This document shows, in pieces, positions 1 through 64,000 of a stretch of DNA of 64,000 nt (the first letter of the stretch is position 1; each line of letters begins with the position of its first letter). The stretch is from positions 1,302,001 through 1,366,000 of the forward strand of contig NZ_CP149511.1 of NCBI RefSeq assembly GCF_040126305.1. The letters are read 5' to 3'. The stretch is from Pararhizobium sp. A13 (GTDB lineage: Bacteria; Pseudomonadota; Alphaproteobacteria; Rhizobiales; Rhizobiaceae). The position numbers were made by a program, and so were the translations under genes. The notes under the pieces were generated by a model, which did not search any database, was not told where the DNA came from, and worked only from the letters and a program-made list of their open reading frames with translations.

Positions 1-66
1 GACGGCTCTAGGGATGCGGCTCTACCGTCTGCAGCGTCATCCTGCATTCCTCACGCTGCCCACGCT

Positions 67-549
67 CTATTTGGGAAACCCATATTTCTCAGTAATTCTC
101 CAAAAGCACCGATTTATGTCAATCAATGACTTTATGCTCTCCTTGATCCGATTGATCTCGTGATCATCAAGCTCTTCGATCTTGCCGTATTTTATCTCGT
201 CCCTGCTCTCGAAAATCCGCATCGACTGCGTAAGTCCCCGGCCGCTGTCCGGATCAAACGAATAGATACAGTGATTGTACTTGTTCCGGAGCTTGGCCTC
301 CTCGGACAAGCGCCTTGTCGCGTCCAGAATTTCGTTTCGGCAAGCGGCCGGGGTTTTTTGCATCTTTGCCAGACGCTCCACGAGATCAATCCGTGCGCGC
401 GGAGTGTTCAGCGTTAGAAAGATGACGATTGCCGTCTCCTTGTCCGACAATGCGAGCCCGGCGATCATGTGAATGAGGAGGCTTTCAGTATTTGTCCAGG
501 TATAATTCAATTGCCCCAGCAGGAGCAGGATGTCCTGGAATTTACGCAT
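67..549 (-). CDS. Hypothetical protein, 160 aa
   Basis: I do not recognise this family. The start at 549 (MRKFQDILLLLGQL) is preferred; an in-frame ATG at 618 would add 23 residues (rich in T, R and A) unlike the rest. The protein looks soluble and largely helical, with no signal peptide or clear membrane span. It has a hydrophobic N-terminal helix, a conserved-looking LNTPRARIDLVERLAK segment near the middle and a charged C-terminal half (EELDDHEINRIKESIKSL). No catalytic motif is visible. It stands alone at the window edge, so the context gives no function. Coding confidence rests on ORF length and natural amino-acid composition. Confidence 0.6.
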   Translation of the reverse strand: MRKFQDILLLLGQLNYTWTNTESLLIHMIAGLALSDKETAIVIFLTLNTPRARIDLVERLAKMQKTPAACRNEILDATRRLSEEAKLRNKYNHCIYSFDPDSGRGLTQSMRIFESRDEIKYGKIEELDDHEINRIKESIKSLIDINRCFWRITEKYGFPK

Positions 550-1590
550 TGCCGCTAGGCACCAGACCGTCGCGCCAACGAGGGTGGCCGTCCGGCGGGT
601 CGGCGGCATGCCGCACACTCAGACAAGGCAATTCCCGCTCGATAGCCGCCGCCATCGCTCCGGATATGACATCAGCAGAGCCGACAGACAAAAGTGTGCG
701 CAGATAAGGCCTTGCCTTCAAGGAGGCCGCCAAATCCGCGCTGACGTCTTGTACGCGAGGCGCAGTAGGCATCATCTGGCTTGCCTCCCCGGATGTGGTA
801 TCGCGGCGGGCGCCAACAGGTGCTCTCTCCGCCCTCTCAAAACCGTAAACCAAAGAGCCTCGGTTAGGAATAGACCGAAGGAACTACCCAGTGGGCGTTC
901 GCGCGCCCTCTGAGAGCTGAAGCAGCGTTCAGCACTAAGAGGCAGCTGGGAATAGGATCTACCTCTTTTGGTGCATCTTGCCCGAAAATACTTGACTCAA
1001 GCTGGCGACCGACCTGTCACATGATATTCCATGACCGATGATCCCTGATCGTGCGCACGCGTATCGCGGCACGGAACCCCATCCGTCGGAAAACGTAAGT
1101 ATGTTTATCCCATCAGGAAAACGCGGTTTTCATGTGCGTGCGCACTCCTGCCCGCACCAGGCGGGCAACAGGTTTCATTAATCCGCCCCCTACAACTCTC
1201 AGCTCCCTGTGGGTGGAAGTGGTCGTCCGTAAGAGACTGCTAACGCGCCTCGTTCCACCTGAGAACCCACGCGCAGCGAGGGTACTAGCTCTAAAGAGCA
1301 ACTTACCTTCTCCGGGCAATGTGCCCAGTCTTTGGGTTGCGGCTTGCGTCTAAAGGCCGCTTGGGGATGCGTCGGCTCAGTGTAGCGAGCCTTCAGACGA
1401 GCCCTCTCAATCAACTTTTCTGGGAGGATTATTCAATCAAAAGATCACGACTATGCAAGCAGGAGTAAGCGGTCTTGCGATGCATGTCCGCTTTTCGCGC
1501 AATAGTTCAATTTCAACATCTGCGTGGTCAAGACCGTATAGAAGATGAATGACGGTCAAGCTGTCGCGGATCCAGACAAAGGACACGACA
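550..1590. other. About 1 kb with no confident gene
   Basis: Several short open frames overlap here on both strands, but none has a recognisable domain or a convincing ribosome-binding site. The best candidate is a minus-strand frame at 542-853. Its translation includes a plausible segment (SADLAASLKARPYLRTLLSV), yet it overlaps the start of the neighbouring gene and could be a decayed fragment. The stretch ends with the leader of the glycine-rich gene at 1591. I see no tRNA, clear terminator or insertion sequence in it. Confidence 0.4.
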
Positions 1591-3255
1591 ATGTCGGACA
1601 AGTTCAGGAATAACTACGATCTCTACGACGGCGACCAGGAACAGGAACAGGAACAGGAGCAGGAGCAGGAGCAGGAGCAGAGCAGTGAATCGGAGAACTA
1701 CAACCTAAACGGCAACGGCAATCTCAACGGCAATGGGAACCTCAACCTTAACGGTAACGGCAACCTGAATGGCAATGCCAATTACAACACCAGTGAGAAC
1801 ACCAACGAAAACGTCAATACGACAACCGTCGACGTCGGTGTGACGGTGGATGTTGGGTTGGAAGGCTACCTGCCCAGTGACGATGACTTCGCCGACATCG
1901 ATGTCAGCGGTGGCAGCTCCATCGACGGTCTATTCAACATCAGGTTCGACGACATTCTTAACGATGCCCTGGACGGCGCCGGAAACGACGTCGCAAACGT
2001 CATCAACCAGGTCGCCAACCTGCAAGACAACGATCAGCTAGACAACGCCGAGGTCAGCAACGACGGCACTTTCGAGCTGAACAACAATGCCAATGGCGGA
2101 TCGGCATCGGCTGCCGACGGCATCAACGGCGGCGGCTCCGGCGGCGACGGCGGTAGTGACGCCGATGCCGATGGCGGCGATGGCGCTGGCGGCGGTGACG
2201 CCACTGGCGGCGACGGTGACGGCGGCGACGGCGCTGGCGGCCTAGCTCTCAGCCTGGCAGCCGGAGGCATCAGTGAAGGCGGCCATGCCGACGGTGGTTC
2301 AGCCACTGGCGGTGCCGCTTCAAGCGGCGCCGCCGACGGCGGAAACGGTGACGGTGGCCGCGGCGGAAACGGCGGCGAAGGCCTTGGTGTTGGCTTGGGG
2401 CTCGGCTTGGGGCTCGGTGCTGGCCTGGCTTTTGCCGGTGACAGCACCAACGGCGGCAACAACACGGCTGGCGACGGCGCAGACGGCGGAAACGGTGGAA
2501 ACGCCAACGGCGGCGATGCTTCGGACGGCGGAGACGGTGGTGACGCCACTGGCGGCGCAGCCAACACCGGGATTGGCGCTGTCCTCGGCCTGATAGACCC
2601 CGTAATCGTCGAGAATGAAGGCGGTGATGATAACACTGGCGGTGCTGGCGGTGGCAACACCGCAGGTGCCGGCGGCGGTGCGGGTGACGGCGGCGCAGGC
2701 GGTGCAGGTGGCGGTGCGACGGACGCCGGTGACGGTGCGCGCGGTGGCGACGCACTTGGCACGGGCACTGGTACGGGCACCGGCACTGGCAACGGCACTG
2801 GCAACGGCGGCGACGGCGGCGATGGCGGCGCCGGAACCGGCGGCGAAGCGGCCAGCGGCAGCGCTACGAGCGGCGACGTCTATGGCGGTTGGGCTGAGGC
2901 TGGTGGTGGAGACGGCGGCGCTGCTTTGAGCGGCGCATGGGCCGACGGCTTCGGCGGCGACGGCTACGGCGGTTGGGCCTATGGCGGCGCCGGGGGTGCC
3001 GGCGGTGCCGGCGGCGTGGCCACCACGGGCTATGGCGGCGCCGGCGATGGTGGTTCGTGGGGCTCTGACAATGGTGACGACGGATACGTCACCGGCACGA
3101 GTTCGGCCACAGCTGATGGCGTCATCGAAACCAACGCCTTCAACCAGGAAATCGTGATGGGCGCAAACCTGCAACAGAACGCGGTCGATATGACCGTGGT
3201 CGGTGGCAGCCTCACCAGCACGGTGGCTGGCGAAGATGGCGACGACGACGCATAA
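1591..3255 (+). CDS. Glycine/asparagine-rich repeat protein, putative type I secretion substrate (554 aa)
   Basis: This is a low-complexity, probably exported protein. The order is: a short charged start (MSDKFRNNYDLYDGD), an (EQ)n tract of about eight repeats, an Asn/Gly tract (NLNGNGN units), an acidic segment with a NINQ..NLQDNDQL-type motif (about 1999-2052), then about 300 residues of GGDGG/GGAGG repeats with a GLGLGLGL patch. It ends with a non-repetitive tail (VIETNAFNQEIVMGANLQQN) and an acidic terminus, GEDGDDDA. The ATG at 1591 is chosen over 1549 because GGAC lies just upstream and the longer form adds an unrelated N-terminus. There is no Sec signal peptide. The next protein and a dedicated ABC/HlyD exporter follow directly, so secretion by that system is inferred. 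The product may be a surface or matrix protein; that role is not shown by sequence. Confidence 0.75.
   Translation: MSDKFRNNYDLYDGDQEQEQEQEQEQEQEQSSESENYNLNGNGNLNGNGNLNLNGNGNLNGNANYNTSENTNENVNTTTVDVGVTVDVGLEGYLPSDDDFADIDVSGGSSIDGLFNIRFDDILNDALDGAGNDVANVINQVANLQDNDQLDNAEVSNDGTFELNNNANGGSASAADGINGGGSGGDGGSDADADGGDGAGGGDATGGDGDGGDGAGGLALSLAAGGISEGGHADGGSATGGAASSGAADGGNGDGGRGGNGGEGLGVGLGLGLGLGAGLAFAGDSTNGGNNTAGDGADGGNGGNANGGDASDGGDGGDATGGAANTGIGAVLGLIDPVIVENEGGDDNTGGAGGGNTAGAGGGAGDGGAGGAGGGATDAGDGARGGDALGTGTGTGTGTGNGTGNGGDGGDGGAGTGGEAASGSATSGDVYGGWAEAGGGDGGAALSGAWADGFGGDGYGGWAYGGAGGAGGAGGVATTGYGGAGDGGSWGSDNGDDGYVTGTSSATADGVIETNAFNQEIVMGANLQQNAVDMTVVGGSLTSTVAGEDGDDDA
1635..1680 (+). repeat. Hexanucleotide tandem repeat encoding (EQ)n
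   Basis: About eight head-to-tail copies of GAACAG/GAGCAG lie inside the glycine-rich gene and encode a Glu-Gln tract. The near-identical units could expand or contract by replication slippage without changing frame, so repeat number may vary between strains. Confidence 0.8.
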
Positions 3256-3371
3256 GAGCAAACACGCTCTCAACCAGTTGTGAACACGCAACCTCGGCTG
3301 CGCAGATCCCTGCGCAGCTACCTCACGCCGCCAAGCTTCGTCGTGGCGGCGATTGACCGGGAGTTCGTGCC

Positions 3372-5357
3372 GTGACGATGTTAGACAAGATCACCGAAGA
3401 GATTGCCCATTTCATTGGCGTCTTCCACGTCAGCGTCGAAGACGCTCGCTTCAGGGAGACGTATCTAGAATTCTCCTTCGATCCGGTCGAGGCCGAACTG
3501 GATCCGCTTCCGGTTGTTGAAACCAGTTTCGAAGCACCCTATGAGCTGCTGGGTTACGATCCCGGACTGGACTACCGATCGCCCGCGCCCCAGCCCTGGC
3601 ATCTCGATCCGCAATCAGCAAAGTTCCAGGACGTACCACCTTTCCACGGCGCCGATGAAACCATCCCTGGCAATACAGGATACGACTGGCCGGAGCATGC
3701 AGCCGCCACACACGGCACGACGAAATTTATTCCCCCGGAGATCGAGCCTCCCGGATCGGTCGTCAATCATCTCAATCAGGCCATCGCCCTTTCCGACAAT
3801 GACTATGTTGGTGTTGGCGGGCACGGCCTCGTCTATTCCCCAGATCCCATCGACAATTCCGATTTGCTCGAGGGCGCAGACGCCGCAGCCTCGCTATCGC
3901 CCATCAGCGATCTGGAGCGGCCCGGTTCGAGCGCGGAGATCATCGCGGTCATCAAGACAGCCAGTAGCCAGCTTGAGGCCGCCCAAACCGGTGCTGGCGA
4001 CGTCGTGGAAAAGCTCGTCACTGCAGAGACCCTCGAAGGTGTGTATGTCAACGGAGAGCTGGTTTTGGAGGCACCCAAGCTCGAGGACTACCACTTGTTC
4101 GAGGAGGAGAACTCCGAAGAAGATCCAGGCTCCAATACCGCCACATTGGACGACGGAACTGTCGCCATCGACGTTTCGGTCGAGGTAAAGGCCGGCGGAA
4201 ACACCTTGGTCAACGACGCCGTCCTGAAGAGCTACTGGACCGGCGGGACAGTGACCGCGGTCGTCGGTGACCATGTCGAGATGAATGCAATCGTCCAGAT
4301 CAACGCGTTGTGGGACGTCGATGCGATCACCTCTTCGGTCGGCGTTCCGACGAGCGGTGACGCCAACGAGCTGTTCAACAGCGCAACGTTCGAACGTTTG
4401 GACGCCTCCAAGGAACCAGACACCGATCCCGGAATTGTCGACGACTATCCAAAATACTGGTCAATCACGGAGATCGAGGGAGACCTCATGATCGTGAACT
4501 GGCTCAAGCAGTTCATCTTCATGAGCGACAACGATGTCGGCATTCTCTCCTCGTCCGGCGTCACGACAAGCGTTGTGAGCGGCGACAATCTCGGCGTGAA
4601 CCATACGTCCATCTTCGAACTGGGCTTTGCCTACGACCTGATTATCGTTGGAGGCTCGGTTTACGACGCCAACATCATTCAACAGATGAACGTCCTGTTC
4701 GACAACGACGTCGTGGGCGCGGTGTCCGGTTTCCAGACCACCGGGGTGGGCACGGTCTCCTCGTCCGCGAACCTGCTCTGGAACCAGGCCCACATCGCCA
4801 ATATCGGAGATCCGGACCGGTTTGACGTGTTACCGCAACACTATCTGGATGCTGCAAACGCGCTGGCAGGCGGCAGCAGGGATATTTCGCACAAGGTGCT
4901 TTCCGATGAGGCGTTTGCGGGTCTGACGGGGCTGCGGGTCCTCCATATTGGTGGTGACCTCCTCAACCTTCAGTTCATCCAACAGACAAACATTCTCGGC
5001 GACAGTGATCAAATCGCGCTCGCGATGGATGCGATATCCCCCCATCTCGATGCCGGATGGTCGATCTCGACGGGTTCCAACGCGCTGTTGAACAATGCCG
5101 CCATCATTGATCTCGATTCCTTTGGAAAGACTTATGTCGGCGGCGATCAATATTCTCAAGAGACGCTCTTCCAGGCCGAACTGATATCGCACCAGCCTGA
5201 CTTTGGCGGTCCCGATGCGGACGCACTCGTCAACGAAGCCGTGCTTTTCCTCGACGATTCCATGCTGGACCCGACCGATGTGGCGGCATCCCAGCCCTAC
5301 ACTGCAGAATACGATGTGCACCCGGACGACGGGGTGAACAGCGTGCTTGGACATTAG
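3372..5357 (+). CDS. Acidic repeat protein, putative type I secretion substrate (661 aa)
   Basis: I cannot name a family. The protein is acidic, lacks a Sec signal and membrane spans, and contains at least five diverged repeats. The core of each is [IL]xQxxxLxDxDxV: LNQAIALSDNDYV, IVQINALWDVDAI, LKQFIFMSDNDVG, IQQMNVLFDNDVV and IQQTNILGDSDQI. These alternate with GxNxLxNxA units such as GSNALLNNAAI, and each core is preceded by a VGG or IGGDL strand. The upstream glycine-rich protein has the same elements (INQVANLQDNDQL, GANLQQNAVDMTVVGGSL), which supports a shared fold or export route. The GTG at 3372 is preferred over the ATG at 3378 because GGGAG at 3359-3363 is correctly spaced. The exporter gene begins 8 nt after the stop. 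D-rich turns could bind calcium, but canonical RTX nonapeptides are absent. Confidence 0.75.
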   Translation: MTMLDKITEEIAHFIGVFHVSVEDARFRETYLEFSFDPVEAELDPLPVVETSFEAPYELLGYDPGLDYRSPAPQPWHLDPQSAKFQDVPPFHGADETIPGNTGYDWPEHAAATHGTTKFIPPEIEPPGSVVNHLNQAIALSDNDYVGVGGHGLVYSPDPIDNSDLLEGADAAASLSPISDLERPGSSAEIIAVIKTASSQLEAAQTGAGDVVEKLVTAETLEGVYVNGELVLEAPKLEDYHLFEEENSEEDPGSNTATLDDGTVAIDVSVEVKAGGNTLVNDAVLKSYWTGGTVTAVVGDHVEMNAIVQINALWDVDAITSSVGVPTSGDANELFNSATFERLDASKEPDTDPGIVDDYPKYWSITEIEGDLMIVNWLKQFIFMSDNDVGILSSSGVTTSVVSGDNLGVNHTSIFELGFAYDLIIVGGSVYDANIIQQMNVLFDNDVVGAVSGFQTTGVGTVSSSANLLWNQAHIANIGDPDRFDVLPQHYLDAANALAGGSRDISHKVLSDEAFAGLTGLRVLHIGGDLLNLQFIQQTNILGDSDQIALAMDAISPHLDAGWSISTGSNALLNNAAIIDLDSFGKTYVGGDQYSQETLFQAELISHQPDFGGPDADALVNEAVLFLDDSMLDPTDVAASQPYTAEYDVHPDDGVNSVLGH

Positions 5358-5365
5358 GGGGATGA

Positions 5366-7555
5366 ATGTTTGATATCCGCAAACGCCTTCCCGTCCCGAC
5401 CGGACCGATGGAGGCCAACACAGAGAACACAAGCCCGCCTCGGCGCGCATATGACAGTATGGAGGAAGTCTGTGCGGAATTCGAGCGTGCCGTGGACGAA
5501 TGCCTGAACGCCAGCTTGGGCGCACCCTCGCCAGAAGTAGGCATATCCCGCAAGCAGTCCGCGACGGGTGGTCAGCCGATGCAACCGCCATATAGGGTCC
5601 ACAATTCCTTTGCCCCACCTCAGGGCGCAGGCCGCGCCGCCTTTGCGCCGGCTAGCAAGGCCCCGGCTGAGCCGCCGGCACGCGGCGTGCCAGAGGTCAA
5701 GGTAGTCGATGGCATGAAGATCGTAGAGGGCGACTGTGGTCCCGTTACAGCCGATCCTCCTTTGGCTGGCAAGCCGTTTTCCGGTGGAAGTGGCAATGGA
5801 GCGGGCAAAGGGCGCGGCACGTTCCACAAGCGTCTCGGGCCGATCGACTTCACTGCCAGTCTCAAGGCAGGCATCAACGCAGTACGGCACAACCTGATGA
5901 TCGTCATGTTGTTCACGGTCGCGAGCAACGTGCTTGTCCTGGCGATCCCGATCTATCTGTTCCAGATTTCCGATCGTGTTCTGACAAGCCGCTCGATCGA
6001 CACTTTGATCATGCTCACGGTCGTGATCGTCGGCGCAATCATTCTGCAAGCGATGTTCGACGCATTGCGGCGTTTCGTCCTGATGCGTACGGCCGTGGAA
6101 GTTGCCGCCCAACTTGGTGCGCCGATCCTGAGCGCCGCGGCCCGCGCTTCGCTGCATAGCAATGGTCGGGAGTACCAGACCCTCGGCGACCTTCAGCAGG
6201 TGCGATCTTTTCTCGTCTCAAGAACGCTGCTGTCATTTCTGGATGCGCCGATCGCCCCCGTTTTTCTTCTCGCTGTTTTCCTCATTCACCCGCATCTCGG
6301 ATTTATCGTCGTGACGACAGCGATCCTGCTTTTGATTCTCACACAAATAAACCAGCGCATGACAGCCACACCCTTCGCGGATGCAAACACAGCCCAGGTG
6401 AAGGCCAATCTTCACCTGGATTCGATGACGCGCAACTCGCAGATCATCAATGCGCTGGCGATGATACCGGAAGCAGTGCAAATCTGGGGAAAGGACACCG
6501 CCGCTTCCCTGAAAGCGCAAGTCATTGCCCAGGACAGGAATATCGCGATCTCAGCGATTTCAAGGGGTACACGGCTTTTGACCCAGGTTACGATGCTAGG
6601 CTGGGGTGCATATCTCGCGGTTGAGGGCGAATTGACCGGCGGCATGGTAATCGCCTCATCGATAATCGCCGGTCGCGCGCTCGCGCCGATTGAAGGCGCA
6701 ATCGAAGGATGGAACCAATTCAGCCAGTCCCGTGCCGCCTATGGCCGGATAGCAGCCTTGCTGAAGGCTTCGCCTTTCAATTTCGAACGCCTCAATCTGC
6801 CGAAGCCCGAAGGACGCCTTGACGTCGAACGGCTGCTCTACGTGCCGCAGGGGACGAAGCGCGTCGTGCTCAACGGAATCTCATTCGCTCTACAGCCCGG
6901 AGATTCACTGGCGGTTATCGGCAACTCCGGCGCGGGAAAGACCACGTTAGGCAAGATGCTCGTCGGATCGATCCTGCCAACTTCGGGAAATGTCAGACTG
7001 GATCTGATGGATCTCCGCAACTGGGACCAGCGGCAGTTCGGCGAGAATATCGGCTACCTGCCGCAGGATGTGCAGCTCTTTCCCGGCACAATCAAGGCCA
7101 ATATTGCCCGGATGAGAATGGACGCCGAAGATGAACAGGTCTACCGGGCAGCCATGCTGGCCGACGTTCATGAGATGATTGCGACCCTGCCGCACGGGTA
7201 TGAGACGGTGGTTGCCGCCGATGGTTCGCCCCTTTCCGGCGGCCAGAAGCAACGTATTGCCCTTGCCCGCGCGTTCTTCGGAGATCCCCATCTGGTGGTG
7301 CTGGATGAGCCCAACTCGAACCTCGACAACGCAGGCGATGCTGCACTCGTGCAGGCCCTCCAGCATGCGAAGGAGCAAAAGATCACCGTGGTAACCATCA
7401 CTCAGCGGCCCGCGCTTCTCAAAGGCGTCGACAAGATACTCCTGCTGGTGAACGGGACGGTGGCGCTGTTTGGTATGCGCATCGACGTTTTGAAAGCGCT
7501 GGAGACGCGCGGGATAAACATCGAGGGCGGCGCCTTCGGTCATCAACTGCAGTAG
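5366..7555 (+). CDS. Type I secretion ABC transporter, PrsD/AprD-like, with extra N-terminal region (729 aa)
   Basis: This is the inner-membrane ATPase/permease of a type I secretion system. Residues about 1-165 are proline-rich and look disordered, which is unusual: the family is normally near 580 residues. A six-helix membrane domain follows (about 180-450), then the nucleotide-binding domain. That domain has Walker A GNSGAGKTT (about 519-527), a Q-loop at YLPQDVQLF, signature LSGGQ (about 622-626), and Walker B LVVLDEP followed by NSNLD. The C39 peptidase domain of bacteriocin exporters is absent. It lies 8 nt after the repeat-protein gene and 12 nt before the HlyD gene, so all four genes are probably one operon. 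The N-terminal extension may recruit these unusual substrates; that is a guess. Confidence 0.92.
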   Translation: MFDIRKRLPVPTGPMEANTENTSPPRRAYDSMEEVCAEFERAVDECLNASLGAPSPEVGISRKQSATGGQPMQPPYRVHNSFAPPQGAGRAAFAPASKAPAEPPARGVPEVKVVDGMKIVEGDCGPVTADPPLAGKPFSGGSGNGAGKGRGTFHKRLGPIDFTASLKAGINAVRHNLMIVMLFTVASNVLVLAIPIYLFQISDRVLTSRSIDTLIMLTVVIVGAIILQAMFDALRRFVLMRTAVEVAAQLGAPILSAAARASLHSNGREYQTLGDLQQVRSFLVSRTLLSFLDAPIAPVFLLAVFLIHPHLGFIVVTTAILLLILTQINQRMTATPFADANTAQVKANLHLDSMTRNSQIINALAMIPEAVQIWGKDTAASLKAQVIAQDRNIAISAISRGTRLLTQVTMLGWGAYLAVEGELTGGMVIASSIIAGRALAPIEGAIEGWNQFSQSRAAYGRIAALLKASPFNFERLNLPKPEGRLDVERLLYVPQGTKRVVLNGISFALQPGDSLAVIGNSGAGKTTLGKMLVGSILPTSGNVRLDLMDLRNWDQRQFGENIGYLPQDVQLFPGTIKANIARMRMDAEDEQVYRAAMLADVHEMIATLPHGYETVVAADGSPLSGGQKQRIALARAFFGDPHLVVLDEPNSNLDNAGDAALVQALQHAKEQKITVVTITQRPALLKGVDKILLLVNGTVALFGMRIDVLKALETRGINIEGGAFGHQLQ

Positions 7556-7567
7556 GAGACGACCACT

Positions 7568-8908
7568 ATGTCTGACATCGCCAAGGTCCACGATATAGAA
7601 TGGTATGCCGACGTTCCAAGATCGATCTGGAAGCAGACAACGGTCGGGTTGGTCCTGTTGGGCGTATCATTCGGTGGTTTCGGGACCTGGGCGTCCACGG
7701 CCCCTCTCGCGGCAGCGGTCATCACGCAGGGCAGTTTCGTTGCCACGGGCCAGAACAAGATTTTGCAGCACCTGGAGGGCGGCATCATCAAGCAAATTCT
7801 CGTCAGCGAAGGCGATCAGGTGGTCGAAAATCAGCCGCTGGTACGGCTCGATGAGACCGCAGCGCTGGCAAAAAAACGGGAGCTGTTTCTGCGCCGCATG
7901 AGATTGGATGTTACAGCGGCCCGTCTGACGGCGCAATTCGAGCGCGCCGATGTTCTCGATATATCGAGCTTGCTGAGCAAACACCGCGACGATCACGATG
8001 TCTGGTCGATCCTGGTCAGCCAACAACTCAATTTCAAGGCCCAGCAGCTTAAGCTTTCCGGCGAACTCTCCCTGCTTGAGCAAAACATAAAGGCCCTGCA
8101 ATTTCGCGAGGTAGGATACACTCGGCAGCGTGATGCGACCGTGCGGCAGCTCGAGCTGCTCAAGGATGAGCATCAAAGCAAGAAGGCCCTGCTGGCCAAG
8201 GGATTGGTGCGTGCAAATGAGGTGAAGGCCATACAGCGGGCGATTGCCGAGGCTGAGGGACAGATCGGACGGCTTGAAGCAGAGATAGCGGAAACACAAG
8301 CGCAATCGGTGAAAGGGCAACAGGAGGTCCTTCGGGCGGAAGGTATCTATCGAGAAGAAGCTCTCGAACGACTGCAATCGATACAAAGTGAACGCGATGC
8401 GGTTCGCGAGCAATTGCGCGAAGCCGAAAATGTGCTCGAGCGCGCGACTATCAACGCGCCCGTTTCCGGGACTGTTGTTCGCACCCACTACCATACGACA
8501 GGTGGCGTAATCGAAACCGGCAAGGCAATTCTCGAAATACTTCCTGCGGGCGTGCCGCTGATCATTGAAGCGCAGATATCCCGCAACGACATCGACAGCG
8601 TGAAGCTGGGACAGACAGCCACCATACGCTTGGTCGCATTAAACCAGCGAACAACACCGGTGCTGCAGGGAACTGTATTCTATATCTCGGCGGACGCCGT
8701 GCAAAACAGCAAGACAGGCTTGGCAGAGCATGACGTTTATCTTGCTCGCATCAATATCTCCCCTGGAGAAATCGCAAGGGTCCATGGTTTCGCACCAACG
8801 CCAGGCATGCCCGTCGAGGTCATGATTCAGACAACGGAAAGGACTTTCTTCAGTTACATTGCAAAACCAGTCACGGACAGTATGTCCAGGGCCTTCGCCG
8901 AACAATGA
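7568..8908 (+). CDS. Type I secretion membrane fusion protein, HlyD/PrsE family (446 aa)
   Basis: This is the periplasmic adaptor that links the ABC exporter to an outer-membrane channel. It has a short cytoplasmic N-terminus, one membrane span (about residues 28-48), and a lipoyl half-motif QGSFVATGQNKILQHLEGGI. A long coiled-coil hairpin follows (about 110-300, rich in E, Q and R). The second half-motif is at ATINAPVSGTVV, and the beta-barrel region is near MPVEVMIQTTERTFFSYIAKP, a typical end for this family. The length is normal. The gene follows the ABC gene by 12 nt with an AGGAG-like site (gtaggagacg). No TolC-type gene lies nearby, so the system must use an outer-membrane factor encoded elsewhere. 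Confidence 0.93.
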   Translation: MSDIAKVHDIEWYADVPRSIWKQTTVGLVLLGVSFGGFGTWASTAPLAAAVITQGSFVATGQNKILQHLEGGIIKQILVSEGDQVVENQPLVRLDETAALAKKRELFLRRMRLDVTAARLTAQFERADVLDISSLLSKHRDDHDVWSILVSQQLNFKAQQLKLSGELSLLEQNIKALQFREVGYTRQRDATVRQLELLKDEHQSKKALLAKGLVRANEVKAIQRAIAEAEGQIGRLEAEIAETQAQSVKGQQEVLRAEGIYREEALERLQSIQSERDAVREQLREAENVLERATINAPVSGTVVRTHYHTTGGVIETGKAILEILPAGVPLIIEAQISRNDIDSVKLGQTATIRLVALNQRTTPVLQGTVFYISADAVQNSKTGLAEHDVYLARINISPGEIARVHGFAPTPGMPVEVMIQTTERTFFSYIAKPVTDSMSRAFAEQ

Positions 8909-8947
8909 TGCTCTACCTGCACTCAAACTGCGACAGCGACGGTCGTC

Positions 8948-9229
8948 ATGCGCGTGCCGAAATCTACCTATCCTCTCAGAATAGCAGATCATGTCATGGA
9001 AGAAGCTAAGCGAGCAGCGGCTGAAGACAACCTGTCACTGAACCAGTTGCTTTCGGCGTTTATCGTTGACGGCATTGGTCATCGACGTGCCATCACGAAC
9101 CTGAGAAAGCGGGCGACACGCGGAAATGTCGATGCGGCGCTTGCCATCCTTGATCGCGCACCTGATGTCGATCCTGATCCCGGTGACGAACTGGTCGAGG
9201 CACAGGGAGCATCGAGCGACCGTCCATAA
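8948..9229 (+). CDS. Small ribbon-helix-helix/HicB-like protein (93 aa)
   Basis: The N-terminal half fits a ribbon-helix-helix DNA-binding fold of the HicB/Arc type: a strand (YPLRIADHVMEEAKRAAAED) followed by NLSLNQLLSAFIVDGIG. The remainder is charged and ends with an acidic tail. Such proteins are often antitoxins or autoregulators, but no toxin gene is adjacent: upstream is the HlyD gene (39 nt away), and downstream is an sRNA array on the other strand. The ATG at 8948 has only a weak ribosome-binding site. It may be an orphan antitoxin or a regulator of the secretion operon; both are inference. Confidence 0.6.
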   Translation: MRVPKSTYPLRIADHVMEEAKRAAAEDNLSLNQLLSAFIVDGIGHRRAITNLRKRATRGNVDAALAILDRAPDVDPDPGDELVEAQGASSDRP

Positions 9230-9333
9230 TCGTATCCAAGGCGGCTGAATCAAGCCGTCTTTCTTTTCGCTGCTTACCTTTGTTCGTAGATAGGTGCGTA
9301 ATATTTTATAGCAGAGCCTCAATCCCAATAACG

Positions 9334-9369
9334 AAAAAGCCTGCCGCGGGAGGAGGTGCGGCAGGCTTT
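9334..9369 (-). terminator. Rho-independent terminator formed by the last sRNA hairpin
   Basis: A perfect 12-bp stem (9336-9347 with 9358-9369) has a 10-nt loop that is itself the CCUCCUCCC motif. On the minus strand it runs into TTTTT and then CG. The terminator and the final sRNA unit are therefore the same structure. Confidence 0.75.
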
Positions 9370-9490
9370 CGAAAAGAACCGAACAGCGACTGGGAGGAGG
9401 AGTGCCGCTGTTCCAACAGACGTCCCTGGGAGGAGGAGTGGGCCGTCTGAAACACGAAGCTCTGCGGGAGGAGGTGCATTGCTTCGATGC
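9334..9490 (-). ncRNA. Array of four CCUCCUCCC-loop hairpin sRNAs (alpha-r14/'cuckoo' type)
   Basis: Four short inverted repeats lie in a row, each with GGGAGGAGG on the plus strand, so the minus-strand transcript exposes CCUCCUCCC in each loop. The motif is at 9348-9356, 9392-9400, 9428-9436 and 9466-9474. The stems are 9336-9347/9358-9369 (12 bp perfect), 9381-9388/9406-9413 (8 bp), 9417-9422/9444-9449 plus an inner 3 bp, and 9455-9460/9481-9486. The loop mimics the anti-Shine-Dalgarno sequence of 16S rRNA. Known alphaproteobacterial families (alpha-r14, cuckoo RNAs, Rhodobacter CcsR1-4) have this motif and lie downstream of a DUF1127 gene, as here. In Rhodobacter they are stress-induced through RpoH-type sigma factors. 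The last stem is followed by five U and serves as terminator. Confidence 0.88.
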
Positions 9491-9532
9491 GTTTAATCAT
9501 ACGCCGATCATCGGTGTTTCATAGGCACAATG

Positions 9533-9543
9533 CTGCACTGCAG
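9533..9543. promoter_or_regulatory. CTGC-N3-GCAG palindrome upstream of the sRNA array
   Basis: CTGCACTGCAG lies between the DUF1127 terminator and the first hairpin, in the region where a separate array promoter would sit. It matches the CTGC-N3-GCAG form described for PhaR/AniA regulators of polyhydroxybutyrate metabolism. A regulatory role here is only a suggestion. Confidence 0.3.
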
Positions 9544-9619
9544 CTATGCAAGAAAAACATGTCGGAAATGCCGACCACAAAACGAGAACCGGACAGCCTC
9601 AGGCATCGACACTTGATAC

Positions 9620-9647
9620 AAAAAACGCCCGCGTCATGAGCGGGCGT
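9620..9647 (-). terminator. Rho-independent terminator after the DUF1127 gene
   Basis: An 8-bp GC-rich stem (9625-9632 with 9640-9647, 7-nt loop) is followed on the minus strand by six T residues. It ends the DUF1127 transcript 34 nt after its stop codon. The downstream sRNAs therefore need read-through or their own promoter. Confidence 0.85.
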
Positions 9648-9680
9648 CGTGCAGTGCCAAGCAGGTGCAATCTGGTGCTC

Positions 9681-9827
9681 TTAGCGAGCAACCGATGCGC
9701 GGGCAACGCGGCGGATGTCGGCCCGGTCGATACCGAGGTCCTGCAGTTCACGGCTGGACATGCGGTCAAGTTCGGTAACGGTCTGACGGAACTTGCGCCA
9801 GTTGTTGAAAGAGCGTGCTACGTTCAT
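9681..9827 (-). CDS. DUF1127 small protein (48 aa)
   Basis: This tiny arginine-rich protein begins MNVARSFNNWRKFRQTV and contains the DUF1127 core: RMSSRELQDLGIDRADI then RRVARAS. It is too short for routine ORF filters. The leader reads AGGAAGGGGATTATC before the ATG, giving a strong ribosome-binding site. DUF1127 proteins in alphaproteobacteria are stress-linked; small members in Rhodobacter and Agrobacterium affect RNA turnover and phosphate or stress physiology. The tandem CCUCCUCCC sRNAs downstream are a conserved partnership. A perfect palindrome lies 82 nt upstream of the start. Confidence 0.92.
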   Translation of the reverse strand: MNVARSFNNWRKFRQTVTELDRMSSRELQDLGIDRADIRRVARASVAR

Positions 9828-9908
9828 GATAATCCCCTTCCTGAGGGCTTTCTGACGTCAGCAACCTTACTTGGCTCCGGCGTCGTTTCGATGATTGGAA
9901 CATAGGCC

Positions 9909-9924
9909 TTTCAAACGTTTGAAA
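9909..9924. promoter_or_regulatory. Perfect 16-bp palindrome upstream of the DUF1127 gene
   Basis: TTTCAAACGTTTGAAA is fully self-complementary and lies in the gap between the exonuclease gene and the DUF1127 start at 9827. Its right half carries TTGAAA on the minus strand, which could serve as a -35 element, so a bound protein would overlap the promoter. The regulator is not identifiable from sequence. Confidence 0.4.
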
Positions 9925-9998
9925 ACAGCGACAATACCTCACGCCACCCATGCGCTTGGCGCATGGGTTCTACGAATTCGGCAGGAGATGATCGTTTT

Positions 9999-10970
9999 TT
10001 AAGCTCTGAAGCGATCGAATGCCGTCAGACGCTTGGTTGGCGGATCGGCATCCGGGTAGCGATAGATCTCGGTCCTGAGATAGTGAAGCTCTGCTTCCAG
10101 CGCTTCTTCATCAACTTCGATCCACCAGGATTTCGGTCGCCCGTCGCTTCCATCCGACCAGCGATAGCCCCGCCCCTTCAGGTGGTCCTTCATATCGAAG
10201 GGGCTGTTTTCGGCGAAGATACGGACCCGCGAGCGCTGACTCGTCGCGTATAGCTCCGCGAATGCAGTGCCAAAGCCGACTTTCTCCTGCGCCAAAACTT
10301 CCATCAGGGCAAAACAGTCATCGACGGCGCGATGACCATCATGAAAGTAACCCGCCTGCCCGATCAGATAGCCAAGCTTCGTGCCCTCGAACCCGCGTGA
10401 TGACCAGTCTATTTCGGCGTTTGAGCACGCCCAGGCCTTGCCTTTGAACACGGAAGAAAACGCTTCACAGAAAGGCCGGTCGAAACCGGCATTGTGGGCA
10501 ATAATGAGATCGGCAGGTTCGATCAACGAACGCAGCGTCACAGTGTCGATCACCTGTCCAGCGACCATCTCATCGGTGATGCCAGTAAGTTTAGTGACTT
10601 CGGCGGGGATTGATCCCGTCGGCTGCTGCAGTCCGCCGTAGATCCCTGTAACATCACCGAGCATTCCACACTCATCGAAGGTAAACGCGATCACGCCAAT
10701 CTCAATGATCTCGTCTTTACGATGATTGAGGCCTGTAGTCTCGGTGTCGAGAATGACACCTCGGAGGGGGTATTCCGGACGCATAGACGGCACAATCGCA
10801 CGGGGCTCAAGCTTCTTCAGGATGCGGTAGCGACCAGTTTCCATCAGGTGCTGAACCATACTCGCTTCACTCATCGCGGTCGGCGGGTGTCGCTTCGTTT
10901 GTGCATTGCGACTGGAGTTTGGAGAGACCTCGCCTGCTCCATTCGAAAACATGTCGAACTGTGCTGTCAT
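9999..10970 (-). CDS. DEDDh 3'-5' exonuclease, DnaQ/epsilon-like (323 aa)
   Basis: All three motifs of the DEDDh exonuclease family are present: Exo I DTETTG (D75, E77 from the chosen start), Exo II HNAGFDRPF, and Exo III HRAVDD with the catalytic His. About 70 residues precede the nuclease domain. The C-terminal region (about 220-323) is an extra domain with KGRGYRWSDG and WWIEVDEE, known from stand-alone proofreading-like exonucleases in rhizobia. The start MTAQFDMFS at 10970 is preferred; 10994 would add eight residues. It is probably a repair or proofreading accessory rather than the replicative epsilon subunit. No operon partners are visible. Confidence 0.88.
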   Translation of the reverse strand: MTAQFDMFSNGAGEVSPNSSRNAQTKRHPPTAMSEASMVQHLMETGRYRILKKLEPRAIVPSMRPEYPLRGVILDTETTGLNHRKDEIIEIGVIAFTFDECGMLGDVTGIYGGLQQPTGSIPAEVTKLTGITDEMVAGQVIDTVTLRSLIEPADLIIAHNAGFDRPFCEAFSSVFKGKAWACSNAEIDWSSRGFEGTKLGYLIGQAGYFHDGHRAVDDCFALMEVLAQEKVGFGTAFAELYATSQRSRVRIFAENSPFDMKDHLKGRGYRWSDGSDGRPKSWWIEVDEEALEAELHYLRTEIYRYPDADPPTKRLTAFDRFRA

Positions 10971-11095
10971 TCCCGCCGTTCTCTGCTGCTGCACCTGCCG
11001 AAATCAATACCATACCAAGATAGGCACAGGATCAGCTGTTGTGGTTTGCCAAGTTGGATATAAGCCAAACATCAAAACAAATCAGGAGAAAGCGT

Positions 11096-11302
11096 ATGGA
11101 AACGACCGAGATCGGCAGCCGCAGCGATTTCGCGCTATGGGCCGTTCAGCGCGCGCAGGAAATCGTAACCACCGAAGCGGCTGCGTTTGCGATGGCTGCA
11201 CGCGACATGAACGAGGCTGCATTGGCGACAACCGCTGCTGACCTAGGCAAAGCAATTGCCGATGCCATGCTGGAGGTATTTGACGGCTTGATTGAGGACT
11301 AG
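11096..11302 (+). CDS. Small phasin-like or hypothetical protein (68 aa)
   Basis: A clear AGGAGAAAGCGT ribosome-binding leader precedes the ATG at 11096. The product (METTEIGSRSDFALWAVQRA...) is alanine-rich and wholly helical, with no membrane span. Amphipathic Ala-rich helices recall small phasins or unstructured helical bundles, but I cannot assign a family. It begins 125 nt from the divergent exonuclease gene. Confidence 0.55.
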   Translation: METTEIGSRSDFALWAVQRAQEIVTTEAAAFAMAARDMNEAALATTAADLGKAIADAMLEVFDGLIED

Positions 11303-11370
11303 GAAGACGGAGGTGCCTCAGACCATAGGGTGCGCCGTGGAGGTAGGCGCAAGGTCTTCGCATCAGCATA

Positions 11371-11673
11371 TTGAGGTCGCTCTGGTCCGTGTACACCTTG
11401 GGCCATGTCATCGACCACGGGGCCAACGAGATCGCCAAGCTCTCGCTCCTTGAGCGTCGGCGGTTAGTCGAGCGCGCCTTGCTTACCATCACAGATCAAC
11501 GCCACATTTTGACCGAAGGCGGCAACGTCACATCCTTGCCGTCAGCAGTGCTGCTCGACATCAAAAATATCATGGGCCAGTTCGACAACAGCCCGGACTT
11601 TCTGGCATCCCTTGTCTTGATGGAATGCGCCGACGAGATACGAAAGCTTCATATATTGATCGCAGAGAGTTGA
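11371..11673 (+). CDS. Hypothetical protein (about 100 aa)
   Basis: This helical protein has a charged centre (LSLLERRRLVERALLTITDQ) and the end ADEIRKLHILIAES. No family is recognised. The start is uncertain: a TTG at 11371 opens the frame and a GTG at 11389 is an alternative; neither has a strong ribosome-binding site. It lies between two equally small genes, the next being a truncated regulator, so the stretch may contain debris. Confidence 0.4.
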   Translation: MRSLWSVYTLGHVIDHGANEIAKLSLLERRRLVERALLTITDQRHILTEGGNVTSLPSAVLLDIKNIMGQFDNSPDFLASLVLMECADEIRKLHILIAES

Positions 11674-11701
11674 GATCGGTTCCGACGGTGGGATATGGGA
11701 A

Positions 11702-11992
11702 GTGCCCGACGCAAAACTGTTTGAGCTCAACAGCGGCATGCTCGAAGCCATCATCGAGTGCTGCCAGAACAGCTTTTTCATCGATGCACTGAAGCGACTA
11801 GACAGGCTGCGGCGCCTGATCGCCTACAGGCAGATGCTGGACAGAAAAAGCGCGCGGGGCCGCTACTTAGAGCACATTCAATTGCTGGATCTTATCCTGG
11901 CGGGCAGGAACAGTGATGCTTCGCTATTTATGGCTCGGCATCTTGGAGAGCTAAGCAATCTTAAGACCGTCGCTCGCGAGCGCCGGGGCTAA
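11702..11992 (+). pseudogene. C-terminal remnant of a GntR-family (FCD domain) regulator
   Basis: The translation matches the last third of an FCD effector-binding domain: a helix rich in L and R (ALKRLDRLRRLIAYRQ), then YLEHIQLLDLILAGRNSDAS and MARHLGELSNLK, where the His residues normally bind a metal or ligand. The N-terminal winged-helix domain and first FCD helices are missing, and no upstream frame supplies them. A complete family member has 220-250 residues. The fragment is probably non-functional. Confidence 0.6.
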
Positions 11993-12103
11993 TTTTTCCC
12001 TTGGCCCACGTGGTGGATCCGCCACGCCAATCCAACATGCTACGATGGCAATAGTTTTCTTTTTCTCACGGGGCAGTAACGCTACTTCTAGCGAGGAACA
12101 ATT

Positions 12104-13351
12104 ATGCCGCAGGCAAATATTGGACCAACGGAAACGCAACTTGCTGATTCGGTGGCTGGATTTGGCTGGGATGGCAATCTGCTCGAACCAGGCATTGCAC
12201 TGGCGATGTCGGGCGGCGGCTTCCGCGCTATGCTTTTTCACGCCGGCGCATTAATGCGGCTGAACGAGCTTGGCCTGCTATCGAAAATCAAACGGATCTC
12301 CAGTGTGTCCGGCGGCTCCATTGCGGCTGGACATCTCGCCACGGCTTGGGCCGGGTTAGGGCGACCCGACGCAAATGGAGCATTCGGGAACTTCAAGGCG
12401 CTATATGTTGCACCGATCCTTACCTTCTCGCGACACAATCTCGACGTGAAGACAACACTTATAGGCCTTCTGCCTGGCTTCTCTGCCGCAGCCCTGTTGG
12501 CGAAAAGCTATGAGAAGTACCTGTTCGGCACACGGACGCTGCAGGACATACCGGACAGTCCGCGATTTGTATTTTGTGCAACCAATCTCCAGAGCGGCGT
12601 TCTATTTCGGTTCTCCAAACCCTACGCGGGAGACTATGTGATTGGTCGGCTCGATAAGCCTAAGATCAGACTGTCGCAAGCGGTCGCGGCTTCCTCGGCT
12701 TTTCCGCCGGTGCTCTCGCCGTTGGAACTGAGATTGCCGGAAGGCAGCTTCACCCAATGGCCGACTCGATCTGGCGTCTCGTCGCTGTCGCGAGATGAAC
12801 TTGCCGCATTGCGCAGGCGGGTCGTGCTGACCGACGGTGGCGTGTACGATAACCACGGACTGGAACCGGTGGTTAAGCGCTACATGACGATACTGGTGAG
12901 CGATGGGGGTGCGCCGTTCGGGCGAAGTGCCCAGATCGGCTTTGATTGGGTGCGGCAGCTCAGGCGCATTCTTGAGGTAACAGACAACCAAGTCCGAGCC
13001 TTGCGACGGCGCAATCTCATCGACAGGTTGTCGGCCGGCAAAACCGCCTTCGACAACGGCACACTCAGCGCCAATGAGACGCGCGCGCATGAAAGGTTTG
13101 GCGCCTTTTGGGGAATTGATACCGATGCCGCTCGGTTCACGCCGCCTGATGCGTTGCCCTGTGATGGTCCGCTCACCGATCGCCTCGCACGGACATCCAC
13201 GCGCCTCACCGACCTCGGCGAAACTACGTCTAAACAGCTCATCAATTGGGGATATGCGATTTGCGACCGCAGCATCCGAACTCACTACCGCGGAGCGGAT
13301 CCGTTAGACAAAGTCCGCCCAGCATGGCCGTACGCGGAAGCAAATTTGTGA
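12104..13351 (+). CDS. Patatin-like phospholipase (415 aa)
   Basis: This is a predicted lipid acyl hydrolase of the patatin/RssA type. The oxyanion loop SGGGFRAM (about residues 36-43), nucleophile motif VSGGSIAAG (Ser about 75) and catalytic aspartate in LTDGGVYDNHG (about 245) are all present, so the Ser-Asp dyad is intact. There is no signal peptide, so it is probably cytosolic or peripherally membrane-bound. The ATG at 12104 has GAGGA upstream. The protein is longer than RssA (about 300 aa), with extra C-terminal helices. It is unlinked to minCDE downstream. A second, lipidated patatin occurs at 56101. Confidence 0.88.
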   Translation: MPQANIGPTETQLADSVAGFGWDGNLLEPGIALAMSGGGFRAMLFHAGALMRLNELGLLSKIKRISSVSGGSIAAGHLATAWAGLGRPDANGAFGNFKALYVAPILTFSRHNLDVKTTLIGLLPGFSAAALLAKSYEKYLFGTRTLQDIPDSPRFVFCATNLQSGVLFRFSKPYAGDYVIGRLDKPKIRLSQAVAASSAFPPVLSPLELRLPEGSFTQWPTRSGVSSLSRDELAALRRRVVLTDGGVYDNHGLEPVVKRYMTILVSDGGAPFGRSAQIGFDWVRQLRRILEVTDNQVRALRRRNLIDRLSAGKTAFDNGTLSANETRAHERFGAFWGIDTDAARFTPPDALPCDGPLTDRLARTSTRLTDLGETTSKQLINWGYAICDRSIRTHYRGADPLDKVRPAWPYAEANL

Positions 13352-13699
13352 GGGCCCGCACTTCGTCCATTCTTGGCGTTGTGTCAGCGTTCAATAGCGT
13401 AGCTCTACATCCATGGGTGACCGCTCTGACACGATCGGACGTTCGAGCGAAAAGACCTTGAGCTCCTCCTTCGCCTTAAAGGGATCCAACCTTGCGGCCA
13501 CCCCGAACGTCGCCCTGTCGCGCCCAGTGCCTGACGATGCACGGGTTGTTTGACAGATGCCGGTCAAGACAAATCCTTGCGGAGCCCGATGGTGCGCGAT
13601 GAGGCGCCCACCGCTCGTCACCACAATGACACGCGGTGCCTTGTTAACTTCGTGTTAACCATTTTCTCGCTACACCGAGGCAACAGAAAATTTACCAAG
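13352..13699. other. Non-coding stretch carrying the minC promoter region
   Basis: No convincing gene is present. A minus-strand frame (13391-13624) is open but shows no domain. The right end contains the CtrA-type box and the leader of minC. Confidence 0.5.
13644..13659. promoter_or_regulatory. CtrA-type binding site upstream of minCDE
   Basis: TTAA-N7-TTAAC (13644-13647, then 13655-13659) is an exact match to the CtrA consensus, 41 nt before the minC start. CtrA is the cell-cycle master regulator of Caulobacter and rhizobia, and min genes are among its reported targets in Sinorhizobium. This would tie Z-ring placement to the cell cycle. Confidence 0.7.
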
Positions 13700-14434
13700 T
13701 TGAATGATGTGTTAACTCAATCTCGGCCAATTCGTCTCAAGGGACGATCGTTCCTTGCGCTCTCATTGACTCCCGAACTGCCGTTCGAAGACTGGCTGGT
13801 CCAGCTCGACGAGCTTGCTGCCCGTTCCGCCGGGTTTTTCCTTCGGCGGCCAATTGTGCTGGACGTTCAAGGACTTGAGATCGATCGTGCGCAACTGCGC
13901 GATCTCGTTAGTCAGTTGGGCATGCGGAACGTCAGAATTATGGGGATCGAAGGTGCTCGCTCTTCATGGCTTGGCCCGGACCTGCCACCCGCGATGAGCG
14001 ATGGTCGTCCTGCTTCAGACGTCGAATTGCAGACCACTGAGGAAGCGGAAAAAGCAGTTCCCGCCGAGAGCATTGTTGCCTCTGGCCCGCCCTCGGCAAA
14101 GGCAATCCCGTCGATCGTCGTGAGCCAGCCTGTTCGTTCAGGGCAATCGCTCCTCTACCCCGAGGGAGACGTAACCATCGTCGGTTCGGTCGCATCCGGT
14201 GCGGAATTGGTCGCCGGCGGATCGATTCATGTCTACGGGGCGCTCCGAGGACGGGCAATGGCTGGTACCATGGGGAACTCCTCGGCACGCATCTTCTGCC
14301 GCAAGCTAGAGGCAGAGCTGATCGCGATCGACGGATTCTATCAGACTGCCGAGGACATGGATCCACGACTCCGTGGGAAAGCGGTCCAGATTTGGCTCGA
14401 AGGCGAAACGATCAAAGCTGAAGCGCTCAGCTAA
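13700..14434 (+). CDS. minC: Septum site-determining protein MinC (244 aa)
   Basis: MinC inhibits FtsZ polymerisation away from mid-cell and is carried to the membrane by MinD. The N-terminal FtsZ-binding domain begins RPIRLKGRSFLALSL; the C-terminal beta-helix domain shows GDVTIVGSVASGAELVAGG then IHVYGALRGRAMAG and ends IWLEGETIKAEAL. The two are joined by a Pro/Ala/Glu-rich linker. I chose the TTG at 13700, giving MNDVLTQSRPIRLKG, which matches the usual family N-terminus; a GTG at 13709 is possible. Longer upstream frames would run through the CtrA box and are unlikely. It is first in minCDE. Confidence 0.9.
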   Translation: MNDVLTQSRPIRLKGRSFLALSLTPELPFEDWLVQLDELAARSAGFFLRRPIVLDVQGLEIDRAQLRDLVSQLGMRNVRIMGIEGARSSWLGPDLPPAMSDGRPASDVELQTTEEAEKAVPAESIVASGPPSAKAIPSIVVSQPVRSGQSLLYPEGDVTIVGSVASGAELVAGGSIHVYGALRGRAMAGTMGNSSARIFCRKLEAELIAIDGFYQTAEDMDPRLRGKAVQIWLEGETIKAEALS

Positions 14435-14469
14435 ACCGAAGGCGTATTCCTATTTAATTGGAGAGGTAC

Positions 14470-15285
14470 ATGGGCAAGGTAATCGTGGTTACGTCGGGCA
14501 AGGGCGGCGTCGGAAAGACGACATCTACCGCAGCATTGGGCGCCGCCCTCGCACAAAACGGCGAGAAAGTGGTGGTCGTGGACTTTGACGTCGGCCTGCG
14601 CAATCTCGACCTCGTGATGGGTGCGGAAAGACGCGTGGTCTATGATCTCGTCAATGTCATTCAGGGCGAAGCCAAGCTGACGCAAGCACTGATCCGCGAC
14701 AAGCGAGTGGAAACACTCTACCTGCTCCCGGCCTCGCAAACCCGCGACAAGGATAATCTCACACCGGAAGGCGTCGAGAAGGTTATTGCCGCACTCAAGA
14801 GTGCTTTTGATTGGGTCATTTGTGACAGTCCTGCGGGCATCGAGCGCGGGGCGACGCTCGCCATGCGCCATGCCGACGTAGCCATCGTCGTTACCAATCC
14901 GGAAGTTTCCTCGGTGCGCGATTCCGACCGCATCATTGGTCTGCTCGATTCCAAGACCCTGAAAGCCGAGAATGGCGAACAGATGGAGAAGCACCTCCTT
15001 CTCACCCGCTACGACTCTTCTCGCGCTGAGCGCGGCGACATGCTCAAGGTTGATGATGTTCTCGAGATTCTGTCGATCCCGCTTCTTGGCATCATTCCGG
15101 AAAGCATGGATGTCTTGCGTGCGTCCAACGTGGGCGCTCCTGTTACCCTGGCGGATGGTCGCAGCGCTCCCGCAATGGCCTATTTTGACGCTGCACGCCG
15201 GCTCAAAGGCGAAAGCCTGCCTGTCACCATTCCTGGTGAAAGGCGGGGTTTGTTCGGCAAGATCTTCGGAAGGAAAGCGGCATGA
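14470..15285 (+). CDS. minD: Septum site-determining ATPase MinD (271 aa)
   Basis: This is a ParA/MinD-type ATPase that binds membrane when ATP-bound and recruits MinC. It has the deviant Walker A KGGVGKTT near the N-terminus, VVDFDVGLRNLDLVMG (switch I region), and CDSPAGIERGATLAM (switch II). The C-terminus (RRGLFGKIFGRKAA) forms the amphipathic membrane-targeting helix. The start is the ATG at 14470 behind GGAGAGGTAC. The stop overlaps the minE start (ATGA), as in other rhizobial min operons. Confidence 0.97.
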   Translation: MGKVIVVTSGKGGVGKTTSTAALGAALAQNGEKVVVVDFDVGLRNLDLVMGAERRVVYDLVNVIQGEAKLTQALIRDKRVETLYLLPASQTRDKDNLTPEGVEKVIAALKSAFDWVICDSPAGIERGATLAMRHADVAIVVTNPEVSSVRDSDRIIGLLDSKTLKAENGEQMEKHLLLTRYDSSRAERGDMLKVDDVLEILSIPLLGIIPESMDVLRASNVGAPVTLADGRSAPAMAYFDAARRLKGESLPVTIPGERRGLFGKIFGRKAA

Positions 15286-15545
15286 ATCTTTTCCGTTTGT
15301 TTTCCCGATCGCAGTCCGCACCAGCTGCTCGCGAGCGGCTGCAGGTACTGCTGGCCCACGAGCGTGCCTCGGCCGGCGATTCGGACCTTGTCATCAAGTT
15401 GCGCGACGAGATCCTTCGCGCTATCTCCAAGCACATGCAGATCGATAGCGAAAAGGTCGGTGTAAAGTTGGAGCGCGGCATCCAGGTCTCAACGCTCGTT
15501 GTCGATGTTGAAATTCCCTTCGATGCAGCGAGGAAGGCGGCTTAA
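15282..15545 (+). CDS. minE: Cell division topological specificity factor MinE (87 aa)
   Basis: MinE stimulates MinD ATPase activity and drives pole-to-pole oscillation. The N-terminal membrane-targeting segment MNLFRLF is followed by the anti-MinCD helix (APAARERLQVLLAHERA) and the dimerising topological-specificity domain (LRDEILRAISKHM then VKLER and STLVVDVEIPF). The length is normal. Translation is coupled to minD by a 4-nt overlap. Confidence 0.97.
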   Translation: MNLFRLFSRSQSAPAARERLQVLLAHERASAGDSDLVIKLRDEILRAISKHMQIDSEKVGVKLERGIQVSTLVVDVEIPFDAARKAA

Positions 15546-15582
15546 GGGCCGCCTTCCTCGCATGCAAGCAGAAGCGAGACCG

Positions 15583-15715
15583 TCAGCCGTGCCAGGGATC
15601 AACCGCAACGACGCCGGTGCCTTCGAAATCTCTGATGTTGCGCGTCACGACGATCATGTCGTGGACCAGCGCGGTCGCAACAATCAGCGCGTCGGCCTCA
15701 TTGCGCCGGTCCGGG
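15583..15715 (-). pseudogene. C-terminal fragment of a VapC-type (PIN) toxin
   Basis: On the minus strand the frame reads RNEADALIVATALVHDMIVV, then TRNIRDFEGTGVVAVDPWHG and a stop. This is the conserved tail of VapC toxins, including the acidic TRNxxDF motif. Nothing upstream supplies the first two-thirds of the PIN domain. Instead the sequence runs, in another frame, into a ParE-like fragment, so the pieces appear to have been fused by deletion. Confidence 0.65.
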
Positions 15716-15866
15716 GACGTCCGCTTTCGGGAATGTTGAGGAGACGACGTGCGGCGCGGACAATCTGCTCATCGACGTGAACGGCCGCCCTCGGATTTTC
15801 TGTTTCGATATGGCTGAAGATGTTGTCGCGATCGTCGAGAGCGTATTACGCCCAGACGAGCCTCAT
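15712..15866 (-). pseudogene. ParE/RelE-type toxin remnant with premature stop
   Basis: The frame opens with an ATG at 15866 that overlaps the antitoxin stop (ATGA). It reads MRLVWA, a TAA stop at 15846-15848, then YALDDRDNIFSHIETENPRA and AVHVDEQIVRAARRLLNIPE before losing homology. This resembles the N-terminal two-thirds of ParE/RelE family toxins. The in-frame stop at codon 7 and the missing C-terminus should make it inactive. Confidence 0.65.
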
Positions 15867-16144
15867 CGGTCATCGGCCTTGCGCAGTGCTGCCGCTCGGC
15901 GTTCACGGAAGTGGGTCTTGGCGTCGACATCCTCAACATCAGGGCGCGTGTCCTCAAGCGCCTTGGCACGGAACCAGGCATCGTGGACGTCGCTGTTGCT
16001 AACGAGCTCTAACGGCAGAGCGCCTCCATTCGCGGTCCGGGTCAACAAGATGCGAACGACATCCGAGACCGTCAGCCCCATATTCTCGAGAACTGCCGTT
16101 GCGCGCTCCTTGACGGCGGCATCGATCCGCGTGGCGATGCTCAA
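15863..16144 (-). CDS. RelB/DinJ-family antitoxin (about 93 aa)
   Basis: The product resembles RelB/DinJ antitoxins. It has an N-terminal ribbon-helix-helix (SIATRIDAAVKERATAVLEN then MGLTVSDVVRILLTRTANGG) and a charged C-terminal toxin-binding tail. The TTG at 16144 gives a normal-length protein; the longer frame back to 16255 adds Cys/Arg-rich residues unlike the family. Its partner toxin downstream is broken, so this may be an orphan antitoxin surviving as an autoregulator or as protection against homologous toxins. Confidence 0.65.
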   Translation of the reverse strand: MSIATRIDAAVKERATAVLENMGLTVSDVVRILLTRTANGGALPLELVSNSDVHDAWFRAKALEDTRPDVEDVDAKTHFRERRAAALRKADDR

Positions 16145-16589
16145 CCCTGAGACCGAGCATCTCGCCAGCTTTCGGATCGGACAGGTCCGCCCCGTGGCTG
16201 AGCCACTGCGGCGCAGTCGCCCGCAGCAAATATGCGTCGCATGCCGAGTCAGCAAATACTATCGTAGGTTACAGGGGCATTGCCTCCGCAAGGCGCTGAG
16301 GACCGCGAAAAAATCTGCTGGCAGGCCACGCTCCCGCGGGGATTTGGCGTAGCTCCATTGTACTATAGATTAACTAACTGATATAATTATATATTTACTT
16401 CTACTCTTGGACTATACTAGACCGTAGAGGGTGCCCTACTCCCATCCTCTCGTGGAAGAGCATCCCAGCCGGATATCTTCCGTCGCAATACTGAAAAAAT
16501 TTCTCCATCCTTGCCCGTGGCATCGTCTCCGCGGGCATTCTTCTTGCCGGTAAGAGACGGCTTACCGCTGCGTCGGGAGGATCCGCATC
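16145..16589. other. AT-rich intergenic stretch
   Basis: Around 16355-16430 the sequence becomes distinctly AT-rich (ATATAATTATATATTT) against a GC-rich background, which fits a promoter region or a junction left by foreign DNA. A GC stem (TGCCCG...CGGGCA near 16522-16545) followed by TTCTTCTT could be a terminator. No gene is recognised. Confidence 0.4.
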
Positions 16590-16880
16590 ATGGAACAAGC
16601 TGAGCGCGCGCATTGGGAATTTGACAGCAGCGATCAGTTGAGAATCCAAATGCTCGTCGAATGGGGTGTTACGTCCCTACCCTCGCCCGGCACGGTCGTC
16701 CTCCGTCTTGGCTATGCGCTGTCTCAGCAGGAGTGGGATGTCTATCAATCCACAGACAGCCCACCCCACCAAATTCAGGCTGCCATGTCTGCAGCCGATG
16801 CGCGGGAATTGGGCCGTCACCTGCTGCTGTGCGCGGACCTGTGGGACGTTCCTGCAGGCTCGCCCAACGGGTCCACATAA
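16590..16880 (+). CDS. Hypothetical protein (96 aa)
   Basis: A GGGAGG site precedes the ATG at 16590. The product (MEQAERAHWEFDSSDQLRIQ...) is soluble, without signal or membrane span, and ends in a Ser/Gly/Pro tail. A centre rich in aromatic residues and Q (YALSQQEWDVYQS) is the only notable feature. No family is recognised. It stands alone 137 nt before the DUF3604 operon. Confidence 0.5.
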   Translation: MEQAERAHWEFDSSDQLRIQMLVEWGVTSLPSPGTVVLRLGYALSQQEWDVYQSTDSPPHQIQAAMSAADARELGRHLLLCADLWDVPAGSPNGST

Positions 16881-17017
16881 CGGCGAACGCGGAGGACGAT
16901 TGCAAGACGCTTAAAGAATGAGGAAGGACCGGAGACAGGGATTCCTGTCATTGATGCAAATCAACAAATAGCCCGCTCGGACTGTTTAAGTATAACTATT
17001 GCAAAGGGGGGAAAGCG

Positions 17018-18958
17018 ATGAAAAGGACATCCGCGAAGTTGATTATTGCGGGGTTCGTAAGCCTGGGCTCTGCCTTGCCGGCTGCGGCTCAGGAGACCAC
17101 CGATATCGGCACTCTGGACAGTGCGAAGGCCGGAAAGGCATTTTCCAGCAAACCTGTCTACTCGCCCTATGCGGGGCGCAATTTTCCGACCCGGCCGCTG
17201 TTTGGCGACACGCATCTCCACACCGGAGCCTCGTTCGACGCCGGCGCTTTCGGAGCACGGCTGACGCCTCGCGACGCCTACCGCTTCGCCCGCGGCGAGG
17301 AGATCACGGCGTCGAGCGGCCAGCCTGCCAAGCTGTCACGGCCGCTCGACTTCCTGGTGGTGACCGATCACTCCGACAACATGGGCATGTTCCCGGACCT
17401 CTTTGCCGGCAAACCGGACGTCATTGCCGACCCTCAGGCCAAGACCTGGTACGACATGATCAAGTCGGGTCAGGGCGCCACGGCAGCGCTCGAAATCATC
17501 TTTGGCTTCGGCAAGGGAACGCTGCCCAAGAGTATGATCTACGGGCCGGACACGCGTCCCTACAAAAACGCGTGGCAGGACACGATAAAGGCCGCCGAGG
17601 AATATAACGATCCGGGGCGGTTCACGGCCTTCATCGGCTACGAGTGGACCTCGAACACCGCAGGCAACAATCTGCATCGCAACGTCGTCTTCCGCGACAG
17701 TGCCCAAAAGGCCGACCAGGTCGTGCCCTATACGACGCTTAAGCCCTTGGGCAGCGACAACCCGCGCGACCTATGGAAGTGGATGCAGGCCTATGAGGAC
17801 AAGACCGGCGGCAACGTGCTGGCAATTGCGCACAACGGCAACCTGTCCAACGGCCGCATGTTCCCGCTGATCGAATCCTTCACCGGCAAGCCGGTAGACA
17901 AGGAATATGTCGAGCAGCGCTCCCGGTGGGAGCGCCTCTACGAGACAACCCAGACGAAGGGCGACGGCGAGGCACACCCGGTCCTGTCGCCCAATGACGA
18001 GTTCGCGGATTTCGAGACCTGGGATTTCGGTAATCTCGATGCCAGCGTGCCGAAGACGCCTGACATGCTCGAGTTCGAGTATACACGGTCCGCGCTGAAG
18101 AACGGCCTCAAGCTCGAAGCTGAACTCGGCACGAACCCCTACAAGTTCGGGCTGGTCGGCAGCTCCGACGCCCATACTGGCCTTGCGGCCATGGAAGAGG
18201 AAAACTTCTTTGGAAAGACCACGCCGCAGGAGCCAAGCCCGGAACGCCTGACGGCAACTTTTGTCAAGGACGCCAAGACCGGCATCACCGTGATGGACTG
18301 GGAGGTCGGCGCGTCGGGCTACGCCGCCGTGTGGGCCACGGAGAACACCCGCGAGTCGATCTGGGACGCGATGCAGCGCAAGGAGACCTATGCAACCACC
18401 GGGCCGCGCATGGCCGTGCGCTTCTTCGGCGGCTGGGATTTCGAGCTGGCCGATGCCGAGACCCGCAATCCCGGCGCGATCGGCTACGGCAAGGGCGTTC
18501 CCATGGGCGGTGACCTGACGGCAGCGCCGGAAGGCAAGGCGCCGTCGTTCCTCGTCGCCGCGCTGCGAGACCCGATCGGGGCCAATCTCGACCGCTACCA
18601 GATCGTCAAGGGCTGGCTCGACGACAAGGGCGAGACGCATGAGCAGGTGTACGACGTCGCCTGGGGCGGGGACCGCAAACCGGGCGCCGACGGCAAGGTG
18701 CCATCGGTCGGCAGCACCGTCGACATCGAGAACGCGACCTGGACCAACACCATCGGTGCGCCGGAACTGATCGCGGTGTGGAAAGACCCCCTGTTCGATC
18801 CGAAGCAGAAGGCCTTCTACTACGGACGCGTCATCGAGATACCGACGCCGCGGTGGACCGCCTATGATGCCAAACGGTACGGAACAAAGCCGCTCGAGGG
18901 TACGCGGATGACCGTCACCGAACGCGCCTATACCTCGCCGATCTGGTACACGCCGTGA
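17018..18958 (+). CDS. Periplasmic DUF3604 protein, predicted metal-dependent PHP-like hydrolase (646 aa)
   Basis: A Sec signal peptide (MKRTSAKLIIAGFVSLGSAL, cut near AAAQ) points to the periplasm. Motifs of the DUF3604 family, related to PHP phosphoesterases, are present: FGDTHLHTG (D64, H66, H68), VVTDHSDNMG, IAHNGNLSNG and GSSDAHTG. These would bind two or three metal ions. The physiological substrate of the family is unknown. The stop overlaps the start of a PPIase gene, which overlaps a HupE-type gene, so the three form one translationally coupled operon. This suggests folding help and metal supply for the enzyme; that is inference. Confidence 0.88.
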   Translation: MKRTSAKLIIAGFVSLGSALPAAAQETTDIGTLDSAKAGKAFSSKPVYSPYAGRNFPTRPLFGDTHLHTGASFDAGAFGARLTPRDAYRFARGEEITASSGQPAKLSRPLDFLVVTDHSDNMGMFPDLFAGKPDVIADPQAKTWYDMIKSGQGATAALEIIFGFGKGTLPKSMIYGPDTRPYKNAWQDTIKAAEEYNDPGRFTAFIGYEWTSNTAGNNLHRNVVFRDSAQKADQVVPYTTLKPLGSDNPRDLWKWMQAYEDKTGGNVLAIAHNGNLSNGRMFPLIESFTGKPVDKEYVEQRSRWERLYETTQTKGDGEAHPVLSPNDEFADFETWDFGNLDASVPKTPDMLEFEYTRSALKNGLKLEAELGTNPYKFGLVGSSDAHTGLAAMEEENFFGKTTPQEPSPERLTATFVKDAKTGITVMDWEVGASGYAAVWATENTRESIWDAMQRKETYATTGPRMAVRFFGGWDFELADAETRNPGAIGYGKGVPMGGDLTAAPEGKAPSFLVAALRDPIGANLDRYQIVKGWLDDKGETHEQVYDVAWGGDRKPGADGKVPSVGSTVDIENATWTNTIGAPELIAVWKDPLFDPKQKAFYYGRVIEIPTPRWTAYDAKRYGTKPLEGTRMTVTERAYTSPIWYTP

Positions 18959-19884
18959 TCGCGATGGCGGCGGTTGAACCGGCCGCCGGACCGTCCGGTC
19001 CGACATCCGGCGAACGAGTGAGCACGATCTTGTTGAAACGTGTGCTGAGGGAACCGCTGGTCCACTTCCTGCTGCTCGCGCTGCTGATCTTCGCGGGTTA
19101 CGAGCTCTTGGGCGCCGATGCGGACGACAGGCCGGACACCATCGTCGTCACCGCGCCGAAGATCGAGCAGATGGCGACCGTGTTCGCAAAGACCTGGCAG
19201 CGTCCGCCGACTGCCGAGGAACTGAAGGGCCTGATCGACGACCATGTGAAGGAAGAAATACTCGTACGCCAGGCGCTGGAGCTCGGGCTCGACAGGGACG
19301 ACACGGTCGTTCGTCGCCGCTTGCGCCAGAAAATGGAATTCATGAACGCGGCCGACGCCGAAGCTCTGACAGTGACCGATGCGGAGCTCGACGCCTATCT
19401 GAAATCCAATGCAGCCACGTTCGAGATCGATCCAATGCTGGCCTTCCAGCAGGTGTTCCTCAATCCTCAGCGGCGCGGCGACACGATCGGACAGGACGCG
19501 GCTTCCGTCCTCGAAGCGCTGCTGACCAACCCGGCCACGGATAGCGCCCTTTTTGGCGACCCCACGCTGCTTCCGCCCGACCTGCCGCTTTCGAGCAAGA
19601 CATCGATCGGCCAAACCTTCGGCGCCGATTTCGCGGAAGAAGTCGACAAGGCTCCTTTGGGCCAATGGACCGGTCCCGTCGATTCCGGCTTCGGGCTGCA
19701 CCTGATCCGCGTGACGGAGCGTGTGCCCGGCCGAGTGCCGATGCTCGACGAGGTGCGCGACGCTGTGGCGCGAGAGTGGACGAATGCCAAACGCGCCCAA
19801 CTCGAGGACCAGCGCTTCGCCGAACTCCTCAAGCGCTATGTAGTCACAATCGAGAGCCTAGACAGCATGGGGGCCAACCGGTGA
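18955..19884 (+). CDS. Membrane-anchored PpiC/parvulin-type peptidyl-prolyl isomerase (309 aa)
   Basis: One N-terminal membrane segment (PLVHFLLLALLIFAGYELLG, about residues 36-55) leaves a periplasmic domain. The order after it is: a SurA_N-like helical region with LIDDHVKEEILVRQALELGL, a linker, and a diverged parvulin domain (MLAFQQVFLNP... to GPVDSGFGLHLIRVTERVPG). The last motif (SGFGLHLIRV) is typical of parvulins. The GTG at 18955 overlaps the DUF3604 stop. It probably helps fold or insert the two partner proteins, as its fixed position between them implies. Confidence 0.82.
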   Translation: MIAMAAVEPAAGPSGPTSGERVSTILLKRVLREPLVHFLLLALLIFAGYELLGADADDRPDTIVVTAPKIEQMATVFAKTWQRPPTAEELKGLIDDHVKEEILVRQALELGLDRDDTVVRRRLRQKMEFMNAADAEALTVTDAELDAYLKSNAATFEIDPMLAFQQVFLNPQRRGDTIGQDAASVLEALLTNPATDSALFGDPTLLPPDLPLSSKTSIGQTFGADFAEEVDKAPLGQWTGPVDSGFGLHLIRVTERVPGRVPMLDEVRDAVAREWTNAKRAQLEDQRFAELLKRYVVTIESLDSMGANR

Positions 19885-20876
19885 CGCGGCTTGGCGCCTT
19901 GCTGGCCGTGCTCATAACGGTCTTCCTGGTCGCACCTTCGATGGCCCATGAGATCCGGCCGGCCTATCTCAACATGCGCGAAACGGAGAGCGGCGAGTTC
20001 GCCATCGTCTGGAAGGTGCCGGCGCAGGGCTCTATGCGTCTCGGGCTCTATGCGCATCTGCCGAAGGCGTGCGTTGAGAAAGCCGAACCGGCGAGGTCGA
20101 TCGAGAGCGGGGCCCATCTGGAGCGATGGACCGTCGCCTGTGCGGGGGGATTGAAGGGCGGCGAGATCGGCATCAACGGCCTCAAGTCGACCATGACCGA
20201 AGCGCTCGTTCGCATCGAATACGAGAACGGGGACACTGAGGTCGCGCGCCTCATGCCGGACGCGCCCTCCTTTGTCGCTGCGGGCGCACAGACCAGCCTC
20301 GAAGTAGCGCAGACCTACTTTCCGCTGGGTGTCGACCACATACTCTCCGGCCTCGATCATCTACTCTTCGTTCTCGCGCTCATCCTGCTCATTCGACATC
20401 GCTGGATGCTGGTCAAGACGATCACGGCCTTTACGATCGCCCACAGCATCACGTTGGCTGGAGCGTCGCTCGGATATTTCAGTTTACCGCAGAAGCCGGT
20501 CGAAGCGACAATTGCTCTGAGCATTGCCTTCGTCGCGAGCGAACTGATTAGAATGAAGCCGGGCGAGAGGCGACTGTCCGAGCGCTACCCCTGGGTCGTG
20601 GCCTTCGCGTTCGGACTGCTGCATGGTTTCGGTTTTGCCGGCGCCCTGAAGGAAATCGGCCTGCCGCAATCCGACGTGCCGCTGAGCCTGCTGACATTCA
20701 ATCTGGGCGTCGAGGCGGGACAGCTGATCTTCATCGCCGCGGCGCTGGTCGTGCTTAGGGCGGCAGGCGCACTGGGCACGATACAGCCCGCACCGGCGCG
20801 TCAGCTCGGCGCCTACATGATTGGGACCGCCGCGATGCTGTGGCTGGTTTCGCGGATCGCCGGGTTGGCGGCGTGA
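19881..20876 (+). CDS. HupE/UreJ-type membrane protein (331 aa)
   Basis: A signal peptide (VLITVFLVAPSMA) precedes an extracytoplasmic domain of about 120 residues and then about six or seven membrane helices. The family motif LGVDHILSGLDHLLFVLALI is clear, with further His in FTIAHSITL and GLLHGFGFAG. HupE and UreJ proteins are nickel or cobalt permeases or secondary metal handlers. The GTG start at 19881 overlaps the PPIase stop (GTGA); the longer frame from 19665 reads through the PPIase gene and is rejected. Linked to a metal-binding DUF3604 enzyme, it may supply the metal. Confidence 0.85.
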   Translation: MTRLGALLAVLITVFLVAPSMAHEIRPAYLNMRETESGEFAIVWKVPAQGSMRLGLYAHLPKACVEKAEPARSIESGAHLERWTVACAGGLKGGEIGINGLKSTMTEALVRIEYENGDTEVARLMPDAPSFVAAGAQTSLEVAQTYFPLGVDHILSGLDHLLFVLALILLIRHRWMLVKTITAFTIAHSITLAGASLGYFSLPQKPVEATIALSIAFVASELIRMKPGERRLSERYPWVVAFAFGLLHGFGFAGALKEIGLPQSDVPLSLLTFNLGVEAGQLIFIAAALVVLRAAGALGTIQPAPARQLGAYMIGTAAMLWLVSRIAGLAA

Positions 20877-21283
20877 GCAGCGCGATGCACGGAAGGTCTC
20901 ATTCTCGCTCAGTTCGCGACAAATGAGTTAGAAGTAGAAGGACCGCCTTGGGTCAACCTGCGCCATGAGCTCAAACAAGTCCAGATGGCAGCAAACGCGT
21001 CGATAATAGCGCTAGGCGGGCAGGCACCGAGGTCCGCTATCTAGTGGACCTGCGTCCATGGCGACTTGGCGAGGCGCACGACTGCAAACCACCGTTCGTT
21101 CCAATCTCGAAAAGCAGATGTAGTGCCGCGTGGTTTTCGGCAACCTTTTAACTTAGCAGATCAGCACGTACCGCGAATTGATGAGCGGCCGCTTCGGGGG
21201 GGAACGGAGACGTCTAACCATTTCGATGCTTTGGAGGGCCGCGCACATCCGTACGCCCTGTGTGCTTAATCGCTTGGCCGGGT
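20877..21283. other. Gap with no recognised feature
   Basis: About 400 nt lie between the HupE-type gene and the convergent DUF6494 gene. Short frames on the plus strand have no domain and no good ribosome-binding site. I see no clear terminator hairpin with a T-run. Confidence 0.35.
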
Positions 21284-21475
21284 TTATGGAAGTTCGATCT
21301 CGCCGTCCACTACGTGGTTGAGGCCGGTGCCTTCCGCCGTCAGCGTCATGCGGACCTTCAGCTTCTCGCCGTCGGTCTGGCCTTCGCGCACCGTCTCTTC
21401 GATCTTGCGCTGCGAAGTGACGCCGACTTCCTTCAGGAACTTGCGGATCGACATGTTGAAGGCGTCTTCACTCAT
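21284..21475 (-). CDS. DUF6494-type small protein (63 aa)
   Basis: This small conserved protein (MSEDAFNMSIRKFLKEVGVT...) resembles the DUF6494 family common in alphaproteobacteria. It has a helical N-terminus with SQRKIEETV and a short beta C-terminus (KVRMTLTAEGTGLNHVVDGE). An AGAGGAG ribosome-binding site lies 6 nt before the ATG, and TATAAT occurs upstream on the minus strand. The function is unknown. It is monocistronic. Confidence 0.75.
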   Translation of the reverse strand: MSEDAFNMSIRKFLKEVGVTSQRKIEETVREGQTDGEKLKVRMTLTAEGTGLNHVVDGEIELP

Positions 21476-21815
21476 GGCGGAACTCCTCTGTATCCGAAAG
21501 GGATTATAAGGGAAAGCGAGTGGTCAAGGAAGCAGCACGGTGACGCCCGGTGCTATACAAAAAGACCCCCACCAGCTCGGCTTCGCTGTCCAACTCTGCC
21601 TCATGCGTTATCCTGGGCGAACTTTGATGTCTGGGAGAGCATGCCGTTGGCAACACTGGGGTTCATTGCTTGGCAACTTGATATTGAACCACATGAGTTT
21701 CATCTTTATGCGCGCCGCGAACCGACACGGATGGAGCATGTCACTGGTCAGCAATATTCGGAAGAGACATTGGCATGTTCAACAAACATCCGTGCTGTAC
21801 GGACGCCGCACGCAA

Positions 21816-21849
21816 AAAAGCATCGTCCCGGACGCAAATTGATGCTTTT
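21816..21849. promoter_or_regulatory. Inverted repeat AAAAGCATC-N16-GATGCTTTT, likely LysR operator
   Basis: A perfect 9-bp inverted repeat (21816-21824 and 21841-21849) with a 16-nt spacer lies 57 nt before the creatininase-family start. A related element (GGCATC-N16-GATGCTTTT, with GGACG in the spacer of both) occurs at 23726-23756, upstream of the LysR and ABC genes. The shared sequence implies one regulator for both. Confidence 0.6.
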
Positions 21850-21905
21850 CGTTGCCCGTCCTCTTCCCGTATTCCTCGCACTGAATGACGAACGGGGACG
21901 CGGCC

Positions 21906-22703
21906 ATGGGCAGACCTTTTTTCTGGAACGAGCTGAACACCGGCGACTTTGCTCATCTTTCGGTCGACCGGACCATTGCGATCCTGCCGATTGCCTCCAC
22001 CGAGCAGCACGGCCCGCACCTGCCGATCTCCACCGACGTTACCATCGCCAACGGCATGCTGACTGAGGTACGCAAGTTAATGTCGGAAGCACTGGATGTG
22101 CTCGTTCTCCCGACGCAGGAGATCGGCAAGGCCAACGAGCATATCTACGGCCCCGGTACCCTGTCGCTCGGGGCAGATATTCTCATCCCCGCCTGGACCG
22201 CGATCGGCGGCAAGGTCGCCGAAGCCGGGTTGCGCAAGCTGGTGATCGTCAACTCCCACGGCGGCAATCTCGAGGTCATGAACATCGTCGCACGCGAACT
22301 AAGGGTGCGGTTCTCCATGGCGGTCGTGGCCACCCAATGGTCGCGCTTCGGCTGCCCGGAAGGCTTGATCAGCGAGCACGAGCAGAAATTCGGCATCCAT
22401 GGCGGTGACATGGAAACCTCAATGATGCTGCATTTCCGTCCGGATCTTGTGCGCATGGACAGGGCCGAGAATTTCGCCTCCAAGGCGGAATGGATGAAGG
22501 ACAATACCCGCTATCTGCAGCCGTTGCCGCCGCATTCGTTGGCCTGGATCGCCCATGATCTCAACCCCAACGGCGTCGTTGGAGACGCGTCGCTCGGCAC
22601 AGCGGAAAAAGGGGCTTTGATCGCCCGGCACCAGGCAAAGGGCTTCATCGAGCTGCTGGAAGATCTGACGATCTATCCTCTCGCCAATCTCTATTCGAAA
22701 TAG
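21906..22703 (+). CDS. Creatininase-family amidohydrolase (265 aa)
   Basis: Family motifs for the binuclear metal site are present: PIASTEQHGPHLPISTD (Glu, His, Asp), NSHGGN and IHGGDMETSMM. Members hydrolyse cyclic amides such as creatinine, or formamides in cofactor synthesis. The length is typical. The ATG at 21906 is preferred; 21885 is an in-frame alternative. It is separated from the ABC operon by the divergent LysR gene, but both carry the same upstream inverted repeat, so they probably act on one substrate. The exact amide is not known. Confidence 0.85.
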   Translation: MGRPFFWNELNTGDFAHLSVDRTIAILPIASTEQHGPHLPISTDVTIANGMLTEVRKLMSEALDVLVLPTQEIGKANEHIYGPGTLSLGADILIPAWTAIGGKVAEAGLRKLVIVNSHGGNLEVMNIVARELRVRFSMAVVATQWSRFGCPEGLISEHEQKFGIHGGDMETSMMLHFRPDLVRMDRAENFASKAEWMKDNTRYLQPLPPHSLAWIAHDLNPNGVVGDASLGTAEKGALIARHQAKGFIELLEDLTIYPLANLYSK

Positions 22704-22716
22704 GAACGGTCCGGCC

Positions 22717-23655
22717 TCATTTCTCCGGTGCCAGAATGTGGCCATTGGCCTGCAGTTCCTGCATCATCGCCAGCAATTCTGCCATCAGATACTCGACGAA
22801 CAGGCTGGTGGCGGCATCGAGCGGCGCCCGCGCCCGCGCAAACAGCTTCATCGGCTGGCGGGAATGCGTCTCGGCGATCGGGCGGAACACCAGTTCGCCG
22901 CACCGGCATTCGACGATCACGTCCAGCGGATTGAGCAGGGTCAGGCCGGTGCCAGATTTGACCAGCTGTTTCAGCATCTCCGAGGCATTGGTTTCCACCA
23001 CAGGCTCCACCGAAACGGGCAGTGGCGCCAAAGCCAGATTGATGACATCGCGCAGGCTGGTCCCGGTCTGAGCCAGCACCAGCCGCTCCTGCACGACATC
23101 GGCGAGACTGATCGGACCGGTGCCTGCCAGCCGGTGTCCGGGCGGCAGAACGACACCGATCGGCACATCGAAATTGGCAAGCGTGCGGATGCCGGGCGTC
23201 GCCGGAATATTGAAGCCGAGGCCGATATCGACCTCGCCGGTCAGAACTGGGTTGAGGGTGGTCGAACCGCCATCATTGCGCAGCTGGATGCGCACCCGCG
23301 GATGCTGCCCGATGAACTTGGCGATGATTTCCGGCAACGGCCCGGCCGCAAGCCCCACCGTGGTCACGATCGACACCTTGCCCGCCTGTGGCATCTTCAG
23401 GCCGCGAATGCGCGATTCCAGCCGCTCGTAATTCTTCAACACGTCACGGATATGCTCGATGCAGAGTTCACCCGCAGCCGTCAGCCGCAGGCCGCGCGGC
23501 AACCGCTCGAAGATCGGCACGCCGATTTCCGCTTCCAGCGCCAGGATCTGCCTGTTGATCGCCGAGGACGCGACATTCAACCGGGCCGCCGCCTTGCGAA
23601 TGGAGCCGCAACGGGCGATCTCGTTGATATATTGCAACTTTCGGGAATGCAGCAT
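22717..23655 (-). CDS. LysR-family transcriptional regulator (312 aa)
   Basis: The N-terminal winged helix-turn-helix is clear (LQYINEIARCGSIRKAAARL then NVASSAINRQILALEAEIGV), followed by the PBP2-like effector domain (VSIVTTVGLAAGPLPEIIAK onward). The ATG at 23655 gives the normal family N-terminus; the 37 extra residues from 23766 would include the operator-like repeat. The gene is divergent from the ABC operon and convergent with the creatininase-family gene (13 nt apart). It probably binds the GCATC-N16-GATGC elements flanking it and senses the transported compound. Confidence 0.92.
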   Translation of the reverse strand: MLHSRKLQYINEIARCGSIRKAAARLNVASSAINRQILALEAEIGVPIFERLPRGLRLTAAGELCIEHIRDVLKNYERLESRIRGLKMPQAGKVSIVTTVGLAAGPLPEIIAKFIGQHPRVRIQLRNDGGSTTLNPVLTGEVDIGLGFNIPATPGIRTLANFDVPIGVVLPPGHRLAGTGPISLADVVQERLVLAQTGTSLRDVINLALAPLPVSVEPVVETNASEMLKQLVKSGTGLTLLNPLDVIVECRCGELVFRPIAETHSRQPMKLFARARAPLDAATSLFVEYLMAELLAMMQELQANGHILAPEK

Positions 23656-23714
23656 CGGTCCATTCTTCCATCGTTCGCGGAGCGGGCCAACGCTTTGAAC
23701 GCAGTCCACAGATA

Positions 23715-23756
23715 GATGCCTAAATGGCATCAATGCGGACGAATTTTGATGCTTTT
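23715..23756. promoter_or_regulatory. Overlapping inverted repeats in the LysR/ABC intergenic region
   Basis: GATGCC-N5-GGCATC (23715-23731) overlaps GGCATC-N16-GATGCTTTT (23726-23756). The second matches the operator-like element before the creatininase-family gene, including the 16-nt spacer and an internal GGACG. The position between divergent genes is typical for LysR control. Confidence 0.6.
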
Positions 23757-23838
23757 CAAAGAGCAACGCAACCGCTCAAATGGGGAAAATGGGCGATCAA
23801 TGACGACCGTCTGTTGCATCAACGGGGAACGACGCAGA

Positions 23839-24855
23839 ATGCGCAATCTACTGAAATCGAATGCAATTCCTGTCATGGCCGGCCTCGGTGCCCTGGTCGC
23901 CGCCTCCACCCAGGTCGCCGCTGCCGACAAGGTGACCTATGGCACCAACTGGCTGGCACAGGCCGAGCACGGCGGATTTTACCAGGCCGTCGCCGATGGC
24001 ACCTATGCAAAACACGGTCTTGACGTCACGATCGTGCAGGGCGGACCGAACGCCGCCAACGGCGCGCTTCTGATTTCGGGCAAGATTGATTTTTTCATGG
24101 GCAGCCCACAGGCCGAAATTTCTGCTGTCGAGCAGGGCATCCCGATCGTCGATGTCGCCGCCATCTTCCAGAAGGACCCGCAGGTTCTGATCGCCCATCC
24201 GGATCAGAGCATCGAGAAATTCGAGGATCTGGCCAAACTGCCGACGATCTTCATGGGCAAGGACGGCTACCTCACCTATTTCGAGTGGATGAAGGCGAAC
24301 TTCCCCGGCTTCAAGGACGAGCAGTACAAGCCCTACAACTTCAGCCCGGCGCCATTTCTCGCCGACAAACAATCCGCCCAGCAGGGCTATCTGACGTCGG
24401 AACCCTATGAGATCGAAAAGCAGGCGGGCTGGACACCAAAGGTGTTTCTGCTGGCAGACAGCGGCTACTCGCCCTATTCCACGATGATCACCACGCAGGC
24501 GTCCCTCATCGAAACCAAGCCGGAGCTGGTGCAGCGTTTCGTCGATGCCTCGATTGAGGGCTGGTACAACTACCTCTACGGCGACAATGCCAAGGCCAAT
24601 GCGCTGATCAAGACCGACAATCCGGAAATGACCGATGGCCAGATCGCCTACTCGATCGGAAAGATGAAGGAATATGGCATTCTGGAATCCGGCGCGGCGC
24701 TTGAAAAGGGCATCGGTTGCATCACCGAGGAACACTACAAGAAGTTCTTCGATGACAGCGTCGCCATCAAGCTCTTCAAGGCCGAAACCGACTACAAGAA
24801 GGCCTTTGCCGCGCAGTTCACCTGCAAGGGCGTCGGCATGGCGCTGAAGAAGTAA
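23839..24855 (+). CDS. ABC transporter substrate-binding protein, SsuA/ThiY (NMT1) family (338 aa)
   Basis: A signal peptide (AIPVMAGLGALVAASTQVAA) is followed by a periplasmic binding domain of the NMT1/SsuA/TauA class: KVTYGTNWLAQAEHGGFYQA, GKIDFFMGSPQ and GYLTSEPYEIEKQ. Such proteins bind pyrimidine precursors, sulfonates or other small N/S compounds. The ATG at 23839 is chosen because GGGGAA lies upstream and the signal peptide starts there. It is the first gene of a seven-gene operon running to RidA. Its ligand is probably the N-heterocycle degraded by the following enzymes (inference). Confidence 0.9.
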   Translation: MRNLLKSNAIPVMAGLGALVAASTQVAAADKVTYGTNWLAQAEHGGFYQAVADGTYAKHGLDVTIVQGGPNAANGALLISGKIDFFMGSPQAEISAVEQGIPIVDVAAIFQKDPQVLIAHPDQSIEKFEDLAKLPTIFMGKDGYLTYFEWMKANFPGFKDEQYKPYNFSPAPFLADKQSAQQGYLTSEPYEIEKQAGWTPKVFLLADSGYSPYSTMITTQASLIETKPELVQRFVDASIEGWYNYLYGDNAKANALIKTDNPEMTDGQIAYSIGKMKEYGILESGAALEKGIGCITEEHYKKFFDDSVAIKLFKAETDYKKAFAAQFTCKGVGMALKK

Positions 24856-24927
24856 CGGCATCGCCGATCATTTCCCGCCGCCGGCCCGGCGGCGGGTCAC
24901 AGAAATTGCCCAGTAGCCGAGACAGCA

Positions 24928-25752
24928 ATGAATTTAGCCGAGACGCGCGCGCCCAAGCGATCCATCGAAGGACGCAAACGGCCATTGGTTGCCATGAATT
25001 CGGTATCGAAACGGTTTTCGAGCGGCACTTTGGCGCTGTCCGACATGTCGCTCGTCGTAGAGAGCGGGGAATTCGTCAGCCTGCTGGGCCCGTCGGGTTG
25101 CGGCAAGTCGACGGCGCTGCGCGTCATCGCCGGGCTCGGCGACGCATCGTCCGGCAAGATCGACTGGCCGAGTTCGCGGATCAATTCCAAAGGCCTGCCG
25201 GAAGGCGACATCAGCTTCGTCTTTCAGGAACCGACGTTGATGCCCTGGCAGACCGTCTTCGGCAATGTCCATCTGCCGCTTAAACTGCGCGGCATCTCGA
25301 AATCCGCTGCCCGGCCGCGGATCACAGAGGCGCTTGCCACCGTCGGCCTGCAGGATTTCGCCAACGCCTACCCGCGCGAGCTCTCCGGCGGCATGAAGAT
25401 GCGCGTCTCCATCGCCCGGGCCCTGGTGACGAAACCGAAACTGCTGTTGATGGACGAGCCTTTTGCCGCCCTCGACGAGATCACCCGCCAGAAGCTCAAT
25501 GACGACGTGCTGCGCCTGTGGAAGGAAACAGGCATCACGGTGATTTTCGTCACTCATTCGGTGTTCGAATCCGCCTATCTCTCCAACCGCATCGTCGTGA
25601 TGAAGGCCCGACCGGGCCGCGTCCATGCCGACTTTCCGCTGCGCACCAGCCTGGAGCGCGACGCCCACTACCGGACCTCGGAGGAATATCGCCAGGCCTG
25701 CGAAAAAGTCTCGACCATCCTCTTGGAAGCCATCGGCTCGGGAGAACACTGA
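24928..25752 (+). CDS. ABC transporter ATP-binding protein, SsuB/TauB type (274 aa)
   Basis: This is the nucleotide-binding subunit of the importer. Walker A GPSGCGKST, Q-loop FVFQEPTLMPW, signature LSGGMKMR and Walker B LLLMDEPFAALDE are intact, with the switch His in FVTHSVFES. The stop shares one base with the permease start (TGATG), giving translational coupling. The length and the MPWQTV segment match the nitrate/sulfonate/taurine class. Confidence 0.95.
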   Translation: MNLAETRAPKRSIEGRKRPLVAMNSVSKRFSSGTLALSDMSLVVESGEFVSLLGPSGCGKSTALRVIAGLGDASSGKIDWPSSRINSKGLPEGDISFVFQEPTLMPWQTVFGNVHLPLKLRGISKSAARPRITEALATVGLQDFANAYPRELSGGMKMRVSIARALVTKPKLLLMDEPFAALDEITRQKLNDDVLRLWKETGITVIFVTHSVFESAYLSNRIVVMKARPGRVHADFPLRTSLERDAHYRTSEEYRQACEKVSTILLEAIGSGEH

Positions 25753-26600
25753 TGAGCTCGCAAGACACGGCGCCGGACACGTCCGCTGTTATCTCCTCCT
25801 CGTTCCGCAACAGAAACCGCGACCTGCTGCTGCGCCTTCTCGTGCCTTTTTTCGTGCTCGCGACCATGGTCCTGCTCTGGCACCTCGGCGTGGTCGTCTC
25901 CGGCGTTCCTCCCTACATCCTGCCGAGCCCGGTCGCGGTTGCCACGGCGTTGGTCACCGATTGGCACACCCTGTCACCGGCGCTCTGGGTCACCACCAAG
26001 ATCACGCTGCTGTCACTTCTGCTTGCCCTCATCGGCGGCGTCGGGTTTGCGGTTTTCCTGGTGCAATCGCGCTGGATCGAGATTGCCTTCTATCCGATCG
26101 CCGTCATCCTGCAGGTCACCCCGATCGTTGCCATCTCGCCCCTGATCCTGATCTATGCCCCGTCGACGCAAGTGGCGCTGCTGATCTGCGCCTTTCTCGT
26201 CGCCTTCTTCCCGATCCTGTCGAACATGGTACAGGGATTGAAGAGCGTCGATCATAACCTGCTCAACCTGTTTGATCTCTACGGCGCCTCGCGCTTGCAG
26301 ACGCTGCTCTATCTCAAGCTTCCCGCATCCCTGCCCTATTTCATGACCGGGCTTCGCATCGGTGGCGGGCTGGCGCTGATCGCCGCCGTCGTCGCCGAAT
26401 TCGCCGCAGGCTCGGCCGGCGCCGGTTCCGGCCTTGCATTCCGCCTGCTCGAAGCCCAATACCGGATGAACATCCCGCGGCTCTTCGCGGCCCTGATCCT
26501 GCTGTCGCTGCTCGGCGTGGCGATCTTCGCGCTAACCTCCTTCATCTCATGGCTGAGCCTGCATCGCTGGCACGAGAGCAGCCTGAAAAGGGAAAACTGA
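25752..26600 (+). CDS. ABC transporter permease, SsuC/TauC type (282 aa)
   Basis: This is the membrane subunit of the importer, with about six helices and a short polar N-terminus. The BPD_transp_1 (EAA-like) loop is near LYGASRLQTLLYLKLPASLP, where it contacts the ATPase. The start ATG at 25752 overlaps the previous stop by one base, and its own stop overlaps the next start the same way. Confidence 0.93.
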   Translation: MSSQDTAPDTSAVISSSFRNRNRDLLLRLLVPFFVLATMVLLWHLGVVVSGVPPYILPSPVAVATALVTDWHTLSPALWVTTKITLLSLLLALIGGVGFAVFLVQSRWIEIAFYPIAVILQVTPIVAISPLILIYAPSTQVALLICAFLVAFFPILSNMVQGLKSVDHNLLNLFDLYGASRLQTLLYLKLPASLPYFMTGLRIGGGLALIAAVVAEFAAGSAGAGSGLAFRLLEAQYRMNIPRLFAALILLSLLGVAIFALTSFISWLSLHRWHESSLKREN

Positions 26601-27913
26601 TGCCGACGCCATTCCTTTCCCTGCCGGATGCTCAACATTTCATGCTCAGCAATGCCACCGTTCCGGCAATCGCGGTGACGGCGCAAACGGGTCCCAGCGT
26701 CGAAGGGTTGGCGTCTGTCGATATCGTGATTTCCAACGGAAAGATCAACGCCATCCTGCCCCCAGGCACCGCTCCGGTGGAACTCCCGAAAGCTGATCTG
26801 CGCCAGGGCATGGTCTGGCCGTGTTTCGCCGACATGCACACCCATCTCGACAAGGGCCACATCTGGCCGCGCCGCCCGAACCCGGACGGCACCTTCATGG
26901 GCGCGCTCGACAATGTCCGCATCGACAGAGAGGCCAACTGGTCGGCAATCGACGTCAAGACACGGATGGAATTTTCGCTGCGCTCAGCTTACGCACACGG
27001 CACGCATCTGATCCGCACCCACCTCGATTCCCTTGCGCCCCAGCACCGCGTTTCCTTCGAGGTCTTCTCCGAAGTTCGCGAGGCCTGGAAGGACCGGATC
27101 GCGCTGCAGGCGGTCGCCCTCTTTCCACTCGACCAGATTTTCGACACGCCGTTTTTTGACGATCTTGTCTCTGTCATCAAGGAGCATAAGGGCCTACTCG
27201 GCGGCGTCACCTACATCATGCCGGATCTGGATGAGCGCCTCGATTTCCTGTTTCGCGCTGCCGCGGACAATGGGTTCGACATCGACCTGCATGTCGATGA
27301 GACCGAGGAAAAACAGGTCCTGACGCTGAAAACCATCGCCGAGGCCAAACTGCGCCATGGCTTCGAAGGCACCGTCACCGTCGGCCATTGCTGCTCGCTC
27401 GCCCGCCAGGACGAGGAGGTGGCGAAAACCACGATCGACCTCGTTGCCCGTGCCGGCATCTCCGTGGTGTCGCTGCCGATGTGCAACATGTATCTGCAGG
27501 ACCGCCATCCAGGCCGCACGCCGCGCTGGCGCGGAGTGACGCTGTTTCACGAGCTGGCGGCAGCGGGCGTCGCCACCGCCGTTTCGTCCGACAATACCCG
27601 CGATCCCTTCTATGCCTATGGCGACATGGACCCGGTCGAACTGTTCCGCGAGGCGGTGCGCATCCTGCATCTGGATCATCCGCTGACGGATGCCGCCCGC
27701 GTTATCACCACCTCGCCCGCCGATATTCTCGGCCGCCCGGACCTTGGTCGCATTGCCGTCGGCGGGCCGGCCGATCTCGTCCTTTTCAGCGCCCGCCGCT
27801 GGAGCGAATTCCTCTCCCGTCCGCAGGCCGACCGCATCGTGATGCGGAATGGCATGGGCATCGACCGTAGCCTGCCGGACTACCGCGAACTCGACCCAAT
27901 TCTTGGAGCATGA
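26600..27913 (+). CDS. Cytosine-deaminase-like amidohydrolase (437 aa)
   Basis: This is an amidohydrolase-superfamily metalloenzyme closest to CodA/cytosine deaminase. It has the metal motif ADMHTHLDKGH (H80, H82), HVDETEE (His and the catalytic Glu), GHCCSLA and SSDNTRDPFYAYG (Asp). Related enzymes deaminate cytosine, creatinine, isocytosine or other cyclic amidines. The ATG at 26600 shares one base with the permease stop. Together with the creatininase-family enzyme and the importer it points to catabolism of a cyclic N compound; the substrate cannot be fixed from sequence. Confidence 0.87.
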   Translation: MPTPFLSLPDAQHFMLSNATVPAIAVTAQTGPSVEGLASVDIVISNGKINAILPPGTAPVELPKADLRQGMVWPCFADMHTHLDKGHIWPRRPNPDGTFMGALDNVRIDREANWSAIDVKTRMEFSLRSAYAHGTHLIRTHLDSLAPQHRVSFEVFSEVREAWKDRIALQAVALFPLDQIFDTPFFDDLVSVIKEHKGLLGGVTYIMPDLDERLDFLFRAAADNGFDIDLHVDETEEKQVLTLKTIAEAKLRHGFEGTVTVGHCCSLARQDEEVAKTTIDLVARAGISVVSLPMCNMYLQDRHPGRTPRWRGVTLFHELAAAGVATAVSSDNTRDPFYAYGDMDPVELFREAVRILHLDHPLTDAARVITTSPADILGRPDLGRIAVGGPADLVLFSARRWSEFLSRPQADRIVMRNGMGIDRSLPDYRELDPILGA

Positions 27914-27914
27914 C

Positions 27915-29321
27915 ATGCCCGACTATGCCGCCATCAAAAAGGAACTCGAAGGCATCGCCATCGAGGACAATCCGGCGCTGGTGCGCCAGAAGAGCCGCGA
28001 CTTTTTCTGGTATTCGCCAATCCTGAGGGCCCAGCTCGAGAACGTCACGGGCGACCTCGTCGTTTCGCCGAAGACCGAGGAAGAGGTTATCCGCACCCTG
28101 AAGGTCGCCTATTCCCATGGAGCACCGGTGACCCCGCGCGGCGCCGGCACCGGGAATTACGGCCAGGCCATGCCGCTGTCGGGCGGCATCATCCTCAATC
28201 TGGCCGGCATGAACGTGGTCAAATCCATTCATCCCGGCCGGGTTGTCTGCGAGCCCGGCGTCGTTATGGCAGATCTGGACAAGCAGACGAAGGCCCATTC
28301 CGGCCAGGAGTTGCGCTTCCATCCCTCAACCGCCCGAACCGCCACTATCGGCGGTTTTATCGCCGGCGGTTCCGGAGGCGTCGGCTCGATCACCTGGGGC
28401 GGTCTCCGAGACCTCGGCAATATTCTGCGCCTTCGCGTCGTCACGATGGAGGCCGAACCGCAGGTGCTGGACCTGACCGGGTGGGACCTGCAGAAGGTCA
28501 GCCACGCTTATGGCACCAACGGCATTATCACCGAAGTCGAGATGCCTCTCGCCCCTGCCTATGACTGGGTGGACGTTCTGGTCGGCTACGACGACTTCAT
28601 GGAAGCCGTCCGTTTTTCCGATGCGCTCAGCCATATGAACGGGTTGCTGCTGAAGGAAGTGGCGCCGATCGCAGCCCCCATCCCCTACGACTATTTCAGC
28701 CGCCACAAGTCCTTTCTGCGTGACCGCAACCAGTCAGTGGTGGTGATCATGATCGCGCCACATGCGATGGATCCGTTCACCGCTTTCGTCGCGCAGCAGA
28801 ACGGCGAGATCCTGTTCCGCTCTGACAAGGTCGAGAGCATGAAGGGCATCCCGCATGCCTATGAACTTGCCTGGAACCATACGACGCTGCGGGCCATGAA
28901 GGTCGATCCAAACTTCACCTATCTGCAGGTGCAGTACCCAGGTCCCGATCACGTCGCCAAGGTCGGAAAACTGGTGGAGATCTTCGGCGACGAAGTGCCG
29001 GGGCATCTCGAGTTCATCAAGTTCGATGCGGCCATCCAGTGTTCCGGCCTGCCGCTGGTGCGCTATACGACCGACGCGCGGCTGGAAGAAATCATCCGCA
29101 TCCACGAAGACAATGGCTGCCCGATCTTCAATCCGCATCGTTATACGCTGGAAGAAGGCGGCATGAAGCAGACGGACAGGACCCAGCTTGCCTTCAAGAA
29201 ACAGACCGACCCCAAGGGCCTGCTTAATCCCGGCAAGATGATCGCCTGGGACAATCCGGATTTCGACTTTGGCTCCGGCAAGAACTACCTCTTCCCCGGT
29301 CTTGCAGCGATGGGGGTTTGA
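27915..29321 (+). CDS. FAD-binding oxidoreductase, GlcD/D-lactate dehydrogenase-like (468 aa)
   Basis: The FAD-binding PCMH/VAO-type domain has the pyrophosphate loop TPRGAGTGNYGQAMPLSGG and, further on, GGFIAGGSGGVGSITWGGL. The C-terminal FAD-oxidase domain ends near HPH-like residues (IFNPHRYTLEEGG). It would oxidise a 2-hydroxy acid or other CH-OH/CH-NH substrate. It starts 1 nt after the amidohydrolase stop, and its stop overlaps the next start (TGATG). Its role in the pathway is open: oxidation of a ring or of the released acid. Confidence 0.85.
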   Translation: MPDYAAIKKELEGIAIEDNPALVRQKSRDFFWYSPILRAQLENVTGDLVVSPKTEEEVIRTLKVAYSHGAPVTPRGAGTGNYGQAMPLSGGIILNLAGMNVVKSIHPGRVVCEPGVVMADLDKQTKAHSGQELRFHPSTARTATIGGFIAGGSGGVGSITWGGLRDLGNILRLRVVTMEAEPQVLDLTGWDLQKVSHAYGTNGIITEVEMPLAPAYDWVDVLVGYDDFMEAVRFSDALSHMNGLLLKEVAPIAAPIPYDYFSRHKSFLRDRNQSVVVIMIAPHAMDPFTAFVAQQNGEILFRSDKVESMKGIPHAYELAWNHTTLRAMKVDPNFTYLQVQYPGPDHVAKVGKLVEIFGDEVPGHLEFIKFDAAIQCSGLPLVRYTTDARLEEIIRIHEDNGCPIFNPHRYTLEEGGMKQTDRTQLAFKKQTDPKGLLNPGKMIAWDNPDFDFGSGKNYLFPGLAAMGV

Positions 29322-29902
29322 TGCGCGTCCTGCTGTTGCACTCCCACCCGGTCGAAGAGAGCTTCGGCGGCGCCCTCCACAGGCTCACCCGCGAGAGCCT
29401 GCAGGCGGCGGGTCACGAGGTTGATGACTGCAATCTCTATGCGGAAGGGTTCGATCCGGTCCTGTCGCGCCACGACCGTCTGGTCTATCACGACCATCCG
29501 GAAAACACGGCGCTGGTGAAGGACTATTGCAACCGGCTGCTGGCGGCGCAGGGGCTGGTCATCGTCACGCCAGTGTGGAATTTCGGCTTTCCGGCGATCC
29601 TCAAAGGCTATTTCGATCGCGTCTGGCTGCCAGGAATTTCCTTCGAGCTGGTGGATGGCAAGGTCCAATCGCGGCTGCGCCACATCCGCAAGCTCGGCGC
29701 CGTCATGACCTATGGCGCGACGCAGTTTCGCGCGTTTGTCGCCGGCAACCCGCCGAAGAAGATCGTCAAGCGCGTGCTGCGCGCCCAGATCGATCCGTGG
29801 TCGCCGGTCACCTTCCTCGCCCATTACGACATGAACAATTGCACGGAAGAGACCCGGTCACGCTTCATGGCAAAGGTGAAGGCGAAGATGGAAAGGTTTT
29901 GA
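29321..29902 (+). CDS. NAD(P)H dehydrogenase (quinone)/flavodoxin-fold protein (193 aa)
   Basis: The flavodoxin-like fold of the KefF/NQO1 family is shown by MRVLLLHSHPVEESFGGALH and VTPVWNFGFPAILKGYFDRV. It binds FMN or FAD and transfers two electrons from NAD(P)H. It may recycle flavin or quinone for the upstream oxidoreductase. The ATG at 29321 is used, with TGATG coupling to the previous gene. Confidence 0.88.
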   Translation: MRVLLLHSHPVEESFGGALHRLTRESLQAAGHEVDDCNLYAEGFDPVLSRHDRLVYHDHPENTALVKDYCNRLLAAQGLVIVTPVWNFGFPAILKGYFDRVWLPGISFELVDGKVQSRLRHIRKLGAVMTYGATQFRAFVAGNPPKKIVKRVLRAQIDPWSPVTFLAHYDMNNCTEETRSRFMAKVKAKMERF

Positions 29903-29906
29903 GCCG

Positions 29907-30302
29907 ATGTCGGAAAAAACCGCCTTCAATCCACCGTCCGTCCGCCGCCCCTTCGGCAACTACAATCACGGCCTGATGGTGCCGCCGGGCGCCAGCCTGC
30001 TGGTGACCTCCGGCCAACTGGGGATCGGCCTCGACGACACCGTTCCGCCCGACGTGACGGCACAGGCCCAACTCTGCTTCGAGGCTATCGGCGCCATCCT
30101 GTCGGATGCCGGCATGAGCTTCGCCGACGTCATCCGCATCAGCGGCTTCGTCACCAGACGCGAGGACTTCCCCGCCTATATGGCGGTCCGCGACCGCTAT
30201 ACGCGCGCGCCGAAGCCGGTCTCGACTCTGATCATTGTCAGCGGCTTCACCCGGCCGGAATTTCTGGTCGAGGTGGAAGTGACTGCCGCCAAGATTTTCT
30301 GA
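29907..30302 (+). CDS. RidA-family protein (YjgF/YER057c/UK114), 131 aa
   Basis: The family signature is present: FGNYNHGLMVPPGASLLVTS near the N-terminus, GQLGI, and the conserved arginine region FADVIRISGFVT, ending VEVEVTAAKI. RidA proteins hydrolyse reactive enamines/imines, and pathway-specific forms such as RutC act on aminoacrylate-type intermediates. As the last operon gene it suggests that the pathway makes an enamine or imine. Confidence 0.93.
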   Translation: MSEKTAFNPPSVRRPFGNYNHGLMVPPGASLLVTSGQLGIGLDDTVPPDVTAQAQLCFEAIGAILSDAGMSFADVIRISGFVTRREDFPAYMAVRDRYTRAPKPVSTLIIVSGFTRPEFLVEVEVTAAKIF

Positions 30303-30397
30303 GTTCGACTGTCGATCAGAACGACCGCCCCTCGCAGGCCCGACAGGGCGACGCCACCCTCGAAAGGGAACTCAGGAAACTAGGTCCTCTTTATGTG

Positions 30398-30419
30398 CAA
30401 CGACTCAACAAAGTCGTTG
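30398..30419. terminator. Hairpin between convergent genes
   Basis: An 8-bp perfect stem, CAACGACT with AGTCGTTG (6-nt loop), lies between the ends of the RidA operon and the convergent TauE/SafE-like gene. No long T-run follows on either strand, so efficiency is uncertain. Confidence 0.5.
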
Positions 30420-31139
30420 TCAGTTCATGCAAAGCGCGCCCAGCGATACGGCGGGCATAGCCATGCTTGCCAGCCCGAGAAAGGCGATCGCGAGCCCGAT
30501 GGCCTTGCGGCGTGCGGAGCAGTGCGCGGCGAAGCCCATGATGGCAATCTGCGACATGCCCAGGGCGGCGAGTGCCACGGCTGGAATCGTCGCCAGGCCG
30601 AAACCCATCATGAACAAGGCACCCGTTGCCGGCGCACCGGTCAGCATGGCGGTCATCAGCGCATTGTAGACCATAGCGCAGGGAGCCGCCCCCCAGGCCA
30701 TGCCCAGGAGCAGCGCCGAAGATCCCCGAATCGCGGATGGAGGATTGCGCCCAAACATCCTGCCTGAGACGGCCATGGCACGGCGGTCGAAGATCTGGGG
30801 ACCGGGGACGACGCCGATCAGCGCCAGCCCCACCCAGACCAGCATAACCCCGCCGAGGATGCGCAGCAGGGGCTGGATACCAGCGAGATCGAGAAGATCA
30901 CCCAATGCACCACCGGCAACGCCGACGAGGCCACCTGCAATCGTATAGGTGACCGTGCGACCGAGTTGGGTAGCCAGCAGCGCCTTCGCCGTTTCCGGTC
31001 CGGAACTGCCCCGGCCCGTGGCAATCAGCAGCGACGATGCGATACCGCCGCACTGGCCTGCACAGTGAAGGCTGCCGCCAAGGCCCATCAGTAGGCCAGC
31101 CGAGAGGATGGCCGTGAGGGTCAAAGGATCCGACATCAT
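30420..31139 (-). CDS. TauE/SafE-like (DsbD_2) membrane protein (239 aa)
   Basis: This polytopic membrane protein has about six helices and the motif GLGGSLHCAGQCGG near the N-terminus, typical of the sulfite exporter TauE/SafE (DsbD_2, CcoS/UreH-like) family. A second Cys-containing helix (GMAWGAAPCAMVYNALMTA) matches the DsbD-like repeat. Members handle copper or redox equivalents for cuproenzymes. It follows the copper amine oxidase by 43 nt on the same strand, so a role in copper supply or maturation is reasonable. ATG codons at 31139 and 31136 are both possible. Confidence 0.8.
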   Translation of the reverse strand: MMSDPLTLTAILSAGLLMGLGGSLHCAGQCGGIASSLLIATGRGSSGPETAKALLATQLGRTVTYTIAGGLVGVAGGALGDLLDLAGIQPLLRILGGVMLVWVGLALIGVVPGPQIFDRRAMAVSGRMFGRNPPSAIRGSSALLLGMAWGAAPCAMVYNALMTAMLTGAPATGALFMMGFGLATIPAVALAALGMSQIAIMGFAAHCSARRKAIGLAIAFLGLASMAMPAVSLGALCMN

Positions 31140-31182
31140 GTGCCTTCCAGTTTGCGTGTATCACCGTTCGTCGCACCTCGGA

Positions 31183-33114
31183 TCAAGCCGGGTAGCTGGC
31201 GGCGTTGACGACCGGCGGCAGGTTGATCGCCGGATTGTGGTTGAAAAAGCCGCTCGGCATCAGCTTGAAGCCGGTGAAGACGCAGGGCTGCACCGGAAAA
31301 TCCTCGACGCGCACGGGATGATGCAAGCCGAAGACGTGCCAGAGCACGATATCGGTGTTCTCGATCGGCCGGTCCTTGGCGATGAACTCCACAAGCCCGC
31401 CCGTTCCGTCGGAATGGTTCATGAAGTCGCCGGCGGGAAAACGCTCATCCGGATCGAAGGCCGTAATCCAAACGTGATTCTGCACGAAGGCGGCGCGTTT
31501 TCCGGAGGGCGAGTCCGGATGCACGAAGGGGGTGACGCAATGGTTTGCCTCGAGCTTGTAGCCAACAGCTGCGCCCGTGTAGTTCGTCTTGTTCGGGTTG
31601 ATGATTTTCCAGTAGCGGTGCGACGCGGGATCGGCGCGCCTTGCTGCCTCGCTTTCCCGCGTGAGCACGGTCTGCTCCTCATAGAAGGCGTTGCCATAGG
31701 GGTTGGAAGGCCCAAACGGTTCCGCATAGGTGTTGCACTCCACCACGCTGTTGGCGTCACCATCGACTGCCATGTCGAGGCGGGCGCATAGGATGTGCTG
31801 GTGGATGTGACCAACGACGCCAGGCGCAACTTCTCGCCCGTATTTCGGCGGCTGGCCGGGAATGCAGGCGGCCGTGTTGATGATCCCGGTTGCCTTCACC
31901 TCGTGCTCGATCGTGCCGTCGAGATAGAGATACCAGTACAGTCCGTATTCGTAGTTGCCGACGGTGCAGATCGTGGAGATGACCAGTTTGGCGCCGCGGC
32001 GGATTTCTGCACGCTCCGTGCGGAAGTCGATGTGCTTCCAGAGAAGCCCGGAATCTTCCTCATGCACGCAGATGGCTTTTTCGATCGTCCACGGGTCGCC
32101 ATCCATGGTGTTGAGATGCACATCCAGATACTTGATCATGCCGAGGCAGTCGCAGCCGAGTTTCAAGGAGTTGGCGAGCTTGCCGATGCCGTATTCGCCA
32201 ATGTCGAAGACGTTCTTGCGGAAATGGCCGTTGTCCGGGCTGCCATACGGTACCGTCATCTCAACGATGGAGGCCCGGTTGACGATCGGCCGGTCGTCGA
32301 AGCGGATGTCATGGAGAGTCAGAGCTTCGCGTGCGTTGAAGCCGACCACAAGGGACCAGTTGCGCCAGGTGATCCGGTGGCCGTCGAAGGCGAAGTTCAC
32401 GCCCTCCGGCTGAACCACGTTGATCGGCTTGGCCTGAGGCTGAAATGTTTCGATGAACTGGCTTTCGTAGTTCACCTCCTGCATGGGAATAGGAACGACG
32501 CCATAGTCGTCGACGCGGATCACCTCGTTGACGTTGAGGTCGATCACCGCGTTCAGCCCCTCGATCGGATGAGCATAGAAGTTCTCGTTCTCGCGCAGCC
32601 GCACCCAGCAGAACACGTGGCAAAGATGGCGGCCTTCTTCGCCCGGCACATCGAAATTTCCAGCCGACCAGGGGTCGATGCAAACCGTGTCCATGTCGGT
32701 TATCCCGCGGCGTTCGCAGGCGGCGATGAAGGCCGGATCGGCACGGACGATGCCCTCGATGCCAAGAAACTGCTCGAGCTGGATCATCGGCCGTCTGCCG
32801 GGAAAGTCCTTGCGGCTGAGGATCGTTTCCGTAACGAGGCAGACGACGAGGCTCGTGACGCTGACGATGGCCGCGTTGAACACGTTGACCCTTGCCTTGC
32901 GGGCTATCGCCACACCGGACGAAAACGCGCGCACCGTTGCCTTGTCCGGCTCCATCAGCTCGATCGTCTCGAAACGCGTGTCATCCCCATAGGGAGGATG
33001 TTTGCGCACGATCGCCGCCGCCAGACGGATCTCCTCCGGCGTCAAGGGCTGCAAGGGATGGCTGACGACCAGTGGCATCTGGTGGGGCGGGTTGGAAACG
33101 CAGCAGGTATCCAT
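31183..33114 (-). CDS. Copper amine oxidase (primary-amine oxidase), 643 aa
   Basis: This enzyme oxidatively deaminates primary amines to aldehyde, ammonia and hydrogen peroxide. The topaquinone-forming tyrosine lies in TVGNYEYG (Tyr388). Copper ligands HQH (HIHQHILCARLDM) and a C-terminal His (VLWHVFGLHHPVRVEDFPVQP) are present, as is the catalytic-base region FDIGEYGIGKLANSL. There is no signal peptide, so it is probably cytoplasmic like Arthrobacter-type enzymes. The start MDTCC at 33114 is preferred over 33201. It forms an apparent operon with the APC permease upstream and the TauE/SafE-like gene downstream. Confidence 0.95.
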   Translation of the reverse strand: MDTCCVSNPPHQMPLVVSHPLQPLTPEEIRLAAAIVRKHPPYGDDTRFETIELMEPDKATVRAFSSGVAIARKARVNVFNAAIVSVTSLVVCLVTETILSRKDFPGRRPMIQLEQFLGIEGIVRADPAFIAACERRGITDMDTVCIDPWSAGNFDVPGEEGRHLCHVFCWVRLRENENFYAHPIEGLNAVIDLNVNEVIRVDDYGVVPIPMQEVNYESQFIETFQPQAKPINVVQPEGVNFAFDGHRITWRNWSLVVGFNAREALTLHDIRFDDRPIVNRASIVEMTVPYGSPDNGHFRKNVFDIGEYGIGKLANSLKLGCDCLGMIKYLDVHLNTMDGDPWTIEKAICVHEEDSGLLWKHIDFRTERAEIRRGAKLVISTICTVGNYEYGLYWYLYLDGTIEHEVKATGIINTAACIPGQPPKYGREVAPGVVGHIHQHILCARLDMAVDGDANSVVECNTYAEPFGPSNPYGNAFYEEQTVLTRESEAARRADPASHRYWKIINPNKTNYTGAAVGYKLEANHCVTPFVHPDSPSGKRAAFVQNHVWITAFDPDERFPAGDFMNHSDGTGGLVEFIAKDRPIENTDIVLWHVFGLHHPVRVEDFPVQPCVFTGFKLMPSGFFNHNPAINLPPVVNAASYPA

Positions 33115-33224
33115 GGTGTTCGTCCTTTGTCTGTTCGAATATGTCTTTTGACTCAAGGCAACGGCGAAGGTTGAATGCGCTCCCTCGTATTCTGTCGTCA
33201 TCTGTCGGAAACCGGCCGCCCCTG

Positions 33225-34667
33225 TCAGGCGAAGGCACGGCCGAGATTGGCGTAAACGTCCGGCTTGCGGGTTTTCAGCCAGACCGCAAGGGTTGCGCCC
33301 GCAATGCCGATCAGCGCTAGAATGGCGGGGAAGCTTGCGACGATCGGGGATTCCGAACCGCTGACGAGCGGCAGGTTGATGACCATCAGAACGAGGCAGA
33401 CCAGCAGCCCGGCCATGCTGACCGCCGGTGCGACGATGCGATGCCAGACGCCAACACCCCGCGCGTCATTGCGGAAAAAGCCGATCACCGCCAGGCAGAC
33501 CATTGTCTGCAGAAGGAGGATGCCGACGCTGGCAAAGGCGCCCATCCAGGCAAACACAACCGAATAAGGATCCTGCCCGGCCAGCGCAAAGGCGAGGACC
33601 AGTGCTATCATCATCACTGTCTGGATCGCGCCTGCTATGTGCGGCGACTGATGGCTCCCGTGAGTGCGGGCGAAGCCGGACCATGCCAGTCCCTCGCGGC
33701 CGAGCGAATAGAAGTAGCGGTTGATCGTGTTATGGAAGGAAAGCGCGCAGGCAAAGAGGCTGGTGATCAAAAGGGCATTCAGGGCGATCCCGGCGGGGCC
33801 GCCCAGCATCGCCTGTACGGCAGTCAGGTAGAGCGTCGCGGTGTTGGCCGTCGCCTCAGCAGCGATGTTGGATGGGCCGTAATGTAGCGCCACCGCCCAG
33901 GTGACGAAGGCGTAGAAAACAGCGATGATAATAACGGCGAGATAGGTTGCACGCGCAATCGTGCGCTTGGGGTCGCGGGCTTCTTCGCCGAAAATGGCGG
34001 TTGCCTCGAAGCCGATGAAGGACGCGACAACGAAGACCAGAGAGACGCCCATTCCCGGCGCAAAAATGGTCGAAGGCCCGAAGGGCGCGACCGTTATGCC
34101 GTCCGGTCCACCGCCTGAGAGCAGCACGCGCAGTGAAAAGAGCGCCAGAATTGCAATTTCCGCGATCATGCAGTAGCCGAGAACCCGGCCGGAGAACTCG
34201 ATGTTCCGGCGGCCGCAGACATAGATCAGGGCTGCAAGCAGGCACGCATACACCCACCAAGGGATATCAGCGCCTCCGGACGTCTTGGCGATGTCATTCA
34301 CGAAGAAACCGAAGAGGCCAAACACTGCCAGTTCGATGGCGATATACGTGGCAAGTGCGACAAACGCGCCCGCCACGCCCGCAGGACGGCTGAGGCCCGC
34401 GGCGATATAGGGGTAAAATCCGCCAGCCGAACCGATAAACCGGCTCATTGCCGTGAAGCCGACGCTGAAGAGGAGATAGAGCGCGCCCACGAGAAGATAG
34501 GTTGCCGGCACACCCGGTCCGTTGCCGAATGCAAAGGCGGCGGGCGAAGCGCCGACCACCGCTGTCAGCGGCGCTGCAGCAGCCACGACGAAAAAGACGA
34601 TATGGCTGACACCAATCGCATTTTGCCGGAGATCGGTTCCGGCTTTCCTAAGTTCGATCTCGGACAT
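33225..34667 (-). CDS. APC-superfamily amino acid/amine permease (480 aa)
   Basis: About twelve membrane helices are visible. The APC start motif is in VVAAAAPLTAVVGASPAAFA, then FGNGPGVPATYLLVGALYL, and SFIGFEATAIFGEEARDPKR is the conserved helix-6 region of this family. The uptake of a primary amine or amino acid fits its place 110 nt before the copper amine oxidase. It is divergent from the AraC-type regulator. Confidence 0.92.
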   Translation of the reverse strand: MSEIELRKAGTDLRQNAIGVSHIVFFVVAAAAPLTAVVGASPAAFAFGNGPGVPATYLLVGALYLLFSVGFTAMSRFIGSAGGFYPYIAAGLSRPAGVAGAFVALATYIAIELAVFGLFGFFVNDIAKTSGGADIPWWVYACLLAALIYVCGRRNIEFSGRVLGYCMIAEIAILALFSLRVLLSGGGPDGITVAPFGPSTIFAPGMGVSLVFVVASFIGFEATAIFGEEARDPKRTIARATYLAVIIIAVFYAFVTWAVALHYGPSNIAAEATANTATLYLTAVQAMLGGPAGIALNALLITSLFACALSFHNTINRYFYSLGREGLAWSGFARTHGSHQSPHIAGAIQTVMMIALVLAFALAGQDPYSVVFAWMGAFASVGILLLQTMVCLAVIGFFRNDARGVGVWHRIVAPAVSMAGLLVCLVLMVINLPLVSGSESPIVASFPAILALIGIAGATLAVWLKTRKPDVYANLGRAFA

Positions 34668-34900
34668 AAGAAGTTCCCTTTCTTGCGGCGGTTAGTGTCA
34701 GTTGGCTGGCTGCCGTCGGTTTACAATCAAAGGTATTAATGGCGCCGATATAGGTTTATTCTGCAGGCATCTGACAGAATACTTCACATTTTTACTTTCC
34801 ATTTCAGGCATCTACATTCTGATATTGATCCTAGCCAAAACTCACCCTCCCTGTATTTGACAGTTTACGCCAAAATTGCCCAGCAGCGACCGAAGGCGTC

Positions 34901-34915
34901 TGGCATGGTTTTTGC
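34901..34915 (+). promoter_or_regulatory. Candidate sigma-54 promoter upstream of the AraC-type gene
   Basis: TGGCATGGTTTTTGC has the essential GG-N10-GC spacing of -24/-12 promoters and matches the RpoN consensus closely. It lies 30 nt before the ATG at 34946, allowing a short leader. This would place the amine regulator under nitrogen-limitation control. No enhancer-binding site was recognised. Confidence 0.5.
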
Positions 34916-34945
34916 GTCGTGTTCCCACGACGTGGAGCGCAAACT

Positions 34946-35995
34946 ATGGAAACCACTGGTGTTATCGCCTCTTCTGCCATGGACGGAATGCTAGCTTCCA
35001 TCAGTCTGGGCGGGCTTGATATGAACGCGGTTTCGGCCCGGGTCGGTCTTGGAAGCAATGCGTTGTTTGCCGATAGCGACTTCATGCCGCTGGCAGCCTT
35101 CACCTGCGCACTCGAGGTTGCGTCGAAGGAAAAGAGCGATCCCTTGCTGGGCCTGAAACTTGGCAAAGAATTTGAATTCCAGGCGCTTGGCTCGTTAGCG
35201 GCGCTCTTTCTGACGGCGCCGACATTGAAAGATGGATTGGCCCAGTTCAGCCGCTATTTCCCAGCGCTGCAAAGTAATACCCGCTCCGCGCTGGTGGTGG
35301 AGAACGATGTGGCGCGCTTCTCCTATTCGATCCGCGACAACACAGTACGGCACAAAATCCAGGACGCGGAGTTCACGGAGAGCCTGCTGAACACCATGCT
35401 CGCCACGACGATCGGAGAGGACTGGAAACCGTCCTGCATAGAGTTTGAGCACATGCCCGGTGACAATCTGGCGCTTTATCGCTCACATTTTGCCTGTCCC
35501 TTGGCATTCGGACGCCGGGAAAACGCAATCGTTTTTCCTAAAAGGTTTCTCGATCGTCCGATCGGCACCGGCGGCGACGCGCAACACCATCTGCGTATCG
35601 CCTGCGAACTGTCAGATCTTGTTTACCGCCGCGAGAAACGCCTCGATCTTGTTACGGCGCTCAAGGCATGGATCGCTGCAGCGCTTTGCCAGCATGCGAG
35701 CATCGACATAGAGGACGCGGCGACAGATTTCGGCATGAGCCTGCGAAGCTTTCAGCGCAAGCTTGCCGATTGCGGCGTCAATTATGCCGAACTGCGCAAC
35801 ATGGTGCGGATGGAGATTGCGAAGAGCTTGCTTGCCAACACGCACCTGTCGATCTCCATCATCACCGATCAGCTCGGCTATAGCGAATTGAGTGCTTTTG
35901 CGCGCAGCTTCCGCCATCTCACCGGATTCACTCCGGCTCGTTTCCGTGAAGCAACCAGAAATCAGGAACGTCCACAGCGACCGCTCACCGTTTAG
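34946..35995 (+). CDS. AraC-family transcriptional regulator (349 aa)
   Basis: The N-terminal ligand-binding region is of the Arabinose_bd (OruR/ArgR-like) type: VSARVGLGSNALF, PLAAFTCALEVASKEKSDPL and LGLKLGKEFEF. The C-terminal double HTH has IEDAATDFGMSLRSFQRKLA and TDQLGYSELSAFARSFRHLT. The ATG at 34946 has GGAG upstream. It is divergent from the permease/amine oxidase operon and is its likely activator. Confidence 0.92.
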   Translation: METTGVIASSAMDGMLASISLGGLDMNAVSARVGLGSNALFADSDFMPLAAFTCALEVASKEKSDPLLGLKLGKEFEFQALGSLAALFLTAPTLKDGLAQFSRYFPALQSNTRSALVVENDVARFSYSIRDNTVRHKIQDAEFTESLLNTMLATTIGEDWKPSCIEFEHMPGDNLALYRSHFACPLAFGRRENAIVFPKRFLDRPIGTGGDAQHHLRIACELSDLVYRREKRLDLVTALKAWIAAALCQHASIDIEDAATDFGMSLRSFQRKLADCGVNYAELRNMVRMEIAKSLLANTHLSISIITDQLGYSELSAFARSFRHLTGFTPARFREATRNQERPQRPLTV

Positions 35996-36119
35996 GGGCG
36001 GGGCAACTGCTGTTTCGAGTTCGTAGCCTCCGGCCTCGATAGTCTCTTGACCATGCCAAGACCCAGCCGGACGGCGAAACTTCCGTCATCGGCAGGCTTC
36101 ATCGTGAAGTCCCTGCACC

Positions 36120-36455
36120 CTGCACGTCGTCGACGGCAAGCCGAATGCGATCGAGCGGCGGGTGATCATGCTCGATGCGGTTCCAAGTGCTCGTGATGAA
36201 GCCTTCGCTTCCAGGCCACCGGGCGTGTGGCTGCTGGAGCAGGTCCCTTGGACCGAAGCCAAGCACATCATCCGCGCCATTCCGGCCGATGCAGCGACAG
36301 CGCAGCTGCTGGAAGTGCAAAGAGGAGAGCCCTGTCTGAGCCTGACGCGGCAAACGTGGCAGAACGGCCGCACAGTGACTCATGTCGAAGTCACGCATCC
36401 GGGCGATCGCTATCAATTTGCCTGCGTTTTCCACCCCTCGGCGCAGGATGCATGA
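36120..36455 (+). pseudogene. C-terminal (UTRA) remnant of a HutC-type GntR regulator
   Basis: The open frame reads VVDGKPNAIERRVIMLDAVP, then PPGVWLLEQVPWTEAKHIIR and ends shortly after VEVTHPGDRYQFACVF. This is the second half of a UTRA effector domain as found in HutC-like repressors. The DNA-binding winged helix and first half are absent. It lies just before the BMP transporter operon and may be the remains of its former regulator. Confidence 0.65.
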
Positions 36456-36514
36456 CGGGCGAGTCTAGGTGTTGCACGGGGTCTAGAGGCCTGTTTTTTA
36501 AGCTTATTTGGTGC

Positions 36515-36543
36515 TTGACACTTTTTTAGGCGTTCCCTATGAT
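36515..36543 (+). promoter_or_regulatory. Sigma-70 promoter of the BMP transporter operon
   Basis: TTGACA (36515-36520), a 17-nt spacer and TATGAT (36538-36543) form a near-consensus promoter. Transcription would begin about 36550, leaving a leader of about 30 nt before the ATG at 36579. ACCAAATGGT (36551-36560) lies at the expected start site and could be an operator. Confidence 0.75.
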
Positions 36544-36578
36544 TTTTGAACCAAATGGTAAAAAAGGGGAGCAAATCA

Positions 36579-37565
36579 ATGACCAAAGACATCTTGATTT
36601 CACGCCGTGCAGTGATCGCATCGGGCATCGCCCTTGGCGTCAGCGGGTTCGCGCCGCTGGCAAGAGCCGCTACGCCGATGAAGGTTGCCGGCATTCATGC
36701 CTCGCCGGTGGAAAATGCCTGGAATTCCTGTCTGCACAAAGCCCTGCAGGATGCAGCCAAGGAAGGCGTCATTGAATATGTTTTCTCCGAAGGAGTTTCC
36801 GGCACCGATTATCCGCGCGCCATGCGCGAATATGCCGAACAGGGCAACAAGCTGATCATCGGCGAAGCCTACGCTGTCGAAAAGGAGGCTCGGCAGGTCG
36901 CCGCCGATTATCCGGACACGGCTTTCGTGCTGGGGTCGAGCGGCACTGAGGCCGGTGACAATTTTGGCGTCTTTGGCACCTGGAACCATGACGGCGCCTA
37001 TCTTGCCGGCATGCTGGCGGGCAAGATGACCAAATCGAATATAGTCGGTTCGGTCGGCGCCATTCCGATCCCCGAAGTCAACATGCTGATCAACGCCTTT
37101 GCGGAAGGCGTCAAGGCGGTCAATCCGGATGCGAAGCATCTGGTCTCCTTCATTGGCACCTTCTTCGATCCGCCGAAGGCCCGCGAAGCCGGTCTTGCCC
37201 AGATCGACGCCGGCGCCGATATTCTGTTCGGCGAGCGTATCGGTACCGCTGACGCTGCAAAGGAACGTGGCATCAAGTCAGTGGGATCGCTGATCGACTA
37301 CACGCCGCGCTACCCGGACACAGTGTTCGCCAACGCCATGTGGTATTTCCGCCCGATCCTCGATGCGGCAATCGCCGATGCCGCCGCTGGCAAGCCGGTC
37401 GGCAAGACCTACACGCCTTACGGCCTGATGAAGGAAGGCGGCAGTGACATCGTCTTCGTGAAGGGCGTGGCGCCCGCCGAGGCGGAGGCCGCGATGGAAG
37501 CCAAGCGGGCGGAGATCAAGGCCGGCACCTTCGAAGTTCCGAAGATGATGGACGAACCAAAGTAG
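36579..37565 (+). CDS. BMP-family ABC transporter substrate-binding protein (328 aa)
   Basis: This is a basic-membrane-protein (PnrA/Med-like) binding protein for nucleosides or nucleobases. A twin-arginine-like leader (ISRRAVIASGIALGVSGFAP) precedes the mature domain, where VAGIHASPVENAWNSCLHKA, GTWNHDGAYLAGMLAGKMTK and FFDPPKAREAGLAQIDAGAD are family features. The ATG at 36579 has AGGGGAG upstream. It is the first of six genes that encode a complete importer plus two hydrolases. Confidence 0.92.
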   Translation: MTKDILISRRAVIASGIALGVSGFAPLARAATPMKVAGIHASPVENAWNSCLHKALQDAAKEGVIEYVFSEGVSGTDYPRAMREYAEQGNKLIIGEAYAVEKEARQVAADYPDTAFVLGSSGTEAGDNFGVFGTWNHDGAYLAGMLAGKMTKSNIVGSVGAIPIPEVNMLINAFAEGVKAVNPDAKHLVSFIGTFFDPPKAREAGLAQIDAGADILFGERIGTADAAKERGIKSVGSLIDYTPRYPDTVFANAMWYFRPILDAAIADAAAGKPVGKTYTPYGLMKEGGSDIVFVKGVAPAEAEAAMEAKRAEIKAGTFEVPKMMDEPK

Positions 37566-37573
37566 TCCAACCC

Positions 37574-38986
37574 ATGCGCGGTGACGCGACGGATCTGGCC
37601 GAGGCGATCAAGAGCGGCAGCCTGACCGCATCGGAGGCTATGCGGGCTTCGCTTGCCTTGGCGGAGAACCATAAAGCTCTCGGCACTATCGCCCATCTCG
37701 ACGCAACGATGGGCGTGGCGTCGGCGAAAGCCATGGATAGAGAACGGCGCTTGGAGCCGGGCCGCTTTGCTGCCCGGCCGTTTGCCGGCGTGCCGACGCT
37801 GGCGAAGGACCTCGGCGGACCTTTCGCTGGGTTGCCGGTCACGGCCGGTTCCCGTCTCTTCGAAAGAGAGGGCAGCGAACCGGACTCGGATCTCGCCACC
37901 CGTTTCCGCCATGCCGGTTTCTGCCTGTTCGGGGTGACGACAAGCCCGGAATTCGGCCTTTCGCTGGCGAGCGAACCGGCTGCCGGGCCGGCTTGCCGCA
38001 ATCCGCTCGATCCGGCGCGCACACCCGGCGGCTCTTCCGGCGGAGCGGCGGCGGCCGTTGCAGCCGGCATCGTCGCGATCGCGCATGCAACGGACGCAGG
38101 TGGCTCCATCCGCGTGCCTGCCGCTTGCTGCGGCCTTGTCGGCCTCAAGCCCAGCCGCGGCGCCATGCCCGCCGGCCCTTCCTTCGGCAATCATTTGGGT
38201 GGCATTGCCAGCGAACTTGCCGTCTGTCGCTCAGTGCCGGATGCAGCGCTGATTTTCGACACGCTACGCGGCAAGGCAAGGGGCCCGTTCCCCGATCCGG
38301 CGACGGTGGCGGATAGAGGTGACCGATTGCGGATCGGTCTACTGGCAGGGACCGGCTCAAAATACCCGACGGATAGCAAACGGCTCGAAGCGATAGAGGC
38401 TGCAGCGCACTCGCTGGAGGCGTTTGGGCATCAGATCGTCCCGCTCGGCTGGGCCGAATTCGAGCAAAGCGTCGATGCCAGCGGCCGCGCGCTCGGCGAC
38501 ATCATCGCAGTCAATCTCGCGTCCTTCATCGATACCCTCAGCGTCGATATCTCGCTCGCCGAACCTTTGACCCAGGCATTCATTGAACGCGGGCATGCGC
38601 TGACGGGACCGACACTCTGGGCTTCGCTGAATGGCGCCGTGCAAACCAGCCGCGCACTGTGGAATCTCTTCGACAGGGTTGATTGCATTTTGATGCCGAT
38701 GCTTGCCAAGGCGCCCCTTGCGATCGGTTCGTTTCCGTTCGATCATGGCAATACCGAGCTGCAGCTTGAGCGGATGGCTGCATTTGCACCGCTTGCCTCT
38801 CTCGCCAACATTTCGGGATTTCCGGCCTTGACCCTGCCCTTTGGATCCGATGCGGACGGCTTACCCCTGCCCGTCCAGATCATGGCGCCGATGGGCCACG
38901 AGCCGCTTTTATTGTCGCTCGCCGCACGATTGGAGGCCGAGGGGCGCTGGCAGCATCGTTTTCCGGTCGCAGGGCTTACGGCATGA
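37574..38986 (+). CDS. Amidase signature-family enzyme (470 aa)
   Basis: The Ser-cisSer-Lys triad is visible: Lys in GVPTLAKDLGG, the glycine-serine core TPGGSSGGAAAAVAAG, and the nucleophile in DAGGSIRVPAACCGLVGLKP. Such enzymes hydrolyse amides, ureides or carbamates. The gene starts 8 nt after the binding-protein stop and overlaps the ATPase gene (ATGA). Its operon position suggests it acts on the imported compound or on a product of the deaminase. Confidence 0.9.
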   Translation: MRGDATDLAEAIKSGSLTASEAMRASLALAENHKALGTIAHLDATMGVASAKAMDRERRLEPGRFAARPFAGVPTLAKDLGGPFAGLPVTAGSRLFEREGSEPDSDLATRFRHAGFCLFGVTTSPEFGLSLASEPAAGPACRNPLDPARTPGGSSGGAAAAVAAGIVAIAHATDAGGSIRVPAACCGLVGLKPSRGAMPAGPSFGNHLGGIASELAVCRSVPDAALIFDTLRGKARGPFPDPATVADRGDRLRIGLLAGTGSKYPTDSKRLEAIEAAAHSLEAFGHQIVPLGWAEFEQSVDASGRALGDIIAVNLASFIDTLSVDISLAEPLTQAFIERGHALTGPTLWASLNGAVQTSRALWNLFDRVDCILMPMLAKAPLAIGSFPFDHGNTELQLERMAAFAPLASLANISGFPALTLPFGSDADGLPLPVQIMAPMGHEPLLLSLAARLEAEGRWQHRFPVAGLTA

Positions 38987-40515
38987 CAATTCCGGTCCTC
39001 GAAATCGAAGGCGTCAGCAAGCGCTTCGGCGCCAATCTGGCCAATGACGACATCTCGCTGACGCTTGCCAAGGGCGAGATTGTCGCCCTGCTTGGCGAAA
39101 ACGGCGCGGGCAAGACTACGCTGATGAGCATCCTCTTTGGCCATTACATGCCGGATACCGGCCGAATTCTGATCGACGGTGCCGAGCTGCCGCAGGGCAA
39201 GCCGCGAGCGGCAATCCGCGCCGGTGTCGGCATGGTACATCAGCATTTTTCCCTGGCGCCCAATCTGACCGTTCTCGAAAATGTCATGACCGGCACGGAA
39301 AAGCTCTGGTCCTGGCGCTCGGGCACATCGGCAGCACGCAAGAAGCTATTGGCAATTGCTGAGCGCTTCGGCCTCAAGGTCGATGCGGACGCGCGTCTTG
39401 GAGACCTGTCGGTCGGCGAACAGCAGCGCGTCGAGATTCTGAAGGCGCTCTATAACGACGCCCGCATCCTGATCCTTGACGAGCCAACGGCGGTGCTGAC
39501 CAATATCGAGGCTGAAAAGCTATTCAAGACACTGAAGGAAATGGCCCGGCAGGGCCTGTCGCTAATCTTCATCTCCCACAAGCTCGATGAGGTCATGGCT
39601 GCGGCCGACCGTATCGTCGTCTTGCGCAGCGGCAAGACGGCTGCCGAACGCAGGACATCCGAAACCAGCAAGGCTGAACTCGCCGAATTGATGGTCGGCC
39701 GCCGCGTGACCCGGCCGGTGCGCGAGGCATCGACGCCCGGCGCGCTTGCGCTGGAGGCTGCGGAGGTCACGGTGAAGATCGATGGCGTCGAACGGTTGAA
39801 ATCCATCAGCTTCCGGCTGCGCGAAGGAGAAATCCTCGGCATTATCGGCGTCTCGGGCAATGGCCAGGCGGCGCTGGCGCATCTACTCTCCGGCACGCTT
39901 TCGCGCATATCCGGCGATCTCCTCCTTTTCGGAAAGCCGATCGGCAATCTCGGCGTCGCCGATGTCGTCGGCGCCGGCATTGGCCGCATTCCAGAGGACC
40001 GCAACGAGGAAGGCGTGATCGGCGAAATGGCAATCTGGGAAAACGCTGTGCTCGAGCGCATTTCCGCGCCTGCATTTTCGCGCCATGGACTTGTGAATCG
40101 CAAGGCAGGCATAGCCTTTGCCAAGGAGATCATCGACCAATTCGACGTCCGCGGCGGCAGCCCTGCAAGCCGCGCGCGGTTGCTTTCCGGTGGCAACATG
40201 CAAAAGCTTATCCTCGGCCGCAATTTGCACCGGCGGCCGCGCATCCTGATCGCCGCGCAGCCAGCACGCGGCCTTGATGAAGGCGCCGTGGCAGCCGTGC
40301 ATGCGCGTCTTCTGGAGGCCCGCCGGCAGGGCACAGCCGTACTTTTGATCTCGGAAGACCTGGACGAAGTGATCGCGCTTGCCGACCGCATTCAGGCAAT
40401 CGTCGGCGGCAGGTTGTCGCCAACAGTCGAGGCAGGCGATGCCGATGCGCGCAGGCTGGGCCTGATGATGGCCGGGGAATGGAATGAAACGCGCGAGGCC
40501 GATCATGCGATTTGA
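38983..40515 (+). CDS. ABC transporter ATP-binding protein with two NBDs, nucleoside/sugar type (510 aa)
   Basis: Two ATPase domains are fused. The first has Walker A GENGAGKTT, LSVGEQQRVE and LILDEPTAVL. The second is degenerate, with GVSGNGQAALA in place of Walker A and LLSGGNMQKLILGR as signature; AAQPARGLDEGA replaces a canonical Walker B. This asymmetry is normal for the RbsA/YufO class. It starts in an ATGA overlap with the amidase gene and ends 11 nt inside the permease gene. Confidence 0.94.
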   Translation: MTIPVLEIEGVSKRFGANLANDDISLTLAKGEIVALLGENGAGKTTLMSILFGHYMPDTGRILIDGAELPQGKPRAAIRAGVGMVHQHFSLAPNLTVLENVMTGTEKLWSWRSGTSAARKKLLAIAERFGLKVDADARLGDLSVGEQQRVEILKALYNDARILILDEPTAVLTNIEAEKLFKTLKEMARQGLSLIFISHKLDEVMAAADRIVVLRSGKTAAERRTSETSKAELAELMVGRRVTRPVREASTPGALALEAAEVTVKIDGVERLKSISFRLREGEILGIIGVSGNGQAALAHLLSGTLSRISGDLLLFGKPIGNLGVADVVGAGIGRIPEDRNEEGVIGEMAIWENAVLERISAPAFSRHGLVNRKAGIAFAKEIIDQFDVRGGSPASRARLLSGGNMQKLILGRNLHRRPRILIAAQPARGLDEGAVAAVHARLLEARRQGTAVLLISEDLDEVIALADRIQAIVGGRLSPTVEAGDADARRLGLMMAGEWNETREADHAI

Positions 40516-41554
40516 GCGTCGCGAGCAACGTCCGCTCTATCTCCTCTTGCTGACACCGCTGCTTGCCGTGGTTGCGGCACTGGCACTCTCCGGCATCCTG
40601 ATCGCCGTCGCTGGCGCACCGGTGCTCGACGCCTATTGGCGCATCCTGGCCGGCGCTTTCGGCTCGCGGCTTTCGGCGACCGAAACGCTGACGCGCGCGA
40701 CGCCGCTGATGCTGACGGGGCTTGCCGCCGCCGTTGCCTTTCGGGCAAGGCTCTGGAACATCGGCGCCGAGGGTCAGTTCTATCTCGGCGCCATCGCCGT
40801 TGCTGCAGCAAGCTCCAAAGTGTTGGGCGATCTGCCAGCCCCGGTTCTTATTCCGTTTCTACTGCTGGTCGGTGCCGTCGCCGGCATGGCCCTGATTCTC
40901 ATTCCGCTCTGGCTGCGCCTGCGCTTCTCGGTCGATGAGGTCGTTACCAGCCTCTTGTTGAACTTCATAGCGCTGCTCTTCGTTTCGATGCTGATCGACG
41001 GGGTGCTGAAGGACCCGCTCGCTTTCGGCTGGCCGCAGTCGCAATCGGTCAGCGATCACGCCATGCTGCCAAAGCTGATTGCCCGCTCCCGCCTGCATAT
41101 CGGCCTTGCGATGGCGATTGCGCTGGCGATCATCGTCCATCTCATCCAGTCACGCACCGTGTTCGGCATGCAATCGCGCGCCGCCGGACTCAATCCGTCC
41201 GGCGCCGTTTTCGCCGGCGTTCCGCTTGGAAGGACGCTGGTGAAAGTCGCCTGCCTCTCGGGCGGCCTTGCGGGCCTTGCGGGTGCGATCGAGGTCATGG
41301 GCGTGAAAGGCTATGTCACCACCGACCTGTCTCCGGGCTTCGGCTATGCCGGTATCGTCGTCGCCATGCTCGCCAATCTCAATCCGCTCGGCGTGGTCCT
41401 CGCAGCCATTTTCACGGCCACCATGTTCGTCGGCGCCGACGGCATGAGCCGTGGCCTCGGCATTCCCACCTATATCGCCGACGTCACGGTGGCGCTATCC
41501 TTGCTGACGATGCTGATCGCGCTGTTCTTCACCCAGTACAGGATCCGCCGATGA
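40505..41554 (+). CDS. ABC transporter permease, YufP type (349 aa)
   Basis: This is the first of two branched-chain/BMP-type permeases, with about nine helices. RARLWNIGAEGQFYLGAIAV carries the conserved NIGxEGQ motif of nucleoside permeases, and KVACLSGGLAGLAGAIEVMG is the cytoplasmic loop that contacts the ATPase. The ATG at 40505 overlaps the ATPase gene by 11 nt; its end overlaps the second permease (ATGA). Confidence 0.93.
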   Translation: MRFERREQRPLYLLLLTPLLAVVAALALSGILIAVAGAPVLDAYWRILAGAFGSRLSATETLTRATPLMLTGLAAAVAFRARLWNIGAEGQFYLGAIAVAAASSKVLGDLPAPVLIPFLLLVGAVAGMALILIPLWLRLRFSVDEVVTSLLLNFIALLFVSMLIDGVLKDPLAFGWPQSQSVSDHAMLPKLIARSRLHIGLAMAIALAIIVHLIQSRTVFGMQSRAAGLNPSGAVFAGVPLGRTLVKVACLSGGLAGLAGAIEVMGVKGYVTTDLSPGFGYAGIVVAMLANLNPLGVVLAAIFTATMFVGADGMSRGLGIPTYIADVTVALSLLTMLIALFFTQYRIRR

Positions 41555-42492
41555 CCGTGCTGTTCGATATCATCGCATCTGTCGGCCTCTGGGGCGCCGT
41601 CCTGCGTATCGCGACACCCTTGATCTTCGGAACGCTCGGCGCACTGCTGTGCGAGCGGGCGGGCGTGCTCAATCTCGGCATCGAGGGGATCATGACCTTC
41701 GGCGCGATGATCGGCTGGCTGTCGGTCTATCACGGCGCCGATCTGTGGACCGGCCTTTTGATCGCGGCGATCGCCGGCGGGGTCTTCGGCCTCTTACACT
41801 CCGTCCTGACGGTGACTCTGGGCCTCTCCCAGCACGTCGCAGGGCTCGGCGTCACGCTGTTTGCCTCAAGTTTCAGCTACTATGTCTTCCGCCTGATCGT
41901 GCCCACGGCAGGTACGCCGCCGACCATCGTGCCGTTCCAGCCGATCGCCATCCCCGGTCTGTCGACGCTGCCCTTCATCGGCCCGGCATTCTTTACCCAG
42001 ACGGCACCGACCTATGTGGCGATCCTGATTGCGCTTGTGATGGCCTACATCATCTTTCGCACGCCTTTGGGTCTGGCGATCCGCATGGCTGGCGAAAATC
42101 CGCATGCGGCCGAAGCACAAGGTGTCAACCCGATGAAGGTGCGTTACGGCGCCGTTATCGCCGGAAGCGCGCTGATGGGAATGGGGGGCGCATTCCTGAC
42201 ATTGTCGGCGTTCAACAGCTTTTTCCCGACCATGGTGCAGGGCCGCGGCTGGATCTGCATCGCGCTCGTCGTGTTCGCTTCCTGGCGGCCGGGCCGTGCG
42301 TTGTTCGGCGCGTTGCTCTTTGCCTTCTTCGATGCCTTCCAGCTGCGGCTGCAGACGGCCGTGGACGGTGTGCCTTATCAGATATTCCTGATGACGCCCT
42401 ATGTCCTGTCGATCGTGGCCCTTGCCGTCATGGCACGCCGTGCCCGCGTTCCGCAGGCGCTCATGCAGCCCTATCGCCGTGGCGAGCGATAA
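41551..42492 (+). CDS. ABC transporter permease, YufQ type (313 aa)
   Basis: This is the second permease of the importer. LCERAGVLNLGIEGIMTFGA has the NLGxEG motif, and YGAVIAGSALMGMGGAFLTL is the coupling loop. It pairs with the preceding permease as in YufPQ systems for nucleosides or purine bases. It ends 24 nt before the deaminase gene. Confidence 0.93.
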   Translation: MTVLFDIIASVGLWGAVLRIATPLIFGTLGALLCERAGVLNLGIEGIMTFGAMIGWLSVYHGADLWTGLLIAAIAGGVFGLLHSVLTVTLGLSQHVAGLGVTLFASSFSYYVFRLIVPTAGTPPTIVPFQPIAIPGLSTLPFIGPAFFTQTAPTYVAILIALVMAYIIFRTPLGLAIRMAGENPHAAEAQGVNPMKVRYGAVIAGSALMGMGGAFLTLSAFNSFFPTMVQGRGWICIALVVFASWRPGRALFGALLFAFFDAFQLRLQTAVDGVPYQIFLMTPYVLSIVALAVMARRARVPQALMQPYRRGER

Positions 42493-42516
42493 CCGCTTTC
42501 ACTCAACGAGGTTTCC

Positions 42517-43806
42517 ATGTTCGACCTAATCATTCGCAACGCAAACCTTCCAGACGGCCAGAAGGGCATCGATATAGGCGTCACGGGCGGCAAGATCGTC
42601 GCCATCGAGAGGACGATCCAGGCACAGGCTGGAGAGGAAATCGACGCCACCGGGCGGCTCGTGAGCCCTCCCTTCGTCGATCCGCATTTTCACATGGACG
42701 CGACCCTGTCGCTTGGCCTGCCACGTATGAATGTGTCCGGCACCCTGCTTGAAGGCATTGCGCTCTGGGGCGAATTGCGTCCGATCGTCACAAGAGAGGA
42801 ACTGGTCGACCGCGCGCTGCGCTATTGCGATCTGGCGGTGACGCAAGGTCTGCTCTTCATCCGAAGCCATGTCGATACCAGCGACCCAAAACTGGTGACC
42901 GTCGAGGCAATGATCGAGGTTCGCGAGAAGGTCGCGCCCTATATCGACCTGCAACTGGTCGCCTTCCCGCAGGATGGCTACTATCGTGCAGCCGATGGCA
43001 TCAGTTCACTCAACCGGGCGCTCGACATGGGCGTCGATATCGTCGGTGGCATTCCCCATTTCGAGCGAACCATGGGCGAAGGCACGGCATCAGTCGAGGC
43101 GCTCTGCCGCATCGCCGCCGACCGCGACCTGCCAGTGGACATGCATTGCGATGAGACCGATGACCCGCTTTCGCGCCATATCGAGACGCTTGCTGCGCAA
43201 ACCATCCGCTTCGGCCTCGAGGGACGCGTAGCCGGTTCGCATCTGACCTCGATGCACTCGATGGACAATTACTATGTCTCCAAGCTCATTCCCCTGATGG
43301 CGGAAGCGCAGATCAATGTCATCCCCAATCCCCTGATCAACATCATGCTGCAGGGCCGGCACGACACCTATCCGAAGCGCCGCGGCATGACCCGCGTGCG
43401 CGAACTGATGGATGCCGGGCTCAACGTCTCCTTCGGGCATGATTGCGTCATGGATCCTTGGTATTCGATGGGATCAGGCGACATGCTGGAGGTCGGCCAT
43501 ATGGCCATCCATGTCGCGCAGATGGCCGGCATCGAGGACAAGAAGAAGATCTTCGATGCGCTGACGGTCAACTCGGCAAAGACCATGGGCCTGGAAGGCT
43601 ATGGCCTGGAAACGGGCTGCAACGCAGATCTCGTCATCCTCCAGGCGCAGGATCCACTGGAAGCGCTACGGCTGAAACCGAACCGGCTGGCGGTGATCCG
43701 GCGCGGCAAGGTCATCGCCCGCTCGGCACCGCGCATCGGCGAGCTTTTCCTCGACGGGCGCCCGGCACGGATTGACGGCGGTCAGGACTACGCACCGCGT
43801 TGTTGA
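42517..43806 (+). CDS. Cytosine deaminase/CodA-like amidohydrolase (429 aa)
   Basis: Metal-binding residues typical of cytosine deaminase are in place: FVDPHFHMD (H57, H59), DMHCDETDDP (His, Glu), GSHLTSMHSMD and FGHDCVMDPWYSMGSGDML. The last contains the Asp and the substrate-loop tryptophan conserved in CodA. An AACGAGG leader precedes the ATG. It closes the operon: importer, amidase and deaminase. Salvage or nitrogen recovery from a pyrimidine or related base is likely. Confidence 0.9.
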   Translation: MFDLIIRNANLPDGQKGIDIGVTGGKIVAIERTIQAQAGEEIDATGRLVSPPFVDPHFHMDATLSLGLPRMNVSGTLLEGIALWGELRPIVTREELVDRALRYCDLAVTQGLLFIRSHVDTSDPKLVTVEAMIEVREKVAPYIDLQLVAFPQDGYYRAADGISSLNRALDMGVDIVGGIPHFERTMGEGTASVEALCRIAADRDLPVDMHCDETDDPLSRHIETLAAQTIRFGLEGRVAGSHLTSMHSMDNYYVSKLIPLMAEAQINVIPNPLINIMLQGRHDTYPKRRGMTRVRELMDAGLNVSFGHDCVMDPWYSMGSGDMLEVGHMAIHVAQMAGIEDKKKIFDALTVNSAKTMGLEGYGLETGCNADLVILQAQDPLEALRLKPNRLAVIRRGKVIARSAPRIGELFLDGRPARIDGGQDYAPRC

Positions 43807-43824
43807 AATGCGGGTCGGCACAAT

Positions 43825-44078
43825 TCAGACGCCGCGCTTGTTGCTCCAGAGCAGGACGTGCAGTTGCGGCAGAACACGGGCCTCGTGCCACCGGTCCTCC
43901 GTCACCTTGTCGACTAGCCAGAGCATTCGGTCCATAATACCGTCGATATCGAACCTGGCATCGTCGTCATCGGGCGGCGGCGGGGTGTGATTGCCAACTG
44001 GAGATAGACCGGAAGATCAGGATAGCGGGTCGCCGAAGCGCGAGCACAAGCGTAGTTGCGGTCGTCAAAGACACGAAC
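43825..44078 (-). pseudogene. queE: Frameshifted C-terminal remnant of queE (7-carboxy-7-deazaguanine synthase)
   Basis: Two adjacent frames rebuild the end of an alphaproteobacterial QueE: VRVFDDRNYACARASATRYP then DLPVYLQ in one, and [40 protein letters not shown] and [16 protein letters not shown] in the other. A one-base deletion near 43998 separates them. The radical-SAM N-terminal two-thirds is absent. A functional queE must lie elsewhere if the organism makes queuosine. Confidence 0.7.
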
Positions 44079-44313
44079 CCCCGATATCCTGCCGATGATG
44101 ACGGGAATATGGGATCTCAACGCCAGAAGCGCGGGTGTCAACGAGAGATTCGTGTGCTTCCCCGGCATCCTGCAGCATCTTTTCCTTGTCGGCCGCACTG
44201 AATAGGTCTTCCGACCCCGTCACCTCCGAAAGTTCGAGCTGCGACAGCATATCCGGAGCGGTCGCGAGATTGTTCAGGCTGCCGAGGTAATCCTGGAGCC
44301 CCTCAAACGCCAC
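44065..44313 (-). CDS. Hypothetical protein or fragment (82 aa)
   Basis: This frame begins with a GTG (MAFEGLQDYLGSLNNLATAP) and is helical and acidic to about residue 55, then becomes Arg/His-rich where it meets the queE remnant. The first part looks like a real protein; the last part may be out-of-frame read-through. AAGGAGG lies upstream but 17 nt from the GTG. It could be the start of a gene truncated by the same rearrangement. Confidence 0.35.
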   Translation of the reverse strand: MAFEGLQDYLGSLNNLATAPDMLSQLELSEVTGSEDLFSAADKEKMLQDAGEAHESLVDTRASGVEIPYSRHHRQDIGGSCL

Positions 44314-44445
44314 GAGGAATCGTTTGGTTTCCCTCCTTCTTTCAGCGCCATATGCGTCGTCGCGGACCCGGTGGCTTGTCGAAGACGCGTCAGCCGCCTC
44401 TACCGCATCCCAGCGAACTCACGTTCTAGTCTAGGCCAAATAGCT

Positions 44446-44901
44446 CTAAAGATCACGCCGGAAACCCAACATAACTTTTGCCGCAGTCCACCATTGGGGC
44501 GCTCTGCCTTCTCGCATCCCTTCATTCTTTGCCTGCCCGACGCCGGCAGGTTCAGCCCTTGTCGTTGTAGGCTGAACCAGGAATTCGATCCGTTTCATGA
44601 ATGCCCCGCCGTCGAACCGTTTTGACGTTATCAATGGACCATTGCCGGAAGGCTCTGCGTGGAAGAAAATCTCAAGATTGACCACTGGTATGGAGCGGAT
44701 ATTGCGCAGCAGATCGATCTCCGGTCGCGTCGTTATGGCGAAGGAATAATTATCCGAACGGAGTGCATCAAAAGCCTCCGGAACCGTCGACACTGCGACG
44801 GACTCATGCCCGCGCTCCGCCAGTTTCGTGACAATCACATCGGCCGCCGCATGGGGCAGAAACACAAGAATTTTCTTCGGGCGAATGTTTTTTGAAGACA
44901 T
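44446..44901 (-). CDS. Small receiver-like protein A (151 aa)
   Basis: The fold looks like a CheY-type receiver: KKILVFLPHAAADVIVTKLA, ERGHESVAVSTVPEAFDALR, NYSFAITTRPEIDLL and RSIPVVNLEIFFH follow the beta-alpha order. However, the acidic pocket and phospho-acceptor Asp are not preserved (LPHAA replaces the usual EDD). A basic C-terminal tail of about 40 residues follows. The ATG at 44901 has GAGGAACTCTCT upstream; the longer start at 45060 is less likely. A paralogue lies divergently at 45211. Confidence 0.65.
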   Translation of the reverse strand: MSSKNIRPKKILVFLPHAAADVIVTKLAERGHESVAVSTVPEAFDALRSDNYSFAITTRPEIDLLRNIRSIPVVNLEIFFHAEPSGNGPLITSKRFDGGAFMKRIEFLVQPTTTRAEPAGVGQAKNEGMREGRAPQWWTAAKVMLGFRRDL

Positions 44902-45210
44902 AGAGAGTTCCTCATACGGAGATGAAGAAAATCTATCCTTCGCCGGTGCAAATGTGTGTTTGGTTTTATTTGGTTTTGTTGCAGCCGCCTCTTCACTCGT
45001 TACAATTTGACCGGGTCTAGAGATTAGGGGGACCCAATGTCCCATATATTTATCGCTCATAAGCCCGACCCGTGTGGAAAGATATCTGACTTGCCAATGC
45101 GACTAATCGGCCCTCCCGTCGAAGGCGTCGTAGGAAACCGAAACAAAACAAAATCGAACGCCACTCTCAATTTCCCGAACTTATAATTGCGGAAATGAAG
45201 GAGCCTCTCG
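44902..45210. other. Divergent promoter region between two receiver-like paralogues
   Basis: About 309 nt separate the start codons of the two small paralogous genes. It is less GC-rich than the surroundings. No operator was identified by eye. Confidence 0.4.
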
Positions 45211-45555
45211 ATGTTCAATCTTGTTGCCTTGTCGTCGCTTCGGCGAATTTGTATCTACCTGCCGGATACGCAGGCCATCAAATTGCTCGAAGCCGCTTTG
45301 ATCGCAGAGGGTCTTGCTGCCGTAAGCGTTACAAGTATCGCGGAGTTCGAGGTGACGATACGGCGCGGTCACTACGCTGCAATCATCACAATATCCCCCT
45401 GTATTGACGGAATTCGGGAGTTTTCGGACATACCGATTATCGACATTCAGTCGCTCCTGCACGATTGGCGGCAGACCGGCGCAACTCGCAGACCATCTGC
45501 GTTGGAAACGCTGTCGTTCCTCCAGGGTACCTGCTTCGTTGGCGTACGGCGCTAG
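45211..45555 (+). CDS. Small receiver-like protein B (114 aa)
   Basis: RRICIYLPDTQAIKLLEAAL, GLAAVSVTSIAEFEVTIRRG, HYAAIITISPCIDGIREFSD and IPIIDIQSLLHDW line up segment by segment with the divergent protein A, at about one identity in four. Again the phospho-acceptor Asp is missing. An AAGGAG site lies 10 nt before the ATG. The pair is probably an old duplication with regulatory rather than phosphorelay function. Confidence 0.65.
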   Translation: MFNLVALSSLRRICIYLPDTQAIKLLEAALIAEGLAAVSVTSIAEFEVTIRRGHYAAIITISPCIDGIREFSDIPIIDIQSLLHDWRQTGATRRPSALETLSFLQGTCFVGVRR

Positions 45556-45957
45556 GCCGCACCTGCCGGAAGATCACGCGCACAAGGGCATGGGTCCCAC
45601 ATCGTCTCCTGCACAATCGGGCAACAGACTGGCCTGCCGACCATCGGTTCCCTTCGTATATGTGTCATCGGATGTCTGGCAGTTGCTCTGCGCACTCAGC
45701 GGTAAACTGCGCGAACTGCTGCCAATGAGTACTCTTCCTCACGCATAATCTTTGTTTCGTTCTGTTAGGGGCGGACGCAAAATTTGGCCGTCTAGGCCGC
45801 GGGTCAGCGGCATCGACCTGGGCAACATTTCTTAACATCACAAAACCCAAGTTAACGACGTCGTCTGGGACAGTGCGGCCGCGAGAGACCGGCGCGTCGG
45901 GCTTTCACACTTTGCACGCGTTGAAAACTCTCTATCGGACCCCAGGAGCCAATTCGA
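45556..45957. other. Intergenic region upstream of the MipA/OmpV gene
   Basis: About 400 nt carry no recognised gene. CTTAA at 45831-45835 and GTTAA at 45851-45855 are 20 bp apart, in phase with the CTTAA repeats found before the RND and DedA-like genes. A CAGGAG site serves the ATG at 45958. Confidence 0.4.
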
Positions 45958-46818
45958 ATGTCATTGACCAAGTCCCATTTTAGCCGTCCGCGGCGTGTCG
46001 CCATAGCTGCGGGGCTCGCGGTAGTTGCTTGCCCCCTAACCCAGGCACGGGCCGCCGACCCTTACGAGGGTGAAGAGGCCGCTATCCCCGCGACAGCGAA
46101 CTTCGACAAAGGACGGTTCGGTGGCATACGCCAGAAGCTTTCCGACTGGGATGTTATGGTCGGCGCCGGAGCCATATATGCGCCCAAATTCGAAGGATCG
46201 GACGAGTTCGAACTCGTCCCCATTCCTATGATCTCCGCAACCTTCGGTGATCGCGTCACCATTGATCCGGGCGGACTGACAGTCGATGTGCTGAAGTCCA
46301 ACGGTTTTAAGTTCTTGGTCAAGGGCGGTTACGGCGGTGGGCGCGATGAAGATGATTCCGATCACCTGAGAGGTCTAGGTGACATCGACGCTGGAGCTGT
46401 CGTCGGAGCGCAGCTCTCGTATGAATTAGGGCCGGTGGAATTCTATGCTTCTGTCGACAAGACGATTGGCGGCAGCGACGGTCTGGTCGGTGAGCTCGGA
46501 GCAAATGTCTCGCATCACTATGACCGCTTTATCCTTTCTGCAGGCGCCTCCGCCACAATTGCCGACGACAATCATATGGAGAGCTACTTTGGGGTAACCG
46601 CTGCCCAGTCTGCACGATCGGGGTTGCGGCAATATGAGGCAAGCGCCGGGCTCAAGCGCTTCGATGTCGAGGCCTCCGTAACCTACATGGCGACGGAAAA
46701 CTGGGTTGTCCGCGGCCAGGCAGGTGTCGGCTTTCTGACTGGCGACGCGAAGGACAGCCCGATCGTTCAGAACGACGTGCAGCCATCTGCGATGCTGATC
46801 GTCGGTTACAAATTCTAG
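45958..46818 (+). CDS. MipA/OmpV-family outer-membrane protein (286 aa)
   Basis: A signal peptide (RVAIAAGLAVVACPLTQARA) precedes a beta-barrel. Typical features are WDVMVGAGAIYAPKFEGSDE near the N-terminus, alternating strands with FLVKGGYGGGRDEDDSDHLR, and the terminal aromatic residue (IVGYKF) needed for Bam insertion. MipA/OmpV proteins scaffold murein enzymes and are often induced by cationic peptides or antibiotics. Nearness to the RND pump and two-component system fits envelope stress. Confidence 0.9.
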   Translation: MSLTKSHFSRPRRVAIAAGLAVVACPLTQARAADPYEGEEAAIPATANFDKGRFGGIRQKLSDWDVMVGAGAIYAPKFEGSDEFELVPIPMISATFGDRVTIDPGGLTVDVLKSNGFKFLVKGGYGGGRDEDDSDHLRGLGDIDAGAVVGAQLSYELGPVEFYASVDKTIGGSDGLVGELGANVSHHYDRFILSAGASATIADDNHMESYFGVTAAQSARSGLRQYEASAGLKRFDVEASVTYMATENWVVRGQAGVGFLTGDAKDSPIVQNDVQPSAMLIVGYKF

Positions 46819-47179
46819 GAGCCCGGTAAGGCGCAGCAAAGCCCTGACATCCTTTCTCGTTGGCGGTGGTTTCTTGTACTCGGTCTCTGCATCGGGATAG
46901 GCGGGTTTGCTGTGCCGGGCACAACACGATCCCGATCCTCATATTGATCGGACCGGACTTCAAACCTGCATTGTGGTCTTTCTCCCCCGGCGAACAGGCA
47001 ATCCGGTTGCGTGGGTGTGGAGCGGCCGGCCCAACTGTCCCGGACAGGAACCACGACTAATGACTGTGGCCGGGGAAGTGCTATGCGCCCTACCTGACAT
47101 CAAACTTAATCTATCTTAACCGATCTTTGACCCCACCTCACATTCGATCCGCTACATCCCGTGCTCGAAGTGCGGGATT
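46819..47179. other. Intergenic region before the RND operon
   Basis: No complete gene is recognised. Directly after the MipA stop one frame encodes a hydrophobic segment (WRWFLVLGLCIGIGGFAVPG) without a start codon, perhaps a decayed membrane-protein fragment. The right end holds the CTTAA direct repeat. Confidence 0.35.
47105..47119. promoter_or_regulatory. CTTAA direct repeat (10-bp spacing) upstream of the RND operon
   Basis: CTTAA occurs at 47105-47109 and 47115-47119, exactly one helical turn apart, which suits OmpR/PmrA-class response regulators. The same arrangement occurs before the DedA-like gene (54231-54245). The OmpR-type regulator encoded at 51827 is the obvious candidate. Confidence 0.5.
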
Positions 47180-47494
47180 GTGAGTACAGCGATGAAAGCG
47201 GCTTATCGTAGAATCGTCGGCATCGGCAGCGTTGCGGCCTGCCGAATCGTCTCGGGCTGCACTGCCGTCGGCGACGCCACGGTCGCGGCGCGCAACACCG
47301 TGCCTATTTCAACGCCCAACTGGAAGGCGGGTGGCGCGAGCCTCCTCGACCGCGACGCCCGGCGTTCGGCGTACTCGGCCAAGGTCTCGCGCATCGAGAT
47401 CCTCTGCGACTCGGTGCGCTACTGGATCGCCCTCTACAAGGCACGCGGTGGTGATGCCCCTGGAATAAAACAATCACAAGGAAACCAGCTCTGA
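47180..47494 (+). pseudogene. Collapsed NodT-type outer-membrane efflux protein (104 aa)
   Basis: The N-terminus has a lipoprotein-like leader (VGIGSVAACRIVSGCTAVGD) resembling the start of NodT/OprM factors. It jumps directly to a C-terminus like theirs: SLLDRDARRSAYSAKVSRIE then VRYWIALYKARGG. A whole factor has about 470 residues, so some 370 internal residues are missing while the frame is open. The next gene, the RND adaptor, begins at the stop. This is most simply an internal deletion of the pump's own outer-membrane channel. Confidence 0.5.
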
Positions 47495-48594
47495 TGCGAG
47501 CGAGACCCCTTCTTACTGCCATTTTCCTGGGCGTGAATCTTGTTTCCGCGTCAGAGCCTGTGCTCGCGCGACAGAACGAGGCAGCAGCGCTTACCGTCGC
47601 CGTGGCAAGGCCTGCGGAACGCCGATGGCCCGAAACGGTACCGGCCAGCGGCTGGCTGAAGCCCTGGCACGAAGCGGTCATCGCCGCGGAAATCGATGGC
47701 CTGCGTGTGACCGATGTCCTTGTCGATGTCGGATCGGTCGTCTCGAAGGGTCAGGCCCTCGTTCGGCTTGCCGACCAGGCGGTACGCGCCGAGCTGCGTA
47801 AGGAAGAGGCCGCGCTGGCAAGCGCCAGGGCCGACCTCGCCAAGGCCAGGGCAAATGCCGACCGGGCACGCAAGGTGCAGGGAAGCGGCGCGCTTTCGGA
47901 CGAGAAGATCAACGAATATCTGATCGCCGAACGGACGGCGATCGCGGGTGTCGAATCTGCTGAAGCCTTGCTGGAAAGCCAGAAGATCAAACTGGCCCAG
48001 ACGACTATCCTGGCCGCCGACGACGGGCTGATCACATCCCGCTCGGCCCAGCTCGGCGCCGTCGTCTCCTCCGGCACGGAACTGTTCCGCCTCGTTCGCC
48101 AGCAGCGCGTCGAATGGCAGGCGGAAATGCCTGCACGCTATTTGCCTCGCATCAGGGAAGGTCTGACCGCCACGATCGTAGGTCCTGGTGACCGACGCGT
48201 CAAAGGAACCGTTCGGCTTGTCGGACCGACGGTCAGCACCGATACCGGACGGGCGCTCGCCTATGTGGCACTGCCGGCGGAGGCGCACCCGCCCATCGGC
48301 CTTTACGTTACCGGCCAGATCGAGCTTGAGATCACGGCGGCTCTCACCGTGCCCGAGACGGCGCTCGTCCTGCGTGACGGCATCGCTTACGTCTTCACCG
48401 TGGATGCAGACAAGCGTGCGTCACGCGTTCGTGTGGAAACCGGCCGCCGCAATGGCAGCGAAGTGGAAATCCTCTCAGGCCTCGACCGCTCGACCGAGGT
48501 CGTGATGACTGGCGGCGCTTTCCTTTCGGACAAGGCCTTCGTCCGTGTGACGGGAGACGCGCTCGTCCAGCTCGAAGAGGGAGAATCGCGATGA
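47494..48594 (+). CDS. RND efflux periplasmic adaptor (membrane fusion protein), 366 aa
   Basis: A signal peptide (LLTAIFLGVNLVSASEPVLA) and the order of HlyD/AcrA-type domains are seen: a lipoyl half VIAAEIDGLRVTDVLVDVGS, an alpha-helical hairpin (about 90-160), a second lipoyl half TTILAADDGLITSRSAQLGA, a beta-barrel and a membrane-proximal domain ending VRVTGDALVQLEEGE. It overlaps the RND permease start by 4 nt and abuts the outer-membrane-factor remnant. Confidence 0.92.
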   Translation: MRARPLLTAIFLGVNLVSASEPVLARQNEAAALTVAVARPAERRWPETVPASGWLKPWHEAVIAAEIDGLRVTDVLVDVGSVVSKGQALVRLADQAVRAELRKEEAALASARADLAKARANADRARKVQGSGALSDEKINEYLIAERTAIAGVESAEALLESQKIKLAQTTILAADDGLITSRSAQLGAVVSSGTELFRLVRQQRVEWQAEMPARYLPRIREGLTATIVGPGDRRVKGTVRLVGPTVSTDTGRALAYVALPAEAHPPIGLYVTGQIELEITAALTVPETALVLRDGIAYVFTVDADKRASRVRVETGRRNGSEVEILSGLDRSTEVVMTGGAFLSDKAFVRVTGDALVQLEEGESR

Positions 48595-51500
48595 ACTTTT
48601 CCGCCTGGTCAATCCGCAATCCGGTTCCCGCCATCCTGCTGTTTATCCTGCTGACCGTCGGCGGCCTCATCACCTTCGACCGGCTCGCGGTGCAGAATTT
48701 TCCCGACATGGACCTGCCGACGATCCAGGTGAGCGCTTCGCTTGAAGGTGCCGCACCGGCCCAACTCGAAACGGAAGTCGCGCGCAAGATCGAGGACAGG
48801 CTCGCCTCGCTGAACCTCCTCGACCACATCACGACGACGGTCACGGACGGATCGGTCTCCATCAATGTCTCGTTCCAGTTGGGAAAGGACAGTGAGGAAG
48901 CGCTGAACGAGGTGCGCAATGCCGTCGAAAGCGCGAGCGGCGATCTGCCCTCCGAGATGCAGGCGCCGGGCGTGACCAAGGTGACAGTGCAGGGTTCCAC
49001 TCTCCTCACCTATGCAGTGCGCTCCGCCCGCCTCAACGAGACGGAGCTCTCCTGGTTCGTCGACAACAACATGACGAAGGCCCTGCTCTCCGTATCCGGC
49101 GTCGGCGAGGTCAGCCGGACCGGTGGCATCGAGCGTGAAGTGCATATCGACCTCAACCCCGAGCTCATGAGCGCGCTCGGCCTTAGCGCTGCAACCGTTT
49201 CCTCGCAGCTAAAATCGGTGCAGTCGGACACGTCGGGCGGCCGGGCGGAGATCGGTGGAGCCAAGCAGGGGATCCGCACGCTCGGCGCGGTTTCCTCGAT
49301 CAGGCAATTGAAGTCACTCGCAATACCCCTTCCCAGTGGTGAGCTGGTGCGGCTGGACGAAATCGGCAAGGTAACGGACAGTTTTGCGGATCGCTCGTCA
49401 ATCGCCTATCTCGATGGCGAACCCGTGATCGCTGTCGAGGTCAAACGATCGAACGGCTTTTCGGATACGGGCGTCGCGGCCGCCATCGAAGCGGCCATGC
49501 AGGACTTTGCCGCCGCCAATCCAGATGTTGAGATCGTCGAGGCTTACAGCACGGTCGGGCCAATCATTGAAAACTACGACGGCTCCATGCACATGCTCTA
49601 CGAGGGCGCAATCCTCGCGATCGTGGTCGTCTGGCTCTTCCTGCGCGACTGGCGGGCGACCTTTCTTTCGGCGGTGGCGCTGCCGCTCTCGGTCATCCCC
49701 ACCTTCCTTGTGATGTATCTGGCGGATTTCAGTCTCAACACGGTGACGCTGCTCGCGCTCTCGCTCGTGGTCGGCATCCTCATCGACGATGCAATCGTCG
49801 AGATCGAGAACATCGCGCGTCACCTGCAAATGGGCAAACCGCCGAAGCAGGCTGCGCTCGAAGCTGCCGACGAGATCGGCCTTGCCGTCATCGCCACGAC
49901 CTTGACGCTCGTCGCGGTCTTTCTGCCGACCGCTTTCATGAGCGGTATTCCCGGCCTGATCTTCCGCCAGTTCGGCGTGACGGCAGCCGTGGCGGTTCTT
50001 GCCTCACTGGTCGTCGCGCGCCTGCTGACGCCGATGATGGCCGCCCACATGATGAAGGCGCATCCCATCGAGTTGAGGGACGGCCGTATCATGCGCGCCT
50101 ATATGGCCCTCGTCAAAAACTGCCTGTGCTATCGCAAGCTGACCATCCTCGGCGTCTGCATATTCCTCGGGCTCTCGCTCTCGACGATTACCATGCTCAG
50201 CGCCGGTTTCCTGCCGCCTTCGGACGATTCACAGACGCAGGTCACTCTGACGCTGCAGCCCGGCAGCTCGATCGAACAAACGGACGCGATCACGCGGCGG
50301 GCGGCAGATATCGTTTCCGGCCTGCCGGACATCACGCGCGTGTTCTCCGCCGTCGGAAGCGCCTCGTCGGATGACCTGATCGATTCCTCCATGACCATCG
50401 ATACGGCGACCGCCTCGCTCGTCGTCGATCTGAAGAAGATCGGCGAACGCAACCGCAAGCAGGCCGAGATCGAAAACGACATCCGGCAGGCGCTCGCCGT
50501 TCTCCCGGGCGTCAGGATCGAGGTGGACACCGGCGGCAACGGTACGACGCTGGAAATCACGCTCGCCAGTGACGATTCCAATGCACTTGACCAGGCGGCG
50601 GGCGCACTCGAAGAGCAACTGCGCACCCTCCAGGGCATCGGCGCGGTGACCTCCAGTGCCTCCCTGCAGGCCCCGGAAGTCCAGATCATCCCGGACCTCG
50701 ACCGCGCCGCCGCCCTCGGTGTCACGTCAGAAGCGATTTCCGAGGCGGTTCGCGTCGACACGAGCGGAGACTATTCTTCATCGCTCGCCAAGCTCAACCT
50801 GCCACAGCGCCAGCTTCCCATCCGCGTCCGGTTCGATCCCGGCAACCGGACGACACTCGGCGACATCGCCAATCTCCGCGTTGCCGGTGCCAGGGGGAGC
50901 GTCGATCTCGGCTCGGTGGCTGAGATCCGTATCGGCGGCAGCCCGTCGGAGATCAGCCGCATCGACCGTTCGCGAAACGTCACGCTGTCGGTCGAGCTCA
51001 ACGGCCGCATCCTTGGCGACGTCTATCGCGAAGTGCAGGCGCTGCCTGCCCTCCAGAACCTTCCGGACGACGTCAAGCTCGTCGAGCAGGGCGAACTGGA
51101 GCGCAGCTCCGAGCTTTTCGACAACTTCGCCATCGCAATGGCGGTCGGCGTCTTCTGCATCTATGCCGTGCTGGTCCTGCTCTTCCATGATTTCTTCCAG
51201 CCGCTAACGATCCTCATGGCGCTCCCGCTGTCGCTGGGCGGCGCCCTGCTGCCGCTGGTGCTGACCGGCACGAGCTTCTCCATGCCGGTGGTAATCGGCC
51301 TCCTCATGCTGATGGGTGTGGTGACGAAGAATTCGATTCTGCTGGTCGAGTACGCGATCATGTCGCGACGCGCCGGTCTCTCACGCTTCGACGCTCTGGT
51401 CGACGCATGCCACAAGCGCGCTCGCCCGATCGTCATGACGACGATCGCCATGGGCGGCGGCATGCTTCCCGTAGCCCTGAGCCTCAGCGGCGGAGATGCG

Positions 51501-51668
51501 AGCTTCCGTCAACCGATGGCGATCGTCGTCATCGGCGGTCTGATCACTTCCACTATACTCAGCCTCGTCGTTATCCCCGTCATATTTACCTTCGTCGACG
51601 ACTTCCTGCTGCTTTTGAAGCGGATGTTCCGTCGTGAAACGGTTGTCCTCTCGCAAAGGAACACGTGA
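48591..51668 (+). CDS. RND-family efflux permease (1025 aa)
   Basis: This is a full-length HAE1-like proton-driven pump with twelve helices and two large periplasmic loops. The proton-relay Asp pair is in LVVGILIDDAIVEIENIARH (helix 4), and the second half has LLMLMGVVTKNSILLVEYAI. The N-terminus NFSAWSIRNPVPAILLFILL is typical. Substrates cannot be told from sequence. With its own channel gene collapsed, it probably depends on another TolC-like protein. The two-component genes follow 158 nt later. Confidence 0.95.
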   Translation: MNFSAWSIRNPVPAILLFILLTVGGLITFDRLAVQNFPDMDLPTIQVSASLEGAAPAQLETEVARKIEDRLASLNLLDHITTTVTDGSVSINVSFQLGKDSEEALNEVRNAVESASGDLPSEMQAPGVTKVTVQGSTLLTYAVRSARLNETELSWFVDNNMTKALLSVSGVGEVSRTGGIEREVHIDLNPELMSALGLSAATVSSQLKSVQSDTSGGRAEIGGAKQGIRTLGAVSSIRQLKSLAIPLPSGELVRLDEIGKVTDSFADRSSIAYLDGEPVIAVEVKRSNGFSDTGVAAAIEAAMQDFAAANPDVEIVEAYSTVGPIIENYDGSMHMLYEGAILAIVVVWLFLRDWRATFLSAVALPLSVIPTFLVMYLADFSLNTVTLLALSLVVGILIDDAIVEIENIARHLQMGKPPKQAALEAADEIGLAVIATTLTLVAVFLPTAFMSGIPGLIFRQFGVTAAVAVLASLVVARLLTPMMAAHMMKAHPIELRDGRIMRAYMALVKNCLCYRKLTILGVCIFLGLSLSTITMLSAGFLPPSDDSQTQVTLTLQPGSSIEQTDAITRRAADIVSGLPDITRVFSAVGSASSDDLIDSSMTIDTATASLVVDLKKIGERNRKQAEIENDIRQALAVLPGVRIEVDTGGNGTTLEITLASDDSNALDQAAGALEEQLRTLQGIGAVTSSASLQAPEVQIIPDLDRAAALGVTSEAISEAVRVDTSGDYSSSLAKLNLPQRQLPIRVRFDPGNRTTLGDIANLRVAGARGSVDLGSVAEIRIGGSPSEISRIDRSRNVTLSVELNGRILGDVYREVQALPALQNLPDDVKLVEQGELERSSELFDNFAIAMAVGVFCIYAVLVLLFHDFFQPLTILMALPLSLGGALLPLVLTGTSFSMPVVIGLLMLMGVVTKNSILLVEYAIMSRRAGLSRFDALVDACHKRARPIVMTTIAMGGGMLPVALSLSGGDASFRQPMAIVVIGGLITSTILSLVVIPVIFTFVDDFLLLLKRMFRRETVVLSQRNT

Positions 51669-51826
51669 TGTCCTCAGCAGATGTGGACGGGTAAACGCCG
51701 GTTTCAACGCAGCGGGTGTTTGTTCGAAGGAGTCTGTGGTGGAACCGCAGCAACAAAATTAAACACAATTGTTGCTGACAACCATGCTGCGAAACGGGCT
51801 AACTAATAATCGGGATTCCGACACAA

Positions 51827-52582
51827 ATGGCCAAGCCTATGAATAACATCGTGTGCAACGTTCCTACTCAAGCTTCATCTCGAATCCTCGTCGTCGAGGA
51901 CGATCGGGATATCGCGAGCATGCTGATCGATCTGATGACGGAGGCAGGTTACGCCGCCGAGGCAGTCGGATCGGCGATTGAAATGGACCGCGTTCTAAAA
52001 AAGAAGGACTTCCACCTTATCGTCCTGGATGGAATGCTGCCAGGTGAGGACGGTTTCAGCATATGCAGGAGAATCAGGTCGTTTGATACAATACCCATCC
52101 TCATGCTTACCGCGCGAACCAAAGAGATAGACAGGGTCGTTGGATTGGAATTGGGTGCCGACGACTACGTCACAAAACCGTTTAAATCCAGGGAGCTTTT
52201 GGCGAGAATAAAGGCACTCCTGCGCCGATCGTCGTATTCAGTGCAAGTCAAGCCAAAGCAGGAACCGATGACGTTTGCTGGCTGGCGGATTGACCCGGTC
52301 ACCCGAGAATTGACTGACCGTGACGGTTTTCATGTGTCGCTCACGACGGCGGAGTTTGATGTGCTGTTGGTGTTTTGCCAGAACCCCCGACAGGTAATGA
52401 ACCGCCAGGAAATACTTGCCCTCACCCACGCAGGCTCTGCAGGGCCTGTTGAACGCAGCATTGACGTACATGTCAGTCGTGTCCGGCAGAAAATCGAACC
52501 GAATTACAAGGAGCCGACATTCATCAAAACTGTGCGCCTGGGCGGGTATGTCTTCACTCCGGAGGTTGCGATAGCATCATGA
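51827..52582 (+). CDS. OmpR/PhoB-family response regulator (251 aa)
   Basis: The receiver domain has RILVVEDDRD, phospho-acceptor Asp68 in LIVLDGMLPGEDG, and Lys117 in YVTKPFKS. The C-terminal winged helix shows LTTAEFDVLLVFCQNPRQVM, SIDVHVSRVRQKIEP and TVRLGGYVFTPEVA. It overlaps the kinase start (ATGA). Its probable targets are the CTTAA repeats upstream of the RND operon and of the DedA-like gene. Confidence 0.95.
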   Translation: MAKPMNNIVCNVPTQASSRILVVEDDRDIASMLIDLMTEAGYAAEAVGSAIEMDRVLKKKDFHLIVLDGMLPGEDGFSICRRIRSFDTIPILMLTARTKEIDRVVGLELGADDYVTKPFKSRELLARIKALLRRSSYSVQVKPKQEPMTFAGWRIDPVTRELTDRDGFHVSLTTAEFDVLLVFCQNPRQVMNRQEILALTHAGSAGPVERSIDVHVSRVRQKIEPNYKEPTFIKTVRLGGYVFTPEVAIAS

Positions 52583-53994
52583 TTGATCGCTTCCGCAAGG
52601 CGTCCATACGAACACAATTCATGGTGTTCGCATCTATTCCTGTTCCGTTGATTGTTATCTGCATCATTGCGGTTCTACCTGAGCCGTTCATTTTCCAAAA
52701 TGAAAAAATGCTTATGGTCAAAGGCGCTCAAATCGAGTTGCTTGTGAACCAAGTCAGAAGTGCCAGAAATGACGTCGAAGTCGACAATCTGGTGAGGGCC
52801 AGCACCTCCGGCGGTCTCGAATTGAAGCTCCTGCCCTGGAGCGATGTCAGTAGCGAAGGGGCGCGTCAAACGGATGACCATCTCATCTCGGATGAACTTC
52901 AGGGCGGCGTCTTGCCTGCCGGTTTTGAAGCGGTAGTTCTTGAAAACACTTCGGATGGCGAGGGACACAGTACAATTGCCGTGCGCCTTGACGCGCTGCG
53001 TGCTCTCGTCATCGGGTTCGCCGGTGCCGATGTTTCCCCCTCATCTTTCAGCGCAGTCGTCGAGTTCATCGCCAAAGCCAACATCCTGATGCTGCCGATG
53101 CTCCTCCTGGTGCTCTATATAAGTCGCATGATCACGTCGCCTCTCGTTCGCTTTGCCGACGCGGCAAAGAGACTGCGCCTCGACGGCAGCGAAGAAGAAC
53201 AGTTCACCGCCGAAGGCGCCAAGGAACTCCGCACGCTTGCGATGGCGCTCAACAATATGCGTCACCGTATTCGTAAAATGGTCGATGATCGCACACGGAT
53301 GCTGACGGCCGTGAGCCACGATCTAAGGACGCCTCTGACACGACTGCGAATGCGTGTGGAGCGCTCGAAAGACCCCGCGTCAAGGGAAGCGATGCTGGCG
53401 GATATCGACAACCTTACCACTATGATCGAGGAAAGCCTTCAGTATTTAAGTAGCACTGCTACAGTCGAACCGCTTCGAAAGGTTGATATTTCAAGTCTCC
53501 TGCGGACTATCGCGTCGGAATTTTGTGATCTCGGGCACGAAGTGATTTACTGCGGACCTGAGCGGTTTGGATATTTGTGTCAACAAAAAGCTCTCATACG
53601 CGCTATCACCAATATCGCGGAGAACGCGGTAAGGTTCGGCACGAAGGTAGCTGTCGAATTGCGCAATAGTTCGCAAGGTGGAGCGGTAATCATTGTGAGC
53701 GACAATGGCCCCGGCCTTGAAGAAGGGCTCCAGGACAAAGTCCTGGAGCCCTTCTTCAAGGCCGACGAGGCCCGGTCACTAGATTCCAACAGTGGTTTTG
53801 GACTGGGGCTTTCGATTGCGGACGAAGTCGTAAAGGGCCACGGTGGCTCGCTGTTACTTGAGAACATATTGCCGCATGGTCTGCGAGTGACAATACAATT
53901 GCCGCCGGCTCAGGTTGTTCAACACCAAACCAGCATGGCGCCCGCTGCCAAAGGAGAAGCTCTCGGTCGAAAGGCTCTCGCCAAGGAGAGGTAG
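52579..53994 (+). CDS. Sensor histidine kinase (471 aa)
   Basis: An N-terminal membrane helix (about 15-35), a periplasmic domain of about 120 residues and a second helix near ILMLPMLLLVLYISRMI are followed by a HAMP segment. The phospho-acceptor is His247 in AVSHDLRTPLTRLRMRVE. The ATPase domain has N-box ITNIAENAVRFG, G1 VSDNGPGLEEG and G2 GFGLGLSIADEVV. An unusual near-palindrome occurs around EEGLQDKVLEPFFK at 53718-53763. The cognate regulator is directly upstream. Confidence 0.95.
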   Translation: MIDRFRKASIRTQFMVFASIPVPLIVICIIAVLPEPFIFQNEKMLMVKGAQIELLVNQVRSARNDVEVDNLVRASTSGGLELKLLPWSDVSSEGARQTDDHLISDELQGGVLPAGFEAVVLENTSDGEGHSTIAVRLDALRALVIGFAGADVSPSSFSAVVEFIAKANILMLPMLLLVLYISRMITSPLVRFADAAKRLRLDGSEEEQFTAEGAKELRTLAMALNNMRHRIRKMVDDRTRMLTAVSHDLRTPLTRLRMRVERSKDPASREAMLADIDNLTTMIEESLQYLSSTATVEPLRKVDISSLLRTIASEFCDLGHEVIYCGPERFGYLCQQKALIRAITNIAENAVRFGTKVAVELRNSSQGGAVIIVSDNGPGLEEGLQDKVLEPFFKADEARSLDSNSGFGLGLSIADEVVKGHGGSLLLENILPHGLRVTIQLPPAQVVQHQTSMAPAAKGEALGRKALAKER

Positions 53995-54307
53995 TCGACC
54001 GTATGACCGGTTCGGTGGCAAGGTAACTCAATCTCACGGGAACCGTTCGGCCGACAAACGAGGTGGCAGCCGTTGCTCTCGTCACATCGGCGAGCATGCA
54101 GAAAACCATTCCTACGAAGGATGGCCCCCTTCACGGACGTACCCCAACTTGTTGTCTGCCGACCGTTTCCCATGGCCACCATCAACAACCGGAATTTATG
54201 TTATTCACCCCCCTGATTGCCACAGCATAACTTAACAAGTCTTAAAACACAGAAATACGTCTTCCGCCTATCTGGGTAAGCGAAACTTCAGCCCTCAGGA
54301 GCGCGCC
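53995..54307. other. Intergenic region with the DedA-like gene promoter
   Basis: No gene is recognised. The right half becomes less GC-rich and includes the CTTAA repeat and a possible -10 (TATCTG near 54273). CAGGAGCGCGCC serves the ATG at 54308. Confidence 0.4.
54231..54245. promoter_or_regulatory. CTTAA direct repeat (10-bp spacing) upstream of the DedA-like gene
   Basis: CTTAA occurs at 54231-54235 and 54241-54245, the same spacing as before the RND operon. It resembles the two-half-site boxes of PmrA/OmpR-type regulators (PmrA itself uses YTTAAK with 11-bp spacing). Confidence 0.5.
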
Positions 54308-54688
54308 ATGTCCACCGCAATCTCATCCGCTTGCCAGAAGGCGAGGCGACCAAGGCTTGCCTGCCCCGGCCAACCGATTGACAAGCTGCTGGAATCGATT
54401 GACCTCAGTAGCGTCTTCCTCGCCTCGCTTGTCGGCAAGTCTCTTCCTGTCCTGCCGTCCTATGTTCTGCTCCCAGCAATCGGAATGGGAGCGTCAGGCG
54501 TCAGTGACCTTGTTTTGCGACGTGTTTTCACCACCGCCAGCGCTGTTGTAGGTGCTCTTGGTTCATACTCTGTCGGTCCCTGGATCGGGATCCGGTGGTG
54601 GTTTAGCCAATTGGACGACCGCTACGCCTCGGCACCAGAAGCCACGGGCACTGCTAGAGAGCGGCTAGCTTTTGAGGCAGACCAGTGA
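54308..54688 (+). CDS. Short DedA-like membrane protein (126 aa)
   Basis: The centre resembles the start of DedA/SNARE-associated proteins (KSLPVLPSYVLLPAIGMGAS, then VVGALGSYSVGPWIGIRWWF), which flip undecaprenyl phosphate or maintain envelope potential. A normal DedA has about 200 residues; here the second half is absent, so it is either a truncated gene or a half-size variant. The stop overlaps the next start (GTGA), which argues that it is still translated. Confidence 0.55.
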   Translation: MSTAISSACQKARRPRLACPGQPIDKLLESIDLSSVFLASLVGKSLPVLPSYVLLPAIGMGASGVSDLVLRRVFTTASAVVGALGSYSVGPWIGIRWWFSQLDDRYASAPEATGTARERLAFEADQ

Positions 54689-55305
54689 GCAATGTTTCGC
54701 TTTCCACTGTCCAACTCACTCGCATCAACATCCTTCGCAGTCTCGCATTCTTATATTTCGGCGGTGTTTGTATCAGTCAGTCGTCTTGGCCGACCGATGG
54801 CGTCGCTCACACGATTTTGGCTTCGGCAGGTCTCATCGCAACATTTGTAGCAATCTTCGGGCGCATGTGGTCGACACTGTACGTGGGCGGAAGGAAAAGT
54901 GTCACCTTGGTCATGGACGGACCATATTCTGTAACGCGCAATCCACTCTACTTCTTCAGTCTGGTGGGGATTGCCGGTATCGGGGCGCAAACGGGCAGCA
55001 TTTTGGCGATGCTAATTTTCGTCGCGACAGCCCACGTCGTCTTTACGGCAACCATCGCCCAGGAAGAAAAGTTCCTGCAGGAACGTTTTGGGACAGTCTT
55101 TCAAGACTATCTGGCTTCGACACCACGGTTGCTTCCGCAGCCATCTCTCTGGCGCGACACGAACGAACTGGAAATAAAACCCCGAAACTTTCTCAGGACG
55201 CTACGGGATGGTTCTATTTTCCTTATTCCGTGGCCGGTCTTTGAGCTCATCGAAGCCGGACAAAGCAATGGAGTCCTGCCGGTTCTTGTTCGTCTTCCCT
55301 TTTGA
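54685..55305 (+). CDS. Isoprenylcysteine carboxyl methyltransferase-like membrane protein (206 aa)
   Basis: Four or so membrane helices surround the ICMT/PEMT signature VMDGPYSVTRNPLYFFSLVG and the C-terminal EEKFLQERFGTVFQDYLAST, which bind S-adenosylmethionine and the acceptor. Bacterial members methylate unknown lipids or small molecules. Start GTG at 54685 is coupled to the DedA-like stop. Joined to that gene and the CTTAA box, it may modify an envelope lipid under control of the two-component system. Confidence 0.85.
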   Translation: MSNVSLSTVQLTRINILRSLAFLYFGGVCISQSSWPTDGVAHTILASAGLIATFVAIFGRMWSTLYVGGRKSVTLVMDGPYSVTRNPLYFFSLVGIAGIGAQTGSILAMLIFVATAHVVFTATIAQEEKFLQERFGTVFQDYLASTPRLLPQPSLWRDTNELEIKPRNFLRTLRDGSIFLIPWPVFELIEAGQSNGVLPVLVRLPF

Positions 55306-56100
55306 AAAGGCGTTGGCGAACCCGAAGGTTTGACAACTGAGTTTAATTGACAGGGATCGATCTAAGTACCGGGGCATTCCAACTGACTTAGGGTTCGATA
55401 GCGACCGGATGTCGCGAACCTATTAGGGCATTCAAGGTCTTCGCAAGGCATGCTCCCTGCCGTCGTCTATCTCGGGCGGATGGGCCCCAATTTGTCCGAG
55501 GTAAACTGGCCGGGCTCAGCCCAAGTCCGGCCAGTTCAACCATTAATCTTCAAGAAGACTTTTATGTAGTCCGCGCGAGATCGGGAAGTTTGGCCAAGAA
55601 ATCCGATCTTTGCCATCCGCCCATGCAAAGCCGCCGTCAAACGGCACGAGATCGATGCGGCGATGGTTGAAGCCGCCATCCGACCATCGATGCGGTTCAT
55701 GGGCAGAAAACGTGCGGCGGCGTATGAGGCCTGCCCCGCAATCTTCCGGAATGTACTGCCGGCACATTTAGCGGAGTACGGGGTCATTGCGCCACAGGCA
55801 TAGCGAACTGACCGCGGCAACACGTGAGGTGGCTGGTCTTCTGCAATGGGATGTCGGCCGCGGACGAGCAACAACTCTTAACAAAAAAAAATCCAAGGCA
55901 AAGACGAACCTGAATTAATGCCGCCAGATACGATTTCGAAGGAAGATTGCAGTGAATTTCAAAGGCTATCTGGTGGGTTCGCAGCGCCGGACGATCGGAC
56001 CATTATGGAGTCCGCAAGCAGCATGCGCGGATGTCTGCTGTACGGTCGGTGGAGACTTTAGCGTTTCCTCCAGACAGTCGCCCGGCACAAGGCGATAGCC
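55306..56100. other. About 800 nt with an insertion-sequence relic
   Basis: Apart from the IS110 fragment at 55624-55803, no gene is recognised. A minus-strand frame over the same stretch (55536-55874) is the shadow of that relic. Confidence 0.5.
55624..55803 (+). mobile_element. IS110-family transposase remnant
   Basis: The plus frame reads CKAAVKRHEIDAAMVEAAIR, PSMRFMGRKRAAAYEACPAI and FRNVLPAHLAEYGVIAPQA then a stop. It matches the internal part of IS110 transposases (VKRxxxDAxDAEAI, RPTMRFV, LRAHLAEFGIIAPQG), with the residues between RF and LPAHLAE shortened. Only about 60 codons survive, with no ends visible, so the element is dead. Confidence 0.65.
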
Positions 56101-57270
56101 GTGCATCGAGTGATAGCCATCTTCATACTGGCTTTTCTTGCTGGCTGCATGGCGCCGGACCGCATTGCCTATGGGCCGAAGGCCGCCGCGACCGCCAGTA
56201 TCGAGGGGTTTGGCGATATCCGTACCTATGCGGATATGAGCCGGAATCTGCCCGAGGCGCGTGCGTGGCTGCCAATCCCGAGACACAAGGAAATCAACTA
56301 CCTCGTGTTGTCGGGCGGCGGCGCCGGAGGCGCGTTTAGCGTCGGGGCGCTAAAGGCCTGGTCGGATAGGGGACAGCGGCCCGAATTTGACATCGTCAGC
56401 GGCGTCAGCACGGGTGCGCTGATTGCGCCTTACGCCTTTCTTGGCTCGGCCTATGACCACATCCTCGTCGACCTGTACACAAGCGGCGTTGCCAAGGAGT
56501 TGGTTGATGCAGATTTCCTGCCTCAGGGTCTGCTGGGCGCAAGCCTCCTGAAGCAAAAGCCGCTTCGAACAATGGTCGAACGGTACCTGACGCATGACGT
56601 AGTGTCGAAAATCGCTGCGGAGCATCGCAAGGGACGGCGCCTGCTTGTTTTGACCTCGAACCTCGATTCCCAAAGAGCGGTGATCTGGAACATGGGCGCC
56701 ATCGCCGACAGCGGCCGGCCCGACGCGCTACAACTCTTCCAGGACATTATCATCGCCTCGGCAAGCATCCCCGGCCTTTATCCAGCGGTGCTCATCAAAG
56801 CAAAATCAGGCGATCAGTCGTTTGAGGAAATGCACTCCGACGGGGGGTCGGCCTCCCAAATCCTGACGATTCCGGAGGGATGGATGGCCAATTCGGACAA
56901 GGTCGAGTGGCCCAAGGGCGTGAAGCTAAACATGTACATTATCATCAACAACGCGCTCATGTCTGAATTTTCAACCACGACAAACAACACGTTTACAGTC
57001 ATGGCCAGGGCGAATTCCTCCCTCATCAAGGCACAGACACGTAGCGCGCTGGTGGCCACTTACGTCTATGCCCAAAAGAACGGCATTCGGTTCCGTGTGG
57101 CTTCGATCGATACGCAGGTCGCCTACAACATGACCGATCCATTCAACACCAACTACATGCGTGCAGTCTACAATCTCGGATATGCGAAAATGGCGAGCGA
57201 CAGCCTGTGGAAAGACAGGCCTTCGTTCACCGACACGCTCGCAGCCACACAGACAGCGCAGTGGCGATAG
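56101..57270 (+). CDS. Patatin-like phospholipase lipoprotein (389 aa)
   Basis: A lipoprotein signal (VIAIFILAFLAGC, lipobox LAGC) would anchor it to the envelope. The patatin core has VLSGGGAGGAFSVGALKAW (oxyanion loop), nucleophile SGVSTGALIAPYAFLG, and the Asp in MHSDGGSASQ. The start GTG at 56101 lacks a strong ribosome-binding site. It lies 37 nt before a second lipoprotein gene, so the two may be co-expressed. It is unrelated in layout to the soluble patatin at 12104. Confidence 0.85.
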   Translation: MHRVIAIFILAFLAGCMAPDRIAYGPKAAATASIEGFGDIRTYADMSRNLPEARAWLPIPRHKEINYLVLSGGGAGGAFSVGALKAWSDRGQRPEFDIVSGVSTGALIAPYAFLGSAYDHILVDLYTSGVAKELVDADFLPQGLLGASLLKQKPLRTMVERYLTHDVVSKIAAEHRKGRRLLVLTSNLDSQRAVIWNMGAIADSGRPDALQLFQDIIIASASIPGLYPAVLIKAKSGDQSFEEMHSDGGSASQILTIPEGWMANSDKVEWPKGVKLNMYIIINNALMSEFSTTTNNTFTVMARANSSLIKAQTRSALVATYVYAQKNGIRFRVASIDTQVAYNMTDPFNTNYMRAVYNLGYAKMASDSLWKDRPSFTDTLAATQTAQWR

Positions 57271-57307
57271 CCGCACCGGCCTTCCCTCCACCCAACAGGA
57301 GAACGAA

Positions 57308-58180
57308 ATGTCACATTCCCGCCTTGGCTTGGCAGGCGTCCAACCGTGTTATCGACCGATTGCATCCGCTCTTCTTTCTTTGTCGCTTTTGTCGATCGTT
57401 GGAGGTTGCGCCGCCGTGCCGCTTGAACAGGCAAATTCGCTGACATCCTATGACGGTTTGACATCAAACAACGGGCGATTGACCAAGGCAAAGTATAAAG
57501 TCGCCTCAAGCGATCTCGGTGCAACCAGAACGATCTACATCGAGCCAACGAAGGTTTCAGGCGCCGCCGCGCAATCCATCAAGAAATCTTCCGATCAAGC
57601 CTTAGTGGCGAATGTGATCAGCCGCGCCCTCTGCGTTGGCGTCAGCGATCGTTTCGAGGTCGTGGAGAGGAAAGAGGATGCGGATCTCGTTGTTCACGCA
57701 ACCATCACCCAGATCGTGCCGACCAATGCCACGGTGGCCGGTCTGTCGACTGCGACGTCGCTCGGAGCCAACTTCGTCGTTCCTGTACCCGTTCCGAGGC
57801 TGCCCATGGGGCTTGGTGGACTGTCCGTCGAGGCGGAAGCCACCACGAGGGACGGCAAGCAAGTAGGCGCGATGGTATGGGCCAAGGGAGCGAACTTCGT
57901 GACCACCAGTGCGCGCGTTTCGCAAATTGGAGACGCCTATTCGCTTGCGGCGAGCTTCGGCAGTGATTTTTCCAAGATGCTCGTCACCGGCAAAACGCCC
58001 TTCAAGGGGCTCCCGAAAATCCCGTCTACGCAGAGAATCAAGTCCGGTCTTGGTGGAAAGCCAAAATACCCTGCTTGCGAGAAATTTGGCCGCTCGCCCG
58101 GTCTGATGGACTTCGCAGCCTCTCAGGTCGGGATGCCGCCGTCCTGGACCGACAAACAGCGTCCGGCACAGAGCCAATAG
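57308..58180 (+). CDS. DUF3313-like lipoprotein (290 aa)
   Basis: A lipoprotein signal (ASALLSLSLLSIVGGC) is followed by a domain like DUF3313: LTSYDGLTSNNGRLTKAKYK, then RTIYIEPTKV and VVERKEDADLVVHATITQIV. The ATG at 57308 has CAGGAG upstream. The function of the family is unknown; it is periplasm-facing. It probably shares a transcript with the patatin lipoprotein. Confidence 0.75.
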   Translation: MSHSRLGLAGVQPCYRPIASALLSLSLLSIVGGCAAVPLEQANSLTSYDGLTSNNGRLTKAKYKVASSDLGATRTIYIEPTKVSGAAAQSIKKSSDQALVANVISRALCVGVSDRFEVVERKEDADLVVHATITQIVPTNATVAGLSTATSLGANFVVPVPVPRLPMGLGGLSVEAEATTRDGKQVGAMVWAKGANFVTTSARVSQIGDAYSLAASFGSDFSKMLVTGKTPFKGLPKIPSTQRIKSGLGGKPKYPACEKFGRSPGLMDFAASQVGMPPSWTDKQRPAQSQ

Positions 58181-58290
58181 AGCGCCTCTCACTGCTCGCT
58201 GTTGCGGAAGATCTCGCGTATCCGCCGTCCTCGCGTTGGTCAGGATGAAAAGCGGGATCGGGTGGATCTTACGGGCGCACGCTCCCCGCA

Positions 58291-58327
58291 CAAACCGCAC
58301 CTGAAGGTCATTTTCAGGTGCGGTTTG
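58291..58327. terminator. Bidirectional hairpin between convergent transcription units
   Basis: A 15-bp perfect inverted repeat (58291-58305 with 58313-58327, 7-nt loop) lies between the DUF3313-like gene and the convergent BCCT gene. Short T-containing tracts flank it on both sides. It probably ends both transcripts. Confidence 0.75.
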
Positions 58328-58354
58328 TTGGGCGTTGGATGGAACCGCGGCGAC

Positions 58355-59926
58355 CTACTCAGCCGCAACCGCTGCGGCCAATGACGGGCCTTCGGGCAGC
58401 GGAGGCGCCGGCTCGCTGCGCCCTTCGAGGTCGTCCAACAGCGCCATCCATAGGGAGATGCACAGTCCGACCATAACCACGAGGAAGGGCGCTGCCGCGA
58501 TGATCGACGCGGTCTGCAGGCCCTCCAGGCCTCCCATCACCAGCAACACGCAGGCCGACGCTCCAGCAAGGACGCCCCAGAGGACGACGACGCCGCGCGC
58601 GGGCTCAAGCGTGCCGCGAGACGACAGCATGCCCATCACTATTGAGGCGGCATCCGCTCCCGAGATGAAGAAGATGGCGACAAGAAAGATCGCGACGAAC
58701 GAGGTGAGCGCAGTTGCTGGATATTGTTCGAGCAGGGCAAACAGCGAGATGGCGGCACCCTGATTGTTGACCGCCTCGACAAGGCCGCCGACCCCCATCA
58801 GTTCGGAGTGCAGAGCGGTGCCGCCCATGATGGTGAACCAGAGGAAGGTTACGCCGCTCGGAATGAGCAGAACGCCGATAACGAATTCGCGGATGGTCCG
58901 CCCCTTGGAGATGCGCGCAATGAAGACGCCGACGAAAGGCGCCCAGGAAACCCACCAGGCCCAGTAGAAGATCGTCCAGCTGCCCAACCATTTGCCGTCG
59001 CTGAAGGCAGCGGTGCGGAATGACATGGTGACGAGATCGGCCAGGTAGTCGCCAAGCGCTTCGGTGAAGGTGTTGAGGATGAAGATGGTCGGTCCGACGA
59101 TGGCCAGGAACAGCAGCAACGCGGCGGCGACCACCATGTTCATGTTGCTCAGGAACTGAACGCCTTTGCCGACACCGGACACCGCCGAAAGGATGAACAG
59201 AACCGACAGCACCGCGATGATCGTAAGGGCAATGCCTGTCCCCTCGCCGGTTCCCCAGAGAAAGTTCAGACCGCTGTTGATCTGCTGTGCGCCAAGGCCG
59301 AGCGATGTCGCCGTGCCGAACAGCGTGGCGATAACGGCGAGAATATCGATCGTCTTACCGATCGGTCCGTTGACCGCCCTGCCGAGCAAGGGGGTGAATG
59401 CGCTTGAGATCAGGATGGGCAAGCCCTTGCGGTAGGTGAAGTAGGCGATCGCCAGCCCGACAATTGCATAGATCGCCCAGGGGTGCAGCGCCCAATGAAA
59501 ATAGGAATATTTCATCGCGACCAGCGCAGCTTCCTTGGTTTGCGCAACCGCCAGCCCGTGCGGCGGTGCGCCAAAATGGAAAACTGGCTCGGCAACGCCC
59601 CAGAACATCAAGCCGATGCCCATGCCGACGCTGAACATCATGCATACCCACGAAACCGTCCGGAATTCCGGAAGTTCGTCATCGGCCCCAAGCCTGATCT
59701 TGCCGAAACGGCTGATCGCCAGGAACCCGGCAAAGACCAGGAACAACGCGGTCGAGACAACAAAACCCCATCCGAAACCGTTGATGATCGCCGAAAGAAT
59801 AGCTTGGGTGACCGAGGCGAGGCTCTGCGGGGCCACCGCTCCCCATGAGGTGAACCCGGCCGTTATCGCTATGGCCGGCCAGAATACCGCCGGATCTATG
59901 CTTCGCAATCTGTCTGTAGCCGACAT
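58355..59926 (-). CDS. BCCT-family betaine/carnitine/choline transporter (523 aa)
   Basis: Twelve membrane helices and the family hallmarks are present: the substrate-binding tryptophan segment YSYFHWALHPWAIYAIVGLA and the signature FYWAWWVSWAPFVGVFIARI followed by SKGRTIREF. FSVGMGIGLMFWGVAEP is the flexible helix with the glycine-rich site (GMGIG, as in sodium- or proton-coupled members). It is the last gene of the serine-cycle module, 83 nt after the reductase. It may import a methylated amine such as glycine betaine whose methyl groups or glycine feed the cycle (inference). Confidence 0.95.
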   Translation of the reverse strand: MSATDRLRSIDPAVFWPAIAITAGFTSWGAVAPQSLASVTQAILSAIINGFGWGFVVSTALFLVFAGFLAISRFGKIRLGADDELPEFRTVSWVCMMFSVGMGIGLMFWGVAEPVFHFGAPPHGLAVAQTKEAALVAMKYSYFHWALHPWAIYAIVGLAIAYFTYRKGLPILISSAFTPLLGRAVNGPIGKTIDILAVIATLFGTATSLGLGAQQINSGLNFLWGTGEGTGIALTIIAVLSVLFILSAVSGVGKGVQFLSNMNMVVAAALLLFLAIVGPTIFILNTFTEALGDYLADLVTMSFRTAAFSDGKWLGSWTIFYWAWWVSWAPFVGVFIARISKGRTIREFVIGVLLIPSGVTFLWFTIMGGTALHSELMGVGGLVEAVNNQGAAISLFALLEQYPATALTSFVAIFLVAIFFISGADAASIVMGMLSSRGTLEPARGVVVLWGVLAGASACVLLVMGGLEGLQTASIIAAAPFLVVMVGLCISLWMALLDDLEGRSEPAPPLPEGPSLAAAVAAE

Positions 59927-60009
59927 GCTGTATCCCTCCAGATTTATGTGGTGACGCTTCCCTTTGGATGTTCAATAGATACGCGCGCTCCCGCGGGCGG
60001 CCTGCCCAC

Positions 60010-60981
60010 TCATGCGATCCTGTCCGGCGGATCGAGGCCGTCGAAGAAGGCGGTGATGTTCTCCACCACCTTCATGCCCATAGCTGTCCGCGTCTCTGAT
60101 GTCGCGCTGCCGAGATGCGGAAGGAGAACTACATTTTCGATGTCGGCCAGCCCAGCGGGAATGGCGGGCTCGCCCTCATAGACATCGAGCCCGGCGCCCG
60201 CGATCGACCGTGACGTCAGCGCCTCGACGAGGGCTGGAGTATCGACGACATCGCCGCGCGCCGTGTTGATGACGTATGCACCCGGTTTCATCAACGCGAG
60301 CCGCCGCGCATCCACGAGATGCCGGTTCCCGGCGCCGCCGGGGCAGTGCAGCGAGACGAAATCGCTCGCGGCCATCACCTTGTCGATCGACTTCATCTGC
60401 TGCGCCTTCATTGCCCGCGTCTCGTCGTCATCGACATCAGAGCGATTGAAGAAGACAATCTTCATGCCGAAGCCGAAATGGGCGCGGCGGGCGGTGGCCT
60501 TACCGATCCGTCCCATACCGATGATGCCGAGCACCTTGCCGCTCAGCTGGCTGCCCAGCATATGTGTCGGGCACCAGCCCTTCCATTCACCGGATCTCAA
60601 TTGCCGCTCACCTTCCCCGGCCCGGCGGGCGGCCATCAGCATCAACGTCAGCGCGAGGTCGGCGGTGCAGTCGGTCAGCACGCCCGGCGTGTTGGTGACC
60701 ACGATGCCGGCCGACTTCGCAGCGGCGACGTCGATGTGATTGAAGCCGACGCCGAAATTGCCGAGGACCTTCGTGCGAAGACCCGGTTGATCGAAAAGTC
60801 CGGACGGAAGACGGTCGCTCACCGTCGGCAGCACTGCGTCATAGCCCTTCATCACCGAGACGAATTCCGCCTCGGTGAGAGGACGATCATTTTCGTTCAA
60901 TGTGGTGTCGAAACGCGCGGCAAGCACACGTTCCACGTCTTCCGGCCAACGCCGGGTCACGAGCACGCGAGGCATTGCCAT
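60010..60981 (-). CDS. hprA: D-2-hydroxyacid dehydrogenase, hydroxypyruvate/glyoxylate reductase (323 aa)
   Basis: The NAD(P)-binding loop is GIIGMGRIGKATARRAHFGF. The catalytic residues are Arg in NTARGDVVDTPALVEAL, Glu in DVYEGEPAIPAG and His in LLPHLGSATSE. In the serine cycle this enzyme reduces hydroxypyruvate to glycerate. The linkage to malate-CoA ligase and malyl-CoA lyase favours that role over a general glyoxylate reductase, although both activities are common in the family. It starts directly after the mtkB stop. Confidence 0.88.
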   Translation of the reverse strand: MAMPRVLVTRRWPEDVERVLAARFDTTLNENDRPLTEAEFVSVMKGYDAVLPTVSDRLPSGLFDQPGLRTKVLGNFGVGFNHIDVAAAKSAGIVVTNTPGVLTDCTADLALTLMLMAARRAGEGERQLRSGEWKGWCPTHMLGSQLSGKVLGIIGMGRIGKATARRAHFGFGMKIVFFNRSDVDDDETRAMKAQQMKSIDKVMAASDFVSLHCPGGAGNRHLVDARRLALMKPGAYVINTARGDVVDTPALVEALTSRSIAGAGLDVYEGEPAIPAGLADIENVVLLPHLGSATSETRTAMGMKVVENITAFFDGLDPPDRIA

Positions 60982-61881
60982 TCAGGCAGCCTTGCTCATC
61001 ACCGACAGCACGTTCGCCACCGTTTCGCCGAAGGAGGACGGCGTCGGCACGATGGTCACTCCCGCGCTCTTCAGGATCTCGACCTTCTCCTGGGCCGATT
61101 CCCCGAAGGCGGAGATGATTGCGCCGGCATGGCCCATGCGGCGGCCCTTCGGGGCCGAAAGGCCGGCAATGTAAGCGATCAGCGGCTTCTTCATGTTGTC
61201 ACGCGCCCAGAGCGCGGCTTCCGCCTCCTGCGGGCCTCCGATCTCGCCGATCATCAGCACCGCATCCGTGCCGGGATCCTTTTCGAACAGCTCCAGCATG
61301 TCCTTGAAGGACGAGCCGTTGACCGGGTCGCCGCCGATGCCAACCGAGGTCGACACGCCGATGCCGAGCGCCTTCATCTGGCTCGCGGCCTCATAGCCGA
61401 GCGTGCCCGAGCGGCCGACGATGCCGATGCGGCCGGGCAGATAAATTGAGCCCGGCATGATGCCCATCATCGCCTCGCCGGGCGTGATCATGCCTGCGCA
61501 GTTCGGCCCGAGCAGGGTCATGCGATCCTCGAAGCGGTAGCGCCGCATATATCGCTTGACCCTGATCATGTCCTGGGAGGGAATGCCGTCGGTGATGCAG
61601 ACGCAGAGCCTTATGCCGGCATCCGCCGCTTCCATGATGGAATCGGCCGCGAAGGGCGGCGGTACGAACACGATCGAGGCGTCCGCCGCGGTTTCCTGCA
61701 CGGCGCCCTTCACCGTGTTGAAAACGGGCATGCCGAGATGGCTCTGGCCGCCCTTGCCGGGAGTGACGCCGCCGACGACGTTGGTGCCGTAGCGCTTCAT
61801 GTCCTCGGCGTGGAAGCTGCCGATCTTGCCGGTAAAGCCCTGCACGATGACGCGGGTATTCTTGTCGAGTAGAATGGACAT
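60982..61881 (-). CDS. mtkB: Malate-CoA ligase (malate thiokinase) alpha subunit, SucD-like (299 aa)
   Basis: This is a succinyl-CoA synthetase alpha-type subunit: a CoA-binding N-terminus (NTRVIVQGFTGKIGSFHAED), VFVPPPFAADSIMEA and the phospho-histidine loop MGHAGAIISAFGESAQEK. Sequence alone cannot separate it from SucD, but the flanking malyl-CoA lyase and hydroxypyruvate reductase genes point to malate as substrate. The ATG at 61881 behind GAGGGAG is preferred over an upstream start at 61971 within mtkA. Confidence 0.88.
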   Translation of the reverse strand: MSILLDKNTRVIVQGFTGKIGSFHAEDMKRYGTNVVGGVTPGKGGQSHLGMPVFNTVKGAVQETAADASIVFVPPPFAADSIMEAADAGIRLCVCITDGIPSQDMIRVKRYMRRYRFEDRMTLLGPNCAGMITPGEAMMGIMPGSIYLPGRIGIVGRSGTLGYEAASQMKALGIGVSTSVGIGGDPVNGSSFKDMLELFEKDPGTDAVLMIGEIGGPQEAEAALWARDNMKKPLIAYIAGLSAPKGRRMGHAGAIISAFGESAQEKVEILKSAGVTIVPTPSSFGETVANVLSVMSKAA

Positions 61882-61894
61882 GTCTCGATCTCCC

Positions 61895-63079
61895 TCAAGC
61901 AGCCTTGTTTGCGGCGAAGGCGCGCCACGCGCCAACGGCCTTGTCGGCAGCCTCCGCAAGCGTTTCCGCAACGATGATATCTTCGCCTGACTCGGCGAGG
62001 ATTCGCCGGCCCTCCTCCATGTTGGTCCCCGACAACCGGACGACGAGCGGGACCGGGACGCCGACTTCCTTCAACGCCTTGATCACACCCTCGGCGACCC
62101 AGTCGCAGCGGTTGATGCCGGCAAAGATGTTGACGAGGATCGTCTCGACGTTTCTGTCGCGCAACACGGCGCGGAAGGATTTCGCCACGCGTTCGGGCGA
62201 GGCGCCGCCGCCGATATCGAGGAAGTTCGCGGGCTCGCCGCCGGCGATCTTGATCATGTCCATGGTCGCCATGGCGAGCCCCGCACCATTGATGATACAG
62301 CCGATATTGCCGTCGAGACCGACATAGGAGAGGCCGCGGTCGGACGCGAAGGTCTCGCGCTGGTCTTCCTGGCTCTTGTCGCGCATCTCGGCAATATGCG
62401 GCCGTCGGAAGAGCGCGTTCTCGTCGAAGCTCATCTTGGCGTCGAGCGCCACGAGGTCGCCGCGGCGGGTCACGACCAGCGGATTGATCTCCAGCATTGC
62501 GGCGTCATAGTCGACGAAGGCGCGGTAGCAGCCGAGCAGCGTCTGCGTGGCGCGGCCGATCAGGGCATTGTCGATGCCCAGCCCGAATGCGATCTCGCGG
62601 GCCTGGAAGTCCTGCATGCCGACGCCGGGATCGACGGTGGCGCGAATGATGGAGTCGGGCTCGGCCTCCGCGATCTCCTCAATCTCCATTCCGCCCGAGG
62701 ACGAGGCGACGATCATGATACGCTCGGATTTGCGGTCGAGCACAAAGCCGAGATAGATCTCGCGTTCGATGTCCATCGCCTCCTCGATGTAGAGGCGGCT
62801 GACCAGCTTGCCCTGCGGTCCAGTCTGGTGCGTCACCAGCTTGGCGCCCAGCATGGCGTCGGCAGCCTCGACGATCTCATGGTCGGAGGAGCAGAGCTTG
62901 ATGCCGCCCGCCTTGCCGCGCGCGCCGGAATGGATCTGCGCCTTCACAACCCAGCGGTTGCCACCGATCTCGCTCGCGCGATAGGCCGCCTGTTCGGGGC
63001 TGTATGCCAGCCCGCCGCGCGGAATGTGGATTTGGTAGCGGGAGAGAAGTTCCTTGGCCTGGTATTCGTGGATATCCAT
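61895..63079 (-). CDS. mtkA: Malate-CoA ligase beta subunit, SucC-like (394 aa)
   Basis: ATP-grasp and CoA-ligase domains are in order: [20 protein letters not shown] at the N-terminus, [20 protein letters not shown] (ATP-grasp), [20 protein letters not shown] (metal binding), and [20 protein letters not shown] with [18 protein letters not shown] in the ligase domain. It forms malyl-CoA from malate, CoA and ATP together with the next gene. It lies 12 nt after the malyl-CoA lyase gene. Confidence 0.9.
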
Positions 63080-63091
63080 GTCTTCCTCCTC

Positions 63092-64000
63092 TCAGCGGCC
63101 GGCAGTAATGGCTTCATGTGTGGCGAGCACGTTGCGCGCCATACGCTCGGAAGCGGCGTCGATCATCTTGCCGTCGAGCGAGGCGGCGCCCTTGCCCTGG
63201 CTTTCGGCAACCTTCAGCGCATGGATGATGCGGCGGGCGCGATCGACCTCTTTCTCGGGTGGCGAGAAGATGTCGTTGGCGAGAGCGATCTGGCTCGGAT
63301 GGATGGCCCACTTGCCCTCGATGCCGAGGGCCGCGGCACGGCGGGCGGCCGCCTTGTAGCCTTCGGGATCGGAGAAATCGCCGAAGGGGCCGTCAATGGC
63401 GCGCAGGCCATAGGCACGGCAGGCGACCGTCATGCGCGACAGGCCGAAATGCCACTGGTCGCCCGGATAATCAGGGTTGAGGCCGCCGATATTAACCGTG
63501 CGGGCCTTGAGGCTCGCGGCGTAGTCGGCGACGCCGAAATGCATGGCCTCGAGCCTGCCGCCGAAAGCAGCGATCGCCTCGACATTGGCCATGCCGAGCG
63601 CGGTCTCGATCAGGGCCTCAAGGCCGACGCGAGTCTTGTAGCCTTTGCCGATCTCGATCTGGTTGACCATGGCCTCGACCATGTAGAGATCGGCGGGCAC
63701 GCCGACCTTCGGCACCAGCAGCGTATCGATCCGGTCGCCGGCCTTTTCCATGAGGTCGACGACGTCGCGGTACATGTAGTGCGTGTCCAGCCCGTTGATG
63801 CGGACGGAGATGGTTTTGCCGCGACCGCGCCAGTCGATCTGGTTCAGTGCTGCGACGATATTGGCGCGGGCACGCTCCTTGTCCGGTGGCGCCACGGCGT
63901 CCTCGATGTCGAGGAAGATGTAGTCGGCATCCGAATTGGCCGCCTTCTCGATCATATCCGGGTTCGAGCCCGGCACGGCGAGTTCGCTGCGCTGCAGCCG
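63092..64000 (-). CDS. mcl: Malyl-CoA lyase, HpcH/HpaI (CitE-like) family, 5' end outside the window
   Basis: The frame is open to the window edge (RLQRSELAVPGSNPD...), so the true start lies beyond 64000; an internal GTG at 63976 would cut the conserved first strand. Motifs of the CitE/Mcl class include ADYIFLDIEDAVAPPDKERA, SVRINGLDTHYMYRDVVDLM, VGLEALIETALGMANVEAIA (acidic metal ligand) and KWAIHPSQIALANDIFSPPE. It splits malyl-CoA to acetyl-CoA and glyoxylate, the closing step of the serine cycle. It is the first visible gene of the mcl-mtkA-mtkB-hprA-BCCT unit. Confidence 0.92.
   Translation of the reverse strand, partial: RLQRSELAVPGSNPDMIEKAANSDADYIFLDIEDAVAPPDKERARANIVAALNQIDWRGRGKTISVRINGLDTHYMYRDVVDLMEKAGDRIDTLLVPKVGVPADLYMVEAMVNQIEIGKGYKTRVGLEALIETALGMANVEAIAAFGGRLEAMHFGVADYAASLKARTVNIGGLNPDYPGDQWHFGLSRMTVACRAYGLRAIDGPFGDFSDPEGYKAAARRAAALGIEGKWAIHPSQIALANDIFSPPEKEVDRARRIIHALKVAESQGKGAASLDGKMIDAASERMARNVLATHEAITAGR

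Follow-up and report, generated by a model that had tools for sequence, protein, structure and literature searches.

How is an array of four anti-Shine-Dalgarno hairpins expressed when it stands behind a DUF1127 gene on the minus strand of a Pararhizobium sp. A13 chromid, and is the RNA that it encodes a new one? The preliminary description of this locus expected the four tandem copies to titrate or target many mRNAs, carried over a link to RpoH from the CcsR RNAs of Rhodobacter, and offered either read-through from the DUF1127 gene or a promoter of the array's own. We analysed these points by motif counts, folding, covariance models and comparison with related loci; the window is the whole 64,000-nt stretch of DNA that was analysed.

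A four-hairpin member of the ar14 family

The motif CCTCCTCCC is present in four exact copies in the 64-kb window, all on the minus strand. Shuffled sequences contained 0.63 copies on average, and four copies were reached in 1 of 100 shuffles, a comparison that demanded neither clustering nor a single strand. Folding of the array placed all four copies in predicted hairpin loops (Table 1), and the 186-nt stretch folded had an energy of −69.4 kcal/mol, compared with a shuffled mean of −51.7 (z −4.57; none of 200 shuffles was as low). Motif count and fold together confirmed the four minus-strand hairpins with exact loops that had been described (9488-9336), and their location behind the DUF1127 gene was correct. 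The last hairpin, previously taken to be a terminator as well, does end in CTTTTTCG.

Table 1. Features of the array and of the DUF1127 gene (window coordinates).
Feature	Position	Strand	Details
Rfam ar14 (RF02344) match	9332..9455	-	model positions 1-123; covers hairpins 2-4
Hairpin 4, also intrinsic terminator	9336..9369	-	loop CCTCCTCCC 9356-9348; 4/12 pairs changed on both sides
Hairpin 3	9381..9413	-	loop CCTCCTCCC 9400-9392; 8/10 pairs changed on both sides
Hairpin 2	9417..9449	-	loop CCTCCTCCC 9436-9428; 9/9 pairs changed on both sides
Hairpin 1	9455..9486	-	loop CCTCCTCCC 9474-9466; not among the three hairpins that Rfam ar14 covers
Array -10 TATGAT (9501-9496) and predicted start A9488	9488..9501	-	from alignment of relatives
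LsrB/VtlR-type box GCATAGCTGCAGT of the array promoter	9537..9549	-	-61..-49; conserved TGCA extension to 9534
Intrinsic terminator of the DUF1127 gene	9624..9648	-	9 pairs, then TTTT
DUF1127 small protein gene, 48 aa	9681..9827	-	Pfam PF06568, 53.6 bits (cut-off 23.3)
DUF1127 -10 TATGTT (9904-9899) and predicted start A9892	9892..9904	-	from alignment
LsrB/VtlR-type box GCATGGGTGGCGT (GCAT-N3-TG-N3-T)	9941..9953	-	-61..-49 of the predicted DUF1127 start

To look for covariation, we reduced 113 arrays to 28 by thinning at 90% similarity; 27 of these, the window included, were aligned and L135 was left out. The stems are kept in these relatives (95.8% of 1068 cells paired), and 21 of 40 pairs had changed on both sides, all of them in hairpins 2, 3 and 4. 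When the partners were slid by 1-3 columns as a control, 34-49% of cells were paired and 8-11 pairs had changed on both sides. Hairpin 1 hardly varies in the 27 arrays and has no covariation support; because 26 of them were collected via a pattern inside hairpin 1, its near invariance is partly forced.

The covariance-model search that had been proposed for alpha-r14/cuckoo matched Rfam ar14 (RF02344) with a whole-model score of 111.4 bits against a gathering cut-off of 58.8, and the array is thus a member of this family. Because the ar14 model has three hairpins, hairpin 1 (9486-9455) is an extra one. Membership in CcsR1 (RF02791; 34.1 bits, gathering cut-off 65.3) and in ar7 (32.9 bits, gathering cut-off 60) was rejected. 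The array has the features of the SmelA099-type/cuckoo RNAs, i.e. four hairpins, each with a CCUCCUCCC loop, and variable stems. This four-hairpin class was described in 2011 as RFM SmelA099 beside the three-hairpin SmelA075 class, and both were proposed to form one family with a variable number of modules and several copies per genome (PMC3927594). Given the ar14 match and the four-hairpin type of 2011, the RNA family is therefore not new, nor do the four tandem copies depart from what is known. Like SmelA099 on Sinorhizobium meliloti pSymA, the array has four CCUCCUCCC hairpins, the last of which is the terminator, and the same promoter box; unlike SmelA099, it stands behind a DUF1127 gene with the same promoter type. 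No DUF1127 gene was found beside the S. meliloti array copies of strains KH46 (L060) and 1021 (1.8-kb stretch).

Seven ar14 matches exceed the cut-off in the host genome, each with three or four motif copies, and among 101 Rhizobiaceae genomes drawn evenly a match was found in 97, above the cut-off in 93. A 157-nt array query matched 556 of 72,556 plasmid records and was covered to 80% or more in 456 of these, many of the matches coming from strains of the same species; the 701-nt stretch that includes the DUF1127 gene was covered to at least 80% in 132 plasmid records. With window positions 9334-9570 as a DNA query, 20 of 61 Rhizobiaceae genomes gave matches, often partial, and the four-hairpin array type is not universal in whole genomes of the family. 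Array loci were collected by a pattern that lies wholly inside hairpin 1, which yielded at least 120 stretches. Among the matches listed, the 117 loci with 190 nt downstream contained four exact motif copies in 98 cases, three in 17, two in 1 and one in 1, the first copy being fixed by the collecting pattern. This downstream set shares 114 loci with the upstream set, also of 117 loci, used below.

Predicted promoters of the array and of the DUF1127 gene

An upstream block is common to 20 DUF1127-linked and 9 orphan arrays (no DUF1127 gene in the fetched stretch) and consists of a GCAT-R-GCTGC-like box, a −10 element and then ATCGAAGC. The strict pattern GCAT-N3-TG-N3-T was found in 27 of these 29 arrays, including all nine orphans; in the linked locus L047, the counted box position lies behind a longer stretch of sequence than in the other loci. 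In the larger set of 117 relatives with at least 80 nt upstream, which were chosen by hairpin 1 alone and not by promoter, 106 of the matches listed have the strict box, against an expectation of 0.075 from mononucleotide shuffles of the upstream sequences. The interval counted, −66 to −60 of CGAAGC, was set after the positions had been seen, and the 106 boxes lie at −64 to −61; the 117 loci represent 115 distinct sequences and fewer independent lineages. The strict box is absent from the other 11 listed loci (the region is lost in L160), and 115 of the 117 listed conform to a looser pattern.

Column counts of the box in the relatives read GCATRGCTGCnnTGCA. TA[TC] is found at the −10 place in 113 of the 117 relatives listed, and of the 103 listed loci in which box and −10 were both found, 89 have them at a distance of 48. 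In the window, the array box begins at 9549 and the DUF1127 box at 9953, each exactly 61 nt 5′ of its predicted start (A9488 and A9892, respectively). When 65 arrays were sorted by copy class, the strict box stood before 10 of 12 arrays with four copies, 13 of 39 with three and 2 of 14 with two.

The predicted start can be compared with a listed transcript. SmelA099 appears in a review table as a 160-nt transcript at pSymA 1328175-1328334, minus strand (PMC7143759). Read from the pSymA record, this stretch begins AATCGAAGC (longer reading AATCGAAGCGATGC), so that its 5′ end lies one base upstream of the position matching A9488; its other end lies past hairpin 4, and a strict box precedes its 5′ end by 59 nt. 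This agreement thus indicates that a four-hairpin RNA with the promoter-predicted start is already listed in S. meliloti. Of the two routes of expression considered earlier, comparison among relatives strongly favours the array's own promoter, with the box kept in 106 of the 117 loci listed, and appears to lend little support to read-through.

The RpoH link is not supported here. Of the RpoH-type promoter, CTTGAA-N16-CCTATAT as written in PMC8844928, CTTG alone was searched, in the interval 19-27 nt before the −10; among the matches listed, 4 of 113 array promoters have it there and 0 of 56 DUF1127 promoters do (from 59 linked loci, three of which have no −10 by the rule used), whereas both promoters of the window have an LsrB/VtlR-type box at −61. 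RpoH control, carried over from Rhodobacter CcsR, was consequently rejected as unsupported, and because CTTG is this rare, the RpoHI/RpoHII-dependent ccaF1-CcsR1-4 operon is a poor model for the A13 locus. Three three-hairpin ar14 loci of the host genome (L004, L006, L007) have CTTGA and a TGC-rich TGCAGCA in the core promoter and no strict box at −61; because their promoters differ in this way, at least two promoter types are in use within the ar14 family.

The pattern GCAT-N3-TG-N3-T is that of the VtlR/LsrB box, described as confirmed for Brucella abortus and as a hypothesis for Agrobacterium (PMC7486931), and the reverse complement of CAATGCAGCCATGCA, as which the Brucella VtlR motif is quoted (PMC12595884), contains it. 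In S. meliloti, the same box is reported at −61..−49 of PabcR1, where activity falls more than 22-fold once the motif region is removed; PabcR1 is bound by LsrB, and AbcR1 is undetectable without LsrB, while PabcR2 is given as a CTTGAA-N16-CCTATAT RpoH1-type promoter with no other conserved motif (PMC8844928). In the A13 window the box occupies the corresponding place before both units (9549-9537 and 9953-9941). AbcR1 (ar15), although it shares this box position, is a different RNA with other anti-Shine-Dalgarno motifs. VtlR is further reported to activate three DUF1127 genes in Brucella melitensis (PMC12595884). One of the closest known systems is NfeR1/Smr14C2 (alpha-r14), which belongs to the same Rfam family, has the same loops and is activated by LsrB; its promoter, like PabcR1, is published as binding LsrB and losing activity in an lsrB mutant. 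Unlike the array, NfeR1 has three hairpins and an LsrB site reported at −72..−57 and written differently, as TGCA-N6-GCAT, and it is also repressed by NtrC (PMC10746234).

A LysR-type gene lies directly upstream of one ar15/AbcR copy of the host genome, i.e. in the vtlR-abcR order described for Agrobacterium (PMC7486931). A one-letter variant of the box stands exactly at −61 of the Rfam start in two of the three ar15/AbcR copies; both stretches also hold one further one-letter match elsewhere, with approximately 0.19 expected by chance per stretch, and such near matches would not be rare by chance alone. Among the copies with the variant at −61 is L193 (G000:C2:1288698-1288813), which lies on the chromid. 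Seven sites in the host genome match the extended box GCATNNCTGCNNTGC, compared with three for the reversed pattern, and at four of these seven sites (L186, L187, L188, L192) no known RNA was found by Rfam in 3-kb stretches. The box could also serve a LysR regulator other than LsrB.

The DUF1127 gene has its own terminator, as described before, at 9648-9624. Across 19 linked loci, its promoters align with CTATRT followed by a CATCGAA-like sequence, and the box aligns too. The strict box was found 5′ of the DUF1127 gene in 40 of the 54 linked loci among the matches listed, always at −129..−122 of the inferred start codon, i.e. within 8 nt, and was absent from the remaining 14. The host genome has eight DUF1127 matches, and the strict box stands before two of them, both short genes; a third short DUF1127 gene (L010) is without it. 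An inverted repeat, CCCATGC-N7-GCATGGG (window 9967-9947), overlaps the DUF1127 box, with similar repeats in several relatives, and may be a half-site for a second regulator.

Two further neighbours were noted. An RNase_T-type exonuclease gene (window 9999-10994) precedes the DUF1127 gene, as it also does on some plasmids (L056, L059, L064), one of them a Ti plasmid; L056 and L064 have the RNase_T-type gene on one side and dinB on the other. Window 5366-8908 holds genes for ABC transporter and HlyD-like adaptor proteins, a type I secretion-like set, next to a 661-aa ORF (3372-5357).

Because box and spacing are shared, the listed SmelA099 5′ end agrees with the predicted start and CTTG is rare, the array and the DUF1127 gene are most likely separately transcribed units that are co-activated by LsrB. 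We consider it probable that the array is a stand-alone four-hairpin sRNA with its own LsrB/VtlR promoter, with the DUF1127 gene co-activated in parallel and the loops blocking several ribosome-binding sites.

Arrangement of arrays and DUF1127 genes in relatives

DUF1127 neighbours were searched with one query protein at E 1e-5. Among the matches listed, 105 loci had 700 nt or more of upstream sequence, and in 54 of them a same-strand DUF1127 gene lay no more than 600 nt upstream. A terminator-like hairpin lies between gene and array in 43 of these 54 linked loci, compared with 5 of 270 random segments of equal length, and by the rule used it is absent from 11. Because 11 of the 54 lack the terminator and 14 the DUF1127 box, read-through is possible at some loci.

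These counts bear on the reading that the array chiefly serves as a platform or sponge that binds the DUF1127 protein or ribosomes, and pairs with few specific mRNAs. Four identical loops beside a protein gene with the same promoter type would suit such a role, and the Rhodobacter DUF1127 protein CcaF1 is reported to bind RNA and to aid CcsR maturation (PMC10253847); handling of RNA by the A13 protein is conceivable on this precedent. However, 51 of the 105 loci among the matches listed have no same-strand DUF1127 gene within 600 nt on the upstream side, to which this search was confined, and the conserved loop is the anti-Shine-Dalgarno sequence itself. DUF1127 proteins can also work via protein partners, as through PhoR in Agrobacterium, and RNA binding of YjiS was reported as not seen (PMC12501420). 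We regard a sponge or platform as unlikely.

A layout set of 86 arrays from 87 loci, biased to high ar14 scores and including the window, comprised 20 arrays behind a DUF1127 gene, 25 upstream of one and 41 near none. In 12 of the 20, the layout is close: the first loop motif lies 17-95 nt past the DUF1127 stop, the arrays have two or three motif clusters, neither a strict box of their own nor a detected terminator, and the DUF1127 gene has a box in 3 of 12. The close-layout arrays look co-transcribed with the DUF1127 gene. The other eight have a split layout, with the first loop motif 166-273 nt past the stop and four hairpins in all cases; seven have their own box, five a terminator and six a strict box before the DUF1127 gene. 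The A13 locus, with 207 nt from the stop to the first loop motif, a terminator and an own box, belongs to the split layout. Eight loci of other Rhizobiaceae genomes (L031, L032, L034, L201, L215, L217, L219, L223) appear operon-like, with the first motif 17-31 nt past the DUF1127 stop and neither an own box nor a terminator. On the host chromosome (L001/L008; G000:C1, about 2986700-2988130), two ar14 arrays with three and four copies are followed by two DUF1127 genes, the reverse of the order in the window, and the first DUF1127 gene carries a strict box of the LsrB type.

According to a second alternative, transcription from an RpoH promoter would run through the DUF1127 gene into the array, and RNase E would then process the array from the 3′ part of this operon transcript. 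CcsR1-4 of Rhodobacter sphaeroides resemble the array in that their CCUCCUCCC hairpins adjoin a DUF1127 gene, and they form with ccaF1 a single RpoHI/RpoHII operon that is described as processed by RNase E (PMC10253847), a difference from the A13 array; the 12 close-layout arrays likewise look co-transcribed. The A13 locus, however, is of the other layout, CTTG is rare at the −35 place of listed array promoters (4/113) and absent from that of DUF1127 promoters (0/56), and the nine orphan arrays retain the box. We therefore consider an operon of this kind quite improbable here. That the array is a small protein gene, for which an ATG-started ORF of 64 aa spans it (9500-9306), or a mere terminator remnant is barely credible, as the ATG lies inside the −10 and upstream of the predicted start, the stems covary and the motif-copy spacing varies by 1-2 nt among relatives, so that the frame is shifted; the coding reading was rejected.

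The DUF1127-array stretches fall into one similarity cluster in 58 of 59 cases, while the downstream flanks form 17 clusters (51 loci, largest 13) and the upstream flanks 16 (53 loci, largest 29); given the cluster of 29, more than half of the upstream flanks share their context. In pairwise comparison, mean identity reached 0.85 in the array, against 0.73 in the DUF1127 coding part and 0.34 in the spacer. Neighbours in the fetched stretches include repC (L053, L054), dinB (L056, L063, L064), an IS630 transposase (L046) and groESL (L048). A phage origin was rejected, with no match among 50,697 phage records. The pattern of flanks and neighbours fits a transferable unit but also fits repeated rearrangement around a selected unit. 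Tentatively, and with more doubt than conviction, we propose that DUF1127 gene and array are a cassette moving among rhizobial replicons, in which an ancestral co-transcribed operon of protein and RNA was split, each unit having a copy of the LsrB promoter, so that one redox signal would yield an RNA-binding protein and an anti-Shine-Dalgarno RNA at once, in independent amounts.

Proposed action and significance

On the reading as a separately transcribed sRNA, positions 9488-9336 (minus strand) would encode a trans-acting RNA of ~155 nt, of the four-hairpin SmelA099 type within alpha-r14/cuckoo. The redox-responsive LysR regulator LsrB/VtlR would bind at −61..−49 of the array promoter and recruit RNA polymerase to a core promoter that lacks a CTTG-type −35, with transcription starting at A9488. 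Because the DUF1127 unit is separately terminated and has the same box and spacing, it would be co-activated in parallel and not co-transcribed, LsrB activating both units as it senses the redox state. The four CCUCCUCCC loops would then base-pair with ribosome-binding sites of the GGAGG type, as is reported of NfeR1, and so keep several mRNAs from being translated. To a large extent the loops are probably redundant; the anti-Shine-Dalgarno motifs of NfeR1 are reported to be redundant in action (PMC8844928). Transcript, LsrB binding and activation, and target repression in A13 are what we infer from these comparisons.

Candidate targets were sought by pattern. GGGAGGAGG-N2-9-ATG occurs eight times in the host genome, compared with two for the reversed pattern, an excess that is uninformative on selection because it is expected for any Shine-Dalgarno-like sequence. 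A Pfam scan covered six of the eight frames, all except two of fewer than 40 codons; it assigned a family to five of them, and these families share no theme.

The RNA family is thus already known, and what is new is the promoter wiring at the array and at the DUF1127 gene. In the literature, mostly seen in extracts, we found no report of LsrB control of the four-hairpin class or of its DUF1127 pair. The idea of heat-shock read-through is replaced by a specific prediction of LsrB control. If it is true, LsrB, for which activation of AbcR1, of NfeR1 and, in its VtlR form, of short DUF1127 genes is reported, would in addition drive the four-hairpin sRNAs, which are widespread on rhizobial plasmids, the A13 chromid and at least one Ti plasmid (L064). 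Several anti-Shine-Dalgarno small RNAs and DUF1127 proteins would then stand under a single redox regulator, which would give a reason for the occurrence of DUF1127 genes and anti-Shine-Dalgarno RNAs side by side.
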